Source: Sphingobacteriales bacterium (GTDB lineage Bacteria > Bacteroidota > Bacteroidia > AKYH767-A > OLB10). Taken from it: a stretch of DNA of 40,461 nucleotides. Positions within the stretch are counted from its first letter, which is position 1. Each line of letters starts with the position of its first letter. A program made the position numbers and the translations under genes. The stretch covers positions 1 to 40,461 of the forward strand of contig JAJTFW010000024.1 of the NCBI GenBank assembly GCA_021299095.1, given 5' to 3'. Positions 1-40,461 of the stretch are shown in pieces. The notes under the pieces are model-generated. The model was not told where the DNA came from, made no database searches, and saw nothing but the letters and a program-made list of their open reading frames with translations.

Positions 1-1074
1 GACGAAGAACAATCGGCTTTCAAACATTTTCTGGTGAACCAGCACGGTCCCTTGGGCCTGGGTTGCCGTTACGAGGATTACACTCAAAAGGTCAGGGGTA
101 AAGCCAGGCCAGATCTGGTCGGCAATGGTCAGAATCGAACCATCAATGAAGGTGTCGATTTCATAGAGTTCTTGAGCTGGAATGAAGATGTCGTCACCAC
201 GGAACTCCATACGAATTCCCAGGCGCTGAAAGGTGGTTGGAATGATTCCCAAATGCGACAGCCCCACGTTACGAATCGTGAGTTCGCTTTGGGTCATCGC
301 GGCCAATCCAATGAATGAGCCGACTTCAATCATGTCGGGCAATAGTCTGTGTCGTGTGCCTTTGAGTGATCCTACACCTTCAATGGTCAACAGGTTAGAT
401 CCTATTCCACTAATGCGGGCACCCATTGCATTGAGCATTTTGCACAATTGCTGCAAATAGGGTTCGCAGGCGGCGTTGTATATGGTCGTTGTCCCCTCTG
501 CCATCACTGCAGCCATGACGATATTTGCCGTTCCGGTTACAGAGGCCTCGTCAAGCAGCATATAAGTCCCCTTCAGTTTAGCCGCCTCCACTGTGTAGAA
601 GTTCTCGGTACTGTCAAAGTCGAAGCGGGCTCCGAGCTGCTGGAAACCGATGAAGTGGGTGTCCAGCCGCCTGCGGCCGATTTTGTCGCCGCCGGGTCGT
701 GGAATTGAGGCCTTGCCGTACCGTGCCAACAGCGGACCAACAATCATGATCGAACCCCGAAGCGCCGATCCAAGTTTGGCGAATTCACGGGTGGTCAGGA
801 AGTCCATATTGACATTCCGGGCATTGAACGAGTAGGTATTGGGTGCCAGTCGTTCGGTTTCGACACCCATTTTACCCAGCAGTTCAATCAACTTGATGAC
901 ATCCCGGATTTCAGGTACGTTTTCAAGGACGCAGGTTTCCTCCGTAAGTAGTACGGCACAAAGGACTTGCAAGGCTTCGTTTTTTGCCCCTTGCGGCTCG
1001 ATGCTACCCTCAAGGCGGGTGCCGCCGGTGATTTCGAAGCTTCCGGCTACTGCTGTTGTTGTGTTATCGGCCAC
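1..1074 (-). CDS. murA: MurA, UDP-GlcNAc 1-carboxyvinyltransferase (3' end cut by window)
   Basis: Cytoplasmic enzyme that transfers enolpyruvate from PEP to UDP-GlcNAc, the first committed step of peptidoglycan synthesis. The frame runs open from a GTG at 1074 to the window edge, 358 codons of the roughly 430 usual for the family. Visible family features are the substrate-binding QGAKNEAL segment near residue 27, the catalytic-loop region PRPGGDKIGRRRLDTH around residues 124-139, and PDMIEVGSF further on. The loop residue that is Cys115 in E. coli MurA is Asp here (Asp130 by this start), a replacement known in other lineages to give fosfomycin insensitivity. The GTG start overlaps the end of the DUF4290 gene by 11 bases, suggesting translational coupling in a uvrD-DUF4290-murA transcript. 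No ATG lies in frame nearby. Identity is certain; the exact start is less so. Confidence 0.95.
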   Translation of the reverse strand, partial: MADNTTTAVAGSFEITGGTRLEGSIEPQGAKNEALQVLCAVLLTEETCVLENVPEIRDVIKLIELLGKMGVETERLAPNTYSFNARNVNMDFLTTREFAKLGSALRGSIMIVGPLLARYGKASIPRPGGDKIGRRRLDTHFIGFQQLGARFDFDSTENFYTVEAAKLKGTYMLLDEASVTGTANIVMAAVMAEGTTTIYNAACEPYLQQLCKMLNAMGARISGIGSNLLTIEGVGSLKGTRHRLLPDMIEVGSFIGLAAMTQSELTIRNVGLSHLGIIPTTFQRLGIRMEFRGDDIFIPAQELYEIDTFIDGSILTIADQIWPGFTPDLLSVILVTATQAQGTVLVHQKMFESRLFFV

Positions 1075-1546
1075 GTCCGTATCCGTTGTTTCTTTTTTTC
1101 TTGTTCCGGTTGCCGCGTTTATCAGCCTCTTTCAGGTCGATGAAGCGGTTTGTCAGCTTGACTTCTTCAGAAAGTTCAAGCTTGCCGCTGGAAAATTCTT
1201 TGAGCTGTTCACGGATGACCACATCATCCACAGAGTCGCGGTTCCAGGTGAGGTAACTCATCTTCATAAAATTGGCGATCTGTTCGGTCACCGTTTTGCG
1301 CGTGGGTTCATCCTCGACCTTGGTGGCTTCTTTCACCATTTCCTGAATGATACCTCCATAATGCCGCAACCTGATCTGTTTGTTGGGGTAGGGCATACGC
1401 TCCGGCCTCACATGGGTGAGATCGCGCTCAGGCATTGGAAAAGGCGAATCACAATCGAGTCGGAAGTCCGATATAATGAAAAGATGATCCCATAGTTTGT
1501 GTTTGAAATCGGCATACTCGCGCAATTGGGGGTTGAGTACGGCCAT
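1064..1546 (-). CDS. DUF4290 family protein, N-terminus apparently missing
   Basis: Bacteroidota-restricted family of unknown function. The diagnostic core is clear: LNPQLREYADFKHKLWDHLF, then SDFRLDCDSPFP, IRLRHYGGIIQEM and MSYLTWNRDSVDD, ending in a basic Lys/Arg/Asn-rich tail typical of the family. The first ATG (1546) lies inside the conserved domain. Homologous-looking codons continue upstream in the same frame to about 1620 (HYLCTTELEDREQRTKAAKT) but then run into the end of uvrD with no ATG. The YNT...PEYGR opening expected of this family is absent. Either a non-ATG codon is used (CTG at 1597 or ATT at 1621 are possible) or the 5' end and the spacer to uvrD have been lost. The gene ends 11 bases inside murA. 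The family call is firm; whether the gene is intact is doubtful. Confidence 0.85.
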   Translation of the reverse strand: MAVLNPQLREYADFKHKLWDHLFIISDFRLDCDSPFPMPERDLTHVRPERMPYPNKQIRLRHYGGIIQEMVKEATKVEDEPTRKTVTEQIANFMKMSYLTWNRDSVDDVVIREQLKEFSSGKLELSEEVKLTNRFIDLKEADKRGNRNKKKRNNGYGRGR

Positions 1547-1637
1547 CGCACTAACGATGGTCTTGGCCGCCTTGGTGCGCTGTTCGCGGTCCTCCAGCTC
1601 CGTCGTACAAAGGTAATGAATGAAGCGGAGGGGGGAA

Positions 1638-4046
1638 CTACCCGATGACCCGTAGCTTGGCGAATTTTAGCAGCAGCTGTTTGCTGCCCTGTCCTTCGAA
1701 ATCGATGGTAGCCTTGATGTCTGGGGCGCGTCCTTCGAGTGCGATAACGGTTCCGTTTCCGAACCGCTGGTGTTCGACCCGCATTCCGGCTGCGATTTGT
1801 GAGGGGTCGGTCGCTTCAAAATCGGCGTTTGACTGTACGGGCCTGGCTTGCGTGATGCGGGTGAATCCTTTGGGTGGTGTTGTTCCCCCGCCAGGAGGCT
1901 TGGCGGCTGGAGTCCGGTTTGTTGCCTGTTGCGGTCTTGATTGAGACTGGTTTCCGTAACGTGATCCGAATTGACTTCCACCGCGCGATGGTGTTCGGGT
2001 TCGATCTCCCCATCCACCCCGTTCGTTTTCGTCATCAAATGTGGCCGCAGCCCGCTCCGGCTGTATGTCGAGGCATTCAGGGGCAATTTCATCCAGGAAG
2101 CGGCTCGGTTCGCAGTGAACAAGATTTCCCCAACGAAAACGTGTGGTAGCCATGCTGAGCGTGAGTTTTTGCTCGGCCCTGGTGATGGCGACATAAAATA
2201 ACCGACGTTCTTCTTCGAGCTCGGTCCTGGAATGTACGCTCAATTGCGATGGGAAAAGGTTCTCTTCCATTCCCACAATGTAAACATGCTTGAACTCGAG
2301 CCCTTTTGCACTGTGTACTGTCATCAACGATACCTTGTCACCATCGCCATCTGCATCGTTATCGGCATCAGTGAGTAAAGCGATATCCTGGATGTACAGA
2401 TCCAGTGTACGCAAAGGCGGAAGAGCCATTTCGCCCGAGGGTGCCTCGAGCGGGATCTTGCCGTTCTCGCTGAATTCCCGAATACCATTCAAAAGTTCTT
2501 GCACGTTTTCGTAGTGGCTCACCCCTTCAGGTGTACGGTCGTTGTGCAGTTCGGTCAGCAAGCCCGATGCAGTTGCAATGTGGCTTGCCAATTCATACGC
2601 ACTGTGGTTGGGAAGCATAATGTTCCAGCTGCGGATCATGACGGCGAATTCAGCCACCTTGTCGCGCAAACCGGAGTTGATGCCCCCCTTGAATTCGTGG
2701 ATGTTGTTGATGACTTCCCAAACGGATACTCCGGTCTCGCCGGCCTCTACCACGATGCGGTCCAGTGTAGTCCGGCCAATTCCCCGGGCCGGGTAGTTGA
2801 TGATTCGTTTGAGAGCCTCTTCGTCACCGGGATTAATAGCCAGTCTGAAATAGCCGATGAGGTCTTTAATCTCTTTTCGGTTGTAAAAAGAAACACCTCC
2901 AAAAACGCGGTAGGGGATATTCATCCTACGAAGCGCCTCTTCCATCGAGCGGCTTTGTGCATTCGTACGGTAGAGTATGGCGAAATCGCGCGGCTTCAGG
3001 CGACGGTTCATCTGCTCGTCGAAGATGCTTTGTGCAACCTGCCTGCCTTCTTCGTTGTCGCTAAGTGCACGGATCAGCCGAATACGTTCTCCGTGGTGAT
3101 TGTCGGTCCAGACGTCCTTTTGGAGCTGGTTCTTGTTGTGGGTGATGACGGAGTTGGCCGCCTCGACAATGGTTTTGGTGGATCGGTAGTTCTGCTCCAG
3201 CTTGAATGTGGCCAGCTCGGGGTAGTCCTTTTCGAAATTCAGGATGTTTTGGATGCTCGCTCCGCGAAATGCATAGATGCTCTGCGCATCATCGCCCACC
3301 ACGCAGATGTTGCGGTGCATTGCCGTGAGCTTGCGAACAATCACATACTGGGCATAATTGGTATCCTGAAACTCATCAACCATGAGGTAGCGGAATTTCG
3401 CCTGGTACTTGTACAGCACATCGGGATGTTCGTTGAATAACCTCCAGGTGTTGTACAGGATATCATCGAAATCCATTGCGCCGGCCTTAAAACAGCGCTT
3501 GCTGTAGAGTTCGAAGAGCATGCCCATTTTCGGTTTGCCACTCGAGCGGTCATCACCTGTCAACTCGCTGCTTTCCTGGTATTCAAGCCAGTTGTAGAGG
3601 TTGTTTTTCGCGCTGGAAATCCGATTCAAAACGGCTGAGGGCTTATACACCTTGTCGTCGAGACCCTGTTCCTTCAGGATGTCGCGGATGAGGCCCTTGC
3701 TATCGTCGGTATCGTAAATGGTGAAGTTCTGTTGGTAATTGAGTTTGTCGGCTTCGGCACGAAGTATTCGGGCAAAAACGGAGTGGAATGTACCCATCCA
3801 CAGGTTTCGCGCTTCGTTGCCGGCAACACGCATGATACGCTCTTTCATTTCCCGCGCAGCCTTGTTGGTGAAGGTCAGTGCGAGGATGCTAAAGGGGTCG
3901 TTGCCCTGTTCAATAAGGTGGGCGATACGGAAAGTGAGGACACGGGTTTTTCCCGATCCTGCACCTGCGATGATCATGACAGGGCCATCGGTGTGTACAG
4001 CCGCCTGGCGCTGCACTTCATTCAATTGGTCGAGGTACGTGTTCAT
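1638..4046 (-). CDS. uvrD: UvrD/PcrA-type superfamily 1 DNA helicase
   Basis: ATP-dependent 3'-5' helicase of repair and replication restart, cytoplasmic, 802 residues. Helicase motifs follow in order: Walker A GAGSGKT at residues 28-34, the TFTNKAAREMKERI motif, Walker B VDEFQDTN, motif III VGDDAQSIYAFRGA, the LEQNYRST motif, and VSLMTVHSAKGLEF with FYVAITRAEQKL in the C-terminal half. A Gly/Gln/Arg-rich linker precedes a small Tudor-like tail (MRVEHQRFGNGTV...) ending KFAKLRVIG, usual for PcrA/UvrD. The start is ATG 4046; an adjacent GTG at 4049 is the alternative. Only about 7 bases separate the promoter-like TACATTTG box from this ATG, so the message may be leaderless. It is divergent from the lysyl-oxidase gene. 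PcrA and UvrD cannot be told apart here. Confidence 0.96.
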   Translation of the reverse strand: MNTYLDQLNEVQRQAAVHTDGPVMIIAGAGSGKTRVLTFRIAHLIEQGNDPFSILALTFTNKAAREMKERIMRVAGNEARNLWMGTFHSVFARILRAEADKLNYQQNFTIYDTDDSKGLIRDILKEQGLDDKVYKPSAVLNRISSAKNNLYNWLEYQESSELTGDDRSSGKPKMGMLFELYSKRCFKAGAMDFDDILYNTWRLFNEHPDVLYKYQAKFRYLMVDEFQDTNYAQYVIVRKLTAMHRNICVVGDDAQSIYAFRGASIQNILNFEKDYPELATFKLEQNYRSTKTIVEAANSVITHNKNQLQKDVWTDNHHGERIRLIRALSDNEEGRQVAQSIFDEQMNRRLKPRDFAILYRTNAQSRSMEEALRRMNIPYRVFGGVSFYNRKEIKDLIGYFRLAINPGDEEALKRIINYPARGIGRTTLDRIVVEAGETGVSVWEVINNIHEFKGGINSGLRDKVAEFAVMIRSWNIMLPNHSAYELASHIATASGLLTELHNDRTPEGVSHYENVQELLNGIREFSENGKIPLEAPSGEMALPPLRTLDLYIQDIALLTDADNDADGDGDKVSLMTVHSAKGLEFKHVYIVGMEENLFPSQLSVHSRTELEEERRLFYVAITRAEQKLTLSMATTRFRWGNLVHCEPSRFLDEIAPECLDIQPERAAATFDDENERGGWGDRTRTPSRGGSQFGSRYGNQSQSRPQQATNRTPAAKPPGGGTTPPKGFTRITQARPVQSNADFEATDPSQIAAGMRVEHQRFGNGTVIALEGRAPDIKATIDFEGQGSKQLLLKFAKLRVIG

Positions 4047-4053
4047 CACTCTG

Positions 4054-4061
4054 CAAATGTA
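4054..4061 (-). promoter_or_regulatory. TAnnTTTG promoter box for uvrD
   Basis: TACATTTG on the minus strand matches the Bacteroidota -7 consensus TAnnTTTG exactly and ends 7 bases before the uvrD ATG. No convincing TTG-type -33 element is visible at the usual 19-21 base spacing. Transcription would begin at or beside the start codon. Confidence 0.5.
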
Positions 4062-4194
4062 GCGGTTGGCCTGTGAGGATTCATGCTTTTTCTGTTCCGC
4101 TTTTCAAATGTTGAAAAACTTATGCAGTACATTCATGCTCAGCACCGGTAGTCATTTTTAAACGGATAAAAACCCGGATGCCCGCCCAAAAGCG

Positions 4195-4202
4195 TACTTT
4201 TA
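4195..4202 (+). promoter_or_regulatory. probable -7 promoter box for the lysyl-oxidase gene
   Basis: TACTTTTA, one mismatch from TAnnTTTG, lies 27 bases before the ATG at 4230. The divergent 4047-4229 spacer holds no gene and would carry both promoters. No clear -33 element is visible. Confidence 0.35.
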
Positions 4203-4229
4203 TCATTCCACCCAAAATACATCTATGCC

Positions 4230-6605
4230 ATGCGTAAACTTCTGTTGATTTTGGCCCTTTCACTGGCCGGTCTGCTGAATGTCAGTGCCCAATGTCCATC
4301 CGGATTTTCCGAATTGATTGTTTTTATTCAGCCCGATGATTACCCAAATGAGACATCATGGACATTAAGAGATATCAATGGCAATTTGATTGGCAGTGGA
4401 GGATATGTCGGTGATACGCTCTGTGTGGCCGATTCAACCTGTCTGATCTTCGAAATCAAAGACAGTTACGGTGATGGCATCTGCTGCGGCTTTGGAACCG
4501 GTTTTTACAATGTAACACTCAATGGTGTCCTGCAGGCGACAGGTGGCCAGTTTACCTACAATGAAGTTTCTTACTTGGGATGCCCTCAGGGTAGTCATTG
4601 CAGCGATAGTTTTACCGCACTGGAGGACTCTGCATTCTCCTGTGTTGGCCCCAGCACCTGGTATGAGTTTGTTCCCGATAGTACCGGGACCTACACGGTA
4701 TCCACGTGTTTTCCTTCGAATACATGTGATACCCGCATCTGGATTTACGACCACTGCAACAACCTGGTATGGAATTCAACCAACATCGGTACGATCTTTT
4801 ATAACAACAATGATTCGACATGTGCTCCTAATTCCAGCATCGAAGCCGGTCTTCAGGCCGGGCAAACCTATTACATCCGCATCGGCGGCGATTCAACATG
4901 TTTCGGGCAGTCTATAGCCTGGAATCTGGTTTATGCCGGACCAATGAGCGGTTGTATGGACCCCGCTGCATGCAATTACAATCCCCTGGCAATCATTCCG
5001 GGTGGTACATGCATTTACCCTGGCGATCCCTTGTGTACGAGTGGTCCCGACCTGGTTGTGGATCAGGTAGAGCTTCAGACTACTCTGAGCCTAGGTACTG
5101 TGAACGGAAACGATGCCTGCTTGATCGGTGAGGGATGTCTTACAGGCTATGGGCAGCGTCAGGTTGTCAATTTTAGTACACGTATCGCGAACATCGGCGA
5201 TGCCGATTACTATATCGGTCAGCCCCAGACCGGAAATCAATTCGTGTTTGATCAGTGTCACGGCCACTGGCACTACGCCGGTTACGCTCGTTACGATTTG
5301 TATGATTCACTCGGTGTTCCTCTGCAGGCCGGTTTCAAGAATGGTTTTTGTGTAATGGATCTGCAGTGTTTTGGCGGTCAGGCAAAATACGGGTGTAGCA
5401 ACATGGGTATTTCCGCCTCTTGTGCCGATATATACGGAGCGGGTTTGGCCTGTCAGTGGATCGATATCACGAATGTTCCTGCCGGTCGCTACACCTTGGT
5501 GGTGCGTGTAAACTGGGACGAAACCCCCGATAAGAATGGCCGGGTGGAACAACGGTTCGACAACAATGTGGCCTCCGTTTGCCTTGATATTACCCGTAAT
5601 GCTCAAAATGTTCCTGCATACACGTTGCTGAGCAATTGTCCTCCGCTAGTCGACTGCCTGGGAGATACCTTCGGTCTTGCAACCTATGATTGTATGGGCG
5701 TTTGCAATGGTCCACGTGTGCGTGGTGATATCGATATCGATGCCGATCGTGATAATGCGGATGTACTTCAGTATATGCAGGAGATCGTGGGTCAGCAGCC
5801 TTCTATGTCTTGCAAGGATGTGAATGGCGATGGAATTTTGACCGTAACGGACGCCGACTTGGTCAATGCCTGTGTGCGGTTTACATCGGGTGTACACGCG
5901 CATCCCGGAGGAACCCAGAACACCCACCGCCACTGCGAATTTCCTTACAACATCATCAATATCAACGATACGGTTGTGCTTGGTCTTGCCCAGGTAAACA
6001 CCACCGCGCAATGGCTTGATGTGACGCTGCGGAATCGCAACGGCAATCTGATGGCGGTTGATTTCGGATTAACCGGTGTGCAAATCGATTCGGTGGTCAG
6101 TCTGATTGCCGGGTTTCAGCCCGTTATTCGGTGGGATGCCACTACCGGGCGGATTGCCCTGCTCGACACCAGTGGAGCGAGCCTTGTGAAGAATATGATT
6201 CCCGTTGCCTTTCTTAGGGTGTATTACCAAAACCTTACCTCCAATACCATCTGTTTGAGCAACGCCTCTTTTGTTGCTGTGAATGGAAACGATGAGGAGA
6301 CCATCACCCAGGTTCAGAATGGTTGTGTCACGGTTACAGGCATCAATATCCAGTATCAGAGTGATTTCATCAGCGTATTCCCGAACCCCACGCCTGGTCT
6401 ATTTAGGATTACGACAGGGATGCTCAATGGCATGGATGCCCAAGTCAGCATTTGTGATGCTATGGGACGTGAGTTGTTTCGTGTGAACACCACATTCGGG
6501 ACCGAAGGAGTATTGGCCGACCTGACTGCCTATCCGACGGGAATTTATCTTGTTCGTGTACATACCGCACAACTTGATTTAACCAATCGAATTGTGCGTT
6601 GGTGA
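4230..6605 (+). CDS. Secreted lysyl-oxidase-domain protein with T9SS type A sorting tail
   Basis: 791 residues. Residues 1-21 form a signal peptide cut near VSAQ. A Cys-rich N-terminal region (about 22-265) of beta-sandwich type follows, with the Asp/Gly-rich KDSYGDGICCGFGTGFYNV. A lysyl-oxidase domain spans about 275-455. It has the copper motif CHGHWH (His344, His346, His348), Lys370 in AGFKNGFCVMD, and Tyr402 in SCADIYGAGLACQWIDIT, matching the copper histidines and the Lys/Tyr pair that form the LTQ cofactor in animal LOX (Lys320 and Tyr355 in human). Next is a dockerin-like Ca-binding segment (DIDADRDNADV and DVNGDGILTVTDAD, about 501-545), a cohesin-like beta domain (about 575-700), and a T9SS tail with FPNPTPGLFRI and GIYLVRV. 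Predicted role: extracellular copper amine oxidase acting on lysine side chains or amines. The domain call is strong; the substrate is unknown. Confidence 0.88.
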   Translation: MRKLLLILALSLAGLLNVSAQCPSGFSELIVFIQPDDYPNETSWTLRDINGNLIGSGGYVGDTLCVADSTCLIFEIKDSYGDGICCGFGTGFYNVTLNGVLQATGGQFTYNEVSYLGCPQGSHCSDSFTALEDSAFSCVGPSTWYEFVPDSTGTYTVSTCFPSNTCDTRIWIYDHCNNLVWNSTNIGTIFYNNNDSTCAPNSSIEAGLQAGQTYYIRIGGDSTCFGQSIAWNLVYAGPMSGCMDPAACNYNPLAIIPGGTCIYPGDPLCTSGPDLVVDQVELQTTLSLGTVNGNDACLIGEGCLTGYGQRQVVNFSTRIANIGDADYYIGQPQTGNQFVFDQCHGHWHYAGYARYDLYDSLGVPLQAGFKNGFCVMDLQCFGGQAKYGCSNMGISASCADIYGAGLACQWIDITNVPAGRYTLVVRVNWDETPDKNGRVEQRFDNNVASVCLDITRNAQNVPAYTLLSNCPPLVDCLGDTFGLATYDCMGVCNGPRVRGDIDIDADRDNADVLQYMQEIVGQQPSMSCKDVNGDGILTVTDADLVNACVRFTSGVHAHPGGTQNTHRHCEFPYNIININDTVVLGLAQVNTTAQWLDVTLRNRNGNLMAVDFGLTGVQIDSVVSLIAGFQPVIRWDATTGRIALLDTSGASLVKNMIPVAFLRVYYQNLTSNTICLSNASFVAVNGNDEETITQVQNGCVTVTGINIQYQSDFISVFPNPTPGLFRITTGMLNGMDAQVSICDAMGRELFRVNTTFGTEGVLADLTAYPTGIYLVRVHTAQLDLTNRIVRW

Positions 6606-6622
6606 TGGATGCTGACTAAATG

Positions 6623-6658
6623 AAAAAAGCGCAGGACTCGTGTTCTGCGCTTTTTTTT
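6623..6658. terminator. bidirectional rho-independent terminator
   Basis: Stem GCGCAG / CTGCGC extended by an A-run on the left and a T-run on the right (AAAAAAGCGCAG ... CTGCGCTTTTTT), loop about 10 bases. It sits between the convergent lysyl-oxidase and hutU genes and can serve both strands. Confidence 0.88.
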
Positions 6659-6672
6659 ATGGCCGTGTCGAA

Positions 6673-8349
6673 TCAGCTGAGCCGCTCGCGGATATCGAGT
6701 CGGTGTTTTCTAGCTGTATCCTGTGCGATATCGTATCCGGCATCCATGTGTCTGATTACACCCATGGCCGGATCGTTGTGGAGAACGCGTTTCAAGCGAC
6801 GGGCGGCATCATCCGTTCCGTCTGCAACAATCACCATTCCTGAATGAATGGAGTAACCCATACCAACTCCACCACCATGGTGCAGGCTGACCCACGAGGC
6901 ACCACCTGCGGTGTTGATCAATGCGTTCAGGATTGGCCAGTCAGCAACAGCATCGGATCCGTCCAGCATGGCCTCCGTTTCCCGGTTCGGGCTCGCTACG
7001 GATCCTGTATCCAGGTGGTCTCTTCCAATCACAATTGGGGCTTTAACCTTGCCGCTGCGCACCAATTCATTGAAGAGTAGTCCGGCTTTTTCACGATCAC
7101 CCTGCCCGATCCAGCAGATACGCGCAGGTAAACCTTGGAAAGCGATGCGCTCCTGAGCCATGCGGATCCAACGGTGCAACCCCTCATCTTCGGGGAACAA
7201 TTGAAGTATGGCCTCATCTGTAACCCGAATGTCTTCGGGATCTCCGCTGAGTGCAGCCCAGCGGAAAGGGCCTTTTCCTTCGCAGAACAAGGGGCGGATA
7301 TAGGCCGGCACGAATCCAGGAAAATCAAATGCATTTTTAACACCGCGTTCCAGTGCTCTGCCACGCAGGTTGTTGCCGTAATCGAAGGTGATGGCTCCTT
7401 TTTGCTGCAATTCCAGCATCAGGCGTACATGTTCCGCCATTGAGTCGTACGACATTTCAATGTATCGGTCGGGGTTCTGTTCGCGCAACACATTGGCTTC
7501 TTCTACGCTCAATCCTTCCGGTATATAACCGATCAAAGGATCGTGGGCTGAGGTCTGGTCGGTGAGCACGTCAGGAGTGATGCCGCGATCCAACAACCGA
7601 CGAAGCAATTGTACAGCGGTGCAGATCACACCAATGGATTTGTTTTCTCCTTTGCGTTTGAACTCCAGCGCCAGGTCGATGGCTTTGTCTATGTCGCGTT
7701 CAACATAATCGAGGTAACGGGTTTCGATGCGTTTTTGTGCACGCCATTCTTCCACCTCGGCCGCAAGGCAAACACCCTCCGCCATGGTGACGGCGAGCGG
7801 CTGCGCTCCGCCCATACCTCCGAGTCCTGCAGTGACGCTCAGTGTACCCTTAAGAGTCCCGCCGAAATGCTTTCGCGCAACCGCGTTGAAAGTTTCATAG
7901 GTCCCCTGCACAATGCCTTGTGATCCGATGTAAATCCAAGAGCCAGCAGTCATCTGTCCATACATCATCAGCCCTTTCTTCTCCAACTCATCAAATACTT
8001 CCCAGGTAGCCCACTTAGGCACCAGTTGTGAGTTACTGAGAATAACGCGCGGTGCATCCTTGTGGGATGGAAGTATGGCAACAGGTTTTCCGCTTTGAAT
8101 CAACAGGGTTTCATCATCGTTGAGGTCTTTCAGTGCCTTTACAATCAAGTGGAAGGATTCCACATTTCGTGCTGCCTTTCCACGTCCACCATAAACGATG
8201 AGGTCTTCTGGACGTTCGGCAACCTCAGGGTCGAGGTTGTTATGAAGCATACGCAAGGCGGCTTCCTGAACCCAGCCTTTGCAGTTCAGGGTATTACCGG
8301 TCGGTGTTTTGGTCTTGTTAAGATCCAGTTTTTGGGCGGAAATTTCCAT
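6673..8349 (-). CDS. hutU: Urocanate hydratase (urocanase)
   Basis: Converts urocanate to imidazolonepropionate, second step of histidine degradation, using tightly bound NAD+ as electrophile; cytoplasmic. The 558-residue length is standard. Visible features are [10 protein letters not shown] near residue 53, the NAD-binding GLGGMGGAQ at 175-183, [16 protein letters not shown] near 264, and the conserved active-site Cys412 in [18 protein letters not shown]. The C-terminus carries [16 protein letters not shown] and HMDAGYDIA. No other hut gene (hutH, hutI, hutG) is nearby, so the pathway would have to be completed elsewhere in the genome. The DUF5522 gene lies 52 bases upstream on the same strand and may be co-transcribed. 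Confidence 0.97.
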
Positions 8350-8401
8350 GGGTCGAATGAATGCACGAAGGTAGGATTTGCCAGCCGAGGTGTGGCGGGT
8401 T

Positions 8402-8587
8402 TCAGCCTTGTTTTGGGAGCTGATTCACTTTTTGGGCCTCTGTTTTTTTCTGTTCCTTCCAGGGGCAGTGTTTACAGCCGCTCTGGCAACAATAGCCCCG
8501 TTTGAGGTGGTACTTTTCCGTAAAGACGAGAAAACCATCTTCGGTCATGTAATAATCCTCTTTGTCGAACTTGTCTGTAAAAGCCAT
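8402..8587 (-). CDS. DUF5522 family small Cys-rich protein
   Basis: 61-residue protein starting [19 protein letters not shown]. The signature [20 protein letters not shown] followed by [11 protein letters not shown] matches the small DUF5522 family, which has a four-cysteine cluster likely to bind a metal; function unknown. The internal ATG at 8587 is chosen because an upstream in-frame extension to 8692 has no family similarity. It lies upstream of hutU on the same strand and is divergent from the DUF3332 gene. Confidence 0.82.
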
Positions 8588-8703
8588 CGGTGAAATATAC
8601 TGCGAACGAAGCGGATTTGTTGAAATCCCTGTGTATCGATTGTGGAAGAACAAGATTCCATACACCGGGCTTGGAAGTAGCTTTGTTATCAAACAAAGCG
8701 TCT

Positions 8704-9282
8704 ATGAAAAAGTTCAGCACTCATCTCCTTCTTCCCCTCTTATTGAGCGGATCAATTCTCCTATCAGGCTGTTATGGTTCATTTAACCTGGTGCGTGAGG
8801 TGTACGCCTGGAATGGCACAATTGAGGATAAGACGGTGCGCAGTGTAGTGTTTTGGGCCTTGATTATTATTCCTGTGTACGAAATCGCAGCTTTCGTGGA
8901 CGCTGCCGTACTGAATGTGATTGAACACTGGTCGGGTGATAATCCGCTTTCCATGCAGGACGGCGAATCGGATATGCGGGTGGTAGAACAGAAAGGCCGT
9001 CGGTACAAGGTTGAGGCCCGAAAAAACCGATTCACCATTTGGGAAGAAGGCCGCCGAAAACCAGTCCGCTTGGTATTCACTCCGGTGGATGCTTCCTGGA
9101 ATCTGGAACAGGACGGTAAACTCATCACCCTTTCTCGGCTCGAGGAGGGTCAAGATGGCCGACTAGCCTTGCGTATATTTCATTCCAATGGTCAATCCGA
9201 TCGGGTTGACTGCCCGCAGTCCTTGAACTGGGTTGCGCTTTCGTCCGCTATACAGTGTGCGGAGCCCGTTGCATCCCGCTGA
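8704..9282 (+). CDS. DUF3332 family lipoprotein
   Basis: 192 residues from ATG 8704; an upstream in-frame extension to 8590 is not family-like. The lipoprotein signal peptide ends in the lipobox LLSGC, so the mature protein would be lipid-anchored. The following GCYGSFNLVREVYAWNGTIE, the hydrophobic IIIPVYEIAAFVDAAVLNVI and IEHWSGDNP match DUF3332, a family of unknown function with one or two hydrophobic stretches. The rest is a beta-rich region (about 85-190). The end approaches the next gene within 18 bases, so the two are probably co-transcribed. Confidence 0.85.
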   Translation: MKKFSTHLLLPLLLSGSILLSGCYGSFNLVREVYAWNGTIEDKTVRSVVFWALIIIPVYEIAAFVDAAVLNVIEHWSGDNPLSMQDGESDMRVVEQKGRRYKVEARKNRFTIWEEGRRKPVRLVFTPVDASWNLEQDGKLITLSRLEEGQDGRLALRIFHSNGQSDRVDCPQSLNWVALSSAIQCAEPVASR

Positions 9283-9299
9283 GGCATACTTGGCTAGAC

Positions 9300-10163
9300 A
9301 TGCAGTTGCCCGACGAGATAACAATCGATTCGGTACGGTATGCGAAAGGCAGGGGGCCTGAGGTTTCGATTTCCTGGTTGCGTCTCGACAAGTCGGATCC
9401 GATAACGGGTGGAAACAAGTGGTTTAAATTACAGCACAACCTCCGAACTTTTCGTGCGGGCTCGTACCAAGGGGTATTGAGTTTTGGAGGTCCCTACTCC
9501 AATCACCTTGCTGCACTGGCCGAATGTTGCCGTCGGGAGGGAATTCCTTGCATTGGTATTGTTCGGGAAACCGAGGCCGGGATGGATACCATCACCTTGC
9601 AACGTGCCGCGCAAAGCGGAATGCGAATTGAAGTGGTATCCAGAAGTGAGTATCGCGCACTTCGAAATCCGGACTATCAGATCCACTTTCTAAAACAGTT
9701 CGGGAACATGATGCTGATACCAGAAGGAGGATCCAATTTGGAAGGTGTATTGGGGTGCAGTTCGATTTCCGATTTTATTCCTTCCCGATTCACCGATGTG
9801 GCACTTCCCGTGGGTACCGGATGCACACTTTGCGGAATCGATCGTTCTCTCCCATCAGCGCAGCGTTTGCTGGGAATCAAGGTGCTTGAAGCCAGGCAGG
9901 AGTCACAACCGTTTTGTGACGGACTCAGTCAGCGCGTTTCCTGGGAGTCTGGTTTTACATTCGGTGGCTACGCCCGAACGGATCAAGCGTTGATGGATCT
10001 GGTTTTCGATTGGAATTTCCGATTTCCTGACATTCCGATTGAACCGGTTTATACTGGAAAGCTGCTCTTTGGCGTTCTATCGTTGATGGAAAGGGGAGAA
10101 CTGAACAGAGATGGGCAGGTATTGCTGTGTCATACCGGTGGTTTGCAGGCTTATGTCCGCTAA
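9300..10163 (+). CDS. ACC deaminase / D-cysteine desulfhydrase family PLP enzyme
   Basis: 287-residue fold-type II PLP enzyme, cytoplasmic. The PLP lysine is probably Lys40 in ITGGNKWFKLQHN, followed by LSFGGPYSNHLAALA (residues 60-74), the phosphate-binding loop PVGTGCT near 170, YTGKLLFGV near 251 and CHTGGLQAY at the C-terminus. Together these fit the family that includes 1-aminocyclopropane-1-carboxylate deaminase and D-cysteine desulfhydrase. Short Bacteroidota members of this length are usually annotated generically, and substrate cannot be assigned from motifs. ATG 9300 is chosen over an upstream in-frame codon at 9255 that would overlap the DUF3332 gene. It is followed 69 bases later by the glucosaminidase gene on the same strand. 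Confidence 0.85.
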   Translation: MQLPDEITIDSVRYAKGRGPEVSISWLRLDKSDPITGGNKWFKLQHNLRTFRAGSYQGVLSFGGPYSNHLAALAECCRREGIPCIGIVRETEAGMDTITLQRAAQSGMRIEVVSRSEYRALRNPDYQIHFLKQFGNMMLIPEGGSNLEGVLGCSSISDFIPSRFTDVALPVGTGCTLCGIDRSLPSAQRLLGIKVLEARQESQPFCDGLSQRVSWESGFTFGGYARTDQALMDLVFDWNFRFPDIPIEPVYTGKLLFGVLSLMERGELNRDGQVLLCHTGGLQAYVR

Positions 10164-10232
10164 CAGGCACTTGTTGATACATGGCTCTGGACCCGGGTTA
10201 GGCAGGGCACCACTCCGGCTAACTTGCAAGCG

Positions 10233-11360
10233 ATGAAGTATGTCTCTTTCACACAGCTATTGGCTCTCCCGTTGTTTTTGTTTTCGAGTACAACCGCATG
10301 GACTCAATCCCAAACACAGCGCGAGGCTGTAAGGCTTTCGGCCGAGCAGTACATCACTGCCTATTCGGATGCAGCGGTGACCGATATGGCTCGAACCGGA
10401 GTTCCGGCCAGTATTACCCTGGCCCAGGGAATGTTCGAGTCCGATTATGGGAATTCGCCTCTTGCCAAGGATGCAAATAACCACTTTGGCATCAAGTGCC
10501 ACAAGGAGTGGACTGGCCCGACCTATCATCAGGATGATGATGCACCAAATGAGTGCTTTCGCAAATACATGGATGTGTGGCAATCCTATGCCGACCACTC
10601 CGAATTTTTACGGACCCGTGAGCGATATGCATCTCTCTTCGAATTGAGTAAGACCGATTACAAGGGCTGGGCTCATGGTTTGAAGCGCGCAGGCTACGCC
10701 ACCAACCCGCACTATGCGCATCGTATTATCGATTTGATTGAGCGATATGATTTGACACGTTTTGACCAGTCTGGTCTCGTCGCCTCCAGGGCAGCCATCA
10801 AGACTGAAAAGCCAGCCGAGCCAATGCGCACCGAAGTAGCCCAGGCAGGCACCGTGCAGGCCGACGCAAGTCAGGTGAAGGGCAAGCGCCGCGCCGTTCC
10901 AGCGGTCTCCGGCCGAGACAAGGCACCCGTTCGCACCTGGAGGTTTAAGAAGACAACTGAATCTGCCTCTACTGAAAAGACCGTTGCGATTCCTGCTTCA
11001 ACAGACGCAGGTAAGATAAACGGTGTGCCTTTCGTTCTGGCTCGTGAGGGAGATACCTGGAGTAAAATCGCCCGTGATCAGGGTATTGAGCTCTGGCAAG
11101 TTCTCGAATTCAACGATGCCGTTAAAAACGATGTGGTTCACTCTGGTGAAGTTGTTTTTGTCCGAAGCAAGAAGAATAAGGCCGAAACTGCACTCGCTCA
11201 TCAAGTGAAGCCCGGAGAAACATTGCGGGGTATTTCCCAGCAGTACGGGGTGAAGTTGTCGCGGATATACCGGATGAACGAACTTGCACCAGGTCAGGAA
11301 CCAGAGGTCGGTTCGAAGGTGTATTTGCAGCGTGCTATGCTGATGGGCGTTGTGCTGTGA
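10233..11360 (+). CDS. Peptidoglycan glucosaminidase (GH73) with two LysM domains
   Basis: 375 residues, exported. Signal peptide residues 1-25 end near AWTQSQ. The glucosaminidase domain (about 35-165) contains the predicted catalytic Glu in ITLAQGMFESDYGNSPLA, then NNHFGIKC, FRKYMDVWQSYADHSEFL and GLKRAGYATNPHYA, the usual GH73 order. A basic, Lys/Ala/Thr-rich linker leads to two LysM repeats near the C-terminus (LAREGDTWSKIARDQGI and HQVKPGETLRGISQQYGV) for cell-wall binding. Predicted role is cleavage of the glycan strand during growth or division. The start is ATG 10233; a TTG three codons earlier is possible. The stop abuts the convergent yitT-like stop with no gap. Confidence 0.92.
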   Translation: MKYVSFTQLLALPLFLFSSTTAWTQSQTQREAVRLSAEQYITAYSDAAVTDMARTGVPASITLAQGMFESDYGNSPLAKDANNHFGIKCHKEWTGPTYHQDDDAPNECFRKYMDVWQSYADHSEFLRTRERYASLFELSKTDYKGWAHGLKRAGYATNPHYAHRIIDLIERYDLTRFDQSGLVASRAAIKTEKPAEPMRTEVAQAGTVQADASQVKGKRRAVPAVSGRDKAPVRTWRFKKTTESASTEKTVAIPASTDAGKINGVPFVLAREGDTWSKIARDQGIELWQVLEFNDAVKNDVVHSGEVVFVRSKKNKAETALAHQVKPGETLRGISQQYGVKLSRIYRMNELAPGQEPEVGSKVYLQRAMLMGVVL

Positions 11361-12329
11361 TCAGTGGGCCAGCGGCCGTTTTTTGACCATTCCGCCACGG
11401 GTATCCTTGATGCTGGTCATTACGACAAAGGCATGCGGATCGATCAGTTCAATTTCAGACGTAAGCTTGCTGATTTCAAGGCGGGTGATTACCGTGTAAA
11501 CAATTTCCACGTCGGTATTGTGCCCGGTTTTTCCGAATCCGCGTTTCCCGTGGTAAATGGTAACACCGCGCCCTAGTTTGTGGATGAGCATCTCACGGAT
11601 CTCTTCGCTTTTCGGACTGATGATGGTGATGCCTGTGTACTCTTCAATTCCTTCAATCAGGAAATCGACGGTCTTGGAGGCGGCCAGGTAGGTAATCATG
11701 GAATACATAGCTGTCTCGATTGACAGGAAATAGGCTGCAGCCGAGAAGATGACGATGTTCACCAGCGTGATGATATCACCGACCGTGCTGCCGGATTTTT
11801 TACTGAGGGAAATTGCTAACACTTCAGTTCCGTCGATAACACACCCACCCCGAACGGCGAGTCCGATCCCGGCACCCAGAAAAAAACCGCCGAAAATAGC
11901 GACCAGGATTTTTTCATGGGTGATGATTGGGTATGAGGCCGTAGCCATTACCAAAGCCAAAGCACTGATGGCGATGGCGGTCATGATGGCGAATTGTTTT
12001 CCGATTACCCGGTAGCCCAATATGACAAATGGTACGTTGACTAGAAAGATGATTGCCGCTAGGGGTGCTCCGGTCAGTTTGGTCAGTAACAGTGCGATAC
12101 CGGTCGCACCTCCATCGATGAAATCATTCGGAAGCAGAAAGCTCTTCAGTCCGAATGAAGCCGATAATATACCCAGAGCAATGAACAGGCTGCTGCGAAT
12201 CAGACTTTGTACGCGTATGCGCGTTCGGCGCATGCGCTTGGCAAACTCGTAGGAACTTGAATCTGTCTGCCTTGATTGGAACAGGATTCGAGTGAAAAAA
12301 CGGTAAATCGCTTCACGCATCGTTTCCAA
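11361..12329 (-). CDS. YitT family membrane protein (DUF161 + DUF2179)
   Basis: 322-residue inner-membrane protein of unknown transport or sensory role. After a basic N-terminal region (about 1-40) come five or six hydrophobic segments, with the family signature FGLKSFLLPNDFIDGGATGI near residues 60-79 and VRGGCVIDGTEVLAISLSKK in the middle. The C-terminal about 100 residues (EYTGITIISPKSEEIREML onward) are the soluble DUF2179 domain. Slightly longer than the usual 280-300 because of the N-terminal extension; a second in-frame Met four codons in is an alternative start. It stands alone on this strand, convergent with the glucosaminidase gene and 27 bases before the adhesin gene's stop. Confidence 0.9.
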   Translation of the reverse strand: METMREAIYRFFTRILFQSRQTDSSSYEFAKRMRRTRIRVQSLIRSSLFIALGILSASFGLKSFLLPNDFIDGGATGIALLLTKLTGAPLAAIIFLVNVPFVILGYRVIGKQFAIMTAIAISALALVMATASYPIITHEKILVAIFGGFFLGAGIGLAVRGGCVIDGTEVLAISLSKKSGSTVGDIITLVNIVIFSAAAYFLSIETAMYSMITYLAASKTVDFLIEGIEEYTGITIISPKSEEIREMLIHKLGRGVTIYHGKRGFGKTGHNTDVEIVYTVITRLEISKLTSEIELIDPHAFVVMTSIKDTRGGMVKKRPLAH

Positions 12330-12356
12330 AAATAAGAGGAATGCGAATGCAGGAGC

Positions 12357-15300
12357 TTAGCGAATCAGACTGAACGTGCCGGTATATTGATAAGGCTTGT
12401 CCTTCAGGCTCACGATATCGATTCGGTAGGTGTAAATACCGATTGGAGAAAGTGAGCCATCAGCATCAGTGCCGTCCCAGGGACGTAAGAAATCCTTGCT
12501 TTGATAAACGATCTGCCCCCACCGGTTGTAAATGACCATGTCGAAAGACTTCACCCGGATGAACGGGGTGCCGTCGAAGAACAAATCGTTTCGACCGTCG
12601 TTGTTGGGGCTGAAAGCGCTCGGGATAAAGAAGGGAGCTACTTCGATATCGAAGGTGTATTCGTCTTTACAGTCCACACCATTGAATGCGATGAGCTTGA
12701 CAGTTCGCGTTCCGATTTTATCAAAAAGGTGTATTGGATTCACCTCTTCAGAACTTTCACCTTCGCCAAAGTTCCATTTGTACCGTGTAGCATTGGTCGA
12801 GGTATTGGTGAAGCTTACCTCTGAATTGAAAATACTGATGATCCGTGCCGATGCATCGAAGCCGGCATCTGGTGCCGGGGGCAGGATTACGCTGATGATA
12901 GCAGAATCTACGTCTGTGCAGCCGTAAGGACTGGTAACGGTCAATGAGGTAACATAGTCGCCGGGAGATGGATATCCGTGAAGGGGCGACATCACGGATG
13001 ATGTGCTGCCGTCACCGAATTTCCAGTCATATGTGGAGGAGGGTTCGCAAATACTCTGGTTCAGAAATTCGACGCTTATTTGATCGCAGCGAGTTTCCTG
13101 CACGGGTGTGTATATCGCCTGCGGAATCGGATAAGCCTGGAATAAAACGGATTCCGATGCAATACATCCTTCTGGGCTGGTTACCGTAACGGAGTAGTTT
13201 CCTGTTTGTGTTACTTGTATGCTCGTACCCGTATTTCCGTTTGACCAATTGTAGGTTCCTTGTCCTGCAACGGCCTGTAGTTGACCCGTCAAGCCTTCGC
13301 ATACCCCGGCTGGTCCGGTGATGCTGCTGTTGGGTAAGGGGAAAAGCTGTACTAAGAATTGAGTTTGTCCGGTGCATCCGTTGTTGTCAGTAACAACTAC
13401 GCTGTAGGTTCCGCCCAGATTCACGCCGACAGAGGCAGATGAACCTCCTGAGCTCCACTGGTATCCTGCATATCCGTTGCCCGCGGTCAGAATACTGGTC
13501 TCTCCATCGCATATGCGGTCGTCGCCGCTGATCTGGGGTTGTGGAGCAGCAGTTACAGTCACACTGGCAAGTGATGTGGCGGTACATCCATTGTTGTCAG
13601 TAACGGTCAGGCTATACGAAACCGGGACCGTTGAGCTTTGACTAGGCGCGGTTGATCCGTTCGACCACAGGAATGTACTTCCTGCTGGGCCAACAGCAGT
13701 AGCGACTGCTGTTTGTCCATCACAAATGTCAAGGTCGCCAGCGATGGAAGCCGATGGGAGTGGCCAGGATAGGATGTTGGCGTTTGCATTCCCGCTACAG
13801 CCGTTTGCTGCAGTTACTGTAACCGCATATGTTCCTCCAATGCTGATTTGATTAGCGGTTGAAGAGGCGCCATTCGACCACAAGGTTGTAGCGTATCCGG
13901 GTTGTACGTTGAGAGTTGCCGTGCTGCCGTTACAGAAACCCGCAGGTCCGCTGATTTGCGGCTGGGTAAACGGTAGAACAACCAATTGTACGGAACTTGA
14001 ATTCGAACATCCGTTGTTATCAGTGACAGTTAACACATAATTTCCACTCGTTCCGATCGTGATTGCCGATTGCGTTGATCCGTTCGACCAATTGTACGAA
14101 CTGAAAACGCCACTGGAGCTCAATGTGGTTGTGGAACCATCGCAAATGCTGAGCGTACCCGCAATCGAAACCGCTGGCAATGGATTTACTACAACCGACT
14201 GGCTCGCATTTCCCGAGCAACCGTTGTTATCGGTCACTGTAACAGTGTACGTCCCGCTTGTATTGACGGAGATCGATGGCGATATGGATCCGTTAGACCA
14301 CGCAACGGTATTTCCTGCAGGAACAGATAGGTTTACGCTGCTGCCTTGGCAGATGGAAGTAGGACCGGAGGCCGTGATTCCAGGTACGGGATTTGGGAAT
14401 ACCTGCACGGAGACTGTGTCCGATACGGCAGTGCAATTGCTGCCTTGTCCGTACTGAACCGTACAGAAATAATTATTCGTGGTTTGTACGGTTATGCTTT
14501 GGGTGGTTGCTCCATTTGACCACAGATACGAATTGCCCTGACTTACCGTAAGCGTTACATCATCGCCGGGACACAGGTTTGTGGGGCCACTGGCGGTAAT
14601 CACCGGTTGTTCCGTCAGGAACTCGACATAAATCAACGCAGAGAATGCGAAGCACAAGGCTCCGTTGTTCAATGAAACGTAATAAATGCCTGGCTGACTT
14701 ACCCAAATTGAGTCGGTCGTTTCGCCTGTTGACCAAAACGGAGGTCGGCAGGTATTGATGTGGAGAGGAATCGAGTCGCCCGGGCAGATATACAAGGTGT
14801 CACCAACATTGGCTACTTGGTTATTGACGGTCAACACGGGGATTTGTCCAACGGACTGGAAAGAGTTGCTTTCCAGAAAAACCCCGGAATCGTAATTGCC
14901 ATCGCAGAAATCCTGTACGGCCAGTTTGATGTGATAGGTTTCACATGGACATACTTCACGAGCCGCGGTGAGCACGGTGGTCATACCATCGTACTGCACG
15001 GAACTACTGCCGTGGTTGTCGCGGAAATAGGCGCAATTCAAACACGGACCAGTGGGGGTAGTCAGAGCAGCGGATTGCCCGTTGTTGACGGTGTTGATTG
15101 AAATCGGAACGGTACTCCCGGGAATCTTGGCGATGTTTTCTGTGCCGGTGATTCCCGGACCACTGATGAAAAAACCGAAATAATCGTTGCAACCTGTATT
15201 CACAAAATCACTGTATTCCTCAGATGCCCATACATACCGAAAGCGAACGGAATCCGTAGCAACGGTGAAATCAAATTCCAACACAGAGGCATCGAATCCT

Positions 15301-15656
15301 CCACCTCCTGTCGGATTCAGGGCGTTCAAATCGGGATCGCCCGAAACACCATTGCTGGCTCCGGCTCCTGTTGAATTGTTCGGACCGATCGCACTGGCCA
15401 CACTTCCGGAAGTCAGCAATACGCCACTCGATAGGCCGACATTGCAAGGCCCGAGACAGTTGAATGTCCCTCGGGCAATTGTACTTCCGGAAAACGTGAT
15501 ATTGCTGGCATTTACCCCTGCACCCAGCAAAGTGGTTTGTACTAGACTGGTTGCTGTTGGTGCAGTGCTAACGGTAAGCTGCGCATAGGCACCATTTACC
15601 CTTAGAAGCAGAAGGGTAGTGCAAAGCAAGAAGAAATGTGGGCGCAGTGGCTTCAA
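12357..15656 (-). CDS. Large T9SS surface protein: choice-of-anchor L, tandem Ig-like repeats, PKD, CHU_C tail
   Basis: 1099 residues. A signal peptide (1-25) is followed by a choice-of-anchor L domain (about 27-270) with WASEEYSDFVNTGCNDYFGF. About eight Ig-like units of 70 residues follow (about 280-850), each built around a GxxxICxG start, a YxWSNG core and a GTYxVTVTDNNGC end. Two PKD-type domains lie at about 855-1005 (FGDGSTSSVMSPLH and FGEGESSEEVNPIH). The C-terminus is the gliding-motility-associated CHU_C domain (type B T9SS signal) with PSAFSPNNDGRNDLF, YNRWGQIVYQS and GIYTYRIDI. Predicted cell-surface adhesin or secreted structural protein. A TATATTTG promoter box lies 20 bases upstream. 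Ligand unknown. Confidence 0.9.
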   Translation of the reverse strand: MKPLRPHFFLLCTTLLLLRVNGAYAQLTVSTAPTATSLVQTTLLGAGVNASNITFSGSTIARGTFNCLGPCNVGLSSGVLLTSGSVASAIGPNNSTGAGASNGVSGDPDLNALNPTGGGGFDASVLEFDFTVATDSVRFRYVWASEEYSDFVNTGCNDYFGFFISGPGITGTENIAKIPGSTVPISINTVNNGQSAALTTPTGPCLNCAYFRDNHGSSSVQYDGMTTVLTAAREVCPCETYHIKLAVQDFCDGNYDSGVFLESNSFQSVGQIPVLTVNNQVANVGDTLYICPGDSIPLHINTCRPPFWSTGETTDSIWVSQPGIYYVSLNNGALCFAFSALIYVEFLTEQPVITASGPTNLCPGDDVTLTVSQGNSYLWSNGATTQSITVQTTNNYFCTVQYGQGSNCTAVSDTVSVQVFPNPVPGITASGPTSICQGSSVNLSVPAGNTVAWSNGSISPSISVNTSGTYTVTVTDNNGCSGNASQSVVVNPLPAVSIAGTLSICDGSTTTLSSSGVFSSYNWSNGSTQSAITIGTSGNYVLTVTDNNGCSNSSSVQLVVLPFTQPQISGPAGFCNGSTATLNVQPGYATTLWSNGASSTANQISIGGTYAVTVTAANGCSGNANANILSWPLPSASIAGDLDICDGQTAVATAVGPAGSTFLWSNGSTAPSQSSTVPVSYSLTVTDNNGCTATSLASVTVTAAPQPQISGDDRICDGETSILTAGNGYAGYQWSSGGSSASVGVNLGGTYSVVVTDNNGCTGQTQFLVQLFPLPNSSITGPAGVCEGLTGQLQAVAGQGTYNWSNGNTGTSIQVTQTGNYSVTVTSPEGCIASESVLFQAYPIPQAIYTPVQETRCDQISVEFLNQSICEPSSTYDWKFGDGSTSSVMSPLHGYPSPGDYVTSLTVTSPYGCTDVDSAIISVILPPAPDAGFDASARIISIFNSEVSFTNTSTNATRYKWNFGEGESSEEVNPIHLFDKIGTRTVKLIAFNGVDCKDEYTFDIEVAPFFIPSAFSPNNDGRNDLFFDGTPFIRVKSFDMVIYNRWGQIVYQSKDFLRPWDGTDADGSLSPIGIYTYRIDIVSLKDKPYQYTGTFSLIR
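13116..14600 (-). repeat. tandem ~70-residue Ig-like repeats inside the adhesin gene
   Basis: Seven clear consecutive units (residues about 353-847) share a Cys-containing start (ICxG), WSNG and TVTDNNGC. At DNA level short stretches such as ccgttgttatcagt recur once per unit, but units have diverged in between. An eighth, weaker unit lies at residues 280-350. Confidence 0.85.
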
Positions 15657-15676
15657 TGCAGTATGCGTGTCAATAT

Positions 15677-15684
15677 CAAATATA
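15677..15684 (-). promoter_or_regulatory. TAnnTTTG promoter box for the adhesin gene
   Basis: TATATTTG on the minus strand, 20 bases before the adhesin ATG at 15656. The AT-rich 15657-15803 spacer holds no gene that I can see. Confidence 0.5.
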
Positions 15685-15803
15685 CGGAATCCGAACCGAA
15701 TTGCCTGACTCTATATAACTGTCTGATTTCTACGAAATCTTTGGATTTCAGTTACGGAAGCCCGTGAATCTGTAATAAGTCTATTTCTTGAGCTTAATCA
15801 ATT

Positions 15804-15830
15804 AAAAAAGGCCGGATTAACCGGCCTTTC
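15804..15830 (-). terminator. rho-independent terminator of atpD-atpC
   Basis: Perfect 9-bp stem AAAGGCCGG / CCGGCCTTT with loop ATTAA. On the minus strand it is followed by a T-run, 20 bases past the atpC stop. Confidence 0.9.
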
Positions 15831-15849
15831 AATCTAGTTTATGCAGGAT

Positions 15850-16089
15850 TTACACCGACTCGGCCAGAATGACCACTTTATTGTCGAGCAATTCAACAAC
15901 GCCCCCCTTCACATCGAAGCTGGTTTCACCTTGGGTGGTCTTGATTTTGACCGGACCATTCACAAGGGTGGAGACGATGGAGGCGTGGTTTTCAAGCATC
16001 TGGAAACGGCCTTTGCTGCCAGGTACCATGACTGAACTGACTTCGCCTTCAAATACCTTTCGGTCGGGAGTGATGATTTCGAGCTGCAT
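15850..16089 (-). CDS. atpC: F1 ATP synthase epsilon subunit
   Basis: 79 residues forming the N-terminal beta-sandwich domain of epsilon: MQLEIITPDRKVFEGEVSSV, PGSKGRFQMLENHASIVSTL and KGGVVELLDNKVVILAESV. It joins the rotor stalk of the F1 complex at the inner membrane. The C-terminal helical hairpin of the E. coli-type subunit is absent, as is common in Bacteroidota, so the inhibitory function of that hairpin is not expected. It lies 26 bases after atpD and before a strong terminator, so it is the last gene of a two-gene atpDC unit. The other ATP synthase genes are not in this window. Confidence 0.95.
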   Translation of the reverse strand: MQLEIITPDRKVFEGEVSSVMVPGSKGRFQMLENHASIVSTLVNGPVKIKTTQGETSFDVKGGVVELLDNKVVILAESV

Positions 16090-16115
16090 GCGAGTACGAT
16101 TCAGGTGTTCGGTGA

Positions 16116-17705
<1,590 letters not shown>

Positions 17706-17754
17706 TCAACAATTTTCCTTGATTTGTTGATAATGAAGGATTTCCCGCAAAGAC

Positions 17755-18684
17755 GTGATTGTTTGCAGAAAGTTAAGTGAGGTTCCCCGGCACGCTTATC
17801 CGGTGGTTACTGTGGGCACCTTCGATGGTGTTCATCTTGGCCATAGGGCCATTTTGGAACGGCTGCGCGTGATTGCGCAAGCGAACCACGGCCAGGTCGT
17901 TGTGCTGACTTTTCATCCCCATCCGCGAAAAGTACTTGGACCCGCAGGAACGCGTTTGTCGATGTTGAACACATTGGAGGAGCGCATCCGGCTTTTTGAT
18001 TCCCTCGGAGTGGACGTGCTCGTTGTTTTGGAATTCACGCCTGCCTTTTCTGAAATCGGCTACGAGGCTTTCGTTCGCGATTACCTGGTAGGTGGGCTGG
18101 GTATTAAAATGCTGGTCATCGGATATGACCACCAGTTTGGGCACCGCCGGCAGGGCGGAATGCAGGCACTTAGTCAACTCGCGCCCACGCTTGGTTTCGA
18201 GTTGGAGGAAATTCCGGAGCAGGATATCGATGCCATAGCGGTCAGTTCTACGCGGATCCGGACGGCCTTGCTGAATGCAGAAGTTGAACTCGCCCGAAAT
18301 TTACTGGGATACGCATATACGCTTGAGGGTACGGTCGTACAGGGTAGGCAAATCGGCAGGACTATCGGTTTTCCGACGGCCAATCTGGCTATTGCTGACC
18401 CGGATAAACTCATTCCGGCCAACGGAGTTTACGCGGTCTGGGTCGAATGCGAAGGGCAGCGGCACAAAGGGGCGATGAGCATTGGTCACCGCCCAACGTT
18501 TGATGCGGGAGAGCGTAGCGTCGAAGTGTACCTGTTGCATTTCAACGGTGATTTGTACGGAAAATCCTTGCGTGTTGAATGCATGCATCATCTGAGGCCC
18601 GAGCTCAAATTCGATTCTGTGGATGATCTGGTTCGTCAAATGCAACAAGATTGCCTCAAGGCGGATCAACTCCTTGCGGATTAA
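17755..18684 (+). CDS. ribF: Bifunctional riboflavin kinase / FAD synthetase
   Basis: 309 residues; makes FMN from riboflavin and then FAD, cytoplasmic. The N-terminal nucleotidyltransferase half has GTFDGVHLGH (21-30), FHPHPRKVL, GYDHQFGHRRQGG and SSTRIR (164-169). The C-terminal flavokinase half has GRTIGFPTANL (201-211), GVYAVWV and MSIGHRPTF. Both active-site regions are complete and the length is standard. The start is a GTG giving MIVCRKLSEVP, which fits where the first strand should begin. The LRR gene follows after 42 bases and the ABC permease 20 bases after that, so these three probably form one transcript. Confidence 0.96.
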   Translation: MIVCRKLSEVPRHAYPVVTVGTFDGVHLGHRAILERLRVIAQANHGQVVVLTFHPHPRKVLGPAGTRLSMLNTLEERIRLFDSLGVDVLVVLEFTPAFSEIGYEAFVRDYLVGGLGIKMLVIGYDHQFGHRRQGGMQALSQLAPTLGFELEEIPEQDIDAIAVSSTRIRTALLNAEVELARNLLGYAYTLEGTVVQGRQIGRTIGFPTANLAIADPDKLIPANGVYAVWVECEGQRHKGAMSIGHRPTFDAGERSVEVYLLHFNGDLYGKSLRVECMHHLRPELKFDSVDDLVRQMQQDCLKADQLLAD

Positions 18685-18726
18685 TCGAGTGGTTTACTGC
18701 CACACTTACTGTATTTTCGTCAGCAA

Positions 18727-19341
18727 ATGATCCGGCTTCTCATTCTTGTTTGCTGTTTTTTGGGCATGGTTACCCCCATGAGCGTAATGGCCCAGGATCC
18801 CGATTCAGCTCCCGACACGAGCAAAGCTTTATTTAAGGTCTATAGGAGTTATGGTGAAGGTCTTCTCAATCCCGACTCGGTCTTTGTGCTTGATTTAAGT
18901 AAGCAAAAACGTAAAACCCTGCCCGACGAGGTGAGGCAGTTTCGGAACTTACAGGAATTGCGCCTTTCCCGAAATTCCCTGAGTGAACTGCCCGATTGGA
19001 TCGGCGAACTTACACACTTGCGGAAACTGGATGTGTCAAACAACAAGCTCACTTCAATTCCCGTCTCCATTGGCTTGCTGGATAAACTAGAATTTCTGGG
19101 ACTGAACCGGAACCTGATTCGGGAGCTTCCAGTGGAAATCGGTGGGCTTGTGAGTTTGCAGGTTCTTGAGATGTGGGACAACGAACTTGAAGTTGTACCC
19201 GATGAACTGAAAAAACTTCATGCATTGAAGGTGTTCGAATTGCGAGGTATCCTGTTTTCACAACGCGATCAAGAGCGAATCAGGTCACTGGTCCCTGATG
19301 CAGATGTGTTTTTTTCGCCACCCTGCAACTGTAAAAACTGA
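18727..19341 (+). CDS. Secreted leucine-rich-repeat protein
   Basis: 204 residues. Signal peptide residues 1-22 end at VMAQ. About five leucine-rich repeats of 23 residues follow (about 53-175), of the pattern LxxLxLSxNxLxxLPxxIGxL, for example LRKLDVSNNKLTSIPVSIG. A short tail ends FFSPPCNCKN; the CxC pair may be structural. This repeat class is a protein-binding scaffold; no enzymatic domain is present and the partner is unknown. It lies between ribF and the permease on the same strand. Confidence 0.82.
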   Translation: MIRLLILVCCFLGMVTPMSVMAQDPDSAPDTSKALFKVYRSYGEGLLNPDSVFVLDLSKQKRKTLPDEVRQFRNLQELRLSRNSLSELPDWIGELTHLRKLDVSNNKLTSIPVSIGLLDKLEFLGLNRNLIRELPVEIGGLVSLQVLEMWDNELEVVPDELKKLHALKVFELRGILFSQRDQERIRSLVPDADVFFSPPCNCKN

Positions 19342-19361
19342 TTGCATCCGGTCATTCCCTT

Positions 19362-20486
19362 ATGAGCCAGTTGAATTCCGAACGTGCACAATCGCCTCTC
19401 AGTTTGGCATTTGGTCGTGTGAAAGGCGATTCGGCATCGATGGTTTCATTGTCCATCATCGCCCTGTGTGTACTTGTTGCCCTGGGATGTTATTTGCTTG
19501 CTCCTGACAATTCACCATCTGCCAACCGCATGAACATCACCTGCGCGATGCAGGCTCCCGGTACTCGAATCACTTATCTGATTGTGCCCGACAAGCAAGT
19601 CGAACACACCTCTTGGTTGGAGTCCTGTGTGAGTGGTTTTTCGCCGGAGGGGAAGTGGGTGCCTGTGCAGGATTGGACGCTTGGTTTGGATAGCGTTCGC
19701 TATACAATGTACAGTGGGGATCCCGACTGGCCCGGTGAGTCGGAGGCCCTTCATCGCAAGGCCTGGCCAACGTTTAGGGACAAAGAAGATTTTTCAGCAC
19801 GTTGGATCGTAAGCCAAACACATTGGCTAGGGACAGACAGGTATGGACGAGATCTGCTCAGCCGCATGTTGGTGGCTGCACGCGTTTCTGTATCGGTCGG
19901 ATTTATTGCTGTGGGTATTTCGCTGTTAATCGGAGTCCTGTTGGGGGCTATTGCAGGGTATTACCGCGGAACAACCGACAAGATCATCCAGTGGTTCATC
20001 AATGTGGTTTGGTCCATACCAACCTTACTGCTCGTTGTAGCGATTACGCTGGCGCTGGGAAAAGGGCTTGTGCAGGTCTTTGTTGCTGTCGGACTCACCA
20101 TGTGGGTTGAAGTAGCACGTATTGTGCGCGGTCAGGTGTTTTCCTTGAGGGAGCAACAATACATAGAGGCTGGAAAGGCGCTTGGCTTCAGCAATGCACG
20201 CATCATTCTGAGGCATGTCTTGCCCAATGTCGCTGGCCCCGTCATTGTTGTGGCTGCATCCAACTTCGCCTCCGCTATTCTTCTCGAAGCTGGTCTCAGT
20301 TTTCTCGGTTTGGGCGTACAGCCTCCCGCTCCCAGTTGGGGTATGATGATCAAGGAAAACTATTCTGCGATTGTTATCGGGGCGCCCTGGCTGGCTGTTG
20401 TGCCGGGGACAGCCATTGCTGTATTGGTGCTTAGTTTCACCTTACTGGGCAATGGCCTTCGTGATGCATTCGATACGAGAGCCTGA
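19362..20486 (+). CDS. OppC/DppC-type ABC transporter permease
   Basis: 374-residue inner-membrane permease of the oligopeptide/dipeptide class. One N-terminal helix (about 25-47) is followed by a large non-membrane insert of about 110 residues, and then the conserved block: HWLGTDRYGRDLLSRML, several membrane helices, and the EAA loop EAGKALGFSNARIILRHVLPN that contacts the ATPase, ending with LEAGLSFLGLGVQPPAPSWG. The long insert after helix 1 also occurs in other Bacteroidota members. No partner permease (OppB), ATPase or binding protein is adjacent, so they must be elsewhere. Substrate not assignable. Confidence 0.9.
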   Translation: MSQLNSERAQSPLSLAFGRVKGDSASMVSLSIIALCVLVALGCYLLAPDNSPSANRMNITCAMQAPGTRITYLIVPDKQVEHTSWLESCVSGFSPEGKWVPVQDWTLGLDSVRYTMYSGDPDWPGESEALHRKAWPTFRDKEDFSARWIVSQTHWLGTDRYGRDLLSRMLVAARVSVSVGFIAVGISLLIGVLLGAIAGYYRGTTDKIIQWFINVVWSIPTLLLVVAITLALGKGLVQVFVAVGLTMWVEVARIVRGQVFSLREQQYIEAGKALGFSNARIILRHVLPNVAGPVIVVAASNFASAILLEAGLSFLGLGVQPPAPSWGMMIKENYSAIVIGAPWLAVVPGTAIAVLVLSFTLLGNGLRDAFDTRA

Positions 20487-20513
20487 TTTCGTTGCTCTAA
20501 CTTATAAAACAGA

Positions 20514-20535
20514 AAAGCCGTCCAGAGGACGGCCT
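20514..20535 (-). terminator. terminator after the SWIB gene
   Basis: Stem GCCGTCC / GGACGGC with a 3-base loop between convergent genes. Read on the minus strand it is followed by a short TTTT run, consistent with terminating the SWIB transcript. It may also serve the permease gene. Confidence 0.65.
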
Positions 20536-20558
20536 TCCTGAATATGTATTGAAGTGGA

Positions 20559-20933
20559 TTACTTCAGGTGCTTGTTTACAAGCTTGGTCATTTCGAACAT
20601 GGAAACCTGAGCTTTTCCACCGAATACGCTCTTCAGAGCATCGTTGGCGTTGATCATGCGCTTGTTCTTGCTGTCCTGAAGACCGTGCTTCTTGATGTAA
20701 GCCCAAATCTTCTTTACCACTTCAGTGCGGGGCATTGAACCGGCACCAACTACTGCTGCGAGAGCAGGGCTGGGGGTCATTGCCTTCATGAATGCAGCAT
20801 TCGGAGTGCGCTTCACTTTAGCTTTTTTTACGGCCTTCTTGGCGGCTTTCTTCGGAGCGGCCTTCTTGGCTGCCTTCTTCGGAGCGGCCTTCTTCGCGGC
20901 CTTCTTCGCAGGTTTTGCTTTTTTGGTTGCCAT
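20559..20933 (-). CDS. SWIB/MDM2-domain protein with histone H1-like Lys/Ala tail
   Basis: 124 residues. Residues 1-43 are a run of KKAA/PKKAA repeats like the C-terminal tail of histone H1. Residues about 45-124 form a SWIB domain: MTPSPALAAVVGAGSMPRTE, VKKIWAYIKKHGLQD, KRMINANDALKSVFG and VSMFEMTKLVNKHL. SWIB domains are best known in eukaryotic chromatin remodelers and in chlamydiae, and stand-alone versions occur in Bacteroidota. The basic tail implies DNA binding, so a nucleoid-associated role is inferred. Two direct repeats lie about 100 bases upstream. The Lys codons of the tail are mostly AAG. Confidence 0.9.
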   Translation of the reverse strand: MATKKAKPAKKAAKKAAPKKAAKKAAPKKAAKKAVKKAKVKRTPNAAFMKAMTPSPALAAVVGAGSMPRTEVVKKIWAYIKKHGLQDSKNKRMINANDALKSVFGGKAQVSMFEMTKLVNKHLK

Positions 20934-21028
20934 TGTGTTTGATTGTTGTTGTTGAGTGGTGCTAATTTATTTCACTTGCAGGAGAGCGGTCACCTTTGCA
21001 GAGGAATTTATCAACAATCCCACTGCGG

Positions 21029-21063
21029 TTTCAGAGGGAGAATCGACCTCGTTTCAGAGGGAG
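21029..21063. repeat. pair of 12-bp direct repeats upstream of the SWIB gene
   Basis: TTTCAGAGGGAG occurs at 21029-21040 and again at 21052-21063, start-to-start 23 bases (about two helical turns), in a 194-base spacer with no gene. It may be an operator pair for the SWIB gene, or coincidence. Confidence 0.4.
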
Positions 21064-21127
21064 GATTCCGGGCTGTGCTTGTGTTTAACTAAATTACAAC
21101 TAAAATCCTGTATTTACAGAGAGGAAA

Positions 21128-22033
21128 TCAGCCTTGATCCACGCTGCATAGCAGGAGTAGCCGCGCTTCACTTACGAGCCCTTTTTGCAGTAATTCCCGA
21201 GCAGCCAGGTGCAGCGCAGTTGTTGAATTCTCAACATCACCCCGAATTGCATCGAGGAGACTTTTCACTTCTTCGCGCTCTGTGTACACCTGTATTTCTT
21301 CTGCTGAAGGGAGATTTTCTGTGTTGCCGAGCAGGCCGAGGTCGTTTCCTGTGAGCACATGACTCAATCGGATTGAATCAGGAAGGCTGTCTACGCCGAT
21401 GCCGAGTGTAGTCAGGGGTTTCGGAACAGTAAAGAGGCCTTTTGATGCTCTTGTGTACCAGTCGCCTCCGAGCCGCGCCACCTGGTCGATTTTATAGGGA
21501 TCGATCTGGCCATGCTGATCCAGTACATCTTCATTGATGTGCATAGCGAGGATTTCGCACACCACTAGATTGCCAGCACCACCACGTTCTCCAGTACGTA
21601 TGATGTCCTTCACCTTGCATTCGATTTGAGCGGGGGACTCCAGAACCCGTGGTGGGCGCACAAGGCTCGATTCAAGCATGGTGAAACCGGCCTTCACGAA
21701 CTCGTTTACGCCTTTGGGATACTCACTGCTGGCCAGCGACATTTGCTGAACCATCGCATAGCTTACAATGTTGATGACGGCCTCGTCGACCTCCTGTACA
21801 TTTTCGAGTGTGTGTTTTGTGGCTCCATCCCGGCCGCGTAGTGCAGGACTAAACACCAGCAGAGGCGGATTCGCCCCGAAGGCATTGAAGAAGCTGTATG
21901 GGCTCAAATTGACCTGACCCGACTTGTCCGTGGTGCTAACGAAGGCGATGGGCCGTGGAGCAATTGCTCCCAACATCATTTTGTGAACGTCCTGCGTTTT
22001 CAGTTCGCCGGGTATCAGGGTTCTAAAGGACAT
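21128..22033 (-). CDS. Flavin reductase-like (FMN-binding) domain protein
   Basis: 301 residues. The N-terminal about 200 residues are a flavin reductase/NADH:FMN oxidoreductase-like split-barrel: MMLGAIAPRPIAFVSTTDKS, VNLSPYSFFNAFGANPPLLVF, KHTLENV and NIVSYAMVQQMSLASSEYP. The C-terminal about 100 residues have no domain I recognise. The start at ATG 22033 (MSFRTLIPGELKTQDVH) is preferred; a much longer in-frame reading to 22465 runs through the tRNA gene and the start of tig and is not real. The reductase has no obvious partner oxygenase nearby, so its physiological role is unknown. Confidence 0.85.
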   Translation of the reverse strand: MSFRTLIPGELKTQDVHKMMLGAIAPRPIAFVSTTDKSGQVNLSPYSFFNAFGANPPLLVFSPALRGRDGATKHTLENVQEVDEAVINIVSYAMVQQMSLASSEYPKGVNEFVKAGFTMLESSLVRPPRVLESPAQIECKVKDIIRTGERGGAGNLVVCEILAMHINEDVLDQHGQIDPYKIDQVARLGGDWYTRASKGLFTVPKPLTTLGIGVDSLPDSIRLSHVLTGNDLGLLGNTENLPSAEEIQVYTEREEVKSLLDAIRGDVENSTTALHLAARELLQKGLVSEARLLLLCSVDQG

Positions 22034-22110
22034 GGTCTTAGCAGTTTGATTCCGGCAAAATTCCGAAAGGAATAGGGAAATAAGCAGGGGAGAGGAGCCC
22101 AAAAGATTGC

Positions 22111-22118
22111 TACTTTTG
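22111..22118 (+). promoter_or_regulatory. TAnnTTTG promoter box for tRNA-Leu
   Basis: TACTTTTG, exact consensus, 64 bases before the tRNA. It may also serve the downstream tig-clpP-clpX genes. Confidence 0.5.
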
Positions 22119-22182
22119 CACCGCCGCCAGGAAACCCGGGTGGTTGTTCTTTCAGGGTGTGACCCGGCTTCTTGTTTGTTCA

Positions 22183-22264
22183 GCGCATGTGGCGTAATTG
22201 GTAGCCGCGCCAGACTTAGGATCTGGTGCCGAGAGGCGTGGGGGTTCGAGTCCCTCCATGCGCA
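22183..22264 (+). tRNA. tRNA-Leu (anticodon UAG)
   Basis: The acceptor stem GCGCATG pairs with CATGCGC. The anticodon stem CCAGA/TCTGG holds the loop CTTAGGA, anticodon TAG. A long class II variable arm (TGCCGAGAGGCGT) and the T-loop GGTTCGAGTCC confirm leucine. The 3' end is A followed by CAA, so CCA is not encoded. It lies 57 bases upstream of tig. Confidence 0.96.
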
Positions 22265-22321
22265 CAAATAATGCAGAATGCCGGTCTCACTCGTTTGTAG
22301 TTCAGTTAAGCAATCATTCAG

Positions 22322-23698
22322 ATGAATATCGTTCAGGAAAACATCGATTCCCTCAATGCCGTCTTGCGTGTGCAGTTGAAGCCCGAGGATTACAAACCTA
22401 AGGTGGATGAGGCCATCCGTAAATACAAGAAAAAGGTGAATATGCCCGGCTTCAGGCCCGGTCATGTTCCTGAAAGTCTCGTACGTAAGATGTACGGAAA
22501 ATCGGTCCTTGTCGATGAGTTGAATCGACTGGTTGCCGATTCTGTCGACCGATTCATTCAGGATAACAACCTAAAGGTACTCGGGAATCCCCTGCCAAAG
22601 CCCGAAAATGATTTCGAACCTGATTGGGATAAACCCTCCGATTTCGAGTTTGCCTTTGATATGGCTCTGGCTCCACCGGTCGATCTAAGCCTTCCACCTT
22701 CACATACGTTCACCGACTATCAGATCTCAGTTGACGATGCCGCAGTTGATACGGAAGTCGACAAACTCTCCCGTCGCTTCGGTAACTATACGAGTCCGGA
22801 AACTACGGATAGCGAGTGTTCTGTGTATGGAACCATCGAGGAGCTCGGTGCCGATGCTCAGCCGAAGGAAGGGGGATTGAAGAATCAGGCCTTCATGTTG
22901 CTGTCCAAGATTACCAACCAAGAGGCGCATGCACGTTTCATCGGGATTGGCAATGGCGCCCAAGTGACTTTCAATCCGGTTGCGGATATTGCTTCAGATG
23001 AAGAGGTTCGTTACCTGATTGGTTTGCGTGAAGGTGACCTGTCGTCGCACAGCGGTGATTTCCGCTTCAGCCTCGAACGCATTAACAAGGTTCAACCTGC
23101 AGCACTTGAGCAGGCGTTGTTCGATCAAGTGTACGGTGAGGGTACAGTCAGCGACGAGTCCGGGTTCCGTCAAAAAATCAGCGATGAAATCGCCCAGGGG
23201 TACAAGTACGAATCTGAAAATGCGCTCAGGCATGAGATGGAAGATGTTCTCCTTGCTGCTGCAGACCTGAAGCTTCCGGATGAATTCCTGAAGCGTTGGC
23301 TCAAACACAGCAACGAAAAAATCACCGACGAACAGTTGGCCAGTGAATACCACCAGTACGCCCGCGACCTGAAATGGAGGCTCATCGAAAACAAGGTCTA
23401 TGCTGACCAAAATATGGAAATCCAGCAGGATGAGGTCGAGCGCTACGCACGAAACATGATTATCGACCAATACCTGCGCTACGGACAGGCACACATGCTC
23501 TCCGATGACAAGTTGCAGGAGTTGGTGAAACGCTATCTCTCAAATGCCGAGTCGGTACAACGGGTGGTTGAGAACCTGAGCGGACGTAAGGTTTTTGAAT
23601 ACCTTTCCGGCATTGTCAATAAGCAGGTTCATCAGGTCACACACAGTGAATTCACCGATATCATGAGCCGCCATCACCACGAACACCATCAACACTGA
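22322..23698 (+). CDS. tig: Trigger factor, ribosome-associated chaperone
   Basis: 458 residues. The N-terminal ribosome-binding domain contains the signature [19 protein letters not shown] (about 41-59). A central PPIase-like region (about 150-240) and a long helical C-terminal chaperone domain follow. The PPIase region lacks a recognisable FKBP active-site pattern, usual for Bacteroidota trigger factors. The end is a His-rich tail ([10 protein letters not shown]). It is the first gene of the classic tig-clpP-clpX order, with clpP 29 bases downstream. Start chosen by the family N-terminus [17 protein letters not shown]. Confidence 0.95.
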
Positions 23699-23727
23699 TT
23701 ATACCCACTCACACCTCGCTTCAACAC

Positions 23728-24417
23728 ATGGACTTCAGAAAAGAATTTACCAAGTATGCGGTCAAGCACCGCGGAATGAGCAGCCTCGGCGTTGACCAGT
23801 ACATCAGTTCTGTACATGCTGATTACATTTCACCTACCATTATCGAGGAACGTCAGTTGAACGTGGCCCAGATGGACGTGTTCTCCCGTCTGATGATGGA
23901 TCGCATCATCTTCTTGGGTGTGCCCATCAATGATTATGTGGCCAATATCATTCAAGCTCAACTGCTCTTTCTCGAAAGTTCAGACGCCAAGCGTGACATC
24001 ACCATTTACATTAACAGCCCTGGTGGATCGGTCTATGCCGGTCTGGGTATTTATGATACGATGCAATGGATCCAGCCCGATGTGGGCATCGTTTGCACCG
24101 GAATGGCTGCTTCAATGGCTGCGGTGTTGTTGTGCGCTGGTACCCGTGGTAAGCGTAGTGCGCTGAAGCATAGCCGTGTGATGATTCACCAGCCGATGGG
24201 CGGTGCAGAAGGCCAGGCTTCAGATATAGAAATCACGGCCCGCGAAATCCAGAAACTGAAGAAGGAGCTCTACGAAATCATTTCTCAGCACAGTGGAAAG
24301 GATTACGAGCAGGTATGGAAGGACTCCGACCGCGATTACTGGATGACGGCACAGGAAGCTAAGGATTACGGCATGATTGACGAAGTCCTCTTCAAGACGA
24401 AAAACGCAGCCAAATAA
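23728..24417 (+). CDS. clpP: ClpP, ATP-dependent Clp protease proteolytic subunit
   Basis: 229-residue serine peptidase that forms the tetradecameric chamber fed by ClpX/ClpA. Catalytic triad: Ser129 in GMAASMAA, His154 in MIHQPMGG, and Asp203 in [29 protein letters not shown] marks the oxyanion region. Complete, with an N-terminal extension of about 30 residues before the conserved core (propeptide-like, common in Bacteroidota). Translated between tig and clpX on one strand. Confidence 0.97.
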
Positions 24418-24429
24418 AATTTCGGGATG

Positions 24430-24452
24430 CCGGCAGGATGAACTCCTGCCGG
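24430..24452 (+). other. hairpin between clpP and clpX
   Basis: Perfect 9-bp stem CCGGCAGGA / TCCTGCCGG with a 5-base loop, without a T-run. It may stabilise the clpP message 3' end or partly attenuate clpX rather than terminate. Confidence 0.55.
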
Positions 24453-24484
24453 TTCCGATTCATACCGGATAACACTCCACTTCC

Positions 24485-25595
24485 GTGAAGCAAAAACAGG
24501 ATAACATCGTTTGTTCCTTCTGCGGCCGCGACAAGAGTCAGGCCAATGTGCTTATTGCTGGCATAAGTGGTCACATCTGTGAGCAATGTGTCGCACAGGC
24601 GCAAACGATTATCAGCGAGGAGACGGACCAAAAGCTGAAGTCCAGCATCGGCACCCCGCTTACCTTGCCGAAGCCTGCTGAAATCCGGAAGTTTCTGGAT
24701 GAATACGTGATAGGTCAGGAACATGCGAAAAAAGTTCTGCACCATTGCCAAGTTGCTGAAGGTTCCTTTTTGCATTGCCGATGCGACTGTACTTACAGAA
24801 GCCGGTTATGTCGGAGAAGATGTTGAACACGTATTGGCCCGTTTGCTCCAGGCCGCCGATTACGATGTTGCTGCTGCCGAGCGCGGAATCGTGTTCATCG
24901 ATGAAATCGATAAGATTGCACGAAAGGGCGACAATCCGTCCATCACCCGCGATGTTTCAGGTGAAGGCGTACAGCAGGGGCTATTGAAGATGCTCGAGAG
25001 TTCGGTGGTCAATGTTCCACCTCAAGGCGGACGCAAGCACCCCGAGCAAAAACTCATTCCGCTCAATACGCAGAATATCCTGTTCGTGTGTGGAGGAGCA
25101 TTTGATGGCATCGACAAGATCATCCGCCGCCGCCTACAGGCCAATGCCATCGGGTATGGCAAAAAGGACGGATCGGAGGTTGATCAGGAGAATGTTGTAC
25201 GTTATGTCAGTCCTGCCGATTTGAAGACGTTCGGATTGATTCCGGAATTGATCGGTCGACTGCCGGTCATCACCCATCTCATGCCTTTGGATAAAGCTGC
25301 ATTGCGCCGCATCCTGACCGAACCCAAAAATGCACTCACCCGGCAGTACGAAAAGCTGTTCGACCTCGAAGGCGTAAAGCTTTCGTTTTCCGATGAGGTG
25401 TTGGACCATATCGTTGAGAAGGCCATCGAGTTCAAGTTGGGCGCCAGGGGGCTGCGCAGCATCTGCGAGGCCATCATGCTTGATGCGATGTTTGAACTAC
25501 CGGGCTCAAAATCCGTGAAGGAATTCAGGGTGACACTCGAGTATGCCATTGAAAAGCTGAATCAGTCGAGCATTCAGCAGTTACGGGTAGCCTGA
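24485..25595 (+). pseudogene. clpX: clpX, ATPase subunit, disrupted by internal deletion and frameshift
   Basis: ClpX unfolds substrates for ClpP. The first frame (GTG 24485) encodes an intact zinc-binding domain (Cys10, Cys13, Cys32, Cys35) and continues to [13 protein letters not shown], ending near 24739. From 24741 a different frame picks up at [20 protein letters not shown] and runs through the pore loop GYVG, Walker [11 protein letters not shown] and the C-terminal domain to 25595. Between these, roughly 40-45 residues expected in every ClpX are missing, including the Walker A loop (G-x-T-G-x-G-K-T). The deletion is not a multiple of three. As written no functional ClpX could be made from this copy. 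It may be an assembly error, or a real lesion with another copy elsewhere. The convergent folA stop abuts the clpX stop. Confidence 0.9.
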
Positions 25596-26090
25596 TTACT
25601 CTGACTTTATCCTGGTGTAGTACTCAAAGGCACAGGAGAAGGCGTTTTTCTCATCAGCAGGCATTTCTTCTCTCGAGCGCAATTCCCATTCACCGGCGTT
25701 GAACTCCGGAAAAAACGTATCGGCATCGGCAAGGGTATCTACACGTGTTAGATATAGTTCATCGGCTTTGTCGATTGCAAGCCTGTAAATTTCCGCTCCG
25801 CCAATGACAAATGCCTTCTGTTCACCTTTGCAGCTGGACAAGGCTTCATCCAGGCTTGCCATGATCTCACAACCTACCGGTGCCGTACTTTGCCCCCGGC
25901 TCAAAACAATATTTCTCCTGTTCGGAAGTGCCCTTCCAATGGATTCATGGGTTTTTCTTCCCATGATTACGGTATGACCGGTCGTAAGCGATTTGAAATG
26001 TTTCAGATCGGCAGGGAGATGCCAAAGCAACTGATTGTCTTTGCCAATTCCGCCGCTGCGGTCAATGGCAACAATAAGTGAAAGAATCAT
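25596..26090 (-). CDS. folA: Dihydrofolate reductase
   Basis: 164-residue DHFR that regenerates tetrahydrofolate with NADPH. Family features are IVAIDRSGGIGKDNQLLWHL (residues 6-25), DLKHFK, HTVIMGRKTHESIG, and GGAEIYR near residue 98. ATG 26090 is chosen because it begins MILSLIVAID, the normal first strand. It stands alone on this strand; thyA, whose product consumes the reduced folate, is about 5.6 kb away on the same strand. Confidence 0.95.
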   Translation of the reverse strand: MILSLIVAIDRSGGIGKDNQLLWHLPADLKHFKSLTTGHTVIMGRKTHESIGRALPNRRNIVLSRGQSTAPVGCEIMASLDEALSSCKGEQKAFVIGGAEIYRLAIDKADELYLTRVDTLADADTFFPEFNAGEWELRSREEMPADEKNAFSCAFEYYTRIKSE

Positions 26091-26111
26091 AGAGCGTTCT
26101 CCGTTGGTGTA

Positions 26112-26119
26112 CAAAAGTA
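26112..26119 (-). promoter_or_regulatory. TAnnTTTG promoter box for folA
   Basis: TACTTTTG on the minus strand, exact consensus, 21 bases upstream of the folA ATG. Confidence 0.5.
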
Positions 26120-26225
26120 AGCAAGCAGATGTCCAAATGCGGTTGATTAAACAACGGTATCAATCGTGGCATCAAAGCTTGAATTTGGTGATAATTTCTT
26201 AACATAGCATCTTCTACCTGAACAG

Positions 26226-26636
26226 ATGAACGGAATAAAAAGCCTTCACAATATTCTTCTCGCTTTTATGCTCATAACGCTCTCGTCATGCGACAAGGAG
26301 CCTGGCGATGGCGGAAGCTCTGAAATACGCGGCACCGTCGTCCAGCGCGATTACATTCTTTTCCCCGGGATTTATACCGATGGTCCTGCCCAGGAACTAG
26401 ACGTGTATATCTGCTACGGAACCGATGACAATGCCGTTGATGATCGCACGCGAACCAGTTTCGATGGTTCGTTCAAGTTTTCAGGCTTGCGAAAAGGGGA
26501 TTACCGCATCTTCATCTACACGGAGGATACGGCACTGACCAATTACGGAAATCAAGTTCCGGTGCAGGTTGACGCGCGTATCGATAAAAATCACAGCGAG
26601 CGTAACCTGGGAGTCCTGATGACTCATGCGCTTTGA
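26226..26636 (+). CDS. Small lipoprotein with Ig-like/carboxypeptidase-regulatory-like domain
   Basis: 136 residues. The signal peptide ends in the lipobox LSSCDK, so the mature protein starts at Cys and is membrane-anchored. A single beta-sandwich domain follows (about 35-130): IRGTVVQRDY..., then FDGSFKFSGLRKGDYRIFIY, the pattern of carboxypeptidase-regulatory-like or SpaA-type domains. No catalytic residues. First gene of a tight four-gene operon (5 bases before the VTC gene), so it probably acts with the polyphosphate/CotH module. Function unknown. Confidence 0.75.
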   Translation: MNGIKSLHNILLAFMLITLSSCDKEPGDGGSSEIRGTVVQRDYILFPGIYTDGPAQELDVYICYGTDDNAVDDRTRTSFDGSFKFSGLRKGDYRIFIYTEDTALTNYGNQVPVQVDARIDKNHSERNLGVLMTHAL

Positions 26637-26641
26637 GGAAA

Positions 26642-27406
26642 ATGGAACCAGGAAACGGATTTCAGTCGTTTGTGGGAGTTAGTCTGCGGGAAATGGATTC
26701 CGTAGCACTGATCAATCGCATCGATACCAAATTCGTATTTCCCCACTCCAGGCTTGAAGACGTGCTATCGGGTATGGAGTCAAGGTACAGCGTACTTGAG
26801 ATTGATGGTGTTCGTGTGCATCCCTACGATACAGTGTATTTCGATGATGCTGTGCTTGGTTTATACCTTGCTCATCACAACGGCCGGGCTAACAGGTTAA
26901 AGCTTAGGTTGCGACACTATGGTAAATCGGATGTAGCATTCATGGAAGTGAAGCGAAAGACGAATACGGGCAGGACCATCAAGTCGCGGAAGCGCACCAG
27001 TCTTCCACAACGCCGGCTCACCGAGGCGCAGAGGGTGTTTTTTAATAATCAAACAGGTGCAATCGGGGATACTTGGCGTTTCTCTATGCAAATCCGATTT
27101 AATCGTGTGACTTTTGTATCGTTCAATCCTTCCGAGCGTGTCACGCTCGACTTTAGCCTCGAAGCGCAAGACGAAACCGGTAACGTGCAATTCCCCGGAT
27201 TGGTCATTGCTGAGGTGAAACAAGGTGGAAAGGCAAACTCCGCATTTTTATCGCGCATGCATGAATTGAAGATCCGGCCTTTTTCCGTTTCAAAATATTG
27301 CCTGGGCATCAGTGCGCTCAGAAACGACATCAAGAAAAATAACTTCTTGCCGCAGCACCGTATGCTGAAGGCTCTATTACCCCAATTAAACCATGGAACT
27401 CTTTGA
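26642..27406 (+). CDS. VTC-domain protein, polyphosphate polymerase-like
   Basis: 254 residues. Resembles the catalytic tunnel domain of yeast Vtc4: INRIDTKFVF (residues 24-33), DTVYFDD, LYLAHHNGRANRLKLRLRHY (74-93), FMEVKRKTNTGRTIKSRKR and the second Glu-x-Lys IAEVKQGGK near 190, then FSVSKYCLGI. The basic (Arg/Lys) and Glu residues that bind triphosphate and metal are present. The yeast enzyme makes polyphosphate from ATP; that reaction here is inferred. It lacks the SPX and membrane parts of the yeast subunit. ATG 26642 is used; a TTG at 26633 overlapping the previous stop is possible. It overlaps DUF4956 by 14 bases. Confidence 0.85.
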   Translation: MEPGNGFQSFVGVSLREMDSVALINRIDTKFVFPHSRLEDVLSGMESRYSVLEIDGVRVHPYDTVYFDDAVLGLYLAHHNGRANRLKLRLRHYGKSDVAFMEVKRKTNTGRTIKSRKRTSLPQRRLTEAQRVFFNNQTGAIGDTWRFSMQIRFNRVTFVSFNPSERVTLDFSLEAQDETGNVQFPGLVIAEVKQGGKANSAFLSRMHELKIRPFSVSKYCLGISALRNDIKKNNFLPQHRMLKALLPQLNHGTL

Positions 27407-27965
27407 CAAGCTTGGAGAAAAATTCTTTCTCCGCCTACTGATAGATCTTTTTAGCGTAGCACTGATTGTTCGTGCGATATACTTGCCGAATTACAGAAAG
27501 CGTGATCACATGTTCACGTTTTTCATGTTCAATCTTGTCATTTACATCATTTCCTACTTGTTGAGCAAGGTTGACATGTCATTCGGTGCTGCGTTCGGAC
27601 TGTTCGCAGTGTTCTCCCTCTTACGCTACCGAACAGAAAACATTTCAGAAAAAGACATGACCTATCTGTTGCTTTTCATTGCAATGGGGCTGGTCAATGC
27701 CACAGTAAAAGGAACCTATTTCGAATCCTTTCTAATCAACGGAATCCTCGTTCTTGCTGCATGGATCCTTGATGGTAATGTGCTCATCCGGAATGAAAAG
27801 ACACAGCTGCTCCAATACGAGCGGATTGAAAACATCCATGAAAATAAACGCGAGGAATTGCTGGAAGATTTACGCGCACGAACCGGCTTGGATATTCACA
27901 AAGTGTCTGTGGTGCATATCGATTTCATCCGCGATAGTGCCGAGCTGAAGATCTATTATTACTGA
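27393..27965 (+). CDS. DUF4956 membrane protein
   Basis: 190 residues with four or five predicted membrane helices between residues 12 and 130 (LIDLFSVALIVRAIYL; FMFNLVIYIISYLL; AAFGLFAVFSLLRY; LLLFIAMGLVNATV; FLINGILVLAAWIL). The FGLFAVFSLLRYRT stretch is typical of DUF4956. The C-terminal about 55 residues are soluble. Known bacterial neighbours of this family are VTC-type and CotH-type genes, as here. It overlaps the VTC gene by 14 bases and the next gene by 1 (TGATG), indicating coupled translation. It could serve as the membrane partner for the polymerase; that is inference. Confidence 0.85.
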   Translation: MELFDKLGEKFFLRLLIDLFSVALIVRAIYLPNYRKRDHMFTFFMFNLVIYIISYLLSKVDMSFGAAFGLFAVFSLLRYRTENISEKDMTYLLLFIAMGLVNATVKGTYFESFLINGILVLAAWILDGNVLIRNEKTQLLQYERIENIHENKREELLEDLRARTGLDIHKVSVVHIDFIRDSAELKIYYY

Positions 27966-28663
27966 TGGCATTGACATTCCGTATCTGTTCGATCCTTGTT
28001 GTGTGCGTGTTTACCGCAGGAGCTTTGCATGGACAGACTTACAGCCAAGGACAATACTGGTGTTCAATCACAGCGGAGGGAAATCTTCCGGGGCCGTACA
28101 AAGCGGCTTTGCAGGTAGAATCGCGGACAGATCTTTCCGAGCGAATGCTGGTGAATCTGTTTGCCAACTTATCTGTTCAACGTGAATGGAGTGATTATAT
28201 CAGTACCGAACTCCACTACAGGGTTATGGTGAGGGATCCCGGTACCGATGCGGAGAAGGCTCAACGGCTCATGTTGGATTTGACCGGTGTAAAACCGATC
28301 GGTAAAACAACTGTGTCTTTGCGGTTTCGGCTCGGACAGGAGGATGAGGCGGGTGCTGATGCAGATGGTTTTTTTGTTTCGGGAGGTTCTGCCGTTTTCA
28401 GACAGAAACTTTCTGTTAAGCGTGACATCGGACGCGCTCAGCTATCGCTCAGTGTGGAGCAATTCGAGACCATTAACCGATCCGGATTCAATCCCGATCA
28501 GTTGCGCGTAGTTCTGGGTTCTGAATTCAAAGTCTCGAAACGCCAGCGGATTTCCGTTTTTCTCATGTCGCAGCACCTGGCATCTGGGACAAACCGGCTG
28601 AACTTCGGTACAGGTTATACGTACCGCTTCAAATCGCTTAAGCGAAAAAAGTCGGAACAGTAA
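27965..28663 (+). CDS. Predicted outer-membrane beta-barrel protein (DUF2490-like)
   Basis: 232 residues. A signal peptide (1-23) ends near LHGQ. The rest is a series of alternating polar/hydrophobic strands (GQYWCSITAEGNLPGPYKAA, RVMVRDPG, VSLRFRLGQ, RISVFLMSQHL) ending in NFGTGYTYRFKSL, like DUF2490-type barrels that report on outer-membrane structure. Family assignment is tentative. Its start overlaps the DUF4956 stop, so it is the last gene of the operon starting at 26226. Confidence 0.65.
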   Translation: MALTFRICSILVVCVFTAGALHGQTYSQGQYWCSITAEGNLPGPYKAALQVESRTDLSERMLVNLFANLSVQREWSDYISTELHYRVMVRDPGTDAEKAQRLMLDLTGVKPIGKTTVSLRFRLGQEDEAGADADGFFVSGGSAVFRQKLSVKRDIGRAQLSLSVEQFETINRSGFNPDQLRVVLGSEFKVSKRQRISVFLMSQHLASGTNRLNFGTGYTYRFKSLKRKKSEQ

Positions 28664-28688
28664 AACGGATCCCTTTCGGAAACCGTTT
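28663..28688. terminator. weak inverted repeat between convergent genes
   Basis: AAACGG / CCGTTT with an inner TCC/GGA pair, loop AT-rich, between the VTC operon stop and the cotH stop. A possible weak bidirectional terminator. Confidence 0.3.
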
Positions 28689-28709
28689 GAATCAGGTGTG
28701 TATCGCCAA

Positions 28710-31058
28710 TCAGTGTCTTACGATCAGTTTTTTGACCGTTTCACCACAGCGGATCAGGTAAACCCCAGCACTCCAGCTTTGTGTATCGAAACTCTGGTAG
28801 GGCAGAAATCTGCGTCGCTCAATAAGTTGTCCCATGGCATCGAGTACATCCAGATCACGTTCCTGTCTATCGCGGATTTGTACCTGAACCAAATCGTTGG
28901 CCGGATTGGGATATATGCTAAGTTGAGCCGGAATACTGAATTCCTCTTCCAATAGGGACGAGGTGTTGTTGTTGGCCGAAAAGGTGTGTGGCTGAATGAC
29001 GAAGTATCCTGTCCCATTCGGGTTACGAGCCAATCCGAGGTTAGCGGTTTGTTGTCCCCAGGTTAGCGAGTCAACAATTGCCGATGCAGGATCAAGGAGG
29101 TAAAGCACTTCTCCTGTGCCCGATAATTTGAAGTTTGCATGGAAAGGTCCTTGGCTGCTGTCTTCGTCTGCCCAGATGATCAGGTAATCGTCAGGTTGAA
29201 TGATTGTTCCTGCAGGAATCGGCCATTTGTCGAGATTCAGGGTGTTGTCGGTCAAGTAGTAACCACTGACATCCACCGGTACGGATGATTTGTTGTATAA
29301 CTCAATCCAGTCGTCATACTCGCCAAAGTTGTCGGCAACCGTGCTGATATTGGTAGCCATAATTTCATTGATAACCACCTCTGAGGCGGCAGAGCTCTGC
29401 GGTGCTACGGTATAAACAAACACGTTGTGTTCGGCACCTTCCGGTAGGTAACGAACACTTTTAGCCGTGTTTGCCGCCACTGCAGCAACGTAAAATCGAA
29501 CCGGTGTTCCTGCAGCATAAGCTGGAATCAGTGCAGCATAAATTCCATCTGATGCCAGGCTGTCGTCATGTAGACCATCATCGTACATCGGAGTTTTCAG
29601 GAATTTTCCAGCGAGCCCGGGGCAAAAATAGAGCTGCACATTATCGATGCCGTTTGCGGAGCTGACTGTAGCTCGGATGTTGACCAATTGCTGATCGTTC
29701 GGTTGTGCAAATTCCACGCCTCCGGCGTAATAAGAGGCTTGTGAAATCACTGGCGCAATTGCCTGTATTTCGGTATTGCTGTTCAGGAAATTCTTTCGGG
29801 TTGTTACAAAGTTCTTTAGTACCTGCACCTCGTTCGACCATTGGGTGTATGTATACATTTTCTTGGGGTCATTCTGGACGACGGTGTCAACCAGGCTACG
29901 GAAAGCATTGAAGGTTGAATTGGTGAGCGCAGTGTCGAATTCTTCGGTAATTATTGTCCGCATGTGTGCCAGATAGCGCTGCCGGAGGGAGGGTACATTC
30001 AGGAGTTTGTTCAGCAGAGGATAGTTCACATTCGTAGCATTGTAGAACACGCCCCATGTGGTGGCGGGGGTAGGCTCCAAGGCTGAGTTTCCATCGTATT
30101 CATGCGGTACCATTCTTCCGCTTACTTCGTCGAAGTATACATAGTAATCCATTTTGCCTTTGAACACATAGCTGTCATCATCGGTCCAGGCAAGTTCCGA
30201 GGCCAGATACCACAAGGTGCGGTCCAGATCGAGGTAGTTGGCGAGTGTATCTTCAAGCGCCACAATCGGAGTGTTATTCAATTTGTCGCAAAGCCTCACA
30301 AGGTATGACCAGGGTTGTACAAAACTGTTGGATTCTTTCAGCGTGTAATAGGTCTTGTATATGGTTGTGTCTGGAGACAAATAATTCAGTCCTGCTGTGC
30401 CATCTCCCCATCCGCCGCCGCCGCCACCGGATCCGGCAGGTCGGTCGGCCCTCCACCAGATTCCATCATTGCTGAAGTACCATTCTTCCAGAAAGTCTTT
30501 GTTGAGTTGCTGCACGTTCGAATACAACCCCCAGTTACCGCCGTTCAAGTATAATTTCACAAAGCTGGTTCTTGCGGTCGGACAGTGCTTCTTGATCATG
30601 CTTGTGTAGAACACTTCGCGCATCATCGAAGGGTCTTGCGCAGCATTGTTCAGTTTGAGTGTGCTGTAACCGTTGAAATCAGCTCCTGGTCTCCAAAAAT
30701 CAAGTTCAATTTTGAAGGATTTTTTCTGGGATGTACCGGTGTTGTATGAGGTGTTTCCGCGAAAACGGACTCCGGCACTGTCGAAGCTCATGCCATCAAT
30801 CGTGACTGTGCCTGGTAAATACGTTTTTGAGGCGTAGTTGTTGGTTAACTGGGTCCAGAACGTCGGTGAAGCAAAGGTGATATCGACTCTACGAATCAGC
30901 GATTGATCGTAGTAGCCTGTGTTCGGTAAATCGCCGGTCAGTAGCATGCGTCCGTCTGGACTGAAATGCATGTGATCCGGTAATTGCTGGGCTAAGGACG
31001 TACCAGTAATGAAATAAGCCGTGGTGAATACCACCAGGTAACGCAAGAACTGATGCAT
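28710..31058 (-). CDS. CotH kinase-family protein with lamin-tail domain and T9SS tail
   Basis: 782 residues. Signal peptide 1-24 (TSLAQQ). The CotH kinase-like domain (about 50-430) has GVRFRGNTSYNTG (96-108), KKSFKIELDF (112-121), NNAAQDPSMMREVFYTSMI, WTDDDSYVFKGKMDYYVYFD (291-310) and the acidic HEYDGNS (319-325); CotH proteins of spores are atypical protein kinases. A Gly-rich loop (about 208-217) interrupts it. An Ig-like region follows, then a lamin-tail (LTD) domain (about 560-690), SEVVINEIMATN...WIELYNKS, and a T9SS tail with YPNPANDLVQV and GVYLIR. Predicted extracellular kinase-like protein. It converges with the VTC operon. Confidence 0.85.
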   Translation of the reverse strand: MHQFLRYLVVFTTAYFITGTSLAQQLPDHMHFSPDGRMLLTGDLPNTGYYDQSLIRRVDITFASPTFWTQLTNNYASKTYLPGTVTIDGMSFDSAGVRFRGNTSYNTGTSQKKSFKIELDFWRPGADFNGYSTLKLNNAAQDPSMMREVFYTSMIKKHCPTARTSFVKLYLNGGNWGLYSNVQQLNKDFLEEWYFSNDGIWWRADRPAGSGGGGGGWGDGTAGLNYLSPDTTIYKTYYTLKESNSFVQPWSYLVRLCDKLNNTPIVALEDTLANYLDLDRTLWYLASELAWTDDDSYVFKGKMDYYVYFDEVSGRMVPHEYDGNSALEPTPATTWGVFYNATNVNYPLLNKLLNVPSLRQRYLAHMRTIITEEFDTALTNSTFNAFRSLVDTVVQNDPKKMYTYTQWSNEVQVLKNFVTTRKNFLNSNTEIQAIAPVISQASYYAGGVEFAQPNDQQLVNIRATVSSANGIDNVQLYFCPGLAGKFLKTPMYDDGLHDDSLASDGIYAALIPAYAAGTPVRFYVAAVAANTAKSVRYLPEGAEHNVFVYTVAPQSSAASEVVINEIMATNISTVADNFGEYDDWIELYNKSSVPVDVSGYYLTDNTLNLDKWPIPAGTIIQPDDYLIIWADEDSSQGPFHANFKLSGTGEVLYLLDPASAIVDSLTWGQQTANLGLARNPNGTGYFVIQPHTFSANNNTSSLLEEEFSIPAQLSIYPNPANDLVQVQIRDRQERDLDVLDAMGQLIERRRFLPYQSFDTQSWSAGVYLIRCGETVKKLIVRH

Positions 31059-31076
31059 AATTCGGAGTTAGGGATT

Positions 31077-31094
31077 GGACTCAAATTGGAGTCC
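31077..31094. repeat. inverted repeat in the cotH upstream region
   Basis: GGACTC AAATTG GAGTCC, a perfect 6-bp inverted repeat with a 6-base spacer, 19 bases upstream of the cotH ATG; candidate 5'-UTR hairpin or operator. Confidence 0.5.
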
Positions 31095-31109
31095 GGTAGA
31101 TACACTTGG

Positions 31110-31127
31110 TTTAACTTGCAAGTTAAA
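31110..31127. promoter_or_regulatory. 18-bp perfect palindrome, candidate operator
   Basis: TTTAACTTGCAAGTTAAA is fully self-complementary. It lies 51 bases upstream of the cotH start and 5 bases past the yfiT-like stop. No T-run follows on either strand, so a terminator is unlikely; the size and symmetry suit a dimeric repressor of the MarR/TetR/HxlR kind. Confidence 0.6.
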
Positions 31128-31132
31128 TCAAT

Positions 31133-31672
31133 TTATTTCCCGGTCACCACGGGGTTTTCGATTGCATAGCTGATTTGCATCAGGTGATGTTGTCCATGCC
31201 ATGCGTAAAGCCTAATCATGTCAACCAAAGTCACACGCCTTCCATTCTCCGGATGATGCATGGCGCGGGGCAGAAATTCAGCAGGTTTCTTCAGGCACTC
31301 CAGCAACAGGCCCGACCAGCGCTGGTGGACTCCAAGTAAAATGATCACACTCGATTCGAGTGGGAATTCTATCTCAGGTGTTTGTGCCCAGGCTTCGTGA
31401 TCAAAAGGCTGGATGGTGTCGGCATCGGCTGTGACCAAATGCTTGGTGCGTAAAAACGCATTGAGGTGCGCATCGGCCAAGTGGTGTACCAATTGGTTGA
31501 TGGTCCATCCGCCTTCGCGGTAGGCGTGGTGGCGGTTCTGATCATCAACCTGTTTAAGTACGCGGGCCAGTTCATCCGGAAACCGCTGGATGGCCAATAT
31601 GTCGTTCAGCAGGTCTTCCAGCGAAGCGCTTGCTTCCCAGTCGAATCTCGGTAAGTGCAGAGGACTACTCAT
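31133..31672 (-). CDS. YfiT/DinB-like putative metal-dependent hydrolase/transferase
   Basis: 179 residues of the four-helix DinB superfamily. Pattern: YREGGWTINQLVHHLADAHL (residues 51-70) carries the first metal-binding His cluster, and LYAWHGQHHLMQI near the C-terminus carries the HxxxH motif. HHPENGRRVTLVDMIRLYAW is typical of the YfiT subgroup, which in Firmicutes includes bacillithiol-dependent transferases; that activity is not claimed here. It lies 5 bases after thyA on the same strand and is probably co-transcribed. Confidence 0.85.
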   Translation of the reverse strand: MSSPLHLPRFDWEASASLEDLLNDILAIQRFPDELARVLKQVDDQNRHHAYREGGWTINQLVHHLADAHLNAFLRTKHLVTADADTIQPFDHEAWAQTPEIEFPLESSVIILLGVHQRWSGLLLECLKKPAEFLPRAMHHPENGRRVTLVDMIRLYAWHGQHHLMQISYAIENPVVTGK

Positions 31673-31677
31673 GATGA

Positions 31678-32472
31678 TTAAACGGCGACCGGAGCTTTGA
31701 TTGCAGGATGAGGATCATAGTCCGCGATGCTGATGTCCTCAAATCGGAAATCGAAGAGGTTTTTTACTTCTGGGTTGAGTAACAGTTTTGGCAGAGGACG
31801 CGGCTCGCGACTCAGTTGAAGCTGCACCTGTTCCATGTGGTTGGTGTAGATGTGGACATCCCCCAGCGTGTGTATGAAATCTCCTGGCTGAAGGCCGCAT
31901 ACTTGCGCAATCATGTGTGTCAGCAAAGCGTAGGAGGCGATGTTAAAGGGAACACCGAGGAACAAATCCGCACTGCGTTGGTACAATTGACAACTCAATT
32001 TTCCTTCAGCAACATAAAACTGGAACAACAGGTGGCAAGGCGGAAGTGCCATGTTTTCGATTTCCCCAACGTTCCATGCACTCACAATCAATCTCCGCGA
32101 GTCGGGATTCGTTTTTATCTGATGGATCAGGTTGCTGATCTGGTCGATGTGTCGGCCGTCGGGTGTCGGCCACGAACGCCATTGTTTGCCATATACCGGT
32201 CCGAGTTCTCCGTTTGCATCAGCCCATTCATCCCAAATGCTGACTCCGTTTTCACGCAAGTAGGCGATATTGGTTTCTCCTTTCAGAAACCAAAGTAGTT
32301 CGTGAACGATGGATCGGGTATGCAGCTTTTTCGTAGTCAGTAGCGGGAAGCCTTCGCTGAGCGCACAGCGGAACTGGTAACCGAACACACTGATCGTGCC
32401 GGTACCGGTCCGGTCTTCTTTTCTGACACCGTACTCCAAAACGTGCCGCATCAGGTCATGGTATTGTTTCAT
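31678..32472 (-). CDS. thyA: Thymidylate synthase
   Basis: 264 residues, the same length as E. coli ThyA; methylates dUMP to dTMP using methylenetetrahydrofolate. Catalytic Cys146 is in [75 protein letters not shown] and [13 protein letters not shown] are all in order. Complete. Start [12 protein letters not shown] at ATG 32472, with a TATTTTTG box 14 bases upstream. The yfiT-like gene follows immediately. Confidence 0.98.
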
Positions 32473-32486
32473 GTTGAGGCTTTCCG

Positions 32487-32494
32487 CAAAAATA
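32487..32494 (-). promoter_or_regulatory. TAnnTTTG promoter box for thyA
   Basis: TATTTTTG on the minus strand, exact consensus, 14 bases before the thyA ATG. Confidence 0.5.
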
Positions 32495-32572
32495 GGAAAG
32501 GGGAATGCCCGATGGAACCCATTTTATCCACCAATTTGGACACCTGTGTGGATGATCCGCATCTTTGTATGA

Positions 32573-32989
32573 ATGAAAGCAGCCAGCATCCTACCGATTC
32601 TTGTTACCACTGCCCTGATCATGCTGTTCACATCCTGTGCCGACGAGGACTTTCAGGACCCGAACGCTGATCCCCGTGAGAAATTTCTGGGTGCATGGGT
32701 TTGTAAAGAGACCATTGGCAGTGCAGCACCTCAGACCTTCACGATTTATTTTACAAGCTATGGCAGCACCGACACCGTAAGAATTTCCAATTTCTCCGGC
32801 TACGGTAACACGGCAGTTGCGTATGCGCTGGTTTCTGGTAATAGTTTGCAAATCCCCCAACAGCAAATCGGCGTTACCAACATACCTGTTCAGGGTTCCG
32901 GTACATTTTCTTCGCAAGGAGGAAATGAGCGGATTGATATGACGTACCTGACAGACGGAAACAACGCTACCGCACTTTGTACGCGGTAA
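32573..32989 (+). CDS. Hypothetical lipoprotein
   Basis: 138 residues. The signal peptide ends in the lipobox LFTSCADE, so it is predicted to be lipid-anchored. The mature part is beta-strand-rich with Ser/Thr/Asn-rich turns (KFLGAWVCKETIG..., RISNFSGYGNTAVAYALV, GTFSSQGGNERIDMTY), the pattern of small Bacteroidota lipoproteins that sit as a lipocalin-like barrel. No family name can be given. It is divergent from thyA and convergent with the CNNM/CBS gene. Confidence 0.7.
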   Translation: MKAASILPILVTTALIMLFTSCADEDFQDPNADPREKFLGAWVCKETIGSAAPQTFTIYFTSYGSTDTVRISNFSGYGNTAVAYALVSGNSLQIPQQQIGVTNIPVQGSGTFSSQGGNERIDMTYLTDGNNATALCTR

Positions 32990-33012
32990 TTACGATAGCC
33001 TGAAAAAACATT

Positions 33013-33034
33013 AGAACCGAATCAATCCGGTTCT
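33013..33034 (-). terminator. candidate terminator of the CNNM/CBS transcript
   Basis: AGAACCG / CGGTTCT stem with an 8-base loop overlapping the CNNM stop codon; on the minus strand a TTTTTT run follows a few bases later. Confidence 0.4.
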
Positions 33035-34338
33035 CCGGCCACCTGGTCCGCATCAAGAACAATCATCCTGACGGAATCGACACTGTGTTTGAACCGTTTA
33101 AGTACGATGAATTCGTAGCCACCAAATTGTTTTTTCTCGTTCACAGCCGGTATCCGACCGTATATGGTATTCAATAAACCGGATACTGTGTCGTATGAGG
33201 GATCCTCCGGAAGGGAGATAGGCAGGTAATCGTTCACATCGCCGATGGAAGCCGATGCACTGACGATGAACTCTGTTTCACTTTTCTTTTCGACTACCGG
33301 TTTTTCGTCATCGTACTCGTCCTGGATGTCGCCCACGAGTTCCTCAATGATGTCTTCCATGGTTACGATTCCTGCAGTTCCGCCAAATTCATTCGTAACG
33401 ATGGCCATCTGGATGTGCTGCGTTTGAAATTCACGCAGGAGCTCGTTGATGCGTTTGTTGATGGGGACGAAATAGGCTGGACGGATCAGGTAATCAACAC
33501 CCTTGAATTCCTTCTCATAAAAGGCCTTGATGAGATCCTTGGTATAAATGAGACCAATGATGTTATCAAGCGAGTCTTTGTAAACCGGCATTCGCGAATA
33601 ACCCTCGTCGATCACTAGGCGGATAACCTCTTGTTTTGTACTCTCGACGTCAACGGCGGAAACTTTGTTCCGGGGGATGAGAATCTGCCTCACCACACGA
33701 TCGTCGAACTCAAATACGTTCTGGATCAGTTCGTGCTCGGAAGGTTTGATGGCGCCACCCTCTTCTGATTCGGTAAGTAGCATCCGAATTTCCTCCTCGC
33801 TGTGGATTTCGCTGGTGTCATTGCCTTGAAGGCCGAGCATCCGCAGAATGGCATTGGATAAGCCGTTCAAAACCCAGATGAAGGGTGAGAAAAGCAAGTA
33901 GAATCCGCGTAGAGGAACAGAAACGTATAAGGTGTAGGCAAGAGGATTCCGGATGGCGGCCGTTTTGGGTACCTGCTCGCCGAGAACGATGTGCAGTACA
34001 GTAATGAGTACGAAAGCGATCACTACTGAAATCTGATGGAGCGCCACTTCGGTCAGCGTTAAACCGAAATAGGTCGTGAATTGGCTTACCATGTTGGCCA
34101 CGACCGGTTCTCCGATCCATCCAAGGGCAAGGCTTGCCAGTGTGATACCCAATTGGCAGGCACTCAGGTAACCGTCAAGGTGGTTGAGGATGTGGCTGGA
34201 GATTTTTGCAACGGAATTGCCCTGATTCGCTTTCAGTTCGACCTGAGAAAGTCGCACTTTGACGATGGCGAATTCGGCAGCGACAAAAAATCCGTTGAGA
34301 AAGACCAGCAGTACGGTCAGAAATAGGTCAGCGAGCAT
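33022..34338 (-). CDS. CNNM/CBS-domain (CorC/HlyC-type) membrane protein
   Basis: 438 residues. The N-terminal CNNM domain (about 1-190) has three or four membrane helices and begins FLNGFFVAAEFAIVKVRLSQ, with LDGYLSACQLGITLASLALGW. Two CBS domains span about 210-330 (LIPRNKVSAVDVES..., FVPINKRINELLREF), with VTNEFGGTAGIVTMEDIIEE. The C-terminal transporter-associated CorC_HlyC domain (about 345-430) ends the protein. The family is linked to divalent cation (Mg, Co) efflux or membrane stress. Complete and normal length. The preceding mazG-like gene on the same strand ends 84 bases upstream. Confidence 0.93.
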   Translation of the reverse strand: MLADLFLTVLLVFLNGFFVAAEFAIVKVRLSQVELKANQGNSVAKISSHILNHLDGYLSACQLGITLASLALGWIGEPVVANMVSQFTTYFGLTLTEVALHQISVVIAFVLITVLHIVLGEQVPKTAAIRNPLAYTLYVSVPLRGFYLLFSPFIWVLNGLSNAILRMLGLQGNDTSEIHSEEEIRMLLTESEEGGAIKPSEHELIQNVFEFDDRVVRQILIPRNKVSAVDVESTKQEVIRLVIDEGYSRMPVYKDSLDNIIGLIYTKDLIKAFYEKEFKGVDYLIRPAYFVPINKRINELLREFQTQHIQMAIVTNEFGGTAGIVTMEDIIEELVGDIQDEYDDEKPVVEKKSETEFIVSASASIGDVNDYLPISLPEDPSYDTVSGLLNTIYGRIPAVNEKKQFGGYEFIVLKRFKHSVDSVRMIVLDADQVAGEPD

Positions 34339-34422
34339 GCAGTGGATTCAGAATCCGGTAACAAAGATAGTCTGAAACCGTGGCGCAGGCTTCAGTCTTT
34401 TTTAAGTATTCAACAATCAAGC

Positions 34423-34764
34423 TTAGCTGAGCTTGGGGTTGTTGTGGTGTCGATTTGCATCCCGTCCTGTTTTCTTTTCGAGGTTTCGCGTGAAAGCGGA
34501 ATTGAGGTCGGTCCCGGTCTGATTGGCCAGACAGATAAGTACGAACAGCACATCGGCCATTTCATCACCCAGATCGGTTTGTTCCTCTCCTGCCTTGAAG
34601 GACTGTTCTCCGAATCGCCGCGCGATGATACGTGCCAGTTCGCCCACCTCCTCAGTGAGTAATGCCATGTTGGTGAGTTCGCTGAAATAGCGCACGCCGT
34701 GGGTTTTGATCCACTCGTCGACTTTCGCTTGTGCTGCTTGTAGGGTAAATTGCTCTTGGCTCAT
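34423..34764 (-). CDS. MazG-like nucleotide pyrophosphohydrolase
   Basis: 113 residues, all-alpha NTP pyrophosphatase. The metal-binding EExxE pattern is LLTEEVGELARIIARR (residues 36-51), and ExxD is in DLGDEMADVLFVLICLANQ (64-82). Such enzymes remove non-canonical or excess NTPs. Short, as for the single-domain members. The start MSQEQFTLQAAQ at ATG 34764 is preferred to an in-frame upstream ATG that would overlap dtd. It lies 19 bases after dtd. Confidence 0.88.
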   Translation of the reverse strand: MSQEQFTLQAAQAKVDEWIKTHGVRYFSELTNMALLTEEVGELARIIARRFGEQSFKAGEEQTDLGDEMADVLFVLICLANQTGTDLNSAFTRNLEKKTGRDANRHHNNPKLS

Positions 34765-34783
34765 GGCTGGTTGGCATTTGGGT

Positions 34784-35236
34784 TTACTCTTTTGCTTTTG
34801 AATCCATCCAAATGGTGACGGGTCCATTATTGACCAGTTCTACCTGCATGTCGGCGCCGAATGTTCCAGTGGTCACCGACTTCCCGAGCGACTGAGTGAG
34901 TTTTTGGATGAAGGTGGTATAAAGCGGAATAGCCTGCTCGGGTCTGGCTGCGGCAATGTAGCTTGGCCGGTTTCCTTTCCGTGTGGAAGCGTGCAAGGTA
35001 AACTGGCTTATAAGCAGGATATCGCCACCTGATTCGAGAATTGAGCGGTTCATGATACCGGTATCATCGGGGAAGATCCGAAGTTGTACGGTTTTTTGCA
35101 CCAGCCAATCGATGTCCGATTCTGAATCGTCGTGGCCTATCCCAAGGAGAATAACCATCCCGGCTCCCGATGTTCTTCGTTCGGTTCCGTCAATGACTAC
35201 GGCACTTTTACTGCAACGTTGAATCAGGATTCGCAT
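34784..35236 (-). CDS. dtd: D-aminoacyl-tRNA deacylase
   Basis: 150 residues, dimeric proofreading hydrolase that removes D-amino acids from tRNA. Family motifs: SQFTLHA (residues 77-83, the Ser-Gln-x-Thr active-site strand) and NNGPVTIWMDS (136-146, the Gly-cisPro motif). Start MRILIQRCSKSAVVIDG at ATG 35236, right after the rsgA stop (35241-35243), so the two are co-transcribed. Complete. Confidence 0.95.
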   Translation of the reverse strand: MRILIQRCSKSAVVIDGTERRTSGAGMVILLGIGHDDSESDIDWLVQKTVQLRIFPDDTGIMNRSILESGGDILLISQFTLHASTRKGNRPSYIAAARPEQAIPLYTTFIQKLTQSLGKSVTTGTFGADMQVELVNNGPVTIWMDSKAKE

Positions 35237-35240
35237 AGCC

Positions 35241-36158
35241 TCAGCGGTATATATCTTCGTTGTGCAGCATACTGAGGTAGTTCGCGTAGCGCTCTGCCGA
35301 AATGTGGCCGGCATCGAGGGCCGATTTTACTGCACAGTCCTTTTCGTTTTCATGCAGGCAATCGTTGAACCGGCATTGACCCAGCAATTGACGGAACTCG
35401 GTGAAGTAGTGTCCGATTTCCTGGGGTTTGAAATCGATATTTACGAATTCGCGGATGCCAGGAGTGTCGATCAGGTATCCACCAAGGCTTAGCGGATGCA
35501 TCTCTGCAAAGGTGGTTGTGTGTTTCCCCTTAAGGTGTTGTTCGGAAAGTGCACCTGTACGCAACTGAAGTTGTGGCTCCAGCGCATTGATAAGACTTGA
35601 TTTCCCAACGCCCGAGTGTCCGCATAGCAGATTGACCTTACCTCGGAAAAACTCACGAAGGTCTTCTATCCCTTCGCCGCTGATGGCAGAAGCCCGGATG
35701 CAGGGATATCCGAGAGGTGCGTATAGTGCTTCGATTTCAGAGGTGAATTTTTCCAGTTCGCCGGTGAACAAGTCGCTTTTGTTCAGGACGATGCCCGCGG
35801 GTATACGAAAGGACTCGGCCGCGGCCAAAAAACGGTCGATGAATCCGGTAGAGGTTCGTGGAAATGCCGGCGTCGCAACTAGCCAAGCCCGGTCGATGTT
35901 TGCAGCGAGTACTTGGGTTTGTCTCGATAACTTCACCGACTTGCGCACAATCATGTTGCTGCGATCCAACACATCCAATATGGTTCCCGTGCCATCATCG
36001 TTCAATTCCAGTTCCACCCGGTCTCCAACGGCGACTGGGTTGGTGGCATCGATTTCGCGTAGACGTAATTGTCCGCGAACACGCGACTGCACTTCGCGTC
36101 CGTCCGGTATGCCGACCCTGATCCAGGTGCCGGTCGATTTCATGACCAATCCTTGCAC
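35241..36158 (-). CDS. rsgA: RsgA, ribosome small-subunit assembly GTPase
   Basis: 305 residues. An OB-fold domain (about 1-75) is followed by a circularly permuted GTPase: G4 NKSD (126-129), then G1 GHSGVGKSS (180-188) and G3 DTPG (231-234). A zinc-knuckle (Cys262, Cys267, His269, Cys275 in GQCRFNDCLHENEKDC) completes the family. It releases factors during 30S maturation. Start is GTG 36158, giving MQGLVMKSTGTW. It is divergent from gldA and leads a minus-strand group rsgA-dtd-mazG-CNNM. Confidence 0.95.
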   Translation of the reverse strand: MQGLVMKSTGTWIRVGIPDGREVQSRVRGQLRLREIDATNPVAVGDRVELELNDDGTGTILDVLDRSNMIVRKSVKLSRQTQVLAANIDRAWLVATPAFPRTSTGFIDRFLAAAESFRIPAGIVLNKSDLFTGELEKFTSEIEALYAPLGYPCIRASAISGEGIEDLREFFRGKVNLLCGHSGVGKSSLINALEPQLQLRTGALSEQHLKGKHTTTFAEMHPLSLGGYLIDTPGIREFVNIDFKPQEIGHYFTEFRQLLGQCRFNDCLHENEKDCAVKSALDAGHISAERYANYLSMLHNEDIYR

Positions 36159-36201
36159 GCAGTAAAGATACGTTAGTGCGGCAGGGTGAGTCCGGATGAA
36201 T

Positions 36202-36209
36202 TACTTTTG
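36202..36209 (+). promoter_or_regulatory. TAnnTTTG promoter box for gldA
   Basis: TACTTTTG, exact consensus, only 4 bases before the gldA ATG. Transcription would begin at or inside the start codon. Confidence 0.5.
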
Positions 36210-36213
36210 ACCC

Positions 36214-37134
36214 ATGTCAGTTTCAGTCGAACAGGTGACCAAGCTGTACGGCCAGCAAAAAGCGCTGGATGAGGTGAGCTTCTCGGTTTCATCCGGGCAG
36301 GTGGTGGGGTTTCTGGGTCCTAACGGAGCAGGGAAGTCAACCATGATGAAGATAATCACCTGCTTTCTCCCTCAGAGCAGTGGCAAGGTGACCGTGGACG
36401 GTTTCGATGTGCGGGAAGAATCATTGGAGGTGCGTCGCCGTGTCGGTTATTTACCCGAGAACAATCCGTTGTACACCGATATGTACGTTCGTGAATTTCT
36501 GGGCTTTATCGGCGGAATTCAGGTCCCACGCCGGGACCTTAAGGCGAGAATAGATGCGCTGATTGAACGCACAGGCCTGGGCCCCGAACAGCACAAGAAA
36601 ATCGGAGCCCTCTCAAAGGGATACCGACAGCGCGTGGGCTTGGCTCAGGCCTTGATTCACGATCCCCGGGTATTGATTTTAGACGAACCCACTACTGGTT
36701 TGGACCCCAACCAGCTTGTCGGTATCCGTGACCTCATTCGTGAAATCGGTCGCGACCGCACCGTGATGCTTTCCACCCACATCATGCAGGAAGTGGAAGC
36801 GGTGTGCGACCGGGTCATCATTATCAACAAAGGAAAAATCGTGGCTGATGAAGCCACAACTTCCCTCAAGCGAAAGGGAGTTTCCGGAAACAGCATTCGT
36901 ATCGGTTTCGACCGGGCCGCGGATGTGAAGGCTTTACGTGCGCTGTCCGGTGTAAGTGCCGTTGAAGTGCTCGCCAACCACGAATACCGGATCAGGGCGG
37001 CTGCCGATGTCGACCTGAGGAAAGAAGCCTTCCGCTACGCGGTGGAAGCTGGCCTGACCATTCTGAACCTGCAGCAGGAGCAGTCGGATCTGGAAACCGT
37101 TTTCCGCGACCTGACCGCACAGGTTCAGGCCTGA
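36214..37134 (+). CDS. gldA: GldA-type ABC transporter ATP-binding protein
   Basis: 306 residues. Walker [10 protein letters not shown] near residues 35-43 with [18 protein letters not shown], the signature [15 protein letters not shown], Walker [13 protein letters not shown] and the H-loop [11 protein letters not shown]. The N-terminus [20 protein letters not shown] closely resembles GldA, the ATPase that works with GldF and GldG in Bacteroidota gliding motility. The C-terminal about 85 residues are the usual extension. gldF and gldG are not adjacent, as in many genomes. A non-gliding ABC-2 exporter is the alternative. Confidence 0.88.
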
Positions 37135-37145
37135 GGCCCTTTGTC

Positions 37146-37153
37146 TATCTTTG
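37146..37153 (+). promoter_or_regulatory. TAnnTTTG promoter box for metK
   Basis: TATCTTTG, exact consensus, 37 bases upstream of the metK ATG. Confidence 0.5.
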
Positions 37154-37190
37154 CGCCCTGAATTCCATTAACCAGAACAACCAAGCAACC

Positions 37191-38455
37191 ATGTCATACC
37201 TCTTCACCTCAGAGTCGGTTTCCGAAGGACATCCCGACAAAGTCGCAGACCAGATCTCCGATGCGCTCATCGATGCCTTCCTGGCCTACGATCCTTCATC
37301 CAAAGTCGCCTGTGAAACACTCGTCACTACCGGTCAAGTCGTGCTTGCCGGTGAAGTGAAATCAGAAGCCTACCTCGATGTGCAGGATATCGCCCGGGAA
37401 GTGATTCGTGATATCGGCTACACGCGCAGCGAATACATGTTTGAAGCCAATTCCTGCGGAATACTATCGGCGATTCACGAGCAGTCGCCCGACATCAACC
37501 AGGGCGTTGTGCGCAAAAAGCCGGAAGAGCAGGGTGCCGGTGACCAGGGTATGATGTTCGGCTATGCCTGCCGAGAGACGGATAATTATATGCCCCTGCC
37601 GCTCGAACTTTCGCACTTGCTGTTGCGCGAACTTGCTGCTATCCGCAGGGAAAAGAAAGTGATGAAATACCTGCGTCCGGATGCGAAAAGCCAGGTGACC
37701 ATCGAGTACAGTGATGACCATCAGCCACAACGCATTGATACCATCGTCATTTCCACCCAACACGATGATTTCGGTGCGGCAAGCGTGTGCAGGCTCTTTT
37801 CAATGATAAGATCAAGTATCACGTGAATCCCACCGGAAAATTTGTCATCGGTGGACCGCACGGCGATACCGGACTGACCGGACGTAAAATCATTGTCGAC
37901 ACCTATGGTGGACGCGGTGCCCACGGTGGAGGAGCGTTTTCAGGAAAAGATCCTTCCAAGGTGGATCGCTCTGCAGCCTATGCCGCACGACACGTTGCCA
38001 AGCATTTGGTGGCTGCTGGGGTGTGCGACCAGGTGTTGGTGCAAGTTGCCTATGCGATCGGTGTTGCCCGACCAGTTGGCATTTTCGTAGATACCTACGG
38101 TACGGCCAAGGTTCCTATGACCGACGGACAGATTGCCCGCATCGTTGAAAAGATGGGTGAGTTCGACATGCGCCCGTACTTTATCGAGAAGCGATTCGCC
38201 CTGCGGACGCCAATCTATCGCGAGACTGCTGCCTATGGCCACATGGGTCGCGATTCAAAAGAAGTGGTCAAAGTCTTCAACAAAGGCAAGAAAATCGAAA
38301 AGAAAATCAAGGTGGTTTTATTCCCTTGGGAGCGCTTAGAGGCCGTTGAGGCTACTCGCAAGGCATTTGGGCTCAGCGGTACTGCTAAAAAGACCTCGGC
38401 CAATGCAAAGCCGGCAGCAGCTGCCAAAAAAGGACAACTTACGTTACTGGGTTAA
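37191..38455 (+). pseudogene. metK: metK, S-adenosylmethionine synthetase, disrupted by internal deletion and frameshift
   Basis: MetK makes S-adenosylmethionine from methionine and ATP. The first frame, from ATG 37191 ([20 protein letters not shown]), is canonical through STQHDDFG near 37775. The second frame starts around 37787 ([19 protein letters not shown]) and runs through [20 protein letters not shown] and [20 protein letters not shown] to 38455. The roughly 25-30 residues expected between, including the acidic ARI..DV..ILIPRV segment, are gone, and the frames differ. Unbroken length would be near 420-450 residues; an Ala/Lys-rich tail ([18 protein letters not shown]) ends the second part. 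As written no complete MetK can be made. It may be an assembly error. A strong terminator follows. Confidence 0.9.
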
Positions 38456-38480
38456 TCCAATAGAAATGCAGTTCACCCAA

Positions 38481-38508
38481 GGCGCACGACATCGTGCGCC
38501 TTTTTTTT
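38481..38508 (+). terminator. strong rho-independent terminator after metK
   Basis: Perfect 9-bp GC-rich stem GGCGCACGA / TCGTGCGCC followed by TTTTTTTT, 25 bases past the metK stop. Confidence 0.93.
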
Positions 38509-38681
38509 CAACAGCCGAAAAAGTTTAAATCATTCAATGTCAGATTTTTACCTTTATTCAAGGTGTTAATTGATGTATTTTTACCAACCATTATTAATAT
38601 TTCACCAAAAAAAACTACGCTTCGGCGGATTGGTTGTATTACTTTTGTCCAGAATACGTCTAGCACTTTTAATGGTTTTTC
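38509..38681 (+). promoter_or_regulatory. AT-rich promoter region of the last gene
   Basis: No gene. A TACTTTTG box (exact TAnnTTTG) lies at 38640-38647, 34 bases before the ATG at 38682. No -33 element is clear. Confidence 0.45.
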
Positions 38682-40461
38682 ATGGGCAAACAACTACCTA
38701 CTGCATTAACGACTGATTTGCGGGTCAACACGCATCGAGTTGCAGGCGTAATCTCACGATCAAGAGGTGTTTTATTGGTCACCCTGGGCGCGGTGGCCTT
38801 GTGTGTTATTCTGGCTCTAATTAATAACAAGGCGGCCGATGTAAACTCATATGCCACGGGATTTTCCGGGGGCAATCCTTCGCCTGCAAGTGCTATTACA
38901 GGCAATCAGATCATGCCAGCCAACTCTTTTTACATCAACATGGGAGTTGTGCCGCAGACGCTTTCGAATGGATTAAAACCCTACGGTTTGTTATATGATT
39001 TGATGACCAACTATCAGGTACCGATTTACTGGGCCATCCGACCAAACAAACCAACGAAGGATACGACCGATTATACGCTGGCCGGGACCATTTACCGCAC
39101 CAGCATTTTTGTGGTTCCCGGAACTTACATCACGCCCGATGTTCAGGCGGTCATTGCATCTTGGCAGGCCCAGGGTGTTCAGGGCGCCTATTTGGCCACC
39201 ACGCCCACTGTTTACGTGTATGAGACCCTTACTGGTTTCCCTAAAGTCATGATCGACAACCTCACGGGGAATTCGGCCATCATCGCTGGATATTTTACGA
39301 ACGCAGGCATACCGGCTACGGCCTACCGAATTGGAACTCCAGCTCAACTTACGCCTTGCGATGATTTGTGGGCCAATCCTCATGCAGACCCTACCTGGGC
39401 AGATCACAGCCCCTTGTACAACTGGATGCTGGATAACAATGGCAACATATTCTCCCAGTGCCATGCTGTATCCGTTATCGAAAACCTGAAAAACCCTGCG
39501 AATCCCGCTCAAACCATGAATTACCTCACAACTGCTGGGGTGAAGTGCTTCAGCGGAGGTCAAAGCAATGGGGGAGCCGCTTGCGGGGTCAATGAAACCC
39601 ACACGAACACTGTAGGCCCTGGTCCATATTTGTATCGTACAGCAATTGATCCCGTTCTTCAGTTTTTTGGCATCGCACACACGGCTTGCCAGAACGGTTC
39701 CGAACAGTATTTCATTCCGCTATCCACTTCCCAATGGCGAAGCACGAGCCGAAAGGTCATCACTGCTAACGTGAACAGCACTATCACTAGTCAAGAGGGG
39801 GTATTTTCTGTGTATGGTCCAGCGTACGGTAATACTGGTCTAGGGTATGTCATGTATATGGGCGGTCACAATTTTGCAGGTAGCGGATCAGCACAAGAGC
39901 AAATTGCTGCTCAACGTGCATTTTTCAATTTTTGTCTTCTTGTTGGCAGAAAGAAACAATTCAACCTGGTCAGCACCAGTATCAATGGCACCTATACCGC
40001 TGGTACACCTGCAAATCTTTCCATCAATGTAACGGGGGGGACACCTCCTTACCAATACAGTTGGGCCAGTACGCTTGCAGGAACATTCAGTCCTGCGAGT
40101 ACAGCTTCTACCACGTTCACGCCTGCTCAGATGTCTACCAATCAAACTGGTACCATCACAGTAACGGTTACTGATGCCTGCAACCGTGTAATTACTCAGA
40201 TTATAAATGCTACCTCTATCGGAACTACCTTGCCGGTCAGGTTGCTGGATTTTGAAGCCGTACGCAATGCCGATCGTGTGGTGTTGAATTGGTCAACCGC
40301 TACAGAGGTGAACAACGACTATTTCACCATCAGCCGCTCCGGCGATGGACACCTGTTTACGCCGGTTGCCGTTCTGGATGGAGCCGGCAATAGCACCCAG
40401 ATCCGTGAGTACTCGGTTGCGGATTTACAAGCCCCTCAGTCGGATGTGTACTACCGGTTGT
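38682..40461 (+). CDS. Large surface protein, uncharacterised N-terminal domain, T9SS-associated FN3-like region (cut by window)
   Basis: The frame is open from ATG 38682 to the window edge, 593 residues and more. Instead of a cleavable signal peptide, residues 28-47 form one hydrophobic helix (LLVTLGAVALCVILALI) after a basic N-terminus. A domain with no recognised family (about 75-425) has GLLYDLMTNYQVPIYWAIRP, a Cys in IFSQCHAVSVIENL and YVMYMGGHNFAGSG; the last two are loosely like an amidotransferase-type fold, which is only a guess. An Ig-like repeat (about 430-515) and the LPVRLLDF...VVLNWSTATEVNNDYFTISRS segment (517-553) typical of T9SS-secreted proteins follow. A sorting tail probably lies beyond the window. 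Confidence 0.75.
   Translation, partial: MGKQLPTALTTDLRVNTHRVAGVISRSRGVLLVTLGAVALCVILALINNKAADVNSYATGFSGGNPSPASAITGNQIMPANSFYINMGVVPQTLSNGLKPYGLLYDLMTNYQVPIYWAIRPNKPTKDTTDYTLAGTIYRTSIFVVPGTYITPDVQAVIASWQAQGVQGAYLATTPTVYVYETLTGFPKVMIDNLTGNSAIIAGYFTNAGIPATAYRIGTPAQLTPCDDLWANPHADPTWADHSPLYNWMLDNNGNIFSQCHAVSVIENLKNPANPAQTMNYLTTAGVKCFSGGQSNGGAACGVNETHTNTVGPGPYLYRTAIDPVLQFFGIAHTACQNGSEQYFIPLSTSQWRSTSRKVITANVNSTITSQEGVFSVYGPAYGNTGLGYVMYMGGHNFAGSGSAQEQIAAQRAFFNFCLLVGRKKQFNLVSTSINGTYTAGTPANLSINVTGGTPPYQYSWASTLAGTFSPASTASTTFTPAQMSTNQTGTITVTVTDACNRVITQIINATSIGTTLPVRLLDFEAVRNADRVVLNWSTATEVNNDYFTISRSGDGHLFTPVAVLDGAGNSTQIREYSVADLQAPQSDVYYRL

Follow-up and report, generated by a model that had tools for sequence, protein, structure and literature searches.

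A predicted type IX-secreted lysyl oxidase with a conserved multi-domain layout in Bacteroidota

The window analysed here, a 40,461-nucleotide stretch from a Sphingobacteriales genome, carries a gene (4230-6605, plus strand) that probably makes a secreted, cell-surface lysyl oxidase (LOX). The gene is a single ATG-to-stop frame of 791 amino acids with no breaks. It holds an intact, conserved and probably active copper-dependent lysyl oxidase domain, and its product is most likely a surface-attached amine oxidase that would act on lysines of extracellular protein. The enzyme family is known; its conserved multi-domain form, exported by the type IX secretion system (T9SS), is apparently undescribed. 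The features of the gene are as follows.

4230-6605, plus strand: whole gene, predicted T9SS-exported lysyl oxidase (open reading frame with Pfam and NCBIfam matches; layout common to 57 aligned full-length members)
4230-4289, plus strand: putative signal peptide, residues 1-20 (...NVSA/QCPSG; sequence, cleavage site placed by eye; predicted helix 2-15)
4290-4580, plus strand: N-terminal beta module with conserved cysteines and a DSYGDGI motif, residues 21-117 (strands in the model; no Pfam family)
4581-4934, plus strand: PPC or collagen-binding-like jelly roll, residues 118-235 (fold match to the ColG collagen-binding domain 5iku)
4950-5021, plus strand: cysteine linker repeat GCMDPAACNYNPLA...CIYP, residues 241-264 (invariant C242, C248 and C261)
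5034-5669, plus strand: lysyl oxidase catalytic domain, residues 269-480 (PF01186; LOXL2 fold and profile matches)
5256-5273, plus strand: CHGHWH copper site, C343/H344/H346/H348 (invariant in 101 of 101 domains; aligned to CHRHYH of LOXL2)
5337-5339, plus strand: Lys370, predicted lysine of the lysyl tyrosylquinone (LTQ) cofactor (101 of 101; aligned to the lysine of LOXL2 GHKASFC)
5433-5435, plus strand: Tyr402, predicted LTQ tyrosine (101 of 101; aligned to the tyrosine of LOXL2 DMYRHDIDCQW)
5688-5894, plus strand: dockerin-like module, residues 487-555 (helices 509-520 and 539-552; two calcium-loop-like motifs)
5955-6344, plus strand: cohesin-fold domain, residues 576-705 (fold match to cohesins)
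6366-6602, plus strand: T9SS type A C-terminal sorting domain, residues 713-791 (PF18962, TIGR04183 and fold)

The gene stands alone between a divergent uvrD/pcrA-type gene (1638-4049, minus strand) and a convergent urocanase gene (6673-8349, minus strand), so that its neighbours give no clue to the substrate. An operon around it was rejected, as both flanking genes lie in the opposite orientation. Urocanase and the genes that follow it also adjoin LOX in a locus of the same genus (L043), and the arrangement is therefore plain synteny. Elsewhere in the window, frame 12357-15656 (minus strand) encodes a PKD/CHU_C T9SS cargo protein of 1099 amino acids to which no role was assigned, and a 593-amino-acid frame (38682-40460, plus strand) runs past the window end and gave no Pfam matches at 1e-4.

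The initial annotation had claimed a complete LOX domain, with CHGHWH, Lys370 and Tyr402 at the copper and cofactor positions of the animal enzyme, and had called for a search with the lysyl-oxidase profile. That search matched PF01186 to residues 307-455 (profile positions 49-195 of 204; E = 3.6e-29; 102.3 bits, cut-off 20.4). Human LOXL2 (5ze3) was the only strong PDB match by sequence (2e-20), and the match improved to 5.2e-36 with a profile built from 44 sequences. For the fold we used an AlphaFold2 model made from a 57-sequence alignment (mean pLDDT 85.5, pTM 0.64) and compared its parts with VIA-align 2. Residues 269-480 had LOXL2 (5ze3_A) as their top structural match, with a Z score of 22.0 and an rmsd of 3.6 Å over 198 residues at 29% identity. 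A plain Foldseek run of the full model also gave many loose matches to multi-domain beta proteins, complement C3/C5 among them, and these were disregarded.

In both sequence alignments H344, H346, H348, K370 and Y402 fall in the copper and LTQ columns of LOXL2 (K653 and Y689 for the cofactor pair), as the initial annotation had placed them and with its numbering (CHGHWH, 343-348) correct. The surrounding motifs correspond, GFKNGFC to GHKASFC around the lysine and DIYGAGLACQW to DMYRHDIDCQW around the tyrosine. Eight cysteines of the domain (297, 303, 343, 374, 380, 389, 398 and 408) align directly with LOXL2; C451 and C470, invariant among the 57 members, lie outside the residue-by-residue alignment, and animal LOX has ten conserved cysteines. 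The precursor of LOXL2 crystallised with K653 and Y689 16.6 Å apart, and a mature model requires no more than a local rearrangement of the peptide that carries the lysine (PMC9659206). The Lys-Tyr distance in a precursor model is thus not diagnostic, and the refutation by a large distance that the initial annotation had put forward does not hold.

Further modules lie around the catalytic domain. The N-terminus looks like a typical signal peptide by eye (MRKLLLILALSLAGLLNVSA). The N-terminal module that follows has C22, C65, C71, D78, D82 and G83 invariant in the 57 aligned members. For residues 118-235 of the AlphaFold2 model the best match is the collagen-binding domain of ColG, 5iku (Z 12.5, rmsd 2.5 over 104 residues, 11% identity); the SIDT1 and PliG jelly rolls follow with Z scores of about 9-10. 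Residues 576-705 match cohesin 6kgf_C (Z 12.3, rmsd 2.8 over 124 residues) and many further cohesins (Z 10-12, about 120 residues). The module between LOX and cohesin includes two calcium-loop-like motifs, DIDADRDNADV and DVNGDGILTVTDADL. Thus, of the dockerin- and cohesin-like context described in the initial annotation, the cohesin part is borne out by the fold and the dockerin part is weaker: Pfam recognises Dockerin_1 in 15 of the 57 members, at 1.7e-4 in the best of them, and not in the window protein itself. Together with the N-terminal module, the PPC-like and cohesin parts probably serve to bring the catalytic domain up to other proteins of the surface or matrix.

The T9SS tail that had also been proposed is confirmed by two profiles above their cut-offs, Por_Secre_tail (PF18962; residues 716-788, E = 1.2e-8, 35.6 bits against 27) and the NCBIfam type A tail TIGR04183 (34.4 bits against 23). 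The fold of residues 713-791 agrees, with matches to the NucA tail (8glk_D, Z 11.6) and the mirolase tail (Z 11.3). The genome encodes SprA (SprA_N, 3.8e-175) and has about 108 sorting-tail matches, so a T9SS is present. T9SS cargo is generally exported in the folded state, which makes copper loading and disulfide formation in the periplasm possible. Lysine is scarce in the genome's T9SS cargo, with a mean of 1.65% (37 ORFs, taken from the window and loci L126-L145) against 4.4% in other nearby ORFs. Arginine is also lower in the same 37 ORFs. A T9SS-tailed CotH-LTD gene in the window (28710-31058, minus strand) has 3.6% lysine, unusually rich for this genome's T9SS cargo. The LOX protein has 6 lysines beyond the signal peptide (0.78%); avoidance of lysine as self-protection by LOX was rejected as unspecific, as other T9SS cargo of the genome is poor in it too.

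From these features we infer the following course. The signal peptide would carry the pre-protein across the inner membrane; the protein would fold in the periplasm, with disulfides, its C-terminal sorting domain would be recognised, and the outer-membrane channel of the T9SS would move it out. Copper at H344, H346 and H348 would drive self-oxidation of Tyr402, which Lys370 would join to give lysyl tyrosylquinone. The mature enzyme would then oxidise primary amines, most likely lysines of extracellular protein, to aldehydes with release of hydrogen peroxide and ammonia, and these aldehydes could cross-link protein. The proposed chemistry is that of the LOX family, taken over from membership in it. 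The modelled accessory domains suggest that the enzyme attaches to further proteins of the surface or matrix.

Relatives of the catalytic domain were found in 177 stretches of genome contigs, and the best 80 of these 177 loci, which were kept, come nearly all from Bacteroidota metagenome-assembled genomes. Loci found in the family and order to which the window belongs, and one from a sample of the phylum, were added to these and gave a set of 101 full-length LOX domains, here termed class A. Every one of these 101 Bacteroidota domains keeps H344, H346, H348, K370 and Y402, and likewise cysteines 269, 297, 303, 343, 374, 389, 398, 408 and 451. Clustering at 90% identity reduced the set to 65 clusters with a mean pairwise identity of 56%. 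Across them 44 of 195 columns are invariant, and the chance that all five preselected columns would be among these is about 5e-4, which points to purifying selection on the putative active site. The layout with the same parts occurs in full length in 57 aligned relatives spread through Bacteroidota, and since conserved cysteines run in them from the N-terminal module over the PPC-like part and the linker to the dockerin-like part, the architecture is conserved as a whole. Several longer LOX-containing frames of about 1480 to 2000 amino acids (L046:379-6378, L058:3538-9528, L048, L051, L055 and L057) have the class A domain in other architectures.

PF01186 was matched in 31 of 42 genomes of the window's order, whereas only 4 of 395 genomes drawn from the phylum had a match. 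This concentration in mostly uncultured lineages may explain the little attention given to the family. Carriage on plasmids was rejected: the one LOX that tblastn returned from plasmids is distant (28% identity, 26% of the query covered) and lies on a megaplasmid of Gemmatirosa, and the other matches, in Vibrio and Persicobacter, are to the N-terminal module. Searching the literature for lysyl oxidase together with type IX secretion yielded one unrelated review, with subscription papers covered in part. The domain arrangement to which the initial annotation had drawn attention therefore appears to lack a published account, but it is no one-off, as the same architecture recurs across Bacteroidota.

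In some related genomes other genes accompany LOX. In 13 related loci (L068, L076, L080, L086, L094, L096, L104, L105, L106, L109, L115, L119 and L121), the majority of them in metagenome bins of Flavobacteriales or Bacteroidetes, LOX is followed immediately downstream, in the same orientation, by a CotH kinase-LTD-CHU_C gene. This gene encodes a secreted kinase of the CotH type that also has a lamin-tail domain and a CHU_C T9SS domain. The open frames are separated by -19 to +26 bp, and the two genes are probably co-transcribed; between these loci the LOX domains share 69-98% identity. CotH is found in 19 of 19 genomes of the order that have a class A LOX and in 11 of 23 that lack it (Fisher p = 1.3e-4, with descent ignored), an association that weakens when genera are counted by hand (8/8 versus 8/15). 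T9SS abundance by itself is no obvious explanation of this co-occurrence, since almost every one of the 42 genomes is rich in sorting tails. We know of no CotH targets in Bacteroidota.

These partners favour, tentatively, a role in matrix maturation, in which LOX together with the secreted CotH-type kinase would cross-link a self-made extracellular protein network of adhesins or biofilm matrix. We regard this as a fair way short of probable. The CotH-LTD gene of the window lies about 22 kb from LOX, and because the genome's own T9SS cargo is lysine-poor, its surface proteins would offer few targets.

Matrix cross-linking and amine scavenging rank as about equally likely roles. As a scavenger, which we consider possible but doubtful, the enzyme would deaminate free amines, polyamines or peptide lysines for ammonia; it might otherwise release hydrogen peroxide against neighbours or inactivate cationic peptides. 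The LOX of the archaeon Haloterrigena turkmenica (HTU-LOX) has a relaxed specificity that suits such a role, oxidising many small amines, among them taurine, glycine, aminoglycosides and polymyxin (PMC6452851), and cross-linking thus need not be the role of a LOX. Peptide nutrition would likewise fit the Peptidase_S46 gene that 17 related loci (e.g. L081:2571-4910) have upstream of LOX and in the same orientation, often with a gap of about 240 bp between the open frames. However, only some members of the family show this linkage, the window not among them, and conserved PPC-like and cohesin modules with a sorting tail would be unusual for a soluble nutrient scavenger.

The initial annotation had suggested cross-linking as a possible outcome and the matrix of prey or host as a possible target; both stay conjectural here. 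Attack on, or attachment to, foreign protein such as prey, algal or animal matrix would be steered by the collagen-binding-like jelly roll, for which the ColG domain is the best match. We hold this to be improbable: the PPC fold is widespread, the identity to ColG is low, the SIDT1 and PliG jelly rolls score not far below it, and for the closest relatives, among the best 80 of 177 loci, which come from metagenome bins, no host is given.

The same genome encodes a second LOX, of another class (class B), on contig C45 at 16889-17095 (L002; L132:930-4307, minus strand; 1126 amino acids), so that this group has two T9SS LOX families. In this protein an N-terminal LOX domain is followed by a P-domain, PKD-like repeats and a T9SS sorting tail. 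The HGHMH motif, the lysine and the tyrosine are present, with fewer of the LOX cysteines. The PF01186 match is limited to the C-terminal half of the profile (128-196), and the model matches LOXL2 with a Z score of 14.6 over 172 residues, the next match scoring 6.8. All 23 class B members have the Lys and the Tyr, and 20 have HxHxH. The other three (L018, L019 and L040) have lost the copper histidines and kept the cofactor Lys and Tyr, and on this pattern are possibly dead or re-purposed LOX domains. That the window protein is itself a catalytically dead, structural LOX-like domain, as these three might suggest, is very improbable, as it and all 101 class A domains keep every catalytic residue.

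Lysyl oxidases predate collagen-based matrices, the animal counterpart of this enzyme type cross-links collagen, and the one archaeal LOX that has been studied is cryptic in its host. For the surface-attached lysyl oxidase proposed here, intact residues, a defined export route and a fixed partner gene in one clade offer a concrete route to the role of a bacterial LOX. The family allows covalent lysine cross-linking of a bacterial surface matrix to be probed, and is a possible source of new amine oxidases. A broader picture, speculative and rather unlikely as it stands, is that in many uncultured Bacteroidota a T9SS-exported LOX, anchored by cohesin and jelly-roll modules, and a CotH-type kinase, likewise exported by the T9SS, would modify and covalently cross-link a self-made protein matrix on the surface in an animal-like manner.

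Human LOXL2 (PDB 5ZE3) shares with the window protein the catalytic fold, HxHxH after a cysteine, the LTQ lysine and tyrosine and at least eight cysteines, but has SRCR domains where the window protein has PPC-like, dockerin-like and cohesin parts and a T9SS tail. Animal LOX has an additional histidine ahead of the motif (H289 in the human enzyme), which the window protein lacks, as do other bacterial LOX according to the survey of Grau-Bove et al. 2015 (PMC4448552). That survey reports LOX genes in Bacteroidetes, with predicted activity, in keeping with the remark in the initial annotation that bacterial LOX had been noted before. These genes share phylum and catalytic residues with the window gene. 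All but three of the prokaryotic LOX described there are LOX-only proteins, with or without a signal peptide or transmembrane region, and the T9SS tail and cohesin architecture of the window protein go unmentioned in the part accessible (PMC4448552). HTU-LOX is, like the window gene, a prokaryotic LOX, and its copper amine oxidase activity is proven: refolded with copper, it oxidises lysine peptides and is sensitive to 3-aminopropionitrile (PMC6452851). Catalysis is therefore possible for a prokaryotic domain that has these residues. HTU-LOX differs in being archaeal, without T9SS and of relaxed amine specificity (PMC6452851), whereas the window protein is T9SS-tailed. Non-cellulosomal cohesin and dockerin proteins share the cohesin fold (576-705) and the dockerin-like element (487-555), but in the window protein, unlike in these, both lie on one polypeptide beside LOX. 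Finally, the C-terminal sorting domain is shared with T9SS type A cargo such as NucA and mirolase, and the cargo enzyme here is a lysyl oxidase.

Follow-up and report, generated by a model that had tools for sequence, protein, structure and literature searches.

Do a VTC-domain protein, a DUF4956 membrane protein, an outer-membrane barrel, a small lipoprotein (LP) and a CotH kinase-like protein, encoded side by side in a Bacteroidota genome, work together across the cell envelope? This question is raised by a locus in the window, as we call the whole stretch of 40,461 nucleotides from a Sphingobacteriales bacterium that was analysed. CotH, poly-phosphate polymerase (PPP) and DUF4956 genes have been reported as accessory genes of Gram-positive pel clusters; in streptococci and clostridia this cassette adjoins pelDEADAFG and DUF4832 (PMC7112168). 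The same three families (CotH, VTC/PPP and DUF4956) are encoded together in that cassette and in the window; the outer-membrane barrel, LP and the T9SS tail of the CotH protein are additions of the window. Since the CotH-VTC-DUF4956 neighbourhood is already in print for Gram-positives, the newness here lies in the outer-membrane variant; a literature search of openly licensed PMC papers found no description of the Bacteroidota module.

Organization of the locus

A sequence-only reading had described an operon of LP, VTC, DUF4956 and barrel genes facing a gene for a CotH/lamin-tail/T9SS protein, and all five genes were found at the place it gave (Table 1). Positions 26226-28663 form a tight four-gene operon, and the coupled stops and starts claimed for it were recognized at its three junctions: five bases lie between the LP stop and the VTC ATG (the two genes overlap if a TTG is used), the VTC and DUF4956 genes overlap by 14 bases, and the DUF4956 stop and the DUF2490 start have TGATG in common. 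The TTG at 26633 is the VTC start in the list of open reading frames, and the ATG at 26642 agrees with the alignment of relatives. As the CotH gene is convergent with the operon, one transcript for all five genes is impossible in this genome. The convergent layout was also observed in L032 and L034, which are both of the same-genus relatives with enough contig. Promoter and terminator scans gave signals no higher than in shuffled sequence, and a candidate terminator between DUF2490 and CotH was rejected, its hairpin folding no better than shuffles (z -0.59). No pel gene was found among the flanking genes looked at, namely DHFR, DinB-like and ThyA genes (Pfam scan) and ClpX (comparison with a relative).

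Table 1. Genes of the locus, with positions in the window
Feature	Position	Strand	Evidence
LP lipoprotein, 136 aa	26226-26636	+	Cys22 lipobox; weak Pfam matches only
VTC-domain protein, predicted polyphosphate polymerase	26642-27406	+	PF09359 3.6e-21
DUF4956, predicted inner-membrane protein	27393-27965	+	PF16316 1.5e-50
DUF2490 outer-membrane beta-barrel, porin-like (predicted)	27965-28663	+	PF10677 1.1e-17
CotH kinase-like + lamin-tail (LTD) + T9SS sorting domain	28710-31058	-	PF08757 5.8e-46, LTD 4.2e-19, Por_Secre_tail 1.2e-8

Conservation across genomes

VTC is present in 33 of 61 related genomes. With an LP profile built from VTC neighbourhoods, LP was detected in all 33 of these versus 2 of the 28 VTC-free genomes (p 3e-15, Fisher test with relatedness ignored) and, within the 42 genomes of the order, in 25/25 genomes with VTC versus 1/17 without. 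Similarly, among 198 genomes of the phylum, DUF4956 and CotH both occur in every VTC genome (37/37), and DUF4956 lies within 1 kb of VTC at 39 of 41 VTC places. The VTC neighbourhoods of the relatives (n=33, L032-L064, with L033, L042 and L064 cut by contig ends) contain DUF4956 in 31, LP in 28, DUF2490 in 26 and CotH in 17 cases, and further hand-chosen VTC loci include CotH in 5/14 (L102-L115) and 4/10 (L127-L136). In relatives the gene just upstream of LP is often CotH, in the same orientation, and three separate CotH lineages with at least three domain layouts adjoin the module. In addition, 17 of the 33 relatives' loci carry, between the LP and VTC genes, one for a secreted YD-repeat-like protein that the window lacks. 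The survey of co-occurrence across Bacteroidota suggested earlier therefore returned a strong association, and the five-gene set is a real conserved module. That the genes are chance neighbours with no shared role, to which the convergent CotH gene of the window might lend some colour, is hardly credible: neighbourhoods and co-occurrence are repeatedly conserved, CotH within 5 kb of VTC would be expected in ~1% of cases from 3.8 CotH per VTC genome, and chance adjacency is ruled out by the conserved neighbourhoods.

The same comparisons bear on whether the module is one device or two. VTC and DUF4956 might constitute a periplasmic polyphosphate store for phosphate supply, while LP, DUF2490 and CotH would form a surface unit apart from it, with CotH phosphorylating a protein or glycan from a donor of its own. 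LP and DUF2490 do occur without VTC nearby (L099, L100, L101, L117 and L119), in some cases with and in others without CotH, so these two may have another purpose; CotH is frequent in phylum genomes that are VTC-free (44 of 161); and one control genome, Bacteroides ihuae, has VTC, DUF4956 and DUF2490 but lacks CotH. However, DUF2490 sits right behind DUF4956 in 26 of the 33 relatives' VTC loci, and LP accompanies VTC in every VTC genome among the 61, which makes such a division unlikely in our judgement.

The VTC protein and its membrane partner

The VTC protein scores 76.2 bits against a Pfam cut-off of 23, and 31 columns are invariant over the 33 aligned sequences. The basic tunnel residues R89 and R91, invariant in 33/33, align with the RLRWYG motif of Vtc4 (R264/R266); in the alignment to Vtc4 structures R264/R266 were placed and E426 was not. 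The single sequence had no match in the PDB, and the profile search that did find the Vtc4 structures gave a weak match (best 6e-5). This weak match, together with the polysaccharide genes published as neighbours in the Gram-positive account (PMC7112168), would suit a bacterial VTC domain with a different tunnel-fold (CYTH-like) activity in place of polymerisation, for example that of a phosphohydrolase or of a transferase building a phosphate-containing glycan; against the Pfam score and the invariant basic residues, we regard this as rather improbable. PPK1 is also encoded in the genome, so VTC is not its sole polyP synthase.

The yeast VTC complex (Vtc1/3/4; PMC9911596) likewise pairs a VTC (TTM) polymerase domain, whose residues match, with a separate trans-membrane partner. 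Unlike in yeast, neither SPX nor DUF202 was found in the VTC and DUF4956 proteins of the window (Pfam scan, E up to 1), and by analogy DUF4956 would take the membrane place. DUF4956 is predicted to consist of five helices followed by a C-terminal beta-alpha-beta-beta domain. Its assignment to a known channel fold was discarded, as no Foldseek match reached E 0.001 and the best VIA-align Z, 7.7 (AtALMT9), is under the tool's meaningful level for helical models. DUF4956 also occurs without VTC in 22 of the 198 phylum genomes; the 8 such loci inspected belong to other clusters, and DUF4956 is therefore not VTC-specific. A long DUF4956 ORF in L057 was dismissed as a VTC fusion, its coordinates overlapping VTC in another frame.

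Predicted outer-membrane components

The earlier description of the lipoprotein and the barrel as uncharacterised and novel holds for LP, which is unnamed, but not for the barrel, a member of the named Pfam family DUF2490, its only Pfam match (E up to 1). This family carries the number TC 1.B.81, that of a putative porin family whose function is not established (PMC4827864). The DUF2490 model resembles 12-strand porins for acidic sugars, and its matches among solved folds include KdgM (Z 16.6), NanC (Z 16.3) and VhGalP (Z 15.8). KdgM/NanC, the closest solved fold, are paralleled by arginines at pore-facing positions: invariant arginines are predicted to face the pore of the model, each of R54, R86, R120, R146 and R181 having the pore-facing parity. 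Unlike these porins, DUF2490 belongs to a different Pfam family, with 7-11% identity, and no match to the KdgM sequence family was obtained (Pfam, E up to 1), so that the resemblance is one of fold alone. R86 is present in 42/44 module-type DUF2490 copies versus 0/20 other DUF2490s; most of the pore arginines are common to DUF2490s elsewhere too and are thus not specific to a polymer route.

For LP, weak Pfam matches suggest a prealbumin/CNA-B-like beta-sandwich, and 13 residues are invariant over 27 sequences. Counted from the lipid-bearing Cys, Lys stands at +3 in 27/27, an acidic residue at +4 in 18/27, and acidic residues at both +4 and +5 in 8/27. In signal pattern, this C-x-K N-terminus resembles the published surface lipoprotein export signal (LES), C-x-K-(D/E)2 after the lipobox (PMC5080379). 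NCBIfam held no name for the LP, VTC, DUF4956 or DUF2490 protein of the window, and one LP relative had a TIGR04134 match below the cut-off (2.1e-4, score 21.3 vs 39.8). Judged from its sequences, LP constitutes a family without a name, and its N-terminus looks like that of surface-exported lipoproteins.

The CotH protein and type IX secretion

The CotH domain (PF08757) scores 157.9 bits against a cut-off of 23.8. As in the Bacillus spore-coat kinase CotH (PDB 5JD9), the domain and two active-site aspartates are kept, D295 and D322 in the family alignment; unlike in 5JD9, the domain is fused with LTD and a T9SS tail, the triad Asn is Asp304 and the adenine-clamp Trp is Tyr321. Pairwise alignment with 5JD9 sets the last motif two residues off from the family alignment, and a loss of metal binding was rejected because the Asp->Glu change appears in the pairwise alignment only and the family alignment keeps Asp. 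The sequence-only reading had set residue changes abolishing metal binding against its own proposal; no loss of residues expected to be catalytic is visible in either protein, the VTC residues being invariant and the CotH active-site positions largely kept. Export by T9SS, as it also claimed, is predicted by the C-terminus, where Por_Secre_tail and TIGR04183 are above cut-offs, and the same genome encodes the T9SS protein SprA (SprA_N 3.8e-175).

LP and DUF2490 might alternatively anchor T9SS cargo or aid its exit, with VTC and DUF4956 modifying the cargo or its anchor. In many loci LP is immediately preceded by a T9SS-tailed gene, for CotH or other cargo, and PorP-like barrels are reported to be such an aid for type B T9SS cargo (PMC9143113). 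However, in B. thetaiotaomicron a DUF4956 gene adjoins a DUF2490 gene (BT3498-BT3499), listed solely for a change in expression and without a function (PMC10434189), and in Bacteroides ihuae the core families are present while SprA gave no match, so that T9SS is no prerequisite for the barrel. With DUF2490 as the sole Pfam match of the barrel, we give this proposal little credence.

Proposed function of the module

We propose, at about an even chance, that the whole is an envelope-spanning module for the export and use of a phosphate polymer. From family and residues, VTC would make polyphosphate from ATP on the cytoplasmic side of the inner membrane; DUF4956, by analogy with the trans-membrane part of yeast VTC, may be its membrane partner, probably passing the growing chain outwards; and the DUF2490 barrel, to judge by predicted fold and side-chain pattern, may carry the polyanion over the outer membrane through an arginine-lined pore. 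LP, a putatively surface-facing outer-membrane lipoprotein by its signal pattern, would hold or receive the polymer, and the T9SS-secreted CotH may be a surface phosphotransferase acting on or with polymer material. In another lineage, HlyD-like proteins adjoin VTC-DUF4956 in 9/10 loci by homology (two pass the Pfam cut-off), and in L163 a Porin_O_P protein is encoded between DUF4956 and CotH. The earlier idea, with polymer synthesis at the inner membrane and a kinase-like protein outside, gains support from the predicted porin fold with its inward arginines and from these neighbours; it needs amending in that the barrel is not novel, CotH is not co-transcribed and the linkage is already in print.

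A more specific version, which we consider distinctly speculative and improbable, is that the exported polyphosphate itself is the phosphate or energy source of surface CotH, with VTC, DUF4956, DUF2490 and LP as the supply line. If true, phosphoanhydride bonds would be shipped over both membranes, and surface proteins or glycans would be phosphorylated where there is no ATP. If the proposed module is real in function, genes could be named for polyphosphate export over a Gram-negative outer membrane, DUF4956, DUF2490 and a new lipoprotein family would gain a role, and the phosphate supply of secreted kinase-like proteins outside the cell would become directly testable.

Locus organization and conservation

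The sequence-only reading had treated the locus as co-expressed genes facing CotH. Co-expression fits the four genes on the + strand, which form an operon whose members overlap or are spaced by ≤5 bases; CotH is convergent with them, as elsewhere in the window's genus (relatives' loci L032 and L034). VTC, DUF4956 and DUF2490 pass their Pfam cut-offs, and the five genes are flanked by DHFR and ClpX on one side and by DinB-like and thymidylate synthase genes on the other. The window's clpX is apparently broken, its two halves lying in different frames and residues 100-143, including the Walker A motif, being absent relative to ClpX of L032; this is a true lesion or an assembly fault, and the gene is full-length in same-genus relatives.

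Coordinates of the features discussed
Feature	Sequence	Position	Strand	Description
LP	window	26226..26636	+	136 aa, lipobox cysteine
VTC	window	26642..27406	+	predicted polyphosphate polymerase
DUF4956	window	27393..27965	+	predicted inner-membrane protein
DUF2490	window	27965..28663	+	predicted outer-membrane beta-barrel
CotH	window	28710..31058	-	CotH, lamin-tail (LTD) and T9SS sorting domains
clpX	window	24485-25595		apparently broken
Genes just 5' of CotH	L053	2672-5369		T9SS-tailed arylsulfotransferase-like and starch-binding-like proteins
DUF4956 neighbours	L161	4412-7442		unnamed 341-aa protein, calcineurin-like phosphoesterase

The expected recurrence of the module was borne out in a set of 61 genomes made up of the window's genome and 60 from relatives. 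Of these, 33 have VTC and 35 have LP, the latter searched with a profile of 27 sequences drawn from VTC neighbourhoods; LP occurs in 33/33 genomes with VTC versus 2/28 without (G035 and G042; Fisher p 3e-15, kinship ignored), and among all 42 genomes sampled of the order in 25/25 versus 1/17 (p 1e-10, kinship again ignored). The test ignores kinship and the profile was built from VTC neighbourhoods; the telling side of these statistics is the scarcity of LP where VTC is absent. Three VTC genomes (G048, G049 and G060) carry LP on a separate contig from VTC. Across the 33 VTC neighbourhoods of relatives (L032-L064), three of them cut by contig ends, DUF4956 was found in 31, LP in 28, DUF2490 in 26 and CotH in 17. 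A secreted YD-repeat-like protein with weak RHS/MORN matches lies between LP and VTC in 17 of these loci (L035, L037, L053 and 14 others), a regular extra member that is absent from the window's genus.

The trio of CotH, poly-phosphate polymerase and DUF4956 is already published: an excerpt of PMC7112168 places it beside pel genes in streptococci, clostridia and bifidobacteria, a table in PMC2879425 has VTC and CotH as neighbours in C. perfringens, and a table row in PMC10434189 has a DUF4956-DUF2490 pair in B. thetaiotaomicron. The Gram-positive trio comprises the same families, whereas the Bacteroidota form has a barrel, a lipoprotein and a T9SS-tailed kinase-like protein; no description of this form was found in the openly licensed literature.

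Enzyme residues

An alignment of 33 VTC sequences has 31 invariant columns, including K30, R89, R91, E102, K104, K106, R155, E191, K193 and K218. By profile comparison, the RLRHYG stretch aligns to RLRWYG of Vtc4, whose arginines we take to be R264 and R266. These two residues, along with E426, were mutated in an inactive complex (excerpt of PMC9911596). The active-site aspartates of CotH align to D295 and D322. Asp304 takes the place of the triad Asn in the window's genus, most other layouts retaining Asn; the Trp position is Tyr321. The choice of key residues in Bacillus CotH follows PMC12189002 in part. Since the VTC columns are invariant and both CotH aspartates are retained, neither enzyme is visibly dead, and the loss of metal-binding residues against which the first reading had to be checked was not found at D295 and D322 in the family alignment.

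Association with CotH

In relatives, CotH mostly lies 5' of LP on the same strand, at times only a few bases away. The CotHs beside the module vary in layout (CotH-LTD-T9SS; LTD-CHB_HEX-CotH, whose T9SS tail is below threshold; short CotH), and in a tree of 33 CotH domains they fall in at least three supported lineages, interspersed with non-neighbours. That CotHs of several kinds recurrently pair with the module speaks for a common role. Among 198 genomes of the phylum, CotH occurs in 37/37 with VTC versus 44/161 without (by genus, 28/28 versus 31/75); in one control genome, Bacteroides ihuae, VTC is present and CotH was not found. CotH also occurs in 18/22 VTC-free DUF4956 genomes. Among eight inspected loci of DUF4956 without VTC, it is not adjacent in seven; it adjoins in L163, the second DUF4956 of a VTC genome. 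Similar-sized T9SS-tailed proteins to those of L053 stand 5' of CotH in L035, L060 and L062.

Envelope components

The DUF2490 model (pLDDT 88) has a signal helix and 11 strands, and VIA-align ranks KdgM (Z 16.6; 2.3 A, 156 residues), NanC (16.3), NalP (15.9) and VhGalP (15.8) highest. KdgM, NanC and VhGalP are acidic-sugar porins, and the likeness is one of fold. R54, R86, R120, R146 and R181 are predicted by strand parity to lie on the polar, pore-facing side. When 44 module-type copies were compared with 20 from elsewhere, most arginines were common to the latter; R86 occurs in 42/44 versus 0/20, Glu at position 124 in 0/44 versus 20/20, and position 105 shows the opposite trend (Asp in 23/27 close copies, Gln in 19/20 others). 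From these differences, the module pore would be slightly more basic on balance, differing in a few charges. DUF2490 is listed as putative porin TC 1.B.81, function unestablished, in an excerpt of PMC4827864. The modelled pore may suit polyanion passage, which is suggestive, not proof.

DUF4956 is predicted to combine five helices with a small domain at its C-terminus, and solved structures gave no convincing relative. Matches of LP to several prealbumin-like families are weak; in the 27 sequences a Lys at +3 from the cysteine is invariant, often followed by acidic residues, resembling a surface-export signal (PMC5080379) with a strict fit in 8/27.

Neither the DUF2490 nor the LP profile had a match in ten chosen VTC loci from further afield in the phylum (L127-L136); an HlyD-adaptor-related protein adjoins VTC or DUF4956 in nine of them; seven of the nine form one BLAST family placed weakly by Pfam scan, and two pass the HlyD_3 cut-off. 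L163 has a Porin_O_P protein (2.5e-7) encoded between DUF4956 and CotH, ends overlapping. Thus the same core is accompanied by differing trans-envelope parts. The HlyD-like family, about 355 aa and hardly recognised by Pfam in most cases, lies directly 5' of VTC in this second Bacteroidota lineage. Loci L158, L159, L160 and L164 share a conserved cluster around DUF4956, VTC and CotH not being nearby; its neighbours in L158 are YceI, DUF6580, an HlyD-like protein and a short-chain dehydrogenase.

Proposed function

Gene order, families, conservation and co-occurrence are direct observations. On this basis, we propose that VTC would synthesize a polymer, which DUF4956 may export and DUF2490 may pass, with LP placed at the cell surface and CotH acting on the polymer. 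In a bolder and less likely form of this proposal, the exported polyphosphate would feed CotH at the surface. The genome also encodes PPK1 and so has a polyphosphate maker separate from VTC, which fits a VTC whose product may have a special destination.
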